Source: a virus. From it: 39,894 bases of DNA. The stretch spans positions 1 through 39,894 of the IMG/VR virus record IMGVR_UViG_3300037343_000264; one strand, given 5' to 3'. Position 1 is the first letter of the stretch. Each line of letters opens with the position of its first letter. The position numbers and the translations under genes are program-made. The notes beneath the pieces were generated by a model, which ran no database searches, was not told where the DNA came from, and saw only the letters and a program-made list of their open reading frames with translations. This document shows positions 1 to 39,894 of the stretch, piece after piece.

Positions 1-177
1 CCCCCGCCGTGTTTCAATAATATCAACTACTTAAGCCCCCCACCAATATTGCCGAGGACCCCGAAAATATTTTTTTGGTCAGATTCGTCACCGGACGGTC
101 GCTCAAATGCGAAATTTCGGGTGGAAATCACGAAGGAGGTATTCCGACAAGTGATTTCATATACTTGGAAGTAATTA

Positions 178-198
178 AAATTGGTCTCAAATTGGTCT
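178..198 (+). repeat. Tandem AAATTGGTCT pair upstream of late promoter
   Basis: Two perfect copies of AAATTGGTCT (178-187 and 189-198) are repeated at an 11-bp period, about one helical turn. They abut the -35 element of the promoter at 198-227. The position and phasing suit an activator-binding site, but this is inference; the second copy of the promoter at 12739 lacks this pair. Confidence 0.45.
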
Positions 199-233
199 AG
201 ACAGTTTGTAGGTAGTACCACTATAATACTATT
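198..233 (+). promoter_or_regulatory. Late promoter P1 (sigma70-like, shared core)
   Basis: The -35 is TAGACA (198-203), followed by an 18-bp spacer and a perfect -10 TATAAT (222-227). The 25 bases 209-233 match 22 of 25 with 12750-12774, so this is one of a pair of related promoters. The start point should fall near 234, just at the ATG at 235 of the first gene, which suggests a leaderless transcript. It would drive the whole plus-strand late block. Confidence 0.65.
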
Positions 234-234
234 A

Positions 235-561
235 ATGATACCTTTTAAATCAATTAAGATAGGCTGCTTTACGTATAAAATTGTTTATGCAGATGTAAAG
301 GTAAGCGATACGCACGGACAGACTTGTACATCAAATAAAGAGATTCTAATTTACAAAGATGACAACGAAGAAGTAATTAGGGAAACTCTCCAGCATGAAA
401 TCATGCACGCACTTATGGAAGACATAACGGACGTTATAAAAGACATGGACGAAGCTGAGAAACTAGAGGAAACCTTCATAAGGCTATTTAGCCCCAGATT
501 AATGATGGTTATGACAGAAAACCCTAAACTAGTGAAATACTTATGGAACCAGAAGAAGTAG
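235..561 (+). CDS. Small HExxH putative metallopeptidase
   Basis: This 108-residue protein carries HEIMH followed by Ala-Leu, a zincin-type HExxH helix, at about residues 54-58, with an acidic helix after it that could give the third ligand. Small phage proteins with such a motif (ImmA/IrrE-like or SprT-like) occur next to terminase genes, but the family here is not certain. I chose ATG 235 over an upstream TTG at 181 because the upstream stretch overlaps the -35/-10 elements. The ATG sits directly at the predicted transcription start with no Shine-Dalgarno sequence, so translation may be leaderless. Its end overlaps the next gene. Proteolytic activity is not proven. Confidence 0.65.
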   Translation: MIPFKSIKIGCFTYKIVYADVKVSDTHGQTCTSNKEILIYKDDNEEVIRETLQHEIMHALMEDITDVIKDMDEAEKLEETFIRLFSPRLMMVMTENPKLVKYLWNQKK

Positions 562-740
562 CATTCCGCATACTCAATAAAAGTATAGATATAGCTATAC
601 AATATATGCGCAACAACATTAGAACCCAAATGGATACCGAAGGCAACGTTAATGGATTTGTCCTATTAACCGCTCTGCGCCACATAGAGACCGATTTAAA
701 GGTAAGGGCAACTAAGGACATGTATAATGAAAATAAATGA
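543..740 (+). CDS. Hypothetical protein, 65 aa
   Basis: I do not recognise this protein. It is a 65-residue, probably helical, charged protein with no membrane segment. It overlaps the end of the HExxH gene by 19 nt and the start of the next gene by 14 nt, so it is packed as part of the pre-terminase operon. There is no clear Shine-Dalgarno sequence, and its translation is likely coupled to the gene upstream. The codon pattern (A/T-ending codons) resembles its neighbours, which supports it as real. Confidence 0.6.
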   Translation: MEPEEVAFRILNKSIDIAIQYMRNNIRTQMDTEGNVNGFVLLTALRHIETDLKVRATKDMYNENK

Positions 741-906
741 ATTAGAGGCATTTTTGAAGGATTTCGCAGCACAAGCAAATAACATCGTTTTAAAAGGAGA
801 ATACTCCGGACAAGATATGTTCCAAGCCGTTGAATTTGTTAAACAGTGTAAACAAATATTTAATATGATCGCTGAGAAGCAAGATGTTGAGAAAGATGAA
901 AAATAA
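727..906 (+). CDS. Hypothetical protein, 59 aa
   Basis: This short gene runs from ATG 727 to TAA 906 and has an AAGGA ribosome-binding site 8 nt upstream. The product is an acidic/amphipathic helical protein ending in a charged tail (EKDEK); I do not recognise a family. It overlaps the gene before by 14 nt and the small terminase gene after by 23 nt (or 11 nt if that gene starts at 896). Its position just ahead of the terminase genes suggests a role in packaging or capsid assembly, but that is context only. Confidence 0.6.
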   Translation: MKINELEAFLKDFAAQANNIVLKGEYSGQDMFQAVEFVKQCKQIFNMIAEKQDVEKDEK

Positions 907-1378
907 TAAAGGACTTTCAGATACAAAGCTTGAAACAGCAAGATCACTTTACATGCAATATAAAGCAGTAAGTGAAATAGCTGAAATTATTGGAGAACCC
1001 CGCACGAGTATTCAATATTACGTAAATAAAGAATGGAGAGATATAAGAGAGTTGAAAGAAGCAGAACTTATATCCGGGTTTGCAGACGAACGAGTATCTA
1101 AAATTAACACAATAGCTAAACATACAGTAGATACTATGATAAGAGCTTTAGAATCTTTAAAGAATAGAGATAAGCCACCTACAATGTTAGAAGCAAAAGC
1201 AGCAGCAACCATGTTTGAATCAATAGATAAAATTCTCCGCTTAGATAAGGGTCAAGCTACCGACATTATTGGAGAAACAAAACCCATAACAATTATAGAA
1301 CTTAGAAAAGAATTTGCAGAGGCAGACCCATTCTATTTAGAGGAAGAAAATGATAAAGATGTTAAAGACAATAATTAA
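884..1378 (+). CDS. terS: Terminase small subunit (putative)
   Basis: The 164-residue protein starts with a helix-turn-helix-like segment (about residues 18-50, including AVSEIAEIIGEPRTSIQYY), then helical oligomerisation segments and an acidic tail, as in phage small terminases. Small terminases bind the pac or cos site and hand DNA to the large subunit at the portal. The identification rests on the N-terminal HTH, the size and the closeness to TerL, with one gene between them. Starts at 884 or 896 (MKNNKG) are both possible; neither has a strong ribosome-binding site. It overlaps the protease gene by 29 nt. Confidence 0.75.
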   Translation: MLRKMKNNKGLSDTKLETARSLYMQYKAVSEIAEIIGEPRTSIQYYVNKEWRDIRELKEAELISGFADERVSKINTIAKHTVDTMIRALESLKNRDKPPTMLEAKAAATMFESIDKILRLDKGQATDIIGETKPITIIELRKEFAEADPFYLEEENDKDVKDNN

Positions 1379-2060
1379 ATCTATTTGTATAGTAGCCTTA
1401 CTTTTTATTAGCTCCGTATTAGGTCCAGAAATACATGAATCATATTTGGTACAAGTAAAAGGAAGATCGGTAGTTAAATTAGGAAATCCTAAAAAAGGCT
1501 CCGGAACAGGTTTTCAGATAGAGTACGGTGGAAAACAATTTATCCTAACCAATAGACACGTGTGCGATTTGGGTAACAGATTTCTACATGCTCAAACATA
1601 TAAAGGTCAAGCAATAGTAGAAGTCATAAAGAAAAGTAAAAAATACGATTTATGTATTGTTTCTGAAATAGAAGGATTACCTTCGTTATCCTTATCAGAA
1701 GGAAGATCCATTCAACAAAAAGTATACACTATAGGGCACCCTCTAGGTTTAGGTAAAACAATAGTTGACGGAAGAATAATAGAAAGAATAAATGTAACAG
1801 TACAGGTAGATTGTAACTTAGATTTAGAAAATAAAAGAATGGAAAAAGTAAATTCTTTCTTTGGTCCTTTAGAAATATGTGTAGCAGACTATCTTTCTTT
1901 AAGACTATCAAATGTAACATTTCCAGGAAATTCAGGAAGCCCTGTACTAAACATAATAGGTAATGTAGTTGGGGTAATATTCGCAGGAACAAACGGAATA
2001 GAAAACCTAGGGTACATGGTACCTCTATACCAAGTTAAGGACTTTCTTGAGTCAAAATAA
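1350..2060 (+). CDS. Secreted trypsin-like serine protease
   Basis: This 236-residue protein has an N-terminal basic then hydrophobic signal segment (about residues 4-25) and a chymotrypsin-fold protease domain with a full triad: His70 (TNRHVC), Asp100 (KYDLCIV) and Ser195 (PGNSGSP). It also has the GTG-F start, GHPLGLG and VVGVIFA strands typical of the S1C/DegP-like group, but no PDZ domain. Four cysteines (72, 102, 155, 177) could form disulphides after export. It lies between the two terminase genes, overlapping both (29 nt and 14 nt). Prohead proteases are normally cytoplasmic and near the capsid genes, so an exported protease here is odd. ATG 1359 is an alternative start. Confidence 0.85.
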   Translation: MIKMLKTIIKSICIVALLFISSVLGPEIHESYLVQVKGRSVVKLGNPKKGSGTGFQIEYGGKQFILTNRHVCDLGNRFLHAQTYKGQAIVEVIKKSKKYDLCIVSEIEGLPSLSLSEGRSIQQKVYTIGHPLGLGKTIVDGRIIERINVTVQVDCNLDLENKRMEKVNSFFGPLEICVADYLSLRLSNVTFPGNSGSPVLNIIGNVVGVIFAGTNGIENLGYMVPLYQVKDFLESK

Positions 2061-3552
2061 ATTAGCAAATAATTCACATAAGCTTACGCTACAAATACTT
2101 AAAGACCTCCATAAGTATTGGAAGCCACATCAAGGACAGATGAAAGCTTTATCTCCTTTAATAAATGGTGAAGACTGTTCTCTCCTATTTGTGCAATGTG
2201 GGCGTAAATGGGGGAAAACAGACACCGCTATTTATATTCTGTGGAGATACGCATTATTGAACCCAGGATCTACATGTTATTACATAGGTCCACAGTTAGA
2301 CCACGCACGTAAACTAGTATGGACAAATAGAAGATTACAAAAATTTGGATCTGAGAAAGACGAGGCAGGAAGAATTGTACCTGGTGGAGAAGATGCGCTA
2401 AATAAATATATACACAAAGTAAATGAGTCATCATCCCGAATGTATTTAAAAAATGGATCTACAATAGAACTAATAGGGTCAGAAAACTGGGGAGTTGCAA
2501 ATGGGTTAACCCCCGATATTGCAGTTTATGACGAGTTTAAAATATTTAAAACACAATGGCACACAGAATTTAATCCAAACAGAATTGTTAGGAAAGCTCC
2601 TTTAGTAATCATAGGCACACCCCCAAAACCAGGGGATTGTAATAAAGAAGAATATGTAAAAGTTTCAAAACAAGCACAAGAAAGAGATGACCAAAGACAC
2701 ATAGTTGCCTCCTCATTTGAAAATAATCACATCCCTAAAGAAGCTATAGATTCTGAAATAGAAATCCTTAAACAAAGAGGGGAACATGATGTTATTCAAC
2801 GAGAATATTATGCCCAGCTGGTATACGGTGGAGCAGGCTCTATATTCCCTATGTTTTCCCCTGATCGCCACATGCATAATCACAGCGATATTACGAATGA
2901 AATCAGACGTGACATCAAAAAGCTTGATTGGTACTGTATTACAGATCCCGGTACTACTACTTGTTTTGCAGCTCTATTTGCAGCTGTTAACCCATATACT
3001 AAACAAATATATATACTAGATGAGCTATATGAAACCGACCAATTAGAAACCTCTACTTCTAAAATGTTTCCCCAAATGCAAACTAAAATGCAAGAATTCT
3101 ACCCTCACGGAGATATAGAAGAGGATTGGTTAAAGGTATATGATGAGGCAGCCGCCTGGTTTGCCGGCGAAGTAATGGCACAATATGACTCTTATTTCAT
3201 GCAGACAGCAAAACACATGAATAAAAAAGAACACGGAATAAGTTTAATAAAAGATATACTTGTTCATGACCTGGTTAAGATATCAAACAGATGTATTATG
3301 CTTAAAACTGAAATACTTAACTATGTAAAAGACCATAATGGAAATATCCCAAAACATCACGACCATTTAATAGATTGTTTACGGTATTTATTGGCAGCAG
3401 ACCACTATAATATGATAGAAGCCCTTGAAATCATTAGAAATAAAGACTCAGATAGGAGTTATTCTAGAAGATTAGGGGACGACTGGAAAAATAAAGATAT
3501 ATTAGATAATGATTGGACAAAATCAGCAGATAAGTTTTTTAAAGGGAGATAA
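2047..3552 (+). CDS. terL: Terminase large subunit
   Basis: A 501-residue packaging ATPase/nuclease. The ATPase domain has Walker A GRKWGKT (residues 52-58), Walker B IAVYDEF (Asp162-Glu163) and the coupling motif IIGTPP (188-193). The C-terminal RNase H-like nuclease shows ITDPGTT (Asp300), YDEAAAWF (Asp366) and HDHLIDCLRYL (Asp443). The start is TTG at 2047, supported by AAGGA five bases upstream; no in-frame ATG lies before the ATPase core. It docks on the portal and translocates DNA into the prohead. The gene overlaps the protease gene by 14 nt. Confidence 0.97.
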   Translation: MSQNKLANNSHKLTLQILKDLHKYWKPHQGQMKALSPLINGEDCSLLFVQCGRKWGKTDTAIYILWRYALLNPGSTCYYIGPQLDHARKLVWTNRRLQKFGSEKDEAGRIVPGGEDALNKYIHKVNESSSRMYLKNGSTIELIGSENWGVANGLTPDIAVYDEFKIFKTQWHTEFNPNRIVRKAPLVIIGTPPKPGDCNKEEYVKVSKQAQERDDQRHIVASSFENNHIPKEAIDSEIEILKQRGEHDVIQREYYAQLVYGGAGSIFPMFSPDRHMHNHSDITNEIRRDIKKLDWYCITDPGTTTCFAALFAAVNPYTKQIYILDELYETDQLETSTSKMFPQMQTKMQEFYPHGDIEEDWLKVYDEAAAWFAGEVMAQYDSYFMQTAKHMNKKEHGISLIKDILVHDLVKISNRCIMLKTEILNYVKDHNGNIPKHHDHLIDCLRYLLAADHYNMIEALEIIRNKDSDRSYSRRLGDDWKNKDILDNDWTKSADKFFKGR

Positions 3553-3554
3553 CT

Positions 3555-3785
3555 ATGGATATGCTAACAATTACAACGGTTTTTAGCCTCTTAGCTTGCA
3601 TAATTTCAGGCATTAGTCTTACAATAGGACTATATTGTATGGTAAAACTAATTGCCATGGAGAAAAGTACACACTCTATACAATATGTACCAATTGATGA
3701 AGAGTGGGCAACAGACTCTAAAGATATTGAAAAGATTAACAAGTCTTTAAAAGAAGAAAAAGAAGAAGTTTTTTACGGGATATAA
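3555..3785 (+). CDS. Small single-pass membrane protein
   Basis: A 76-residue protein with one long hydrophobic segment (about residues 4-35) and a charged cytoplasmic-type tail rich in Lys/Glu. It lies between terminase and portal with only a 2-nt gap before and 3 nt after, and GGGAG upstream as ribosome-binding site. A membrane protein at this position is not part of the minimal packaging set. It could be a spanin/holin-like or host-interaction protein, but no family is recognised. Confidence 0.7.
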   Translation: MDMLTITTVFSLLACIISGISLTIGLYCMVKLIAMEKSTHSIQYVPIDEEWATDSKDIEKINKSLKEEKEEVFYGI

Positions 3786-3788
3786 TAA

Positions 3789-5843
3789 ATGAGTGGAATT
3801 TTTGACGAATATGCTAATAATAAAGGCGAATATGATTCGTTAGATATTAAACCGTTTCACACCGTAAGAAAAAAATCAGAAAAAGAAAAACTAATCTGGT
3901 TAAATAACGCATTTCAATCGCTCTTAAAGCATTCTGCTGCGAGACACCACGATCTTAAAAAAAACTTGGCAGCATATAGAGGGTTATCTAGGGGTTTTCA
4001 GTCCCGATCAACACCTAGAAGAGAACACCTACCAGAATCTAAGTCAGAAAGACTAATCGTAAATCATTTATATGATATGGTAGAAACGAAAGTAGCCCAG
4101 CTTTCCAGATTAAAGCCCTCTATACAAGTTCTCCCTAAAAACGATGAGTTCGGAGATAAAAACGCAGCGCTAGCCTCTAAAATGTTAATAGATCATATTT
4201 TTGAACAAAACGCTTTAGACTCCATAGAAAGACAAGCACAAAAACATAAAAAAATATTTGGGGAAGCCTATTTATTTACTATTTGGAATAAAGACTTAAG
4301 TGAGTCACACCCCGACGCAGGATTAGTATTACCTGACGGTTCTGTAGTTGATCCAGACCTAAAAATCGGAGATGTGGAAAACTTTGTTGAACTTCCTTGG
4401 CGAGTTCTTATAGAACCAGCAGATACCTACCAAAAATCTAAGTATGCTTTTAGAATTTCCGTAGAACATGTAGATGATTTAAAACAAACCTATAAAGAAA
4501 AAAGAAAAGAAATAAAAGAAGACGATGCAGCATCTATGTTTGACATCTCTTCTATGGAAAACATTAAATTAAAAGGTCAAACTATAGTTATAGAGTTTTG
4601 GCATAAAAAAACAAAAGGAACTCCTGGAGTTTATTTTAAATTTACAAAAGATGTAATTTTAGAAGAGACAACAGATCCATATAGCCACGGAGATTTCCCA
4701 TTTACTAGAGTTACGGACTTAGATATGCCAGGAGAGCTTCACGGCGTTTCAGCAATGGAACAAGTAAAGCAAATCCAAAGTATGCATAACTCTATTTCTA
4801 GTCTAATAGCTAAAAATATCTATTTAACAGCCCACCCAAAATGGTTAGTTCCGAAAGGAGCAGCTAAAATAGAATCATTAGGTAACGATGCAACTATAGT
4901 TCAGTTTCAAGGACAGATACCTCCACAATTAGCGACGTACAGCTCAAACAGTGCTGAAGTATATACCTTTAGAGCAACGCTAAAAGAAGAAATGGAACAA
5001 GTATACGGTGTACACGGAGTATCTAGAGGTCAACCCCCAGGTGGAGTTACAGCTGCAGTTGCTTTACAATTTTTAAACGAACAAGAAGCAGAAAGAGCAT
5101 CTGAAGAAATAAGTAAAAAGAATGAATTCATCAAGGCAATAGCTAAAAAAATCCTAGCGGTAGCCGGAGATTATTACGAAACTGAAGATAATAGACTGAT
5201 AAGAATTTTAGGAAAAGAAAATGAGTATTTACTTAGGCATTTTGATGCTGCTAATCTTTCTAAACCATATGATATCAAAATAGATTTAGGAAACGCTATT
5301 GCAGATTCAAAAGCAGGAAAAACTCAAAGAATCATAGAACTAATACAGTATAAGCCTGACGCACTTACTGCAGAACAAACTGTAGAGCTACTAGAGCTAG
5401 GCAGTGCAGAAAAAGCAGTAAACATGATTACAGCTGCGGTTAGAACAGCAGAATCAGAAATAGAAGATATACTACAAGGAAAAGCAGTAGCCGATCCAGA
5501 GCCATTCGATGACCTTATTGTTCATTGGAGAGTAAAAGTAAAAGCAATGCAGTCTAGATCCTTTAAAGAGGAAGTACCTCCTGAATTTAGAGAAGCATTA
5601 AAAGAAAATGTAGCAATGATTGAATTCCTAGCAGTAGAAAAAGCACAAGAGAATCCAAAGTTTCAAGCAGAATTAGCTCAACTTTCTCTTTTTCCTTTGT
5701 TCTACAAGCAAGGATTTACACCTGCATCAGCAGAACAACAAGCTACACTAGTACAAGGACAAGCAAATAGAGGCGAGCAAGTAACTGGAGCAATACCTGC
5801 TTCAGATCCTGGAGCATTGCCTGGAGAAGTAAAGGGAGAATAA
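3789..5843 (+). CDS. Portal protein
   Basis: At 684 residues this has the size and features of podovirus portals: an N-terminal charged region, the conserved RLIVNHLYDMVETKVAQL segment (about residue 93 on), a middle wing with PWRVLIEP, and a long helical crown with an Ala/Gln/Gly-rich C-terminus. The portal forms the dodecameric DNA channel at one capsid vertex, binds TerL during packaging and then the adaptor and nozzle. Its place between terL and scaffold/capsid is the canonical order. Its stop overlaps the next start by 1 nt (TAATG). Confidence 0.93.
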   Translation: MSGIFDEYANNKGEYDSLDIKPFHTVRKKSEKEKLIWLNNAFQSLLKHSAARHHDLKKNLAAYRGLSRGFQSRSTPRREHLPESKSERLIVNHLYDMVETKVAQLSRLKPSIQVLPKNDEFGDKNAALASKMLIDHIFEQNALDSIERQAQKHKKIFGEAYLFTIWNKDLSESHPDAGLVLPDGSVVDPDLKIGDVENFVELPWRVLIEPADTYQKSKYAFRISVEHVDDLKQTYKEKRKEIKEDDAASMFDISSMENIKLKGQTIVIEFWHKKTKGTPGVYFKFTKDVILEETTDPYSHGDFPFTRVTDLDMPGELHGVSAMEQVKQIQSMHNSISSLIAKNIYLTAHPKWLVPKGAAKIESLGNDATIVQFQGQIPPQLATYSSNSAEVYTFRATLKEEMEQVYGVHGVSRGQPPGGVTAAVALQFLNEQEAERASEEISKKNEFIKAIAKKILAVAGDYYETEDNRLIRILGKENEYLLRHFDAANLSKPYDIKIDLGNAIADSKAGKTQRIIELIQYKPDALTAEQTVELLELGSAEKAVNMITAAVRTAESEIEDILQGKAVADPEPFDDLIVHWRVKVKAMQSRSFKEEVPPEFREALKENVAMIEFLAVEKAQENPKFQAELAQLSLFPLFYKQGFTPASAEQQATLVQGQANRGEQVTGAIPASDPGALPGEVKGE

Positions 5844-7045
5844 TGAGTAATTTTAATGAAGTAAGTGTTTCTGACACAATGGAAAATCTAATGTCTGACG
5901 ATCTATCAATGAATGATAATTCAAAATCATTTAGTGAAATCGAAGGAGCAACAGTAGATAAAACCCCAACAGAGTTATTAAAAGAAGCTAAAAAAGAAGT
6001 TAAGGCTGCTAACGCACCTGAAAAAACTACAAAAAGAGCAGAAGTTAAGTCTGAAGATACAGATTCCAGTACTCAGGCAGCTACAACAAAAAATGCTAGC
6101 GAAAAACAACCACAAGACGCAGCTAGTGAATTAAATGAAGATCTAGAAGCAGAAATGATTAAATCTTTAAAAGCATTTAGAGGAGAACAAGAGTTTGAAA
6201 TTCCTGAAGATGCAAATATAAAGGTAAAAATAGATGGAGAAGAAATCGACGTTTCTTTATCCGATCTTAGAAATAACTATAGTGGAAAAACCGCTTGGGA
6301 TAAAAAATTTACAGAATTAGATAAAGAAAGACAAGAATATACTAACGATAAAAAAGTAGTAGAGAAGTACATTAACGAGTTTAGAGAAATAGCTCAAAAC
6401 GGTACTCCTCAACAAGCTTTAGAACATTTTGCTAAAATAGCTGGTCAAAATCCTTTAGATTTTAGACAAGCAATGAGAGAAACATTCTTTAAAGAGTTTC
6501 AAGAAAGACAAGGAATGAGTGAAGCAGAAGTTAAAGCTTTAAATTTAAGTGAAGAAAATGAATACTTGCGACGACAACAGGAGTCTGAATCTTCTAGACT
6601 TGCGGAAAGCCAAACCCTTAGGGAAGCTGAAAACAAGATCCTAAATTTTCAGGAAACTCACGGTTTGACGGATGAGCAATTAGTTTCTCTATACGATTCG
6701 GTTCAAGAAAATCTTGGCGGAGATCAATCAGACGATGCGGTTCTAAATGCGCTGGCTAACAAGGTAGTTGATCAGCAGGCAATGGAAGGGGCAGCATACT
6801 TATTGAAAAGCGTCGATGAAAGTTTTGCAACAGAAGAAAACGCACTGGCAATTAAAGAAATGATGATGAACAATCCGGACCTTTCAGAATCAGACTTTAA
6901 AGAAATTATCCAGGAAGCTTTCGGTGTAAAGGAACAAAAAATAAGTAAGAAAGCGCAAGCAGCGGTAAAAAAGGATACAAAAGAATCCAAGCCTAAGCAA
7001 GCGAAAGAAACTTATGCGTCGTTTGACGAACTAGACTTATATTAA
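5843..7045 (+). CDS. Capsid scaffolding protein (putative)
   Basis: A 400-residue, highly acidic/charged helical protein directly before the capsid gene. It has a low-complexity Lys/Glu/Ala/Thr N-terminal third, then a segment with IKVKIDGEEIDVSLSDLR, coiled-coil stretches and a Lys-rich C-terminus, as in scaffolds that bind the capsid inner face. Scaffold guides prohead assembly and then leaves. Base usage changes within the gene: from about 6565 onward GCG, CTG, CCG and CGG codons appear that are rare before. No protease domain is visible in it. Confidence 0.85.
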   Translation: MSNFNEVSVSDTMENLMSDDLSMNDNSKSFSEIEGATVDKTPTELLKEAKKEVKAANAPEKTTKRAEVKSEDTDSSTQAATTKNASEKQPQDAASELNEDLEAEMIKSLKAFRGEQEFEIPEDANIKVKIDGEEIDVSLSDLRNNYSGKTAWDKKFTELDKERQEYTNDKKVVEKYINEFREIAQNGTPQQALEHFAKIAGQNPLDFRQAMRETFFKEFQERQGMSEAEVKALNLSEENEYLRRQQESESSRLAESQTLREAENKILNFQETHGLTDEQLVSLYDSVQENLGGDQSDDAVLNALANKVVDQQAMEGAAYLLKSVDESFATEENALAIKEMMMNNPDLSESDFKEIIQEAFGVKEQKISKKAQAAVKKDTKESKPKQAKETYASFDELDLY

Positions 7046-7076
7046 CAACAATACAATTTATACAGGAGTATAAGAA

Positions 7077-8294
7077 ATGAGTGAACCTAGAACATTTAGT
7101 ATCCAAGAGGCATCAGCCTTATTTAAAATTCATTATGACAAACTTTCTCAAAACGTCTATAACAGTGCTAACGTACTTTTAGGACGAGTTAAGAAATCTT
7201 ACGATTTTGTTGGTAAGAAAAGACACATCGCTGTTCCACAATCTTTTAGTGGTGGTGTTGGTTCTGGAAAATTACCAAAAGCAAACACTGCAAAATATGC
7301 TGAGGCTTTAATCGAGTCTAAAAAAGTATATGCTGTAGTTGATATTGATAGAGAAACTATCAAAGCAGCTATGAAAGACGAAGGTTCTTATATTAGAGCT
7401 ACTAAAGAAGTAGTTGAAAAAGGCGTAGAGTCTTTTATGAGAAACATGAGTCGTATCCTTTTCAATGATGGAACAGGGTCTTTAGCAACTTTAGACGGAG
7501 CTACTGCCATTACTGGTACAGGAACTGAAATCGACCCATACGTAGCTATTCTTTCTGCAAGTGCAAAAGAAGCTAACATTGAAGAGCGGGATCTAGTTAA
7601 CGCTGGAAACGAGGAAACTCTTTTAGAAGTTCTTGATTACAATCCAGACACTAAAGAAATTCAGCTTTGCGGTACTTCAGCTCTTTTAGCTGGTGGAGAC
7701 AACACTGTTACTCTTTATATGCAAAATTCAAGAAACAATGACCCAGAAGGGATCAAAGGTGTTCTTGATGCAACTTCAGGATCTAAATACAGCATTGATA
7801 TCGCTAGACGATGGAAATCAGTTCAAATTGATGCAGCTAGTGCTGCTATTAGTACTGATCTTATGAACAGTGCAATGCTTAAAGTTGAGAAGAGAACCGG
7901 TAAAGTTCCTAACCTTATCCTTACTTCTTACTTACAATTCCAAAAACTTCTTCAATTACAAGAGGACCACAAGAGATACCCTATCCCTAACAGAGCAGGT
8001 GTAAAAGATAAGAACGGTTCCGTACTTTCTTTCTCTGGTGTTCAGTTTATGTCAACTTCTGGTCCAGTGCCTGTTGTTGCTGAGCGTTTTTGTGAAGATG
8101 ATAGAATGTATTTCCTAAATGATAACTTTATCCACATCTACCACAGACCAGACTTTGGTTGGTTTGATGATGATGGAACTGTTTTCCTTAGAAAAGCAGA
8201 AGCTGATGAGTATGAAGCACGTTATGGCGGATACTTACAAGTTTACATCAACCCTAACTACCATGCAGTAATTAGCGGTCTTTCTGTTGCTTAA
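7077..8294 (+). CDS. Major capsid protein
   Basis: A 405-residue protein with features of HK97-fold coat proteins of podoviruses: an N-terminal helical region, a VDIDRETIKAAMKDEGSY spine-helix-type segment, FNDGTGSLATL, and a C-terminal core ending in a PNYHAVISGLSVA strand. It follows the scaffold with a 31-nt gap and has a very good ribosome-binding site (CAGGAG). Codon choice (CTT, TCT, GGT) differs from its neighbours and fits high expression. A two-hairpin terminator lies just after it. No decoration or Ig-like domain is fused to it. Confidence 0.95.
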   Translation: MSEPRTFSIQEASALFKIHYDKLSQNVYNSANVLLGRVKKSYDFVGKKRHIAVPQSFSGGVGSGKLPKANTAKYAEALIESKKVYAVVDIDRETIKAAMKDEGSYIRATKEVVEKGVESFMRNMSRILFNDGTGSLATLDGATAITGTGTEIDPYVAILSASAKEANIEERDLVNAGNEETLLEVLDYNPDTKEIQLCGTSALLAGGDNTVTLYMQNSRNNDPEGIKGVLDATSGSKYSIDIARRWKSVQIDAASAAISTDLMNSAMLKVEKRTGKVPNLILTSYLQFQKLLQLQEDHKRYPIPNRAGVKDKNGSVLSFSGVQFMSTSGPVPVVAERFCEDDRMYFLNDNFIHIYHRPDFGWFDDDGTVFLRKAEADEYEARYGGYLQVYINPNYHAVISGLSVA

Positions 8295-8302
8295 TAAAAA
8301 AT

Positions 8303-8360
8303 AGAGAGGCTCTCCCTCCTCTCTAGCCCCCTTAGACACCGTTCTTTGGGGGTTCTTTTA
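8303..8360 (+). terminator. Terminator after the capsid gene
   Basis: Two hairpins follow the capsid stop. The first has arms AGAGAGG (8303-8309) and CCTCTCT (8318-8324) with an 8-nt loop. The second has arms CCCCC (8327-8331) and GGGGG (8348-8352) followed by TTCTTTT. This is the usual arrangement for a strong or leaky terminator behind a phage capsid gene and would lower expression of the fibre module downstream. Confidence 0.7.
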
Positions 8361-8374
8361 GGGAATTTAAATAG

Positions 8375-9106
8375 ATGAGTCAAACGCACATAAACTATAA
8401 TGATAAATATCATAGAGTTATAAAATTCTCCCAAGGAGGAGTGATAACGAGTGCGCAATCTATTACTTTATCGAGAGACAAAGAACAATTTTTATCTACA
8501 GAAAATACTCTTAGAATAAGCTGTGCAGATGTAAACGCTAACAACGTTATAGAATTACAGGTTAAACTTTTAAGCGAAACTACGTGGACAACTTTAGGTT
8601 CAATAACTGGTCCCACATCTAAAACATTTGACATAAGTACATGGGATCAGATTAGATACAACGTAAGTAATTTCGATGCTCCAGGCACAGGAATTATGCA
8701 TGTTTCCGGGTTTGTATCACAACTAAATGCAGACGCTAGTTCAGCCGATTTTGTTAAGATAACCGACACGAATGGAAACGATTTAGTATTAGAGTTGCAA
8801 GATGGCAAATATGTCATTCCAGTCACTTTTAATACTCCAAGTACTACACCTAAAATAAGTAACTTAGCTATTGCAGTTGAAAATACTATTTACAGTGTTT
8901 TATTTGAAAATAACGCAAGCAAGATAATGGTACAACAAAGAGAAACAGGAACTGTTCAAATATCTTTTGACCCTGCCTTCTCCACGTACATAACCCTTCC
9001 TAACGGAACGACATATACCGAATCTGACTTGAATTTACAGGGAGTTACATTGTATTTTCGATCAACAAAAACAGGTACTCTAGAGGTCCTAGAGTGGTAT
9101 ACTTAG
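8375..9106 (+). CDS. Virion structural protein (beta-rich), unknown
   Basis: A 243-residue, beta-strand-rich, cysteine-poor protein with no catalytic motif; I do not recognise a specific family. The segments ISCADVNANNVIELQVKLL and ETTWTTLGSITGPTSKTF look like immunoglobulin-like or decoration-type beta-sandwich strands of virion proteins, with a second beta domain in the C-terminal half. It is the first gene after the capsid terminator and starts the module of small structural/fibre proteins. A capsid decoration or appendage role fits best, at moderate confidence. Confidence 0.6.
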   Translation: MSQTHINYNDKYHRVIKFSQGGVITSAQSITLSRDKEQFLSTENTLRISCADVNANNVIELQVKLLSETTWTTLGSITGPTSKTFDISTWDQIRYNVSNFDAPGTGIMHVSGFVSQLNADASSADFVKITDTNGNDLVLELQDGKYVIPVTFNTPSTTPKISNLAIAVENTIYSVLFENNASKIMVQQRETGTVQISFDPAFSTYITLPNGTTYTESDLNLQGVTLYFRSTKTGTLEVLEWYT

Positions 9107-9118
9107 GAGGTATAATTA

Positions 9119-9991
9119 ATGATCAGTAAACACAAAATTACATTTGATCCAGCAGAAAATGATGACTATGACGTAGTAGCATCATATCTAAAGGCGGCGG
9201 ACGGGACTTTGATCACCCACACCGGCGGAGCATTGGATGTAAACATTAAAACATCCGATATTGCTATCGAGGTGGAACTTGATCACGCTAATGACAGCGT
9301 CAAAGTAGGTGACGGCACAGACTTCTTAGAAGTTAATGCTGATGGATCTATTAACGCAGTAGTTAGTGCAACAGACCTAGACATCCGTGACTTAGCTTTT
9401 GCTACAGACAAAGTTGATGTTACTGGTTCTGAAGTTTCTTTAGATGCAGCTACTTTAGCCGCTCTAGAGCAAGTAACTGTAAGCGCAACTGATTTAGATA
9501 TCAGAGATCTTACGTTCGCAACAGACAAAGTAGACGTAACAGGTTCAGAAGTATCTCTTGATGCTGCTACCTTAGCTGCTTTGGAAAGTGTAACTGTTTC
9601 TGCAACAGATTTAGACATTAGAGATCTAAGCTCTTCTCAAGATAGCGTAAGTATCGGAGATGGTACAGATTTTCTAGCGGTAAACACTGATGGGTCTATC
9701 AACGTTCTTTCACAAGACGCAGGATACTCAAGTTGTGTAAACAGTGCAGTATCTGTTGGCACTACTGCCACAGATTTAGTAGCTGCCGATTTGGCGAATA
9801 GAAAAGAAATTACTATTCAAAATATGGGTGCTAAAGAAATTTACATTGGATGTGATGCATCTGTTACAATTGCTAACGGCATTATTGTACCTAGAGGAGC
9901 TACAGCTTCTTTCAAACTAGGACCTGCAATTAATGTTCACGCAATCACAGATTCCGGAACTGCCGATGTAAGGATTTTGGAGTTAGCATAA
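9119..9991 (+). CDS. Repeat-containing virion/fibre protein
   Basis: A 290-residue protein built from repeats. The motif VGDGTDFLEVNADGSIN (about residues 60-80) and its relative IGDGTDFLAVNTDGSIN flank two near-identical 39-residue repeats (nt 9362-9478 and 9479-9595) beginning VSATDLDIRDL, plus a partial third. The C-terminal 85 residues form a separate beta domain (VGTT, RKEITIQN, IYIGCDASVT) resembling the protein encoded at 10131-10436. It has a good ribosome-binding site (AGGAGG). It probably belongs to a virion appendage. Its stop overlaps the next start (TAATG). Confidence 0.75.
   Translation: MISKHKITFDPAENDDYDVVASYLKAADGTLITHTGGALDVNIKTSDIAIEVELDHANDSVKVGDGTDFLEVNADGSINAVVSATDLDIRDLAFATDKVDVTGSEVSLDAATLAALEQVTVSATDLDIRDLTFATDKVDVTGSEVSLDAATLAALESVTVSATDLDIRDLSSSQDSVSIGDGTDFLAVNTDGSINVLSQDAGYSSCVNSAVSVGTTATDLVAADLANRKEITIQNMGAKEIYIGCDASVTIANGIIVPRGATASFKLGPAINVHAITDSGTADVRILELA
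9362..9595 (+). repeat. Tandem 39-codon repeat, protein-conserved, codon-diverged
   Basis: Two consecutive 117-bp units (9362-9478, 9479-9595) encode 39 residues of which 37 are identical (differences A/T and Q/S). Of the 39 codons, 23 differ synonymously and 14 are identical. A partial third unit begins at 9596. Conservation at protein level with heavy codon divergence means the array is old or selected against DNA-level identity. Confidence 0.9.
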
Positions 9992-10131
9992 TGACTGACA
10001 AAGAGAAAATAGAGTTTCTTTTAACCCTTCTTAAGGAAGAGGAATTTAAAATGGGGGTGGAAAAAGCTTCCGCCCTCCTTCAATCCTACAGATGGTTAAT
10101 AGACAAGCTAAAGGAACAAGAGAGTAAATAA
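9991..10131 (+). CDS. Hypothetical protein, 46 aa, coupled
   Basis: This 46-residue helical, Lys/Glu-rich protein runs from ATG 9991 to TAA 10131. Its start overlaps the stop of the repeat protein and its stop overlaps the next start, both as TAATG, so it is translationally coupled on both sides. No family is recognised. The length, the charged amphipathic pattern and its position among virion proteins suggest a chaperone-like or adaptor peptide for fibre assembly, but this is only context. Confidence 0.6.
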   Translation: MTDKEKIEFLLTLLKEEEFKMGVEKASALLQSYRWLIDKLKEQESK

Positions 10132-10436
10132 TGGCAATAAGTTATAGTGGAGAGTACAACGAAGTCAATGATGGACAATATTTGTCCTCCAATATAACTG
10201 TTGGCACTACAGAAATCGAAGCAAAAGTAGGGGCGAGCAGACTAGTAGGAAGACAAAGGCTAAGAATATATAACGACTCATCTGTAACAATATATTTTGG
10301 ACCTTCTGGAGTATCTACGACATCCGGCGAACCCCTTTTAAAAAAACAATGGATAGAACTAGAGTTTGGAGACATAGGTGTCTTTGTTATAGCTGGATCA
10401 GCAGGAAATAATGTTATAATACAGGAGGTTTCATGA
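10131..10436 (+). CDS. Small beta-domain virion protein (paralogue of 9119 C-terminus)
   Basis: A 101-residue beta protein that looks like a stand-alone copy of the C-terminal domain encoded at 9119-9991. Both share the order VGTT, then a Leu-x-x-Arg-x-x-Ile/Leu-x-Ile-x-Asn strand, an Ile-Tyr-x-Gly turn, Ser-Val-Thr, and a final hydrophobic strand (VIIQEVS versus VRILELA). The shared pattern was seen by eye. It overlaps the next gene by 4 nt (ATGA). A virion decoration or fibre-hub role is likely; the exact role is unknown. Confidence 0.65.
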   Translation: MAISYSGEYNEVNDGQYLSSNITVGTTEIEAKVGASRLVGRQRLRIYNDSSVTIYFGPSGVSTTSGEPLLKKQWIELEFGDIGVFVIAGSAGNNVIIQEVS

Positions 10437-10906
10437 CAAGTAGAAAATCTCAAGTAGCAGAATCCACACCTTTTGATAACGATACTAATGGATTTATATC
10501 AGAAGATGTTCAAGGAGCAATAGAAGAGCTATCCCAAACAATAGCTACATCGGCTTCTCCAGGATTTTCATTTGGTAGAGCATCTAACGTAACATCAGGT
10601 ACATGGTTACAGTGTGAAGGCGTTCCTTCTAATAAAGCAGGAAGATTTGTTTATATAAATTCTGCAACAATAGAAAAGTTATTTATATCATCTGAAACAA
10701 TATCCACATACACTATAGAAATATATACCCATGAAGGAGATGCAACTAATTTAACACTAATATCTTCAGCTACGGTAACCTCAGCTAGAGGAGGAGTATT
10801 TACCATATCTCAAGCTATAACTACCAATACACAAATAGCCTTACGTCTTAGCGCAGGATCAGCTAGAAACATAGTGGCAGGTTTAGAACTATCAGGGAGT
10901 AATTAA
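10433..10906 (+). CDS. Tail-fibre-like protein
   Basis: A 157-residue protein whose N-terminus carries STPFDNDTNGFISEDVQ followed by AIEEL, a segment seen at the start of many phage tail fibre and structural proteins. The rest is a Ser/Thr-rich beta-sandwich (residues 45-157) that could bind host surface glycans. AGGAGG precedes the start. It is one of several short fibre-type subunits in a row instead of one long fibre gene. Confidence 0.65.
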   Translation: MTSRKSQVAESTPFDNDTNGFISEDVQGAIEELSQTIATSASPGFSFGRASNVTSGTWLQCEGVPSNKAGRFVYINSATIEKLFISSETISTYTIEIYTHEGDATNLTLISSATVTSARGGVFTISQAITTNTQIALRLSAGSARNIVAGLELSGSN

Positions 10907-11595
10907 TGAGTAAAATAGTAAAAAACAATACAGCAAGTCCACTTATAATATCAGACGTAGGTATAACAATAGCAGCCAGTAGCCAATATACTATACCTGC
11001 ACAAGATTACCTACTTTGGGCAGCATCAGATGACATCATAGTATCTATAGGATCAGGAGATGCAACAGTAAACGACGGATCTGTAGACTTAAGTAACTCA
11101 GATGGAGTAAAACTATTACAAGGAATATTTCCAAGCTCAGTGGGCGTAATAGGGGGATCAGACGATACTAGAATAGGCAACGAGGGCGATAAACTAAAAG
11201 TAGTATTATCTCCAATAGACCCAGGAAACTTTAACACATTTAAATCAAATACCGAAGTAAACCTAACCAGCAACACAACCTACAACAACCTACACACAGT
11301 TAATGGCTCAGGAGTATTAGTAGGTGCAACTTTTGTAGTAGATAATGATGAAGTAGATTGTAGAATACTTATAGATAACAACGTAATATTTGATTTTAAT
11401 GGACAATTTCTTTCTGAAGTAGTTAACAAAGATGGTATTTTTACAGCATCAGGGATATTTGGATCAACAAAGGATGGTAAAAGATTATATTTTACGCCAA
11501 GTACTCCCATAGCTTATAACACCTCTTTAGTGTTTCAAGCTAGAAAGTCAGGTAAAAAAGTTAAATATCAACTCTACACGTATTCGGCGGTATAA
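10906..11595 (+). CDS. Virion structural protein, unknown
   Basis: A 229-residue protein with an N-terminal beta domain (residues 1-70; IISDVGITIAASSQYTIPA) of the kind found as adaptor domains of phage fibres. A C-terminal jelly-roll-like half follows, with TNTTYNNLHTVNGSGVLVGA and FNGQF segments. The start overlaps the preceding stop by 1 nt. There are no catalytic motifs. Its role in the appendage or tail is inferred from context and style. Confidence 0.6.
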   Translation: MSKIVKNNTASPLIISDVGITIAASSQYTIPAQDYLLWAASDDIIVSIGSGDATVNDGSVDLSNSDGVKLLQGIFPSSVGVIGGSDDTRIGNEGDKLKVVLSPIDPGNFNTFKSNTEVNLTSNTTYNNLHTVNGSGVLVGATFVVDNDEVDCRILIDNNVIFDFNGQFLSEVVNKDGIFTASGIFGSTKDGKRLYFTPSTPIAYNTSLVFQARKSGKKVKYQLYTYSAV

Positions 11596-11596
11596 A

Positions 11597-12226
11597 ATGA
11601 TACAATTAAAATACAATGAAATAAAAGCTCTAATACAAGAAGGAAACGTAGAATATAAAAGCGTAGAAGCCTTAAGTAAAATAACCATATTTGCATTTGA
11701 CGATCAATTTAATGTTTATTGTGAAGTATACAAAAACAGCGATGAGCATATAGAATATTTAGCAACTTTTGCAAGCTCTGAATCATCAAAACTAAAAAAA
11801 GATTATTCACCCGCCTTTAATTCAAAAAGCTTACCAAATGGACAAAAACTATTTAAACGAGTCCATGGAGCAGGATCAGTAAGCATACCAGCAGGACAAA
11901 CGGGAATAATAGATTTTTCTGTACCATATACCCATGCCAAAATATCGGGAGCTGAAGTATTTGGTGGAAATCATTTAGACACTATAGATTTATTTATACT
12001 GGACACAGACACAAATACATATAGCGGAGCACCTATAGAGTATCCCAATTATTTATTAAATCAATTTGCCTTTGACGTAAACTTATCCCCGTCAGGACAA
12101 TATTTAAGTAACTCTAACTACGATGCAGACTTATATCAATCAATGGTAATAAGTTGTGCAATTAAAAATAATGGAACAGAAACAAAAATAATTTCTATAA
12201 ACTTTATTTTACACGAAGTAGTATGA
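11597..12226 (+). CDS. Virion structural protein, unknown
   Basis: A 209-residue protein with an N-terminal alpha/beta part (residues 1-80) and a C-terminal beta-sandwich (GAGSVSIPAGQTGIIDFSVP on). A Gly-x-Ser-Ile-Pro-Ala-Gly strand start recalls decoration and fibre domains. It follows the previous gene by 1 nt and overlaps the cysteine-hydrolase gene by 4 nt (ATGA), so it is part of the same late operon. I do not recognise a named family. Confidence 0.55.
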   Translation: MIQLKYNEIKALIQEGNVEYKSVEALSKITIFAFDDQFNVYCEVYKNSDEHIEYLATFASSESSKLKKDYSPAFNSKSLPNGQKLFKRVHGAGSVSIPAGQTGIIDFSVPYTHAKISGAEVFGGNHLDTIDLFILDTDTNTYSGAPIEYPNYLLNQFAFDVNLSPSGQYLSNSNYDADLYQSMVISCAIKNNGTETKIISINFILHEVV

Positions 12227-12738
12227 GAATAGAATATCTATTTACTAAATCTAGAAATAACAAGTTAGGCAGTAGACTAATATCCTGGTCAACAGGTAAA
12301 TTACATCCTGAACTAAATCCGTGCTCTCATGTTGCAATTAAACTGGGTCCAATAATAATAGAATCTACGTTAAAAAACGGAGCACAAATACAGCCATATT
12401 CGGAATGGATAAAACACCACGTCGTAGTATACGCATTTAAATGCTCAGAAGATAGAAAAGCAGTAGAAGTAATAGATAAAGTGTTTAAATCATTCTGGGG
12501 AAAATGCTATGACTATGCAGGAATATTATTTTTTTCTTGGCGCATGTTAGGTTTTATCCTATTTAAAAAGCCATTACCCAAGATAAATAGGTGGCAATCC
12601 AGTAAAAAATACTTTTGTGTAGAGATGATAGAAAAAATAACAGGTCAAGATTATCAGATGACCTCACCCATACAACTCGTAAGTATCTGGAAACAGGTAG
12701 GACTCGAGGAGCTAAGTGTTGAGAACTACAAGGATTAA
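12223..12738 (+). CDS. Permuted papain-like cysteine hydrolase (YiiX/NlpC-P60-like)
   Basis: A 171-residue protein with the order His-then-Cys seen in circularly permuted NlpC/P60 enzymes of the YiiX/YebB type. His36 is in CSHVAIKLG, a YDYAGILFF block lies at about residues 96-104, and Cys132 with Glu134 is in YFCVEMIEK. Such enzymes cut peptidoglycan peptides or act on amides and lipids. Its place within the fibre module, not the lysis block, suggests a virion-borne hydrolase that helps entry, or a host-modifying enzyme. Catalysis is inferred from motif order only. Confidence 0.65.
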   Translation: MRIEYLFTKSRNNKLGSRLISWSTGKLHPELNPCSHVAIKLGPIIIESTLKNGAQIQPYSEWIKHHVVVYAFKCSEDRKAVEVIDKVFKSFWGKCYDYAGILFFSWRMLGFILFKKPLPKINRWQSSKKYFCVEMIEKITGQDYQMTSPIQLVSIWKQVGLEELSVENYKD

Positions 12739-12774
12739 TTGCATGATTATAGGCAGTACCATTATAATACTAAT
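12739..12774 (+). promoter_or_regulatory. Late promoter P2 (second copy of shared core)
   Basis: TTGCAT (12739-12744), an 18-bp spacer and TATAAT (12763-12768) in the 48-bp gap before the 12787 gene. Bases 12750-12774 match P1 at 209-233 in 22 of 25 positions, including AGTACCA inside the spacer. Spacer length is the same in both. The start point should lie near 12775, giving a short leader with AAGGGAG before ATG 12787. Confidence 0.7.
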
Positions 12775-12786
12775 TAAGGGAGAAAA

Positions 12787-13125
12787 ATGGCTGTAACTAA
12801 CCGTGGAATACTTTTAAAGTCAGACATCGTTAAAAACGGTCTTTTGGAAGGTGTAAAAACCCAAGTAGCACACAACGCACACGAGCTTATCGTAAGTCTC
12901 TTATTAGAGGACGTTAAAGGTGGAAGCTACACAGGTAAACTATACCATTCATTTGACGGAATTAACTGGAAGCTTTTAGAAGAATTAAACTGTGACGAGA
13001 AGCTAGTTTTTGACTGTAAGTCAATTACTCAACCAATATTTCCGTGGCTTAAGGCGGAATTAGAGGCTAAGGACATTAAGAAAAAGAAGGGTGCTAGCGC
13101 TGCGCTCTCTATTCACTATAGGTAG
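12787..13125 (+). CDS. Virion protein, decoration-like, under its own promoter
   Basis: A 112-residue protein with strands typical of small beta-sandwich virion proteins (GKLYHSFDGINWKLLEELN: a strand-turn with Ser-x-Asp-Gly-x-x-Trp) and a Lys-rich C-terminal segment. It is the first gene after P2, suggesting it is needed in quantity, as expected of a decoration or major appendage subunit. AAGGGAG lies at good spacing. The family is not recognised with certainty. Confidence 0.6.
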   Translation: MAVTNRGILLKSDIVKNGLLEGVKTQVAHNAHELIVSLLLEDVKGGSYTGKLYHSFDGINWKLLEELNCDEKLVFDCKSITQPIFPWLKAELEAKDIKKKKGASAALSIHYR

Positions 13126-13133
13126 GAGTAATT

Positions 13134-14186
13134 TTGAGTACCATTAAGGCATATCCCAAAAAAGAAAGATCAGTATCTGACGTAACTGAACCTAAATACG
13201 TTACAGCAACAGAACCCAGCAATGATTCCGAAAAGCTAGCATTAGATGTAAATATTGCAAACGCAACTGCAGCTATAGCTTTTACAGCAGGGGCTTTACA
13301 ATATAACTTAGACGGTGTAGATACTGAAGTCAGCGAAGACACAGTAACTCCAGCAAATTCAAAACCATTACCGGTAAAATTAGTAGGAGCTTCCGGAGAT
13401 ATTAATATAACTGCCGGAGATCTAAACGTAGCAATAGACGCTGCAAATGATTCTGTAAGACTTGGAGACGGTACCAATCTAAGCATAGTAAACGCTTCAG
13501 GAGAGCTTTTAGTAAAAGACGGAGCCATAGAAACAGGTATAGCGGGATTACAATTATCATTAGATGCAATAAATACAGAATTAGACAATATAAGCTTAGA
13601 ACTTGCAGATGTAAACACAGAATTAGATTTACAAACAACAGCTTTAAACTCTTTAGACGCCAAAGACTTTGCTACCGAAACTAGCCTAAGTGCTTTAAAC
13701 GCAAAAGTAACCTCAGTAGACACCACAGGAAAATCAACAGAAGCAAAACAAGACTCTATAATCCTTGAATTACAAGATATAGAATTAGACGTAGAAGCAA
13801 CAAATACCAAATTAGATACAGTTATAACAGAACAAGCAGCTCAAGGCATATCTCTAGATGATGTAAATACAGAATTAGATAGCCAAACGGTAATTTTAAC
13901 ATCTTTAGACGGCAAAGATTACGCTTTAGCTGCTAATCAAACAACTGCAAACGCTTCCTTGGCTAACATAGAATCGGACTTAAATGAGTTAAATGCAAGA
14001 TTAGCCGGAAACTTAGTTCCAGAAACTTTTGATTATTTAGAATTAGCTTATGTTACTTCCGGAAATGGAATTGGCGAAATAGAAACAGTTATATATAAAA
14101 CAGGCGGAGCTGCAGGAACTACGGTGGCAACACTAACTCTAGCATACGATGTTTCAAACAATTTAACCTCTGTGACTAGGAGCTAG
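13134..14186 (+). CDS. Coiled-coil tail-fibre-like protein
   Basis: A 350-residue protein starting at TTG 13134, supported by AGGAG five bases before. The N-terminal third has DSVRLGDGTNLSIVNASGE, related to the GDGTDFL motif of the protein at 9119. The middle (residues about 140-290) is a long Leu/Asp/Glu coiled coil with a repeated unit DVNTELD-QT--L-SLD-KD (twice, some 85 residues apart). The C-terminus is a beta domain (FDYLELAYVTSGNGIGEIE). Trimeric fibre stalk is the most likely role. Confidence 0.75.
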   Translation: MSTIKAYPKKERSVSDVTEPKYVTATEPSNDSEKLALDVNIANATAAIAFTAGALQYNLDGVDTEVSEDTVTPANSKPLPVKLVGASGDINITAGDLNVAIDAANDSVRLGDGTNLSIVNASGELLVKDGAIETGIAGLQLSLDAINTELDNISLELADVNTELDLQTTALNSLDAKDFATETSLSALNAKVTSVDTTGKSTEAKQDSIILELQDIELDVEATNTKLDTVITEQAAQGISLDDVNTELDSQTVILTSLDGKDYALAANQTTANASLANIESDLNELNARLAGNLVPETFDYLELAYVTSGNGIGEIETVIYKTGGAAGTTVATLTLAYDVSNNLTSVTRS

Positions 14187-14188
14187 GG

Positions 14189-14572
14189 ATGGCATTTAAG
14201 TTCAACCCGATCAGCGGAAACCTAGATTTAGTAAATAGCGCAGAACAAGAAATCTTAAAAGGAGACTTCTCAGCAGCAAACAATCAAAGCACTGTAGCGA
14301 ATGTAACAGGACTTGATTTAGCCTCTATAACAGGCGTCGCCTTTGAAATATTATTGGTAGCCAAACTAGATGCGACAAGCAATGACACAATCTTTTATTC
14401 TCTTCAAGCAGTGAATGAAGGATCTGATTATGTCATAGCACAACAACAAAATAAACAAAACTCTTTAAATATTAATTTTTCAGTAACCTCTATAGGACAA
14501 ATACAATATACATCAGACAACTATGCTGGTTTTGTGTCTTTAGATTTTTCTTGGAAAATAATTAAACTATAA
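14189..14572 (+). CDS. Short tail-fibre-type protein
   Basis: A 127-residue protein with N-terminal FKFNPISGNLDLV, a segment found at the start of many phage fibre and appendage proteins, followed by a beta-sandwich with an IFYSLQAVNEGSDY strand pair. It lies 2 nt after the coiled-coil fibre gene. It may attach to or cap the fibre. No catalytic residues are evident. Confidence 0.6.
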   Translation: MAFKFNPISGNLDLVNSAEQEILKGDFSAANNQSTVANVTGLDLASITGVAFEILLVAKLDATSNDTIFYSLQAVNEGSDYVIAQQQNKQNSLNINFSVTSIGQIQYTSDNYAGFVSLDFSWKIIKL

Positions 14573-14582
14573 AGGAAAAAAC

Positions 14583-15683
14583 ATGACTCAAGTTGTAAAA
14601 TATCATTCATTAGGTTTGGGCTTAGAACCACAATCCGCAGATCCAATTGCTCCTTCACAAGGTCAATTACAGTACTCCGATGGAACAGTTAGAGAAGAAG
14701 GATTATGGCAATTTGACGGTACTAATTGGGTAAGAGTAGGGGGAGGATCCTCAGGAATTAATTATGTAGACGGATTTGAAAACACGGTTGATTGGGTATC
14801 TTCAGACATAACTAAAATAAATATAAACGAAAACACAACAAACGCTCAAAGAGGCACAAAAGATGTAGAAATAATAAAAGAGGCAGCAATAAGCGGTCTT
14901 AACGAATATGCGTCTTATGCGTTCACTATAGACAGAGCAGACAGAGGTAAAATACTACCTATAAAAGCAGATTATATAACTGGAGCAAACGTTTTAGATG
15001 ATGATTTTGAAATTGTTATTTATGATGTTACAAACGCAATAGAGCTTCCAGTAACTAATGAGTTTATAAAACTAAGTCCTCCAGCAGGATTATCTAAAAG
15101 ACTAGATCAAACTTCTTTTCAAACAGCGGACGACTCTGTTTCTTACGAGCTAAGAATATATGTGAGAAGAAATACAACCTCAGAATTATCTCTATTCGTG
15201 GATGATTTAAGTGTAGGTCCGGATCAAGTATTAGAAACCGGGGCACAAATATTTTTTAGAGTAGCTAGAGCTACGACTCAAAATATTGCAGATTCTGCAG
15301 ATATTACGGTCCAGTACAACGTTGTTCAGGAAGACAGTTTTTCTGCTTACGACATAGGGACTTTTGAATACGTGATACCTGTAACAGGGTTGTATGAAAT
15401 AAATGCAAGAGCAGACTTGACAGGCGCCAACACAAACGGAAATGTTCGATCTATTTTTTTCATAGACGTAAACAATAGTGGATCAATCGAGACAATATTA
15501 GATACAGCCCCAGGAAACGGATCTGGAAACTACACTCTTTTTTCTATGAACGGAACTATAAAAAAGAGATTCACCGTAGGAGACAGAATAGAGATAAAAA
15601 TAAATCAAAACACAGGGGCAACCAGAAGTACGGCAGGAGCAGAAGCAAATAATTACTGGGAAATACTTAAGATAGGAAACTAA
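14583..15683 (+). CDS. Fibre protein with CBM-like and C1q-like domains
   Basis: A 366-residue protein. The N-terminal 60 residues hold a beta repeat (LWQFDGTNWVRVGGGSSG). The middle (about 65-215) is a jelly-roll resembling carbohydrate-binding modules (DGFENTVDWVSSD to LFVDDLSVG). The C-terminal 140 residues look like a C1q/TNF-type trimeric head (IFFRVARATTQNIADSADI, YVIPVTGLYEINARADL). This combination is typical of receptor-binding proteins, so it is the best candidate for host attachment. A good GGAAAAA leader precedes the start. Confidence 0.7.
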   Translation: MTQVVKYHSLGLGLEPQSADPIAPSQGQLQYSDGTVREEGLWQFDGTNWVRVGGGSSGINYVDGFENTVDWVSSDITKININENTTNAQRGTKDVEIIKEAAISGLNEYASYAFTIDRADRGKILPIKADYITGANVLDDDFEIVIYDVTNAIELPVTNEFIKLSPPAGLSKRLDQTSFQTADDSVSYELRIYVRRNTTSELSLFVDDLSVGPDQVLETGAQIFFRVARATTQNIADSADITVQYNVVQEDSFSAYDIGTFEYVIPVTGLYEINARADLTGANTNGNVRSIFFIDVNNSGSIETILDTAPGNGSGNYTLFSMNGTIKKRFTVGDRIEIKINQNTGATRSTAGAEANNYWEILKIGN

Positions 15684-15686
15684 AAT

Positions 15687-16310
15687 ATGCCATTTTTAAA
15701 CGTAGGTGCCAACGGCAACGATTTAACTCTACAACTACCTACCCGGTCTACAACAGATTGGGCAGATGAGTTTCTAACCAACTTTGCTGCAAAGATTAGT
15801 ACCCATGACCATACAGGCGCTGGACGAGGAGCACAACTAGGTTCAGGAGCATTTGCCAACTCTTCAATAACAGCTGATAAAATATTATTAGCAAACAATA
15901 CTGCTCTAAAATGGAGAGACTCTGCTCTTCTAATACAAGACGTAATGAAGTTAAATTCTTCTAATCTATTTGAAATACTTTATCCTATTATAAGCGAGCA
16001 AATTATTTCCAATAAAGAAGTAAGTCTTGTAAATAATACTACAGATCAAGTAATTTTAGAATTAGGATCTTCGGAATCAATTAAAGTAGAATATAAAATT
16101 AAAAGAATAGGTACTGACAATAAAGAAGAAAAAGGGGAAATACTAATAAACAATATAGACGGTTCTTATATATTTTCAAAAGAGTATATAGGAGATGTAT
16201 CTGGGGCTACTTTTAAAATAGTAGGGTCCCAATTATTAGTAGATCTAAATGATAACGTAGGTTCTTCTTCCGAAAGTATTTTTTTACAAAGCATTAAATT
16301 AGGAGTATAA
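15687..16310 (+). CDS. Tail-fibre-like protein
   Basis: A 207-residue protein. The segment STHDHTGAGRGAQLGSGAFANSS and ITADKILLANNTALKWRDSA are repeat-like elements commonly present in phage fibres, where HDHTG/N-Thr motifs form beta-helix or collar regions. The C-terminal part is a beta domain (KVEYKIKRIGTDNKEEKGEI). It is the last of the fibre-module genes, ahead of the glycine-zipper protein, with which it is nearly contiguous. Confidence 0.7.
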   Translation: MPFLNVGANGNDLTLQLPTRSTTDWADEFLTNFAAKISTHDHTGAGRGAQLGSGAFANSSITADKILLANNTALKWRDSALLIQDVMKLNSSNLFEILYPIISEQIISNKEVSLVNNTTDQVILELGSSESIKVEYKIKRIGTDNKEEKGEILINNIDGSYIFSKEYIGDVSGATFKIVGSQLLVDLNDNVGSSSESIFLQSIKLGV

Positions 16311-16682
16311 ATGGAAAAAGAAAAAGAAATAGATTTTTCTAAAGTTATGAGTCTTATACAGGGCATACAACAAAATAATCAAGCATCCGCTGCCCAAGCA
16401 GGAACAAATCAACAACAAATGAGAGCAGCAGAAGCTGCGGCTAATAACTCAGTTGCCTCAGGAGTTACCCAAGGGACTGCAATAGGGTCTAAATTTGGAG
16501 GGACAGGAGCGGCAATAGGTGCTGGAGTTGGTGCTGTTTCAGGTCTTTTAAGTAAAGGATCTAAAAAAAGACAAGCAAAAGATGCTAAAAATAGAGCATT
16601 AGCTGATATTGAAAAAGATAAACAAGATCAAGTAGCTACTCAAATAGGTGGAATTATTAACAATCTTAGAGGAATTTTGTAA
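16311..16682 (+). CDS. Glycine-zipper protein, probable internal virion/ejection factor
   Basis: A 123-residue protein with an Ala/Gln/Asn-rich N-terminal helix (AAQAGTNQQQMRAAEAA), a glycine-zipper block (GSKFGGTGAAIGAGVGAVSG, residues about 62-82), and a Lys/Asp-rich tail. Glycine zippers can insert in membranes. In podoviruses such proteins are often carried in the capsid and ejected with DNA. A holin is less likely, given the position. Its stop overlaps the next start by 1 nt (TAATG). Confidence 0.55.
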   Translation: MEKEKEIDFSKVMSLIQGIQQNNQASAAQAGTNQQQMRAAEAAANNSVASGVTQGTAIGSKFGGTGAAIGAGVGAVSGLLSKGSKKRQAKDAKNRALADIEKDKQDQVATQIGGIINNLRGIL

Positions 16683-16825
16683 TGCCAATACAAAAAGGAT
16701 ACCCCATGAATGAAGAAATGAAGAAAAAACTAGAACAAGCTTTAAAAGATAAGAAAAAAGAAAAACTTAAAACTAGTATAGCTGAACAGATTAATTTTGG
16801 AAACAACTATAAGAAGAAAAAATAA
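16682..16825 (+). CDS. Small basic protein, 47 aa
   Basis: A 47-residue, Lys-rich protein between the glycine-zipper and adaptor genes, coupled on both sides by TAATG overlaps (starts at 16682, stops at 16825). Nearly half of the residues are Lys/Glu and the C-terminus is KKKK. No family is recognised. A DNA-binding or scaffold-like internal capsid role would suit the charge, but nothing shows it directly. Confidence 0.6.
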   Translation: MPIQKGYPMNEEMKKKLEQALKDKKKEKLKTSIAEQINFGNNYKKKK

Positions 16826-17745
16826 TGAGAAGAGTAGACCGACTTATCAAACAAATTCGTATTCAAACAGAGAATGAAGATAGTGGTCTTAACTACGGAA
16901 TTAAGACTGAAGAGTTCTTACAGTATATTAACGATGCTCAACATCGACTACAGTCTCTAATAACGGCAATGCACGAACATGCGTTTGTTCAAGAAGATAT
17001 ACAATCGGTTTCTAAAGGAAAGCAAGAATATGCTTTACCCGACTTAGCTTTGATGAACAATAAAGTTGTTTCTGTAGAATACAGTCCTACAACATTTGAA
17101 GACGACTATTATCACTTAACGCCTAGAAATCTACATATAAGAAGTACATATTTAGAAGCATATCCTGACGGATACATAAGAAGATCAGGTAAAATACTTT
17201 TACAACCGACCCCTTCTCAATCAGGTAATCTTAGAATTAATTACGTTAAAAGAGTATACGATCTAGATATCAGAAGAGGAGTTATATCTGTAGCTACTCA
17301 ATCAGGCAATACCATTACATCTCTTTTAGCAGATGTTTCAAGCTCTAAAACACCTTTAGATTTTGAGTTGTTACAAGATAGTGATTATATATGTATAGTA
17401 GATAAAAACGGGCAAATGGTAGCTAGAAACATACCCATAGAAGGATTAAATACTGCTACAGGTGAAATTTCCATAGAAGCTGGTTTTCAATTAGACGGTG
17501 AAGTTATCTCTGTAGGAAACTATATAACTGCAGGTAAAGATGTGGTTACACATAGTGAATTACCTAAAATGACCGAAAGGTATTTAATTGCTTATGCTGC
17601 TTGGAAAATATTGAAAAGAGATTCTTCCGTAGACTCTACAGAGCAACAACAAGAATTAAGCAGCATGGAAGATGATATCGTAAATGCTTTTGCACGGATT
17701 GACGGAGATCTTCATCCAATACCTTTGATAAATAGGGAGTGGTAA
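16825..17745 (+). CDS. Head-tail adaptor (connector) protein
   Basis: A 306-residue protein with the pattern of podovirus connectors: an N-terminal helical region with LQYINDAQHRLQSLI, then EYALPDLALMNNKVVSVEY, a beta-rich middle with LHIRSTYLEAYPDGYIRRSGKILLQPTPSQSGNLRINYVKRV cut into strand pairs, and a helical tail with RYLIAYAAWKIL. It would sit between portal and nozzle and is immediately followed by the nozzle gene. The similarity is to the P22 gp4 / T7 gp11 adaptor type. Confidence 0.8.
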   Translation: MRRVDRLIKQIRIQTENEDSGLNYGIKTEEFLQYINDAQHRLQSLITAMHEHAFVQEDIQSVSKGKQEYALPDLALMNNKVVSVEYSPTTFEDDYYHLTPRNLHIRSTYLEAYPDGYIRRSGKILLQPTPSQSGNLRINYVKRVYDLDIRRGVISVATQSGNTITSLLADVSSSKTPLDFELLQDSDYICIVDKNGQMVARNIPIEGLNTATGEISIEAGFQLDGEVISVGNYITAGKDVVTHSELPKMTERYLIAYAAWKILKRDSSVDSTEQQQELSSMEDDIVNAFARIDGDLHPIPLINREW

Positions 17746-17746
17746 A

Positions 17747-20002
17747 TTGGCTGTACCGTATAATCTAATAAAGACATTTAATGCTTGGAAAGGATTGGAT
17801 TTAAGAAGCTCGGATATAACTAGAACATCTGAGTATGCTTCTGACTTAAATAATTTACAGTACAGAAAAACAGGTGCAATGACCAAAAGAAAGGGCTATA
17901 AGTGGAAAGCAGATAGCTCTGGCGGCGGTTGTGGTGTATTTAGATATACCGATATAGATAACACTAATGGGGCAGCAATTGAAAGATTGGTATCTATAAG
18001 CGATACTTTAAATGAATTAAAAACAGGATCTATATCTATAACATACAGCGGTTCAAACACAGCTTATGTAGATCTAATATTAGAAGATGATGGTAATTTT
18101 TATTTAAATGTGTTTGAGGACAATGCACTAATTTCAAGCATAGCTCTTGGCAACGCTGTAGATAGTCCTTCTTTTGTATCTGTTGCAGATTTAGTTTTGG
18201 CTATAGATGCTTTAACAGGTTTTACTGCAATAGCAACTGGTGATGACACTGTACCTGCTTGTTTTGCCAACGCAACTAAAAACCTAACTATTACAGCTTC
18301 TGCTACAAACATAGAATTTAATTACTGGGAAGCATTAGATAGTTCTATATCTTCTCCATTTCAGGACATAGTAGATAATAAAAATAATTCTAATTTTGAA
18401 AACGCTAGTTTTGTAAATATAAATAACATTTTATATATTGGTTCTAGGTTTCAAGATTTATATAAGTTTGATGGTACTAAGGTATATAAAGCAGGAATGC
18501 CACAAGCAAATATAATAAGCGCAACAAATATTGGACCGGGAAACGTACCTAATACACCTACCTATATTACCGTATACCGATATACCGATGCTAAAGGAAA
18601 TATAATAACAGGAATTCCTTCAAACCCTGTAGAAGTAGCAGCATCTAATGCCCAGATAGAATTAGACATTACATCTATAGATTCTACTTCAGGGTTTGAC
18701 GCAGCTAATGTGATTATTGAAATATATAGAAATAAAAATGGCGGTTTGGGTTATTTTCTAGTAGATGAAATAGCTAACATACCAGGAACAAATCAAACAT
18801 ATATTGATGATAAGGTGGATGCAGATGTTTTAGTTGAATACATAGTTCCTTTAAAACCCCATGGCTTGCCACCGAAACTAGCCTATATAACTTTATATCA
18901 AGGTTTACTAATTGGAACTGGGAATACAGATAATGTAAATACTGTTTTCTATAGCGACATAGATAGTCCAGAATATTTTCCTCCAGCAGATAATTCATTT
19001 AACACAGAAGGATTAAGAGGAGGACCAAATAGCGGAATTAAGCCTTTAGGAAATTCTTTATTTGTATTTAAAAATAGCTCTATATATCAAATACTTGGAA
19101 ACATGGCTGATGACGTATTTTCGGTAGACTTATATGGTCAAGGAGATATTGGAGCAGAAGCACATGCCACAATAGAAGAAGTTAACGGAAACCTAATGTT
19201 TTTATCAAATAAAGGAGTATATTCTTTATCCCAAACTTCACAAACTCTTCAACAAGTGTCTGAAATCATAGAACCAATATTTACTAGCTTTAAACGAGAA
19301 TATACCTTTAAAAGAGCTACAGCAATTAATTGGTTAGAGGAAGATAAATACATGGTATATTTGCCTATAGAAGATACTAACAATGCATTTTCTGATACCT
19401 CTATAGTATTAGCTTATGATTATTTGAGAGATGCATGGCTAAAATGGTCAAACATAAACGCTGCTGGCGGATTTTGTTTACTGAATAGAGACCTGTATTT
19501 TGTAGAATATTCTTATGATGCTATTAGTGCAGCTGTAAGAAATAATATAGCAAAATTCTTTCAAAACGGAAATGAGCAAGATTACGCAGACCATAATGCT
19601 GCAATATCTTTTACATATAAATCTCATTGGGAACATTTAGGAGAACCCTCTGTATTTAAAAAGTTCTTAAGAACTAAAGTTCATTCTTTAGATCCTTCTT
19701 TAGATGATTTTGAATCAGATTCTTTTGAATTAGAACTTAGATCAGAAATAGATTGGACACTAAGTATAAGTACTCAAACCTTTTTAGATTTCCGAGGAAA
19801 CCAAGATGGTTGGGGGGACTCTGCGTGGGGACTTTTCCCCTGGGGTAATGAAAGACTAAATTCTATCAGAACTAAAATGAAACAAACTAAATGTAAAGCA
19901 ATTAGACTAATATTATTAAATGATAAAGTAAATGAAAATGTGCTAATATCTGGAATAGAGATGGAATGTGCAGCACCTTATCAGGGATTTATTAAAGAAT
20001 AA
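17747..20002 (+). CDS. Tail nozzle / hub protein (P22 gp10-like)
   Basis: At 751 residues this is the largest gene. N-terminal KTFNAWKGLDLRSSDI, NNLQYRKTGAMTKRKGYK and the later RGGPNSGIKPLGNSLFVF belong to the tail-nozzle/stabilisation family of short-tailed phages, which closes the portal-adaptor and holds fibres. The middle holds beta-propeller-like repeats (VLAYDYLRDAWLKWSN, GWGDSAWGLFPWGNERLN). The start is TTG 17747 (GGGAG upstream). The 20002 base is shared with the next gene's start (TAATG). Confidence 0.88.
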   Translation: MAVPYNLIKTFNAWKGLDLRSSDITRTSEYASDLNNLQYRKTGAMTKRKGYKWKADSSGGGCGVFRYTDIDNTNGAAIERLVSISDTLNELKTGSISITYSGSNTAYVDLILEDDGNFYLNVFEDNALISSIALGNAVDSPSFVSVADLVLAIDALTGFTAIATGDDTVPACFANATKNLTITASATNIEFNYWEALDSSISSPFQDIVDNKNNSNFENASFVNINNILYIGSRFQDLYKFDGTKVYKAGMPQANIISATNIGPGNVPNTPTYITVYRYTDAKGNIITGIPSNPVEVAASNAQIELDITSIDSTSGFDAANVIIEIYRNKNGGLGYFLVDEIANIPGTNQTYIDDKVDADVLVEYIVPLKPHGLPPKLAYITLYQGLLIGTGNTDNVNTVFYSDIDSPEYFPPADNSFNTEGLRGGPNSGIKPLGNSLFVFKNSSIYQILGNMADDVFSVDLYGQGDIGAEAHATIEEVNGNLMFLSNKGVYSLSQTSQTLQQVSEIIEPIFTSFKREYTFKRATAINWLEEDKYMVYLPIEDTNNAFSDTSIVLAYDYLRDAWLKWSNINAAGGFCLLNRDLYFVEYSYDAISAAVRNNIAKFFQNGNEQDYADHNAAISFTYKSHWEHLGEPSVFKKFLRTKVHSLDPSLDDFESDSFELELRSEIDWTLSISTQTFLDFRGNQDGWGDSAWGLFPWGNERLNSIRTKMKQTKCKAIRLILLNDKVNENVLISGIEMECAAPYQGFIKE

Positions 20003-20304
20003 TGAAGTTTACATTAGAAAATATATTTAATATAGACCAGTTAAAAAAACATTTGACCTCTGGTTTGCAAAGACTAAAACTTCAAGATAACTTTGAAGGT
20101 GAGGAAATTCAAGTACTTATACCTGCCGGACAAGAAGTCAGGGTACGTAACCCCTTGAATTTTATACCTAGTAGGTATATACTTATAAGTAAGTCCGGTA
20201 ATAGTACTATTTCTAGGTCAAATATATGGACCCAAGATTACGTATATTTCACTAATTTCGGTCCGGAAAATAGTGATACAATAATCTTTCTAACGAGGAA
20301 TTAA
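20002..20304 (+). CDS. Small virion tail protein
   Basis: A 100-residue protein with an N-terminal helix (FNIDQLKKHLTSGLQRLK) and a beta core (EIQVLIPAGQEVRVRNPLNF, SRYILISKSGNS). Small proteins with this IPAG-EV-RNPLNFIPSRY pattern occur just after the nozzle gene in several podovirus-type genomes, so a tail or tail-needle-associated role is likely. The exact function is unknown. Confidence 0.6.
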   Translation: MKFTLENIFNIDQLKKHLTSGLQRLKLQDNFEGEEIQVLIPAGQEVRVRNPLNFIPSRYILISKSGNSTISRSNIWTQDYVYFTNFGPENSDTIIFLTRN

Positions 20305-20309
20305 AAAAT

Positions 20310-20951
20310 ATGGCATTACCATTAAGTTTTATAAACAAAAACAAAACCGCATCTCAAATAGCTAAAACAACTGGAGAACCAGTAAGAATGCAGGGCGGAG
20401 ACATTAATAATCAAGTACAAACGGACTTTAGATCTGGTGTAGGTTTTGGTAAAGAGCTGGTCGGAGATAGCAGTCTTGGACGATTAGGAACTAACTCAGA
20501 TATTAGATCTGTATTAGAACAAAAAAGAAAACTTGCCCAAGGATTATCTGGGGCTGAAATGCAAGCTCAAACTGATGTTTCTAATCAAAATATAAATGCA
20601 CAAACAGAAACTGCAAGAAGACAATTAGCGGCTGCACAGGCTAGAAGCGGTGTAAGAGGAGCTACTGCAGGACAACAGCAATCAAATATTATAGCTCAAG
20701 GAGCTGAAAATAAAGCAAACTTCCAAAGAGATCTTCTACTAAGAAATAGAGATGCTCAAACTGCTGGTTTAAATAGTTTAGAACAATCAGCAAGTAATAC
20801 GACTCAATTTGATTTAAGCCAAGCTGCCAAGGAAAGATTCGGTCAAATATCTACGGGACTAGGTATTGCACAATTAGGGGCTACTGAAAGAGGTAGTTTA
20901 GCTGCTGCCCAAGCCCTTAAACAAAGCGGCGGTGGCGGAGGAAAGAAATAA
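20310..20951 (+). CDS. Ejection/internal virion protein (Gln/Ala-rich)
   Basis: A 213-residue, Gln/Ala/Ser-rich helical protein (SGAEMQAQTDVSNQNINAQ, RRQLAAAQARSGVRGATAGQ) ending in SGGGGGKK. The composition is typical of podovirus proteins ejected with DNA to form a channel across the periplasm. It stands in the normal place after the nozzle gene. The start overlap with the next gene is 1 nt (TAATG). Confidence 0.7.
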   Translation: MALPLSFINKNKTASQIAKTTGEPVRMQGGDINNQVQTDFRSGVGFGKELVGDSSLGRLGTNSDIRSVLEQKRKLAQGLSGAEMQAQTDVSNQNINAQTETARRQLAAAQARSGVRGATAGQQQSNIIAQGAENKANFQRDLLLRNRDAQTAGLNSLEQSASNTTQFDLSQAAKERFGQISTGLGIAQLGATERGSLAAAQALKQSGGGGGKK

Positions 20952-21286
20952 TGCAGATGTATATAGATGCTCAAAAAGAGATGTACGGTAGAGATGTCAT
21001 AGAATATGACCACGGGTATGTCTTATTTAAGAGATATGAGGATAACTCAATCTATATACACTTTATGTATACAAAGCCTGAATTTAGACAACAAAGTAAA
21101 GCCAGAATGGTATTAAACGACTTAAAAAAGAAATTCAATGTATCATATTTTACAGGATACGTAGATAAAACATCTGGACCTTGGAGAAACGCCTTAATTG
21201 CACACTTAAAAGGCGGATATGATATAGTAAGTGTTAATGAAGAATCTATAATAGTTAGCTTAGACGCTAGTCTCTTAGAGGAATAA
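20951..21286 (+). CDS. GNAT-like acetyltransferase, putative
   Basis: A 111-residue protein with a GNAT-style sequence: beta strand YIHFMYTKPEFRQQ followed by SKARMVLNDLKKKF, matching the beta4/alpha3 V-x-PE-x-RG-x-G region (here R-Q-Q-S-K-A replaces the usual Arg-Gly-x-Gly). A C-terminal strand IIVSLDASLLEE follows. GNAT enzymes transfer acyl groups from acetyl-CoA to amines. Finding one inside the ejection-protein set is unusual. The pyrophosphate-loop is degenerate, so it may not bind CoA well. Confidence 0.5.
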   Translation: MQMYIDAQKEMYGRDVIEYDHGYVLFKRYEDNSIYIHFMYTKPEFRQQSKARMVLNDLKKKFNVSYFTGYVDKTSGPWRNALIAHLKGGYDIVSVNEESIIVSLDASLLEE

Positions 21287-21287
21287 A

Positions 21288-22247
21288 ATGGACGAAAGAG
21301 AAAAGAAAGAAGTAAATGTAAGTGGAGCTATGTCTCGGTTAGGCGGAGGATCTAAGTTAGATAAACAAGCTAATCCTACTCCAGTAAAAAAGAAAGAAGA
21401 ATCTTCTTCCAAAAGCATAGCTGACACATTTTTAGAATTAGCCCCTTTATTGATAGGAACAGTAGTTGGCGGTTTACCTGCAGGATTAGACGCACAAACC
21501 CAAGTAGGAGCGGTTAACCAGGCATCTACAGATAGAAAAAGACAACAAGAACAACAAGATGCTAAACTACAATTAGAACAACAAAACGCAGGTCTTAATC
21601 AAGAAAAGTTTGAGTTTCAAAAAGATGTTCAACAAATAAATGAATTAGATAGAACAGATCAAAGAGATCTTCAAAGACAACAACTAGATCAAAGACAACA
21701 ACAATTTAGTCAGGATCTTGATTTTAGAAATAAAGCTTTACAACAAGACGCAGCGATACAATATGATAGACTAAGTGTTGCTCAGAAAAAGCAATTTGCA
21801 AAAGAAAATCCTTCTTTAGAGTCTAGATTGTCTGGTCTTGGCGGCGAGGAAAAGAAACGATTTGATGGCGTTAAAATGGGTTTAACTGCAGTAGGAGATT
21901 TAAAAAACGCCATAGATCAAGGCGTAAATAAATTTAGCCTTGTAGGTGATAATCCATATACATTTGCTGCTAATAGATTTGTAGAGGCTATAGGAAGATT
22001 ACAATCAGGTGGAGCTATTAATGAGCAAGAAGTTGAAAACTTCAAAAAGCTAATACCCGGTGTTACAGATAGTAAACAAATATCTGAATTAAAATTAAAA
22101 ACTTTACAAGAAGATTTATCCAGTAGACTAAATACTTTAGGGTTTGCTCCTGAAGAATTAGGAATTAGCTCTACACAGTCACAACAAGCTCCAGAAATGT
22201 CTAAAAGACAAAGACTAGAGGCTTTAAGGAAAAAACATGCAAGATGA
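21288..22247 (+). CDS. Ejection/internal virion protein (Gln-rich coiled coil)
   Basis: A 319-residue protein with a Lys-rich N-terminus, a short hydrophobic stretch (LAPLLIGTVVGGLPAGL, about residues 51-67), then a long Gln-rich coiled coil (RKRQQEQQDAKLQLEQQ, DQRQQQFSQDLDFRNKAL), and a C-terminal helical domain. The pattern fits podovirus ejection proteins that line the DNA-delivery channel. It overlaps the next gene by 11 nt. Confidence 0.7.
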   Translation: MDEREKKEVNVSGAMSRLGGGSKLDKQANPTPVKKKEESSSKSIADTFLELAPLLIGTVVGGLPAGLDAQTQVGAVNQASTDRKRQQEQQDAKLQLEQQNAGLNQEKFEFQKDVQQINELDRTDQRDLQRQQLDQRQQQFSQDLDFRNKALQQDAAIQYDRLSVAQKKQFAKENPSLESRLSGLGGEEKKRFDGVKMGLTAVGDLKNAIDQGVNKFSLVGDNPYTFAANRFVEAIGRLQSGGAINEQEVENFKKLIPGVTDSKQISELKLKTLQEDLSSRLNTLGFAPEELGISSTQSQQAPEMSKRQRLEALRKKHAR

Positions 22248-23985
22248 TTTGACTCCAGAAGAAATTGCTGAGTTACAAGCATTAGAAGCTATGGAAGCTA
22301 AGGCTATGGCTCCGGAACTAAGTTCTGAAGAAGAGCAGGAATTAATGGCTTTAGAAGCCAAAGATGCGGAATATAACAATAGAATTGAAGAGCAAACAAC
22401 TTTTGGTTCCGTAGCTAGGGGCGTAGCTCAATCTGTAACTTTTGGTTTCGCTGATGAAATTAGCGGGGCAGTAGAATCTTCTTTAACGGAAAAATCATAC
22501 GAACAAGCTAGAGATGAAAGTAGAACTAATTTTCAAATAGCTCAAGAAGCTAATCCGGCTGCCTTTCTTTCGGGAGAAGTAGCTGGAGGTATAGCTAGTG
22601 CAGTTGCTGCCGGTCCTGGCGCTTTAGCTGCAAAAGCTGTGGGAATGGGGGCTATTCAAGCATTAGGAAATAGCGAAGAAGATAAAATAGAAAACCAACT
22701 ACAAGATGCTCTTTTTGGAGGCGCTGTAGCGGGAGTAATAGATAGGGCTACCTTCGGTGCCGGAAAACTATTCGGTAAGGCAAAAAACCAATTAGGAGAC
22801 GTATTTCAGACCCAAGCCTCTAGACTATCTCTTAAAGGTTTAGGAATTAAAAATAAAAGTAGTTTAAATAAATTAAATAAAAAATTAGATGCAAAAGGCA
22901 TTGACACAGAAGAATTCTTAAATAGATTTGAAAATATAGAAATGGCTGACGGTAAAAAACTATTACAAGGGTTTAAATCTCAAGAAACCCTATTAGAAGA
23001 TGTGGTAAATACTAAATCTATGGCTGGAAAAGACATGGGTGCTGTATTAAAATCTATAGATATAGAGAAAGGAGGATCTGCTGAAATAGACCCTCTAGAA
23101 TTTGCAGAACACCTAACTTTAGAGGTTTTAGAACCTTTAAGGACTCAAGGCACTTTTGACTCTAACGCAATAGCTGATCAATTAGAAAAAAGAATAGGAT
23201 TTTTAGCTAATAGAAAATCTAAAATGAGTATGACGGATTTACATAATTGGAAAGTTAATACTCAAGAAAAGGTAAATTTTTTAAAAAAACAAAATACAGA
23301 TTTAGAGCTTAATTCACAATTAAAGAATATAGTTAGACAATCAAATGAGTTTATACACAGTAAGGTAGAGTCTTTATCTAGTAATCCAAAAGCACTGACT
23401 GAGTTTCAAGAATTAAAGAAAACTTTTGGTACTCTAGCCGATGCTGAAGAATTTATAGAACAAGCAGTAATGGACAATAAAGAGGGTATGTTAGGAAACG
23501 TTAGAAACGTTTTAAGCAATATTCCTTTTAATGGTGGCTTAACTGTAGTGGGAGGCTTCGCCGGAGGGGTCCCAGGGGCAATGATTGGTACAGCAATTAC
23601 TGTAGCTGGTAAAAACCCTAAAATAAGTAGGCAATTAGGTAAATCTATGCAGCGTGTAGGTTCTTTTTTAAAAGATAATCCCACTAACGAAAGGTATTAT
23701 CAAATGTTGGCTAACGCAAGTGTTAGGAGCAATGAAGCCCTTAAAGAAAGCATACAGCTTATAGAGAGAAATTTAGATGGTTTCATTATTGATGAAGAAG
23801 AAAAAGCAAGCTACGAATTACAAATTAAGTCATCTAACTATTCAACTAGAAGCAAGATGCAGCTCCTCCAACAGGTTAATCAGGGTCTTATACCCAATAT
23901 GGAGTCAGCAGAACAAGAGCAGCCCTTTTTACGGGAGTATTCTCCGAGATCCCGAGACAATAACGGTAAAAAAACGTCAAACTAA
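22237..23985 (+). CDS. Ejection/internal virion protein, 582 aa
   Basis: A large helical protein. The N-terminus is acidic (residues 1-50). Then comes TTFGSVARGVAQSVTFGFADEI, a segment typical of phage internal virion proteins that travel to the envelope. A long Ala/Gly-rich hydrophobic zone (about residues 100-180, with FLSGEVAGGIASAVAAGPG) follows, and a coiled-coil C-terminal half has a second hydrophobic patch near residues 425-460. No lytic transglycosylase motif was seen. It is the last and largest of the ejection set. Confidence 0.75.
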   Translation: MQDDLTPEEIAELQALEAMEAKAMAPELSSEEEQELMALEAKDAEYNNRIEEQTTFGSVARGVAQSVTFGFADEISGAVESSLTEKSYEQARDESRTNFQIAQEANPAAFLSGEVAGGIASAVAAGPGALAAKAVGMGAIQALGNSEEDKIENQLQDALFGGAVAGVIDRATFGAGKLFGKAKNQLGDVFQTQASRLSLKGLGIKNKSSLNKLNKKLDAKGIDTEEFLNRFENIEMADGKKLLQGFKSQETLLEDVVNTKSMAGKDMGAVLKSIDIEKGGSAEIDPLEFAEHLTLEVLEPLRTQGTFDSNAIADQLEKRIGFLANRKSKMSMTDLHNWKVNTQEKVNFLKKQNTDLELNSQLKNIVRQSNEFIHSKVESLSSNPKALTEFQELKKTFGTLADAEEFIEQAVMDNKEGMLGNVRNVLSNIPFNGGLTVVGGFAGGVPGAMIGTAITVAGKNPKISRQLGKSMQRVGSFLKDNPTNERYYQMLANASVRSNEALKESIQLIERNLDGFIIDEEEKASYELQIKSSNYSTRSKMQLLQQVNQGLIPNMESAEQEQPFLREYSPRSRDNNGKKTSN

Positions 23986-24000
23986 TTATTAGGTAATTTT

Positions 24001-24234
24001 ATGGATGAAAAATATTTGGAAATGCTAGAAAAAATGGACGGTAAAGTGGACTCTATAAAAGAGTGCCAAATTAGAATAGAAAATGATTTGAAATACCATA
24101 TAAAACGTACAGACATATTAGAAGAAACTGTAAAACCTATGCATAGAGTTTACGACGCTTGTAAACTTATACTTCCTTTTTTAGGTGCCGTGTATGCTTT
24201 TAAATCACAAATATTAAAGTTACTAGGAGAATAA
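24001..24234 (+). CDS. Small coiled-coil/TM protein, candidate holin partner
   Basis: A 77-residue protein with an N-terminal coiled coil (residues 1-45) and one C-terminal transmembrane helix (CKLILPFLGAVYAF, about residues 52-68) with a basic end. This resembles small XhlA-like or anti-holin-type proteins. It is immediately before the 3-TM holin gene (1-nt gap), which supports a lysis role. It could also be a membrane tether with another job. Confidence 0.6.
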   Translation: MDEKYLEMLEKMDGKVDSIKECQIRIENDLKYHIKRTDILEETVKPMHRVYDACKLILPFLGAVYAFKSQILKLLGE

Positions 24235-24235
24235 T

Positions 24236-24646
24236 ATGGGCATATTTTCATTTATAGGATCTATATTTAAACCTGCTGCAGATTTAATAGATAGTATACA
24301 TACTTCAGAAGAAGAAAAACTTATCATTAAAAATGAGCTAGCTAAGATGCAGTTTGAAATGCAGAGCAAGGTTTTGGAGTATGAAACTAAATTAATGGAG
24401 TCTAAAGCATCTATTATTAGTGCCGAAGCTAAGTCTGGTTATTTTATTACTAGTGCTTGGAGACCTATTGTAATGCTTACTTTTGCAGGTATTATAGTAG
24501 CTCGCTGGTTTGGGTTAACTGCAGACAATATAAGTGCAGAACTTGAATCCCAATTATTTGATATAATTCAATTAGGAATTGGAGGATATATAATGGGTAG
24601 AAGCGGGGAAAAGATAGCAAAAGAGTTAAAATCTAAAAAAGATTAA
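24236..24646 (+). CDS. Holin, 3-TM superfamily type (putative)
   Basis: A 136-residue protein with an N-terminal amphipathic part and a coiled-coil segment (EEEKLIIKNELAKMQFEMQ). Two hydrophobic segments follow: ITSAWRPIVMLTFAGIIVARW (starting residue about 71) and FDIIQLGIGGYIMGRSGEKI. The SAWRPIVM and GIGGYIMGRSGEKI signatures match the GTA/phage 3-TM holin family (PF11351). It would permeabilise the inner membrane for the lysins encoded on the opposite strand just downstream. Its stop overlaps the converging transglycosylase stop. Confidence 0.75.
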   Translation: MGIFSFIGSIFKPAADLIDSIHTSEEEKLIIKNELAKMQFEMQSKVLEYETKLMESKASIISAEAKSGYFITSAWRPIVMLTFAGIIVARWFGLTADNISAELESQLFDIIQLGIGGYIMGRSGEKIAKELKSKKD

Positions 24647-25089
24647 AACCATCTTTTAAGTTTTCTATAATAGGTTTGACATACTTTAGAAATAATTTTC
24701 TTTCGGGTCCCACAATTATATCTTAAATACCATAGTTTTTCTTTTTTAGAGTAAGTTTTACTAAACCAAGATAAAACCATAGCTCCTTTTTCTAGGCTGT
24801 AATCTAAATCGTTTAAAAGTCTATTTTTATCTAATTTATAATATTTTACGTTGATATCGTTAATTTGGGCTATTCCCCAATCGCAACTTTTTTGACATGC
24901 TTTAGCATTTAATCGGTAGGAAGATTCTTGCATTAAAATGGCTGCATATATAGAAGGAGAGATGTTATATTTTCTAGAATAAGTTTTGATTTTATAAGCT
25001 AAATTTATAGCTTTATTTATAGGTATAGGCTTATTCTTTAATATTTGACATTCTATTGTTCCTAATAGACATACAGCCATTAAAATCAT
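24643..25089 (-). CDS. SLT-type lytic transglycosylase (endolysin candidate)
   Basis: A 148-residue protein with a short hydrophobic N-terminus (residues 1-17, possible signal or signal-anchor) and a Slt/lysozyme-like fold: the catalytic Glu55 in ILMQESSYRLNA and DWGIAQIN (residues 70-77), the two conserved motifs of family 1 transglycosylases. It cuts the glycan of peptidoglycan by forming 1,6-anhydro ends. Cysteines at 64, 69, 125 and 136 could form disulphides in the periplasm. Its start overlaps the M15 peptidase stop (ATGA), so both lysins are produced together. Confidence 0.85.
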   Translation of the reverse strand: MILMAVCLLGTIECQILKNKPIPINKAINLAYKIKTYSRKYNISPSIYAAILMQESSYRLNAKACQKSCDWGIAQINDINVKYYKLDKNRLLNDLDYSLEKGAMVLSWFSKTYSKKEKLWYLRYNCGTRKKIISKVCQTYYRKLKRWF

Positions 25090-25466
25090 ATATCTAGCTC
25101 TATATGGGGACCGTCAAAGAATGAGTGGTCTTTAACTACACCATCACTATCCCAATCTATTCCGGATCTAATTTTTATACCTAATTGCTGGGCAATTCCT
25201 CTAACCATACCTTGCATATAGATAAAACGTTCTCTATCATTCCAGTCTATAGGAAATGGAGCTAAATCTAATGCGCAACCTGTTAAATGTTTAGAGTTCA
25301 TAGTTTTAGACATACCTGTTCTAACCAGTTCTTCTTGTCTTTCTTTACTTCTAACTCCTTCTAAAACGGTTACATCCATCAATAGGATTAACTGAGAAGC
25401 AATTTTCTGTAAATCAGGATGCACACCTTGTAATACATCTAAGCTTTTTTTACTAAATTTATACAT
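25086..25466 (-). CDS. M15-type D,D/L,D-peptidase (endolysin)
   Basis: A 126-residue zinc peptidase of the M15 group, single domain. The ligands are His60 and Asp67 in SKHLTGCALDLAPF, with the terminal His121 in DGPHIEL (Asp118 likely catalytic). EGVRSKERQEELV also fits the family. It cuts the peptide cross-links of peptidoglycan and pairs with the transglycosylase downstream. AGGAGG lies at the start, and the preceding nuclease gene overlaps by 1 nt (TAATG). No signal peptide is visible, so it would need the holin. Confidence 0.92.
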   Translation of the reverse strand: MYKFSKKSLDVLQGVHPDLQKIASQLILLMDVTVLEGVRSKERQEELVRTGMSKTMNSKHLTGCALDLAPFPIDWNDRERFIYMQGMVRGIAQQLGIKIRSGIDWDSDGVVKDHSFFDGPHIELDI

Positions 25467-26032
25467 TATAACCTCCTTAGTTTTCTAGTGTTTAATTCTT
25501 TTCTTATTTCATCAAAATATAGAGCTACTTTAGAGTGCCTATATTTCGGAACCCTACATTCGGATAACAATCCATTTTTAACAATGTCTTTACAAGCTAT
25601 TACACCTAGTATTTCAACTTCCTTGCCTTTTACACAAGTAAATGCAAAAAACTCATCATCCGCTGGGTTAGCCACAATTTTATCTCTTCTTTGAAGTAAC
25701 CATGAAGAACCATATCTTTTTTTAGATGCTTCCCCCTGGGATTTTACATGTATTTTATATGTTTTATCTCCATTAGTAACATATAAATCAGCATCAAAAG
25801 ATTTTCTTTGTTTATCATAAATAGTTAAATCAGGCTTAGTACAATAGAATCCTTTATCTTTAAAATACTTTTGGACACCGTATTCTCCTGTTGTACCTAT
25901 TACAATATCTTCTATCATTTTTTCTGTTCTAGATTCTCCTCTATAAGAATATAGATCTCTAGATCTCCCTATTCTATTAGTAGCAAAATCTTTAGCTTTC
26001 TGATACAGGTAATCGCTAACTTCAATAATCAC
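25466..26032 (-). CDS. PD-(D/E)XK nuclease-like protein
   Basis: A protein of about 188 residues with a restriction-endonuclease-like core: an N-terminal helical part with IVIGTTGEYGVQKYFKDKG, then DADLYV and IHVKSQ (the D...(E/D/H)xK pattern, His replacing Glu), as in phage endonucleases and very-short-patch-like enzymes. GTG 26032 has GGGAG at ideal spacing, whereas the GTG at 26056 would lie at the expected transcription start, so I prefer 26032. It is first in the lysis unit, possibly used for DNA processing or host DNA breakdown. Exact specificity is unknown. Confidence 0.65.
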   Translation of the reverse strand: MIIEVSDYLYQKAKDFATNRIGRSRDLYSYRGESRTEKMIEDIVIGTTGEYGVQKYFKDKGFYCTKPDLTIYDKQRKSFDADLYVTNGDKTYKIHVKSQGEASKKRYGSSWLLQRRDKIVANPADDEFFAFTCVKGKEVEILGVIACKDIVKNGLLSECRVPKYRHSKVALYFDEIRKELNTRKLRRL

Positions 26033-26058
26033 AATATTCTCCCAAAAAACATCCACAC

Positions 26059-26064
26059 ATTATA
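26059..26064 (-). promoter_or_regulatory. Promoter -10 of the lysis/nuclease unit (minus strand)
   Basis: TATAAT reading on the minus strand (26064-26059) just upstream of the nuclease gene. It is close to a terminator (26091-26120) that ends the replication operon. A -35 is poor, so the promoter is only a candidate. The predicted start near 26052 agrees with the GTG start at 26032. Confidence 0.35.
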
Positions 26065-26090
26065 TAGAATATACCCTGTACAGAAGGTTA

Positions 26091-26120
26091 AAAATAAAAA
26101 GTATATCATGATTGATATAC
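26091..26120 (-). terminator. Rho-independent terminator of the replication operon
   Basis: On the minus strand, a perfect 8-bp inverted repeat (GTATATCA / TGATATAC, 26101-26108 and 26113-26120, loop of 4) is followed by TTTTTATTTT. The T-run is on the minus side only, so it acts on leftward transcripts. It separates the replication operon from the lysis unit, allowing different timing. The stem is AT-rich, and the palindrome could instead bind a regulator. Confidence 0.65.
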
Positions 26121-26131
26121 CTGCTAGGTCA

Positions 26132-26317
26132 CTAAGAATCTTCTTTAACATATAACACCTTATCTAAGAATTTAGGAAAACTAGCCATTCCAGACTTCCT
26201 AAATAGGATTAATAATTCTTTGTTTGTAACTAATTTACATTCTTTGTTGGAACACTTTATTTTGCAGAATTTACACACTTTTAATAAGGTGTCCGTATCT
26301 CCTTTTTCTTTCTCCAT
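26132..26317 (-). CDS. Cys-rich small protein, 61 aa
   Basis: A 61-residue protein starting at ATG 26317 (AAGGAG 6 nt upstream; an upstream ATG at 26347 has no site). It carries CKFCKIKCSNKEC, a pattern of four cysteines (C-x2-C-x3-C-x4-C) that may bind zinc. Last gene before the terminator. It overlaps the preceding gene by 47 nt in another frame. Function unknown; a small zinc-binding regulator or host inhibitor is possible. Confidence 0.55.
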   Translation of the reverse strand: MEKEKGDTDTLLKVCKFCKIKCSNKECKLVTNKELLILFRKSGMASFPKFLDKVLYVKEDS

Positions 26318-26579
26318 ACCCAACTCCTTTAGACAAATCATTAGCATTATCTCTTTCTGCCTTTTCTATTTGTCTTTTTAACTTGTCTTTTTCTACGTCC
26401 ATAGCTCCGCAGTTACAGCCAGAACTCATTATTCTTTCCATAGAACAAATACAAGACGTAGACTCTTGTTCCGAAACTAGGCTAAGACTTCCGTGATCAT
26501 AATCTTGTACACCGTCTCTCATCATATCTGCTATCTGTTTTTCTATAGATTTAATTTGGTCTGTATACCAATCATTCAT
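26271..26579 (-). CDS. Hypothetical protein with cysteine pairs
   Basis: A 102-residue charged protein with an N-terminal helix, a Cys-rich centre (CICSMERIMSSGCNCGAM), and a Lys/Glu-rich helical tail. Four cysteines in two Cys-x-Cys pairs might bind a metal. It lies directly after DNA polymerase in the operon with a 9-nt gap. I do not recognise a family. Confidence 0.55.
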   Translation of the reverse strand: MNDWYTDQIKSIEKQIADMMRDGVQDYDHGSLSLVSEQESTSCICSMERIMSSGCNCGAMDVEKDKLKRQIEKAERDNANDLSKGVGYGERKRRYGHLIKSV

Positions 26580-26588
26580 GTTGTATCC

Positions 26589-28352
26589 TTATTTGGTGTA
26601 AAAAGGGTTAATCATTGACTCTACTTTAATATCTACGTCAGGGGTAACTTTTTGCATATTCTCAATCATAATTCTTTCTTGAATAGGCAACATTGTTTCC
26701 GCCAATACAAGAGGAACTTCGGTGATTATTTCATCATGTACAAAACCCCTTAAGGTAAATCCGTTTCTATATAGATCGTACAAAGCTAGTTTTGCTCCAT
26801 CCGCAGCTAAGCCTTGGAACGGTGTGTTTTTCTCTGCTGTATATCTAGTATTTCCTCTTACCCTACCTGTTTCTGTAATCGAGTATCCAATTTCATTTGC
26901 CATGTACTCATTCATTTCTGGAAAAGCTTTAAACCATGCGTCTCTCATTTCTTTTGCTTCATCATAATCAATGTTTAATTCGTAAGTTTTTGCATATTCA
27001 ATAAAAGTAGCAATTCCAAGACCCCCAGGAAAACCGAAATTAGCAGCTTTCGCTGACTGTCTTTCTCCTTTAGTAACATCAGATATTGGCTTAGAATAAA
27101 GAACTGAAGCGTAATATTTATGTAAATCCTCACCATCATTTATCTTATCTCTCATTAGACTTCTTCCATACCTTTTATAGCAAACCTGAGCTAGAGTAGC
27201 CAATTCTAGGGTAGAATAATCTGTTATAAGAAAAGTGTTGCCCTCTTGGGCTTTGAATAATTGTCTTATTCCACCTTCTTTAGGTAATTGTTGAAAATTA
27301 GGGGATTTGCAAGAAGTTCTTCCTGTAGTCATAAGAAGATTGTACCTTGGGTGAACTATGTTAGAATCTAATTTTCTTACAAAGCTAGTAAGTTTTTCTA
27401 TTTTGTGATAATCAACATAATCTTTTACAAAAGGTATTTGAGCATAGTCCTCTAAATCTTCAGCTTTAGTACTTAGTTCTCCGTTTGCTGTTCTCGGTAA
27501 TTCTTTAGAAAAACCTAAAATGTTTGCGGCATTCTCAAAGGCTATAGAACCTCCCTTCATGCCTCGAACCCAGCCCCAATGGGCTAATTGAGTTCCTAAA
27601 TCATTAAGGCGAGAATCTAAATTAGATAATAACTCTGTAGCTTTTGGTAAATCAAAACCAATACCGTTTTTATAGATAGAATTTAGAGCTAAATCACCTT
27701 TTAATTGTATATGGTGACTCATATATTCAAACAAATATTTTTCTCTCAGTTCTTTGTATGGAAGTGAAAAAAATCTAGAAAGTAAATCACTGTAAACATC
27801 ATATGTAGCTATAACGTCTTTTGCGCCATACTCTATCATATCTAAAGGTATATGATTAAATTCCATACCCTTATAGTCTCCCCAATTTAAACGTAAGTGA
27901 TCATCTTTCGGTAGAACATATCCTCTAAACTTTTCTGCAATCATGGCAAGATTGTACTTAAAAGGTACATATCCTTCTGTAGCTAAAAACCATAATCTGT
28001 AGAGAATTGAAGTGTCCCATATTTGATTGTTATCTATTAAGTCATCTAATATAGATTTCCCGCCTTCTTTATTTATAACATCATAATCGAAAGCAAAGTT
28101 GTGCAACACGTAACTAAAGCTTTTATTAACTTTAAAGAAAGAAACTACGTCCCTTGGATACACATAATAACAATTGGAATTGTCAAATGCTTGAAATGCT
28201 ACCATGTTAGGAGTTTTAGTAAAATCCTTAATAACATTTGTTTCTGTATCTATAGCTATTATTTTATTATCTAGAGGAGAGAGGCGTTGCCCCTCCCATA
28301 GTAGTATATTTACAGAATCTCTAGTACCTAAAGTAGTAGTTCCCAATTTCAT
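26589..28352 (-). CDS. DNA polymerase, family A, with 3'-5' exonuclease
   Basis: A 587-residue replicative polymerase. The 3'-5' exonuclease shows Exo I IAIDTET (Asp35, Glu37), Exo II HNFAFDYD and Exo III YGAKDVIATYD. The polymerase has motif A FLITDYSTLEL (Asp378), motif B AKAANFGFPGGLG (Asn438, Phe439) and motif C FVHDEI (His539-Asp540-Glu541). In motif B, FPGG replaces the usual xxYG, so the Tyr of E. coli Tyr766 becomes Gly. There is no 5'-3' exonuclease domain. Start ATG 28352 follows AAGGAG. It works with the prim-pol/helicase encoded upstream. Confidence 0.96.
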   Translation of the reverse strand: MKLGTTTLGTRDSVNILLWEGQRLSPLDNKIIAIDTETNVIKDFTKTPNMVAFQAFDNSNCYYVYPRDVVSFFKVNKSFSYVLHNFAFDYDVINKEGGKSILDDLIDNNQIWDTSILYRLWFLATEGYVPFKYNLAMIAEKFRGYVLPKDDHLRLNWGDYKGMEFNHIPLDMIEYGAKDVIATYDVYSDLLSRFFSLPYKELREKYLFEYMSHHIQLKGDLALNSIYKNGIGFDLPKATELLSNLDSRLNDLGTQLAHWGWVRGMKGGSIAFENAANILGFSKELPRTANGELSTKAEDLEDYAQIPFVKDYVDYHKIEKLTSFVRKLDSNIVHPRYNLLMTTGRTSCKSPNFQQLPKEGGIRQLFKAQEGNTFLITDYSTLELATLAQVCYKRYGRSLMRDKINDGEDLHKYYASVLYSKPISDVTKGERQSAKAANFGFPGGLGIATFIEYAKTYELNIDYDEAKEMRDAWFKAFPEMNEYMANEIGYSITETGRVRGNTRYTAEKNTPFQGLAADGAKLALYDLYRNGFTLRGFVHDEIITEVPLVLAETMLPIQERIMIENMQKVTPDVDIKVESMINPFYTK

Positions 28353-28361
28353 TAAAACTCC

Positions 28362-28778
28362 TTAGAAGCTTCTAGCAAATTTCTTAACTTGATTACGTGG
28401 AGGGTATCCATTATTTTGTTCTTTAATGTATACTTCTACAGCTAATTCTTTATCTCTAAGAATACCTGCTAATAGACCGTATTCTCCATTTAAAGCACCC
28501 AGAGCTGGTGAACCAGTATTTTGTAACATAGACTCAATCTTTTGTCTACCGATCTCCACAGCTTTTTCAGATCCTGTATGGTTAAGAATATAGTTTTCCA
28601 TAACCCTGTATCCTTTATATTCATTATCTCCTATAATAGATAGCTGTACTTTAGCCATAGTGTACTCACCTTTATCTGTTTTCCCTTCTGCAAGATCTAG
28701 TTTTTCAACACGAACAGTGTAGTTACCCGCAGGAACTGGAATAAATTCTTTTTTAGTAGTTGAAGTTCTGTTTGACAT
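28362..28778 (-). CDS. DUF669-like protein, putative ssDNA-binding
   Basis: A 138-residue protein whose layout (PAGNYTVRVEKLDLAEGKTDKG, KVQLSIIGD, YKGYRVMENYILNHT) is that of the DUF669 family of phage proteins proposed to bind ssDNA. It lies directly before DNA polymerase in the operon, 9 nt apart, and after small genes. AAGGAG is present at the start. A basic, conserved C-terminal strand (NQVKKFARSF) is seen. Function by family and context. Confidence 0.7.
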   Translation of the reverse strand: MSNRTSTTKKEFIPVPAGNYTVRVEKLDLAEGKTDKGEYTMAKVQLSIIGDNEYKGYRVMENYILNHTGSEKAVEIGRQKIESMLQNTGSPALGALNGEYGLLAGILRDKELAVEVYIKEQNNGYPPRNQVKKFARSF

Positions 28779-28787
28779 AAGTCTCCT

Positions 28788-28979
28788 TTAATTTATTGTT
28801 TCGCCAGGTAATCTGACTATTAATTCAGCTAAACTGTCCAAGTAAAGTAGTATACCAGCTTCTACAAGATTTATTATTGTTACCTGTTCATGTGGTTCCA
28901 GGTCTTGAAATTCTTGTAGTTGTACTAGCTTTAACTTAGCTTGTTGTAGTGCAACTGAGTTAGTTTGTGTTAATCTCAT
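28788..28979 (-). CDS. Hypothetical protein, 63 aa
   Basis: A 63-residue Leu/Gln-rich helical protein (QQAKLKLVQLQEFQDLEP). It overlaps the gene before it by 4 nt (ATGA) and is followed by the DUF669 gene after 9 nt. It is not similar to any family I know. The helix-heavy composition would suit an oligomerising accessory protein of replication. Confidence 0.55.
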   Translation of the reverse strand: MRLTQTNSVALQQAKLKLVQLQEFQDLEPHEQVTIINLVEAGILLYLDSLAELIVRLPGETIN

Positions 28980-29179
28980 AAAAACGACAGTTGATCGTAT
29001 TCCTGAGCTAGTATGTCCATATTTTTTTCTTCTAAAACAATCATAGAGTTTAGAAGTTCTATGGCTTTTCTTAAGCCCGGTAATAAACTTTTTTTATGTT
29101 GCCAAGAAAGATCTTGAGTATCTACAATAAAGTCATATTCCGTTATAAGTTCTTTTCGTGCTTGTTTTAAAGTTTGCAT
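28976..29179 (-). CDS. Hypothetical protein, 67 aa
   Basis: A 67-residue charged helical protein (LPGLRKAIELLNSMIVLEEKN), no membrane segment. Both neighbours overlap (TAATG at 29179, ATGA at 28976-28979), so it is part of a coupled string of small genes between the nucleotide kinase and polymerase. Function unknown. Confidence 0.55.
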   Translation of the reverse strand: MQTLKQARKELITEYDFIVDTQDLSWQHKKSLLPGLRKAIELLNSMIVLEEKNMDILAQEYDQLSFL

Positions 29180-29433
29180 TATAGCAGTCTCCCGTCAGCT
29201 TTTTTCTTTAGGTTTCTATATACAGCTCTTGCTGCGTCGTTGTGAAATACAGTATAAGACGATCTATGTTTTAAGTCAAGTCTTGTTTCTCCAGCCTTTG
29301 CTGTAGCATCTTTATTAACTGTAAAATAAGGAGTCCTTGCGGACTCAATAGTTTTATATTGTCTTTTAGGTATGCCAGAACCAGTTTTAAAACCAGCTAT
29401 TCTACGTATTGCTCTTGCTTTTTTACCTCTCAT
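29179..29433 (-). CDS. Small basic protein, 84 aa
   Basis: An 84-residue protein with many Arg/Lys (RGKKARAIRRIAG, YRNLKKKADGRLL), theoretically strongly basic, so a nucleic-acid-binding role is plausible. It has no cysteines and no clear HTH. The start overlaps the gene before by 4 nt (ATGA). The family is unknown. Confidence 0.55.
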   Translation of the reverse strand: MRGKKARAIRRIAGFKTGSGIPKRQYKTIESARTPYFTVNKDATAKAGETRLDLKHRSSYTVFHNDAARAVYRNLKKKADGRLL

Positions 29434-29612
29434 ACTCGATACCTCAAAACTTCAATACGATATTCTTTTAGTTCTGCAATTATTTTATCAGGTATTCTTT
29501 CTGCGTATTCTACTTCATATTTTAAATCTGTATGTGCTTTATACATTAAAGATAATAAATAAAGAGTAATAGCCTGTATAGCGAATAGAATAAAAAAGAT
29601 AAATAAAATCAT
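29430..29612 (-). CDS. Small membrane protein, 60 aa
   Basis: A 60-residue protein with a hydrophobic N-terminus (about residues 1-23) followed by a charged helix (DLKYEVEYAERIPDKIIAELKEY). The start overlaps the previous small gene (ATGA). The topology resembles an i-spanin-like or small inner-membrane regulator, but it lies amid replication genes, so a host-takeover role is an alternative. Function unknown. Confidence 0.55.
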   Translation of the reverse strand: MILFIFFILFAIQAITLYLLSLMYKAHTDLKYEVEYAERIPDKIIAELKEYRIEVLRYRV

Positions 29613-29734
29613 AATACCTCCACGTATTTTAATACTTTTATAGCGACGTAAACTTGTAATAACAAAAATATAAACCCTAAGACGGCGTTAAACGCCAATC
29701 TTAGAAATTCATTTAGTACCTCTTCAAATTCCAT
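29609..29734 (-). CDS. Tiny membrane protein, 41 aa
   Basis: A 41-residue protein from ATG 29734 to TGA 29609, with one transmembrane helix (LGFIFLLLQVYVAI, residues about 19-32) and charged flanks. Its start lies within the end of the dNMP kinase gene (overlap 11 nt), and its stop overlaps the next ATG (ATGA). Tight packing supports a true gene. Membrane location is likely; function unknown. Confidence 0.5.
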   Translation of the reverse strand: MEFEEVLNEFLRLAFNAVLGFIFLLLQVYVAIKVLKYVEVL

Positions 29735-30362
29735 GTAAACAAATCTCCTTTAATTTTGTCTGTAACTCTTCTATAGATCCGTTATTTATTATAGTTATAT
29801 CTGCTTTTAATGATTGATTTTCACTTTCATGACTATCTTCATCTATTTCTCCAGGTCTAACTATTTGTACAATCAATCCGTTTCTATTTTTAATTTCTTT
29901 TACTTCATTAGGAAATCTAATGTCAGTTATAATTACAGGTTCGTTTATAGAGGACCATCTATCTATAGAGGATGATCCTAATTTAGTAAAAAAATCAGGG
30001 TCTAAAGATCGGCATATATCTGTACCTATAAGCTGCATTAGTTCTCTCAATGTTTCTATTTCTCTTCCTTCCAATATATCACGAATAATATCTGTTTGTC
30101 CAGCGCTTTCAAAATTAAAGGGAATTAAATCTATAAACCTATTACAATCTTCTTCTGTAATAGTCCAAGGTTCTATAAACTTTTCTTCTTTAAAAATAGG
30201 GTCTTCTAAATAATGTAGATGAATGTCAAAAACATCACATATCAATTGCTTTAAGGGTTGTGCAAACTTAACATGTGCAAAATCATGTTCATCAATAAGG
30301 GGTCTGGCGGCAGTGTCCTTACCGCTACCTTTTTTGCCTATTAAACCAATTATTTTACTCAT
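29724..30362 (-). CDS. Deoxynucleoside monophosphate kinase
   Basis: A 212-residue kinase with P-loop GLIGKKGSGKDT (residues 6-17) and a C-terminal ITDIRFPNEVKEI segment typical of phage dNMP kinases of the T4 gp1 group, which phosphorylate dNMPs to dNDPs for replication. HLHYLEDP and the RFPNE block support the family. It overlaps the exonuclease gene's stop by 1 nt (TAATG). It supplies nucleotide precursors to the DNA polymerase. Confidence 0.88.
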   Translation of the reverse strand: MSKIIGLIGKKGSGKDTAARPLIDEHDFAHVKFAQPLKQLICDVFDIHLHYLEDPIFKEEKFIEPWTITEEDCNRFIDLIPFNFESAGQTDIIRDILEGREIETLRELMQLIGTDICRSLDPDFFTKLGSSSIDRWSSINEPVIITDIRFPNEVKEIKNRNGLIVQIVRPGEIDEDSHESENQSLKADITIINNGSIEELQTKLKEICLHGI

Positions 30363-31159
30363 TATTCTCCTCTAAATAAGCAGATCTCTGGGATATATAT
30401 TTCTTTAACTTCTTTAGGATTAAAGTATATTCCTGTTTCTCTAGCTTTTTTAAGTTGTTTTATTGCTGTTTTGTATTTTTTTCTTCCATTCTCAAGAAAC
30501 TGTTTGGACGCTTTGACAACGGCGCATTCCGACGTTTGTTTACTTGTAAAGCAAAAAGTAAACCCATGTTCTTCGCCAGTAATTTGCGTAAAGGCATCGC
30601 AGTAAAGCGCAGCACTGAGGTCATAGTCGAATTTGAGGCACGTGTTAACCATTTCATCATAAGATACTCCGTTTCCTGTGGTTTTTAAATCTATTATTTG
30701 TTTATCTTTTAAATAATCACAACGTACCTTTACTTTTACTCCATCTAATTCCACACACAATGTTTGCTCTGCTTGTCCGCCTTCAAAAAGCTCTGCTGCG
30801 GCTGGGTGTTTTCTAATGTTATTAGCTAACTGATTAGCAAATTCCTCATTAGATTTAACCATTATTATTTTGCCTTCATTATCTGCACAAAACTTATCGT
30901 ATTCTCTTCCTCTTCTTACCTTGCCCTGGTATACCGCAACTACGTCATCTAAGGTTTCTGGTTCTAAGATCATAGTATGTAAGTATGTACCAAAATCTAG
31001 GGCTGCTCCAGATAATTTCATAGAAGGATCGTTTAAAACATATTGTTTATAAAATCCCTCAGGGTCTCTTAACATTTTCTTTAGAGAAGAAGAAGAAACG
31101 TAGGTCCTATCCCCGTGATATTCCTCGTTACTTATGTCTCCATTAAAACCTAATTTCAT
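30362..31159 (-). CDS. RecE-like PD-(D/E)XK exonuclease
   Basis: A 265-residue protein of the PDDEXK_12/RecE-like exonuclease group: N-terminal SNEEYHGDRTYVSSSSLKKM and the catalytic core VRCDYLKDKQIIDLKTT (about residues 149-166: Asp, then D-L-K), then the helix YDLSAALYCDAF. Such phage enzymes degrade one strand from double-strand ends for recombination. A single-strand annealing partner is not clearly visible next to it. The start overlaps the upstream gene by 4 nt (ATGA). Confidence 0.85.
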   Translation of the reverse strand: MKLGFNGDISNEEYHGDRTYVSSSSLKKMLRDPEGFYKQYVLNDPSMKLSGAALDFGTYLHTMILEPETLDDVVAVYQGKVRRGREYDKFCADNEGKIIMVKSNEEFANQLANNIRKHPAAAELFEGGQAEQTLCVELDGVKVKVRCDYLKDKQIIDLKTTGNGVSYDEMVNTCLKFDYDLSAALYCDAFTQITGEEHGFTFCFTSKQTSECAVVKASKQFLENGRKKYKTAIKQLKKARETGIYFNPKEVKEIYIPEICLFRGE

Positions 31160-31533
31160 AATTGAACCATCCCTTTTGCTTGTCGTAATAGGAAGGTGTT
31201 TAAACCTCCATTTTCTATTATTAGATACAAGGCATCTTTAGATGCTTCATAATCTGTTTGGTTTGCTAAATTAGCGGCAGTAAGTATTCCGATAATAATG
31301 TCTGTTTTTTCATTATCTTTATCATACCCGTATTCTCCGTTTAACGCTAGTTTCGCAAGGGTTTCTAAGGTAACATCTACTTCTTGATTGTCTTGTAGTA
31401 TTGTAGTTACGTTTATAGAAAAACCCTCCCTTACTAAAGTTGCTAATCCTCTAGATCCTATTTTATCTATTCCTTTAGATACTACGGAATACAATCCATC
31501 GTCCCTTGTTCGTACTTTTAGTGAAGTGTCCAT
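31156..31533 (-). CDS. Hypothetical protein, 125 aa
   Basis: A 125-residue alpha/beta protein, no known motif; residues 1-70 hold two Gly-containing turns (KGIDKIGSRGLATLVREG) and the rest is helical with hydrophobic repeats. It is sandwiched between the helicase and exonuclease genes (1-nt and 4-nt overlaps). That makes it a candidate recombination or annealing partner of the exonuclease, but no annealing-protein motif is seen. Confidence 0.5.
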   Translation of the reverse strand: MDTSLKVRTRDDGLYSVVSKGIDKIGSRGLATLVREGFSINVTTILQDNQEVDVTLETLAKLALNGEYGYDKDNEKTDIIIGILTAANLANQTDYEASKDALYLIIENGGLNTFLLRQAKGMVQL

Positions 31534-32792
31534 TACTCATTTTCTCCTATCCAAGTGTATGTTATTTCTAAATTTCCTTTTTTATCTACTTTTTTTACGT
31601 CTTCTCTTACTAGTCTTGCTTCCTTTAAATCTCCAAGTATCTCTGCTCTTTGTTGTTTTCTTACACCTCTAACTGCATTTGTTATTTCAGATAATGTAGC
31701 GTTTATTTTTCTTTGTATGTAAGTTCTAATTTTAACATATTGTTCGTCAGATTTATTTTCAAAAATCATAGTACCTATAGCGTGTCTAAAGTTTTCTATG
31801 TTTTTGTCCACAATACTTTCAGCAAATCTAAAATCAACCATATTTACTTTAGCAGGTGTGATTGTATATGTTCTACTTATACTATTTAATAATGCAATTT
31901 TACAACACATTTGATATCCCCTACCTATAATAGCTCTTAAGGGAGAATTTATATCTTCCAAAGATTTTATATCATGATATTTTCTAAATAAAGTATCTGC
32001 ATATTTCTCAACCTCCTCAGTTTCTGTTTCTGCAATTAGTATACTATGAGAGTGTGTATCACTTAATTTTCTAGTTTCTACAAAATCAGAATCTGGCATA
32101 GGTTTATACATATGTATAGCCTGTAAGGCTGTTTTTACAGAATCATTTATGTTAAATACTTCTTTAATACGATCGCCGTCGGCGTCTGGGTCCCCGAAAA
32201 AAAGTAAGCATCTTCCCATCAATCCTTTTTCTACAGAACGTATGTTCATAGACTCTTCAAATCCTCTAGGGGTAGTCGACATTAATATGGTTACATAGGG
32301 TCTAGCACAAGCCCCTTTTGTTTTCCCGCCTGCTAAAGCCCTACCTGCAAAATGACCGTTAGAAGTGGTAAAAAGCTCACACAAAGTATCACCTATCCCT
32401 GCGTTGTAAGCTGCGGTGCCGTTAGATGCTACCCCTAAAAGAGAGGACGCTTCATCTATACAATCAAGTCTTATGTCTTTAAACTCTAACATATCCATTA
32501 AAGCTGCTTCTGAAACATAGTTTCCGCACCCTACTTTATTAGCCATGCCGCTTTGTAACAAAATGTTTTTAGCAGTTTGTTGTGGGGCGTCTTTTCCGGA
32601 TGCAGAAGGACTTATATTTAAACAATATAGATTTGCGCAGTTTCCTTCAAAAGTAATTTTTCTATCTACTATAACCGACATGGTACACAAAGCTGCTGAT
32701 ATAGCTAATTCTGGCTGTTTATACCATGAATTTTTTAGTATGTGGCTATGTATTTCATACAGTAGACCATTATCTTTTTTATTCAAAATCAT
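31533..32792 (-). CDS. Primase-helicase-type ATPase (DUF3987-like)
   Basis: A protein of about 419 residues with a P-loop NTPase core. The Walker A-like element is SPSASGKDAPQQ (residues about 61-72), where Asp takes the place of Ser/Thr after GK. Walker B is LDCIDEAS, then an arginine-finger-like MGRCLLFFGDPD. The layout matches phage DUF3987-type replicative helicases working next to a prim-pol. ATG 32792 is preferred over TTG 32798; the start overlaps the prim-pol stop by 14 nt. A C-terminal winged-helix segment (TLSEITNAVRGVRKQQRAEIL) is likely. Confidence 0.8.
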   Translation of the reverse strand: MILNKKDNGLLYEIHSHILKNSWYKQPELAISAALCTMSVIVDRKITFEGNCANLYCLNISPSASGKDAPQQTAKNILLQSGMANKVGCGNYVSEAALMDMLEFKDIRLDCIDEASSLLGVASNGTAAYNAGIGDTLCELFTTSNGHFAGRALAGGKTKGACARPYVTILMSTTPRGFEESMNIRSVEKGLMGRCLLFFGDPDADGDRIKEVFNINDSVKTALQAIHMYKPMPDSDFVETRKLSDTHSHSILIAETETEEVEKYADTLFRKYHDIKSLEDINSPLRAIIGRGYQMCCKIALLNSISRTYTITPAKVNMVDFRFAESIVDKNIENFRHAIGTMIFENKSDEQYVKIRTYIQRKINATLSEITNAVRGVRKQQRAEILGDLKEARLVREDVKKVDKKGNLEITYTWIGENE

Positions 32793-33813
32793 ATTCAACC
32801 CGTGTCTTTTTTATTTTTTTCAATGCCCCACTTTTTATTTGTTTATATTGTAAACCTAATTCATATATAGATATTTCTTCATCTGTAGTATATCCTCCAC
32901 CGTTTATTGTACTATACATTTGATTATTTTTAAATCTTTTAGCCTGTATAGAATCTAATATAGACACAGCAAATTTTAAGGCATTAGTTAAAGCATGGCT
33001 ATGTCTTTGGCTTTGTTCAAATAGATCATCAAACAAAGGTGCTTCATGGTTTTCTATATCAAATTGCACCAATTCTTCTGATATTCTTATTAAAGAATAA
33101 GGTTCTCCTTTATCCATTTTGTCCAGGAGTATGCAGCACTGTTTCCTTAAAGAATCCGTTCTTCCATTTACAACCCGCATAGTACTGCCTTGCGCATTTA
33201 CTATTCTAGGCATACCAAATCTATCTGGAAATTCGGCTTGCATCATTATCTGTAAATTACTTACTAGTGCAGGAGGTAGTATAGGTAAATCCTCTAAAGA
33301 ATCTAAATCTAATAGTCCTTCAACAACCTTAGTTTCGGAAACCCTAACAGGATTCCATTTGTATTTCATTCCCGCAGGATGTATAGAAGGAGCTATAGTT
33401 ACCTTTTTATTAGCTGCCAGTACTTCAAAAATTACATTTAGACAGTTATCTTTAACCATGTAATTGCTTATGCCCGGGTATCCTCTATAGAATCTTACAA
33501 AGCCTTTAGACCCTACTCTTTCTACGGGAGAGGGTGGTAAATTCTTTTCTAGAAACTTTATAAATTTCTCATCGTCAGTATCTACATCTATAACACATAG
33601 ATTGTTAAAGCTGCCTAGAGGTACTGCAATATTTGTCTCTGTATAGGTGTCAAACCACTCGTTCTGGAGGTCTTTTGTTACTTCCGTGTCGCAATACTTG
33701 CTCCAATTCATAAAGCCCCTAGGGGGGCGTTTTGAGGCATATCCGTCCGGTATTACATTTATACCTTTTAAAAAATATTTATTAGCGTATTCTTTGTAAA
33801 TGTTTTTACTCAT
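32779..33813 (-). CDS. Prim-pol (bifunctional DNA primase/polymerase)
   Basis: A 344-residue protein whose N-terminal half is of the prim-pol type (PF09250 group): NIAVPLGSFNNLCVIDVDTDD has the metal-binding Asp-x-Asp pair (Asp76/Asp78 from this start), followed by GSKGFVRFYRG, where the His usual in the motif is replaced by Val/Arg, and IFEVLAANKKVTIAPSIHPAG. It makes primers for the DNA polymerase, with the helicase encoded next. ATG 33813 lies 9 nt after AGGAG; ATG 33819 would be too close (3 nt). Confidence 0.85.
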   Translation of the reverse strand: MSKNIYKEYANKYFLKGINVIPDGYASKRPPRGFMNWSKYCDTEVTKDLQNEWFDTYTETNIAVPLGSFNNLCVIDVDTDDEKFIKFLEKNLPPSPVERVGSKGFVRFYRGYPGISNYMVKDNCLNVIFEVLAANKKVTIAPSIHPAGMKYKWNPVRVSETKVVEGLLDLDSLEDLPILPPALVSNLQIMMQAEFPDRFGMPRIVNAQGSTMRVVNGRTDSLRKQCCILLDKMDKGEPYSLIRISEELVQFDIENHEAPLFDDLFEQSQRHSHALTNALKFAVSILDSIQAKRFKNNQMYSTINGGGYTTDEEISIYELGLQYKQIKSGALKKIKKTRVEYDFE

Positions 33814-34195
33814 GATCATTTTCTCCTATGTAATCGTCTATAAACTCTTCCTTCATATCCTCATAATGACTCCTGGAATCACTGCAACAATCTAACTCCA
33901 TAACCCAATGCTCGCTCCAGGCTATTAATGCTTCATTTTCTAAATCTCTCACAAGAAGCCCCATATGATGAGACTCCATCTCTTCTATGCACTTCTTTAC
34001 GTTCTCCCATCCTTGTACGAACCTAGGCTTACAGTTATTATATCCATCAGTATAATAGATACTGAAGTGAGTAGTGCTATCGTATTGTCTTATCTGGATC
34101 TCATAGTTAGTATTGCCGTTCAGCTCTGGTAATGACTTATATAAACACTCATCGAATAAACTCTTGTATCTTTTAAATCCGTTAATTCTTTTCAT
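33806..34195 (-). CDS. Hypothetical early protein, 129 aa
   Basis: A 129-residue acidic protein, first in the replication operon after the consensus promoter. It is alpha/beta with a Trp/His-rich centre (ALIAWSEHWVMELDCC) and an acidic C-terminus (EEFIDDYIGENDHE). Acidic, early, small proteins often inhibit host factors. I do not recognise its family. A strong AAGGAG site precedes ATG 34195. Confidence 0.6.
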   Translation of the reverse strand: MKRINGFKRYKSLFDECLYKSLPELNGNTNYEIQIRQYDSTTHFSIYYTDGYNNCKPRFVQGWENVKKCIEEMESHHMGLLVRDLENEALIAWSEHWVMELDCCSDSRSHYEDMKEEFIDDYIGENDHE

Positions 34196-34228
34196 TGTAA
34201 TCTCCTTAATGATTATGTCTATATAACC

Positions 34229-34256
34229 ATTATATACTATAACTTTATTATGTCAA
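34229..34256 (-). promoter_or_regulatory. Early promoter of the replication operon, perfect consensus
   Basis: Reading leftward, TTGACA (34256-34251), a 16-bp spacer and TATAAT (34234-34229) are both perfect sigma70 boxes. The start lies near 34222, then AGGAG and ATG 34195. This should be one of the strongest host-polymerase promoters in the genome and drives the genes down to 26132. Confidence 0.85.
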
Positions 34257-34279
34257 GCTTAAAATGATTATTAAGCAAA

Positions 34280-35002
34280 TTAAAATTTAAAGTTAAATCC
34301 CCTCACAACCGGATGATCATCCTTATCCATAAAATACCTTTTCACCATATTCTCCACAGAACCATACCTAATCTTTGCACCCAATCTAACTATTATTTTT
34401 ACAGGGTACATACATATTTTTAAAATAAAATCATCTTTTACACAAAAAACTTTTAGAATATATAATAATTCCCCACTAAGTTTTTTTTGTATTACGTATT
34501 TATTTATTCTAAAAATGTTTTGGGGTCTATCTACATCGTATTTATTTAATCTAAATCCAACAAACAAACTAAACATTGCTAAAAGGTATATTATTGGTAG
34601 TCCTAAAAATCCTACCATAGATTTGTTTAAGAGTCTATAGTATAGATAATCTCTAGGGTGTAAGGTTACTTCTTGTCCTAGTGCGGTGTATTTTAATCCT
34701 TTAATATTTTTATTAATTAGCTCTGTCCCCTCTAAGTGAAATAGCTCTGCCATACAGATATATGCTGTAAGTTGATCGTGACTAATACTTTTTTCCGGTA
34801 CAGTAGGTTCTATATGATTAGGAAATCCCTCTAAATAAGCTGTTATAAAGTATTTAGATATGGGGTGTTCTCTGAAAATTGGTTTTCTGTTACTAAACAT
34901 ATATTCATATAGTCCAAACAAAAATTCATTTTCTATATGCTTACCTGATTCTGATTCAAACCGGGTAGGTAAATCGTATGGTGTTCTAAATTTTTCACTC
35001 AT
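34280..35002 (-). CDS. Hypothetical membrane-associated protein, 240 aa
   Basis: A 240-residue protein without a known family. The N-terminal half is mixed with His/Glu-rich helices (PTVPEKSISHDQLTAYICM). One hydrophobic helix (FLGLPIIYLLAMFSLFVGF, about residues 131-149) and a basic C-terminal half follow, suggesting inner-membrane association with a cytoplasmic tail. It stands alone between two promoters, followed by the replication operon. Possibly a host-directed early protein; nothing shows its activity. Confidence 0.55.
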   Translation of the reverse strand: MSEKFRTPYDLPTRFESESGKHIENEFLFGLYEYMFSNRKPIFREHPISKYFITAYLEGFPNHIEPTVPEKSISHDQLTAYICMAELFHLEGTELINKNIKGLKYTALGQEVTLHPRDYLYYRLLNKSMVGFLGLPIIYLLAMFSLFVGFRLNKYDVDRPQNIFRINKYVIQKKLSGELLYILKVFCVKDDFILKICMYPVKIIVRLGAKIRYGSVENMVKRYFMDKDDHPVVRGFNFKF

Positions 35003-35037
35003 GTTTATTTTCCCTTGTATTTAAATATTCTTACCCT

Positions 35038-35075
35038 AATAGTATAGCTGGGTAAGTATATTCAACTATACTATT
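35038..35075. promoter_or_regulatory. 10-bp inverted repeat, operator candidate
   Basis: Perfect inverted repeat AATAGTATAG (35038-35047) and CTATACTATT (35066-35075), separated by 18 bp, sits in the short gap upstream of the 34280-35002 gene. A leftward -10-like TATACT lies within one arm. The size and symmetry suit a dimeric regulator binding the promoter, or an RNA hairpin. No T-run follows on either strand, which argues against a terminator. Confidence 0.4.
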
Positions 35076-35084
35076 TATGGTAAA

Positions 35085-35255
35085 CTATTTTCTGTCGTAA
35101 ATTTCTCCACAAACTTTAGCAGCTTTTAAACCCTCAACACCTTGCTCCAAAAGCTCCTTAACGCATCTCAATTTTCTATCTACATAAATTTCGTTTTGAG
35201 TATGTACACAAGAAACCATGCTAATCATAAAACCAATAATAATTAAATTTTTCAT
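35085..35255 (-). CDS. Small lipoprotein, 56 aa
   Basis: A 56-residue protein (ATG 35255 to TAG 35085) with a signal segment and a lipobox-like MVSC at Cys16 (residues 13-16). The mature 41 residues carry two more Cys (31, 49). It overlaps the pentapeptide gene's stop (ATGA). Phage-coded small lipoproteins can act as superinfection-exclusion factors (for example T5 Llp) or as outer spanins; spanins are usually Pro-rich, which this is not. The function here is a hypothesis. Confidence 0.65.
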   Translation of the reverse strand: MKNLIIIGFMISMVSCVHTQNEIYVDRKLRCVKELLEQGVEGLKAAKVCGEIYDRK

Positions 35256-35893
35256 TTTAAATCTCCATTTTTAATTGCTGCAATCATAAACCTGTAATTA
35301 TTTATTTGTTTCTCGGTATACCCTTGAGACTTACCTAATTCATTTATAAATTCACTGGTCCAACTATTAATATGATGACCTTCACATCCTATTTTTAAGT
35401 AATCCTCATGATAAAAACAAAAATGCCTTCCTAGAGTGAAAGATAATATTGAAGTATTTTCTAAATCAGCACATTCTAAATAAACTCCTCTTAACTTAGC
35501 CCCTTCTAAATAAGCTCCTCTTAAATCAGCACCTCTTAAATCAGAACCTCTTAAATCAGAACCTCTTAAATCAGAACCTATTAAATAAGCTTCTTTTAAA
35601 TCAGCACCTCTTAAATCAGAACCTCTTAAATCAGAACCTACTAAATAAGCTTCTTTTAAATTAGCAGATCTTAAATAAGCTCCTCTTAAATCAGCACCTC
35701 TTAAATCAGAACCTCTTAAATCAGAACCTATTAAATAAGCTCCTTTTAAATCAGAACCTTCTAAAAAAGCTCCTTTTAAATCAGAACCTTCTAAAAAAGC
35801 TTCTTTTAAATTAGCACCTTCTAAACTTTCAAACTCTTTAGCATAATCATTTAAAAAAGTAATTTCATAATTTCCATTGACTAATCTTTTCAC
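35252..35893 (-). CDS. Pentapeptide-repeat protein
   Basis: A 213-residue protein; residues about 24-140 are over twenty A(D/N)LxG-type pentapeptides (GSDLRGSDLRGADLRGAYL style), forming a right-handed beta-helix that in Qnr/MfpA mimics DNA and shields gyrase. The C-terminal 70 residues form a distinct cap (GRHFCFYHEDYLKIGCEGH, GYTEKQINNYRFMIAAI) seen in phage-associated pentapeptide proteins. The DNA shows 15-bp repeats (35500-35830). Start is GTG 35893 with AGGAG 7 nt before; it overlaps the next upstream gene by GTGA. Target is unknown. Confidence 0.9.
   Translation of the reverse strand: MKRLVNGNYEITFLNDYAKEFESLEGANLKEAFLEGSDLKGAFLEGSDLKGAYLIGSDLRGSDLRGADLRGAYLRSANLKEAYLVGSDLRGSDLRGADLKEAYLIGSDLRGSDLRGSDLRGADLRGAYLEGAKLRGVYLECADLENTSILSFTLGRHFCFYHEDYLKIGCEGHHINSWTSEFINELGKSQGYTEKQINNYRFMIAAIKNGDLK
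35500..35830 (-). repeat. 15-bp tandem DNA repeats in the pentapeptide gene
   Basis: The pentapeptide region is written as near-identical 15-bp units (TTAAATCAGAACCTC-type on the plus strand). A higher-order module covering EAYLIGSDLRGSDLRGADL-like units occurs about three times, so segments of several units were recently duplicated or homogenised. These are coding repeats and not CRISPR. Confidence 0.85.
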
Positions 35894-36081
35894 AACAATT
35901 CTCCTAAGTATTTTAATAAACTTTTCTTATCTCTAAAGCTACACGTATACTCAAATTCTTCATAACTCTCGTTAACCAAATAGGATCCATCATCTAGCAC
36001 TGTTATGTTTACCCCTATCATGTCTCCCCAATTAGAACTACCATCGCCGTCTTTAAATTCTAATTCTATTGCCGCACCCAT
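35890..36081 (-). CDS. Hypothetical protein, 63 aa
   Basis: A 63-residue acidic beta-rich protein (AIELEFKDGDGSSNWGDMIG) ending in a helix. AAGGAG precedes ATG 36081; its stop overlaps the pentapeptide gene's GTG start. It does not match a family I know. It is likely co-translated with the pentapeptide protein. Confidence 0.55.
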   Translation of the reverse strand: MGAAIELEFKDGDGSSNWGDMIGVNITVLDDGSYLVNESYEEFEYTCSFRDKKSLLKYLGELL

Positions 36082-36161
36082 ATTATCTCCTTATTAATTT
36101 TAATCCAATATGTTACAATTTCTGTCACATACTGGTCAATATTTACAAAACTATTTAACTT

Positions 36162-36320
36162 TTAAAATGGACAGGGTATGTCACTTACACGCAACCTCTC
36201 CTCTGCATACTCTATTAAATCAAAAGTACAATCAAATTTATATAGATAAAACATACAAGTATCAAACAATTCTTTTTCTATGTTTAGTCTATGTAATTCT
36301 TTTATTATTCTTTTATTCAT
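36162..36320 (-). CDS. Hypothetical protein, 52 aa
   Basis: A 52-residue protein from ATG 36320 to TAA 36162; the start overlaps the stop of the preceding gene (TAATG). Composition is helical and charged with two Tyr/Phe-rich stretches (FDTCMFYLYKFD) and a C-terminus with Arg-Leu-Arg. A plus-strand ORF (36110-36361) covers the same bases but has no ribosome-binding site and is the shadow. Function unknown. Confidence 0.5.
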   Translation of the reverse strand: MNKRIIKELHRLNIEKELFDTCMFYLYKFDCTFDLIEYAEERLRVSDIPCPF

Positions 36321-36532
36321 TACGCTTCTCGTCTAGATATTACTATACCTATAGATTCTAATAAATGCATGGCTTCTTTTAAAACTTTAGTTGTATCAGC
36401 ATCCAGCACATAGTCATCGCAAGGTATATTTTCTAGATACCATTCTTCGTCACAAGATAAAACCCTAGTTTCGGATGGATATTCTAAGTCAAGATCACGT
36501 TGATCATTTAATTTATCAAATAAGTTTCCCAT
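36320..36532 (-). CDS. Hypothetical acidic protein, 70 aa
   Basis: A 70-residue acidic protein (DQRDLDLEYPSETRVLSCDEEW, shown partly) with a C-terminal helix (VLKEAMHLLESIGIVISRREA). AAAGGAGAAACAT is found before ATG 36532. No family is recognised. Its acidity may make it a DNA mimic or host-enzyme inhibitor, but this is only composition. Confidence 0.55.
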   Translation of the reverse strand: MGNLFDKLNDQRDLDLEYPSETRVLSCDEEWYLENIPCDDYVLDADTTKVLKEAMHLLESIGIVISRREA

Positions 36533-36582
36533 ATGTTTCTCCTTTAATTTATTGTAACATTTATAAATAAGAATTACAAGAA

Positions 36583-37095
36583 CTATTTGTAAGAAATAGC
36601 ATGTATAGTCAATTCTTTTGTTGTTTTATTTAGGCTACCAGAGATTTGTACATCATCTGCCCAGCAAACTGAACCTGATCCTCTCTTTTGAGAACCAAAC
36701 GTCCCAGAAGATCCATATGAGGCTTCTACGTTATCACAAAACTCTCCTAGACTATCAGAACATACATCGTTAGAATATACATCAAAGAATTCTCCATTAT
36801 TTATAGATTCCACCCAGATTCCGTCTAAGACTTTTTTACATTCGTTTTTTCCTATAGTTGTTTTGGTGTGCATTAGAGGAGTTTTACCATCTTCTCCGTT
36901 CTCTCCATCTTTACCGTCTAAAATTAAAGTTTCAGTTCCGTCTGAGCATTTGATTAGGGTGCCTAATTCTACTTTAGATACGCTACATCCTTGGTCGTTC
37001 TCTTCTGTAACTGTTTGTACAAAAGCGTTGCCGCTATCTTTTCCACATGAGGTTAATAAAAGTGTTCCGAAAGTTGCCAATAATAATGTTTTCAT
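36583..37095 (-). CDS. Lipoprotein with collagen-like triplets
   Basis: A 170-residue secreted lipoprotein: signal peptide, lipobox LLTSC (Cys17), a short domain with paired cysteines, then a Gly-Xaa-Yaa stretch (GKDGENGEDGKTP, residues about 62-74), and a C-terminal Cys-containing beta domain (DVCSDSLGEFCDNV, GSGSVCWADDVQISG). Collagen-like tracts in bacterial lipoproteins are common in predatory and marine Gram-negatives. Possible roles: surface exclusion of other phages, envelope remodelling. AAAGGAG is present. Not a normal virion or lysis gene. Confidence 0.75.
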   Translation of the reverse strand: MKTLLLATFGTLLLTSCGKDSGNAFVQTVTEENDQGCSVSKVELGTLIKCSDGTETLILDGKDGENGEDGKTPLMHTKTTIGKNECKKVLDGIWVESINNGEFFDVYSNDVCSDSLGEFCDNVEASYGSSGTFGSQKRGSGSVCWADDVQISGSLNKTTKELTIHAISYK

Positions 37096-37115
37096 TTGTT
37101 TCTCCTTTTGTTATA

Positions 37116-37244
37116 TTATAATAAACAGCCTAAAATAATTATTCCACAGAGTGCTACGCCAAAGGTAGGCATATAAATCGCAATTTGTATACCTATGAAT
37201 CCCCAAAAAACTGAACCGATAACAAGATTTAATTTATTTAACAT
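37116..37244 (-). CDS. Tiny membrane protein, 42 aa
   Basis: A 42-residue protein (ATG 37244 to TAA 37116) with AAAGGAG 6 nt upstream and two hydrophobic segments (VIGSVFWGFIGIQIAIYM and VALCGIIILGCLL). It would span the membrane twice or form a hairpin. First gene after the TTGACA promoter (37262-37289), so it is an early product. Function unknown; an immunity or depolarising role is possible. Confidence 0.55.
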   Translation of the reverse strand: MLNKLNLVIGSVFWGFIGIQIAIYMPTFGVALCGIIILGCLL

Positions 37245-37261
37245 AAATACTCCTTTTTTTA

Positions 37262-37289
37262 AGTTTACCACGTCTAAGTAAAATGTCAA
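37262..37289 (-). promoter_or_regulatory. Early promoter for the accessory cluster
   Basis: Leftward TTGACA (37289-37284), 16-bp spacer and TAAACT (37267-37262; 4 of 6 bases of the -10 consensus). The spacer length is the same as in the 34.2-kb promoter. The start near 37255 leads to AAAGGAG and ATG 37244. Confidence 0.6.
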
Positions 37290-37329
37290 CAATTATTTTT
37301 AATTTATTATTTCTTTTTTTAGAGTAAAA

Positions 37330-37463
37330 ATGTAATTTTATGTAGAAAAAATGTAATTTTTATGTAATTTATGTAATTCTAAAAATAAATTTAATGATTA
37401 CAATAACTTAGGCTGATTTACAAATTACATAAAATGTAGAAAAAATGTAATTTTTATGTAATT
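37330..37463. repeat. ATGTAATT repeat cluster and 30-bp direct repeat
   Basis: ATGTAATT occurs at 37330-37337, 37351-37358, 37362-37369, 37371-37378, 37445-37452 and 37456-37463 on the plus strand, with AATTACAT (inverted) at 37423-37430. A 30-bp unit is perfectly duplicated at 37340-37369 and 37434-37463 (94-bp period). Such iterons occur in replication origins and in operator clusters. Which one applies cannot be told from sequence. Confidence 0.75.
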
Positions 37464-37573
37464 CTATGTAAAAGTGTAAGCAAAAATTTGGGTCGGGCTT
37501 AATCGCAGGAAAGTTCTAAGTATTTGTTATCTATAGTATTAGCCTACTTATTTGATAAAGCCTATAAAAAGAC

Positions 37574-37600
37574 TTGCTTAATTATAGTAGTCTGTATAAT
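37574..37600 (+). promoter_or_regulatory. Rightward promoter for the resolvase gene
   Basis: TATAAT (37595-37600) lies 15 bp after TTGCTT (37574-37579). The stretch from TTGC through ATTATAG resembles P2 at 12739 with a shorter spacer. The spacer is short, so strength is uncertain. The start near 37607 gives a leader of about 84 nt that includes a hairpin. Confidence 0.45.
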
Positions 37601-37617
37601 AATATTAGTATACCTAG

Positions 37618-37631
37618 CCGCCGAGAGGCGG
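37618..37631 (+). promoter_or_regulatory. GNRA-tetraloop hairpin in the resolvase leader
   Basis: CCGCC-GAGA-GGCGG forms a 5-bp GC stem with a GAGA (GNRA) tetraloop in the leader RNA between the predicted start (about 37607) and ATG 37691. It is unusually GC-rich for this genome. A transcript-stabilising 5' hairpin or a protein-binding site is likely. Confidence 0.5.
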
Positions 37632-37690
37632 AAATACATGTACAATCATTCTCTTAGTAAGACCAATATTAGTAGAGGCAAATTTTAGTT

Positions 37691-38146
37691 ATGAGATCAT
37701 TGCGCCTACTATTCAAATCACCACCATTTAGTATAAACTCAGCATACTATAGGAACCGTCAACGCACCAAAGAGTGCCGAGCATGGGGAAACCAAATACA
37801 TTGCCAATTAGCCGAACCGCAGGTTGCGGCAGCCCTCAAACTATTCAAACAATCCTTAACTTCGCATACCAAATTACAGGTAGAACTTAATTTCAAGTAT
37901 CCCGAACGGACCCTTTACACTTTAAGTGGAGAAGTTTCACGCCGGAGTATGGACCTATCCAACATAGAAAAGCTACTCATAGATTTAATATTTGATAAAC
38001 GATTTCAAGATAGACTAACGGATAACGGTTACTCCATAGTCTCTTTAGAAGAAGATGATAAGAAAATAATGAAATTGATTAGTACTAAATCCTTAAGCGA
38101 AGATAATACTAATCAGATAGAGGTTATTATAACAATACTTGACTAA
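37691..38146 (+). CDS. RusA-like Holliday junction resolvase, putative
   Basis: A 151-residue protein. Near the N-terminus PPFSINSAYYRNRQRT is the P-x-S-x-N opening of RusA-like nucleases. Then SMDLSNIEKLLIDLIF gives Asp88, Asn91, Lys94 and Asp98, matching the D-x-(D/S)-N-x2-K-x3-D active site, with Ser90 in place of the second Asp. RusA-type enzymes cut branched DNA before packaging. It is the only rightward gene in the right arm and ends 4 nt into the convergent minus-strand gene. The ribosome-binding site is weak. Confidence 0.65.
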   Translation: MRSLRLLFKSPPFSINSAYYRNRQRTKECRAWGNQIHCQLAEPQVAAALKLFKQSLTSHTKLQVELNFKYPERTLYTLSGEVSRRSMDLSNIEKLLIDLIFDKRFQDRLTDNGYSIVSLEEDDKKIMKLISTKSLSEDNTNQIEVIITILD

Positions 38147-38337
38147 TTCCCCTGTTCCTTAGCCTCGGTAAACGAAACAAAGTCCTCCATCATTTCCATT
38201 ATAGTCTCATTACTTAAGCCTTGAGCAGCTAACCTAGTATATCCAATCCGAATACCTAGATCATCACCTCTCTGTAGAGCAGTCAACAAAGAGTGCATAG
38301 TCTCAAATACTTCTCTAGCACTAAGCTTCTTTTTCAC
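38143..38337 (-). CDS. Hypothetical protein, 64 aa
   Basis: A 64-residue helical protein (EVFETMHSLLTALQRGDDLG). GTG 38337 lies 6 nt after GGAGG, so it is preferred over TTG 38343. The stop codon is interlocked with that of the converging resolvase gene (38143-38146). Function unknown. Confidence 0.5.
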   Translation of the reverse strand: MKKKLSAREVFETMHSLLTALQRGDDLGIRIGYTRLAAQGLSNETIMEMMEDFVSFTEAKEQGN

Positions 38338-38500
38338 TTTCAACCTCCTCTTTAATTACTAAATGCTTATAAGTCTTTTCCTGCAGTGCATAATGTCCAC
38401 AGTTCTTACAAACACCTTCTTTATCTACCAAAACCTCTCTATAATTTGTCAAGGTCTTCTTAGTATCCATTAAGCTACAATTACAAATATACTTAATCAT
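38321..38500 (-). CDS. Zinc-ribbon-like small protein, 59 aa
   Basis: A 59-residue protein (ATG 38500 to TAG 38321) with a C-x-C pair near the N-terminus (YICNCSLMD) and CKNCGHY later, together a four-cysteine zinc-ribbon pattern. It overlaps its neighbours by 4 nt (ATGA) and 17 nt. It might bind nucleic acid or a host enzyme. Function unknown. Confidence 0.55.
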   Translation of the reverse strand: MIKYICNCSLMDTKKTLTNYREVLVDKEGVCKNCGHYALQEKTYKHLVIKEEVESEKEA

Positions 38501-38706
38501 GCTGCCTCCATTAAAGCTGTTACCTCTTCTTCATCACATCTATCAGGAGATAAATATAATTCAAATTCTCTCAAGGTAATATATTTATTCCAATTCTCCC
38601 TAGCCGAAACTAGGTAATTAGCATATGTCTCTCTATCACCATCTTTACAAGCCTTAGCCCACATAAGATAAGCTCTAAAGGTTTGTTTACACCTTAGACT
38701 GTTCAT
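38497..38706 (-). CDS. Hypothetical protein, 69 aa
   Basis: A 69-residue helical protein, Trp/Tyr-rich (FRAYLMWAKACKDGDRETYA), acidic C-terminus. ATG 38706 after GAGGAGG is preferred over an upstream start at 38742. It overlaps the zinc-ribbon gene by ATGA. Function unknown. Confidence 0.5.
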   Translation of the reverse strand: MNSLRCKQTFRAYLMWAKACKDGDRETYANYLVSARENWNKYITLREFELYLSPDRCDEEEVTALMEAA

Positions 38707-38707
38707 T

Positions 38708-38884
38708 TTAATCCTCCTCACGCTCAACCAGCTTAATAACATCTTTCTCGTTAACGCATCTGATAGTATCTAAACTATCAAACAAAACTATATAGACATC
38801 ATTACACTGCTGCAATACTTGACCTAGAATCTTGTCATGATATTCATTTAACTTAACCTGTAAAACATCTTTCTTCTTATACAT
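38708..38884 (-). CDS. Hypothetical protein, 58 aa
   Basis: A 58-residue protein (ATG 38884 to TAA 38708), alpha/beta, with YIVLFDSLDTIRC centre and charged tail. Its start is coupled to the stop of the membrane protein before it (TAATG). Function unknown; it lies in a string of similarly sized tiny early genes. Confidence 0.5.
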   Translation of the reverse strand: MYKKKDVLQVKLNEYHDKILGQVLQQCNDVYIVLFDSLDTIRCVNEKDVIKLVEREED

Positions 38885-39069
38885 TACTTTTCTCCTTTAT
38901 AAAAACATTTACTAGAATCAACGGTTAAACCCAAACATAGATCGTATTCTATCTTAGCTCTGCTTTTAGAGTAGTTACTCATAAACTCACTGGTAGCAAT
39001 ACAAAACAGATAACCAACAAATAAAATAACACTAACAAACAACAGATTACTCATAAACTTATTTTTCAT
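38884..39069 (-). CDS. Small secreted/membrane protein, 61 aa
   Basis: A 61-residue protein with an N-terminal hydrophobic helix (LLFVSVILFVGYLFCIA, about residues 9-25) that may be a signal anchor, then a periplasmic-type tail with two Cys. It overlaps the 57-residue gene before it by 11 nt. Function unknown; an envelope-located early protein. Confidence 0.5.
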   Translation of the reverse strand: MKNKFMSNLLFVSVILFVGYLFCIATSEFMSNYSKSRAKIEYDLCLGLTVDSSKCFYKGEK

Positions 39070-39232
39070 TTCTTTCTCCTCGTAGTTTTATTTCTCTAGC
39101 AATTTCTCTAATAGTATTTAAAAGTACCAAACTATCATTAAAGGTAACGCAATCAAACTCTTTAACTATAAGCATAGATCTTAGCTTATGTAGTTGAGCC
39201 GTTTCATAGTTTTTATATAATCTCTTATCCAT
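39059..39232 (-). CDS. Hypothetical protein, 57 aa
   Basis: A 57-residue basic helical protein (ATG 39232 to TAA 39059), with AAAGGAG before the start. First gene of the right-end leftward operon, directly after a TGG-TATACT extended -10 promoter. Arg/Lys-rich ends hint at nucleic-acid binding, but no motif confirms it. Confidence 0.5.
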   Translation of the reverse strand: MDKRLYKNYETAQLHKLRSMLIVKEFDCVTFNDSLVLLNTIREIAREIKLRGERNEK

Positions 39233-39249
39233 AACTTCTCCTTTCCATT

Positions 39250-39258
39250 AGTATACCA
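39250..39258 (-). promoter_or_regulatory. Extended -10 promoter of the right-end gene cluster
   Basis: Leftward TGG-TATACT (39258-39250) has the TGn extension that replaces a -35. It lies about 18 bp before ATG 39232, leaving space for AAAGGAG. Likely an early promoter for the tiny genes down to 38143. Confidence 0.5.
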
Positions 39259-39553
39259 AATTAAATACGGTTTGCGGTAATAAATATCATAAATCTACAC
39301 ATATTCCTGCAATTATAGACACTTACATAGTTGTAAAAATTTCCTCGCGGTTGGAGCGAAGCGACACACACTACGCGAGACCACTTATGATACCTCGCAT
39401 AATGCTGGCTTTTATTATACTGAGTAGTGAAGCCGACTGAGGCTGAGCGGATATTGTGCTTGGGTTTAGATTGTGTAATCTCGTACTTCGTACTCGATGT
39501 TCCCGCAAGGAAATTTTGGTGTGCGATCTTTACGACAAACTAAACTATTTAGT

Positions 39554-39716
39554 AGGCGATGTAACCTATATTAATCGGTGGTCAGTTAGCATATTATTTT
39601 GCAAAACTATGTTCTGGTTTATACTAGGTATATATAGTCACCTAGGAGTAGACAAATCATGCTTAAAATAAACCAAATAATATCAGATTGGAGGACAGGC
39701 GATGTAACCTATATTA
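39554..39716 (+). repeat. 20-bp direct repeat in the right end
   Basis: AGGCGATGTAACCTATATTA is present at 39554-39573 and 39697-39716 (143 bp apart). In both copies one frame reads GDVTYI. Either a duplicated small coding segment or a binding/packaging site. Confidence 0.6.
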
Positions 39717-39799
39717 GAGGTGGGGAAAATAAGGGTGAATTAGGAGACCAATATTCATGCCAAGTTAGTCAGGACCTACATTGGCGCGACATATGCTAG
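39659..39799 (+). CDS. Candidate small gene, 46 aa
   Basis: An ORF from ATG 39659 to TAG 39799 with AGGAG 10 nt upstream and a TATACT -10-like box at 39620-39625. It encodes GDVTYIRGGENKGELGDQYS and a Trp/His-containing tail. The GDVTYI part is duplicated in the upstream repeat. There is no known family, so it may be spurious or a decayed copy. Confidence 0.3.
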   Translation: MLKINQIISDWRTGDVTYIRGGENKGELGDQYSCQVSQDLHWRDIC

Positions 39800-39894
39800 T
39801 GCAAATACTGTGCCGCCTAATATTGGGGAGTTATTGCCCCCCATAAATTATGCCCCCCCCTTACATTGGATAAGAAAAGAAAAAAAGGTCTATA

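Follow-up and report, generated by a model that had tools for sequence, protein, structure and literature searches.

Genome setting and architecture of the repeat protein

The window, by which we mean the whole stretch of DNA analyzed, is an IMG/VR virus record of 39,894 bases. Its plus strand codes for a terminase, a P22/SU10-type portal, a scaffold candidate, an SU10-type major capsid protein (MCP), and an SU10-type adaptor, and its minus strand has genes for DNA polymerase A and a primase-polymerase. With this gene content, the element is a podovirus-like (short-tailed), P22/SU10-like uncultured phage. The repeat gene (Table 1) lies two genes 3' of the MCP gene and 5' of the SU10-type adaptor, i.e., in the late structural block, as expected of a gene for a virion fiber or decoration protein. 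Homologs of the genes starting at 8375, 10131, 10433, 10906, and 11597 form a recurring cassette around the repeat gene in other phages, and at one locus (L104) the repeat gene is placed 3' of an MCP unrelated to that of the window.

Table 1. Features of the repeat gene and its surroundings (positions in the window; L numbers are loci of relatives)
Feature	Position	Strand	Basis
Gene upstream of the repeat gene	8375..9106	+	Homologs also 5' of the repeat gene in L015, L117, L116, L130, L145, L121, L128, L129, L146
Repeat protein gene, 290 residues, predicted virion fiber/decoration protein	9119..9991	+	ORF; C terminus matches phrog_30212; syntenic homologs in L015, L014
N-terminal region, residues 1-48	9119..9262	+	Conserved in syntenic and unrelated carriers; AF2 monomer confidence low
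C module, copy 1 (LDHANDSVKVGDGTDFLEVNADGSINAV)	9278..9361	+	Motif as in 9629-9709 and in L104, L117, L121 units
Unit 1: A module DLDIRDLAFATDKVDVTGS and B module EVSLDAATLAALEQVT	9362..9478	+	In-register repeat comparison
Unit 2: 37/39 residues identical to unit 1, 23 synonymous codon differences	9479..9595	+	In-register repeat comparison
Third A unit, truncated (VSATDLDIRDL)	9596..9628	+	In-register repeat comparison
C module, copy 2 (SSSQDSVSIGDGTDFLAVNTDGSINVL)	9629..9709	+	Motif shared with copy 1
C-terminal beta (jelly-roll) domain, residues 201-290	9719..9988	+	AF2 pLDDT 78-96 per 10-residue block; phrog_30212; Foldseek
Gene downstream, same cassette, paralogous C-terminal domain (phrog_30212)	10131..10436	+	phrog_30212 match; recurring cassette
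Three more cassette genes (10433-10906, 10906-11595, 11597-12226)	10433..12226	+	Recur near the repeat gene in L004, L121, L109, L112, L116, L118

A first-pass annotation had reported a 39-residue repeat that is preserved in protein and recoded in DNA, and its coordinates, frame, and counts all proved exact. The context that it lacked is that these are not two isolated copies: from the N-terminal region, the protein runs through an array with the order C-AB-AB-A'C to the C-terminal domain. The A module reads ATDLDIRDL-FATDKVDVSGS, and its third copy switches after 11 residues to a C-type module (DSVSIGDGTDFLAVNTDGSIN), a copy of which precedes unit 1. Searches with phmmer using residues 1-48 retrieved L015, L014, L137, L130, and 11 others.

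The sequence relationships of the C-terminal domain and of the remainder of the protein differ. Window residues 202-287 align with positions 115-199 of the 202-position profile of phrog_30212, a phage family of unknown function (E value of 6.4e-8); this is a match at the level of the domain and not whole-protein membership, the repeat array and the N terminus lying outside it. For the latter two, no PHROG, Pfam, or PDB sequence match rose above noise. The phage record searches found no cultured phage match for the protein, and tblastn gave no match in 50,697 phage records whether the query was the protein, its array, or its C-terminal domain, an outcome to which low-complexity filtering may have contributed. 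Literature searches on the motif and on DUF6385 (see below) found nothing. PHROG matches in the repeat regions of relatives (cro-like repressor and HTH) were rejected as short, weak, and inconsistent, and weak Pfam matches in the same regions were likewise rejected.

Structure prediction had been proposed for the array by the first-pass annotation. AlphaFold2 (AF2) with a 17-sequence alignment modeled the C-terminal beta domain confidently, while the repeats, as a monomer, reached a pLDDT of only ~55 to 76 and showed just one short helix per B module; a second carrier with a different C-terminal domain (L097) gave a like outcome. We weighted Foldseek matches only for the confident C-terminal domains. 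Small phage proteins were the stronger matches for that of the window, and its PDB matches were weak. The best of these, over ~95 to 100 columns, are the Ena endospore appendage subunits of Bacillus, but the match is poor (E value of 3.5e-4, TM score of ~0.44 by target), cupins score nearly equally, and there is no accompanying sequence match; nor did the window protein have a Pfam match that would assign it by sequence to an Ena/DUF6385 appendage-like jelly roll. The C-terminal domain of L097 gave weak fiber-tip and C1q-like matches.

Several other features of the genome may be recorded here. The phrog_30212-type domain occurs in two adjacent genes (9719-9988 and 10131-10436), pointing to duplication of a head domain within the cassette. 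Inside the structural block, gene 12223-12738 has weak matches to Peptidase_C92 (permuted papain-like amidase) and phrog_1128. Gene 13134-14186 combines a C-type module (DSVRLGDGTNLSIVN) with a following LD/ELD-rich region that may be a coiled coil. In the replication half of the genome, 35252-35893 on the minus strand codes for a pentapeptide-repeat protein.

Synonymous saturation between repeat units

Apart from the synonymously different codons, units 1 and 2 have 14 identical codons and two replacements (A/T and Q/S). The 32 nucleotide differences include 24 at third positions, and DNA identity is 73% over 117 nt in register, the protein repeat being far above chance. The dN/dS comparison suggested by the first-pass annotation (NG86) gave a pS of 0.85, which is saturated and leaves the Jukes-Cantor dS undefined, and a dN of 0.08.

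To this pattern the first-pass annotation had attached three possible causes: strong protein constraint, selection against DNA identity, and import of a unit from a relative with other codons. We set the observed differences against the number expected if the 37 residues in common were encoded twice, independently, with the phage's own codon usage. The 23 synonymous differences compare with 21.2 expected (standard deviation of 2.9), and the longest exact run is 11 nt compared with 12.8 nt expected for random synonymous codons. The same holds for 51 within-protein unit pairs from 24 arrays, which have 888 synonymous differences versus 898.5 at saturation, and for the phage-only subset of 47 pairs from 22 arrays (822 versus ~817 expected), which omits the four pairs of the clostridial loci L153 and L154 and in which L152, a locus from a MAG that has a P22-type portal upstream, is treated as phage. 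On average, the longest exact run measures 13.8 nt versus 11.9 nt expected; it is significantly short in 1 of the 51 pairs and long in 9, and no pair has significantly low DNA identity.

A repeat recoded to avoid recombination should be recognizable by differences beyond saturation or by shortened exact runs, and neither was found. With synonymous changes at the saturation level and no shortening of exact runs relative to chance, we see no sign that DNA identity was selected against beyond what age explains. That the two units were actively selected to have different codons is very improbable: the excess of 23 over 21.2 in the window pair, which favors it, is within the random range, and over all 51 pairs the count, the DNA identities, and the single short run speak against it. 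Import fares no better, as both units have codon-usage likelihoods in the phage's usual range (P = 0.35 and 0.51). What stands of the three is strong protein constraint, to which both the low dN against a saturated dS and the invariance of the same core residues in 76-77 units from many uncultured phages testify. Synonymous saturation is also nearly reached by orthologous genes of related phages; the MCPs of the window and L013 have 79% residue identity at a synonymous ratio of 0.91 of saturation. The repeat unit combines 95% identity with full saturation and so is under stronger constraint than the capsid protein.

The module in other phages and in clostridial genes

IMG/VR scans with the window protein and a related array yielded 69 loci, several of which are the same contig repeated, and GTDB genomes added four. 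There are ~60 related proteins in uncultured phages, with one to six units each. The core LDIR-L-F-TD--D---S is invariant in 76 units. These loci were found by exact peptide seeds and their units picked by a loose motif filter; in a recount on 27 units from 18 loci without the FATD-type seed, D5, R7, D17, and S21, which neither seed nor filter forces, were still invariant. Units that are kept in protein and synonymously saturated proved general when the codon pattern in related phages was examined; for example, L005 has five A units with 20 to 23 of 23 residues identical and nearly saturated synonymous sites. Among the carriers, the repeat core is attached to differing, unrelated N- and C-terminal domains, and the A, B, and C modules are arranged in many different ways.

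The first-pass annotation had held that single units, or units identical in DNA through recent duplication, in relatives would speak against its proposal. This was borne out in part, as there are relatives with no unit or one, and a few arrays are recent duplicates at the DNA level. Among the 80 capsid-anchored relatives kept, the syntenic gene of L014 is without A units and that of L015 has a single complete one together with an A'C, and the strict motif, which could miss degenerate variants, is absent from 38 further relatives whose available sequence extends 3 kb or more past the capsid gene. Copy number differs by single units even between close relatives: precisely one 51-residue unit separates L123 (2917-3906) from L140 (2917-3753), and one of 39 residues separates L116 from L132. 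The boundary repeats present in L123 are only 64% identical in DNA, and no exact match between them is longer than 6 nt; that the one-unit change occurred despite this low identity indicates that recoding has not frozen copy number. A recent duplication within a phage array is seen in L003 (5569-8859), where two tandem units agree in 28/28 residues with one synonymous change, and L095 and L122 are partial cases. Altogether, 2 of 22 phage arrays (L003 and L095) have any unit pair below half of synonymous saturation.

The clostridial chromosomal relatives provide a comparison. Ruminiclostridium hungatei (L154, 2857-3597) and a MAG (L153, 1231-2121) have SATDLDIRNL--QDN units. Like the window protein, DUF6385 proteins such as that of R. 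hungatei have these units ahead of a C-terminal domain; unlike it, they are products of cellular genes beside DUF6530, as in L154, their C-terminal domain is of another family, and in related genomes their units are homogenized at the DNA level. Loci L185 to L189, of the same family, have 43-residue QLDIRPL units in three to eight copies, and four of them (L185 to L188) are on megabase contigs. All five of these arrays have a unit pair below half of saturation, with values down to 0.00 to 0.16 in L185, which demonstrates that our method does detect young duplications; as the arrays are related to one another, they are not five independent cases, and the comparison is informal. Given that these relatives homogenize their units, the scarcity of young duplicates among the phage arrays appears genuine, and it poses a modest question. 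In this weaker form the idea of the first-pass annotation survives: phage arrays seldom contain young copies identical in DNA, in contrast to bacterial chromosomal arrays of related modules. The clostridial LDIR-repeat genes (L154, L153, and L185 to L189, with two to eight copies) possibly code for surface or spore proteins that have modules in common with phage virion proteins.

Role and evolution of the array

We consider it probable, with a good measure of reserve, that the repeat is an old, strictly conserved module, that its recoding is the passive result of age and protein constraint, and that it forms the modular shaft of a virion surface protein of the fiber or decoration type. A virion location is suggested by the gene position and neighbors. 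The core shared across unrelated terminal domains, the recurring cassette, and the placement in L104 lead us to read the array as a shaft, and the repeat architecture and low monomer confidence are consistent with this role and with an oligomer of the repeats; the low confidence of the repeat model at the same time weakens the case for both. A shaft of C-AB-AB-A'C, probably elongated, would connect the N-terminal region with the jelly-roll head at the C terminus, with the A module as a building block common to many unrelated uncultured phages. The two copies would have been separate long enough for synonymous saturation while purifying selection held the protein nearly unchanged; the extreme constraint would probably stem from lateral packing in a homo-oligomer. 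Repetitive shafts exist in viral fibers, such as the beta-spiral of the adenovirus fiber and the T4 short tail fiber. The window protein resembles them, as far as its sequence tells, in having an N-terminal region, a variable number of short, probably beta-rich units, and a C-terminal beta head, but it has no sequence match to them and its unit is more conserved than expected of a shaft.

Under passive aging alone, arrays should differ widely in age, but young ones are very few among phages, in contrast to the related clostridial arrays, which are young. One explanation is that DNA-identical copies are deleted by recombination or are unable to spread, so that only already diverged arrays persist; recoding would then follow from selection on array stability rather than from age alone. 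The 2/22 phage arrays with a young pair against 5/5 in clostridia, together with the one-unit change between L123 and L140, agree with this. However, it is without a codon-level signature, since differences are at and not above saturation and exact runs are unshortened, the L123/L140 change itself shows copy number to be unfrozen, and the five clostridial arrays are mutually related, so that we regard it as quite unlikely. The scarcity could also be an artifact, with short-read metagenome assembly collapsing or breaking DNA-identical arrays: the phage arrays are on metagenome-type contigs, and several homogenized clostridial arrays (L185 to L188) are on megabase ones. Yet the two near-identical 84-nt units of L003 were assembled, although collapse may still remove some identical phage arrays. 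In de Bruijn assembly, identity between two copies should not prevent recovery of an array that is shorter than the assembly word. As artifact would also leave the full saturation of the assembled arrays unaccounted for, we think it an improbable explanation.

A further route is growth of arrays by recombination of diverged units from other phages or positions, so that neighbors are never recent duplicates. Consistent with this, comparisons of unit cores give nearly the same similarity between viruses (18.7/23) as they do inside one array (19.8/23), unit 1 has higher DNA identity to units of L146, L116, and L120 (0.80 to 0.83) than to unit 2 (0.72), and the modules are found in varied orders on different terminal domains. 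Against it, both window units are in the phage's own codon usage, and between-virus pairs do not exceed 0.84 DNA identity, which points to no particular donor; with ~70 units compared, the best matches may simply be the extremes that chance produces. On balance, we find such shuffling somewhat unlikely. It remains a rather speculative proposition that phage arrays are without the tandem-duplication turnover seen in bacterial ones, either because identical copies are purged or because only diverged cassettes are recombined.

Were phage arrays indeed free of tandem turnover, a very strictly conserved virion peptide would be kept as several DNA versions within one gene. The striking recoding in the window itself reduces to synonymous saturation. 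The analysis defines an unannotated, very strictly conserved repeat module, common to many uncultured phages and some clostridial chromosomal genes, for which Pfam, PHROGs, and PDB gave no convincing sequence match; its presence in both phage and chromosome offers a natural comparison for the evolution of tandem repeats.
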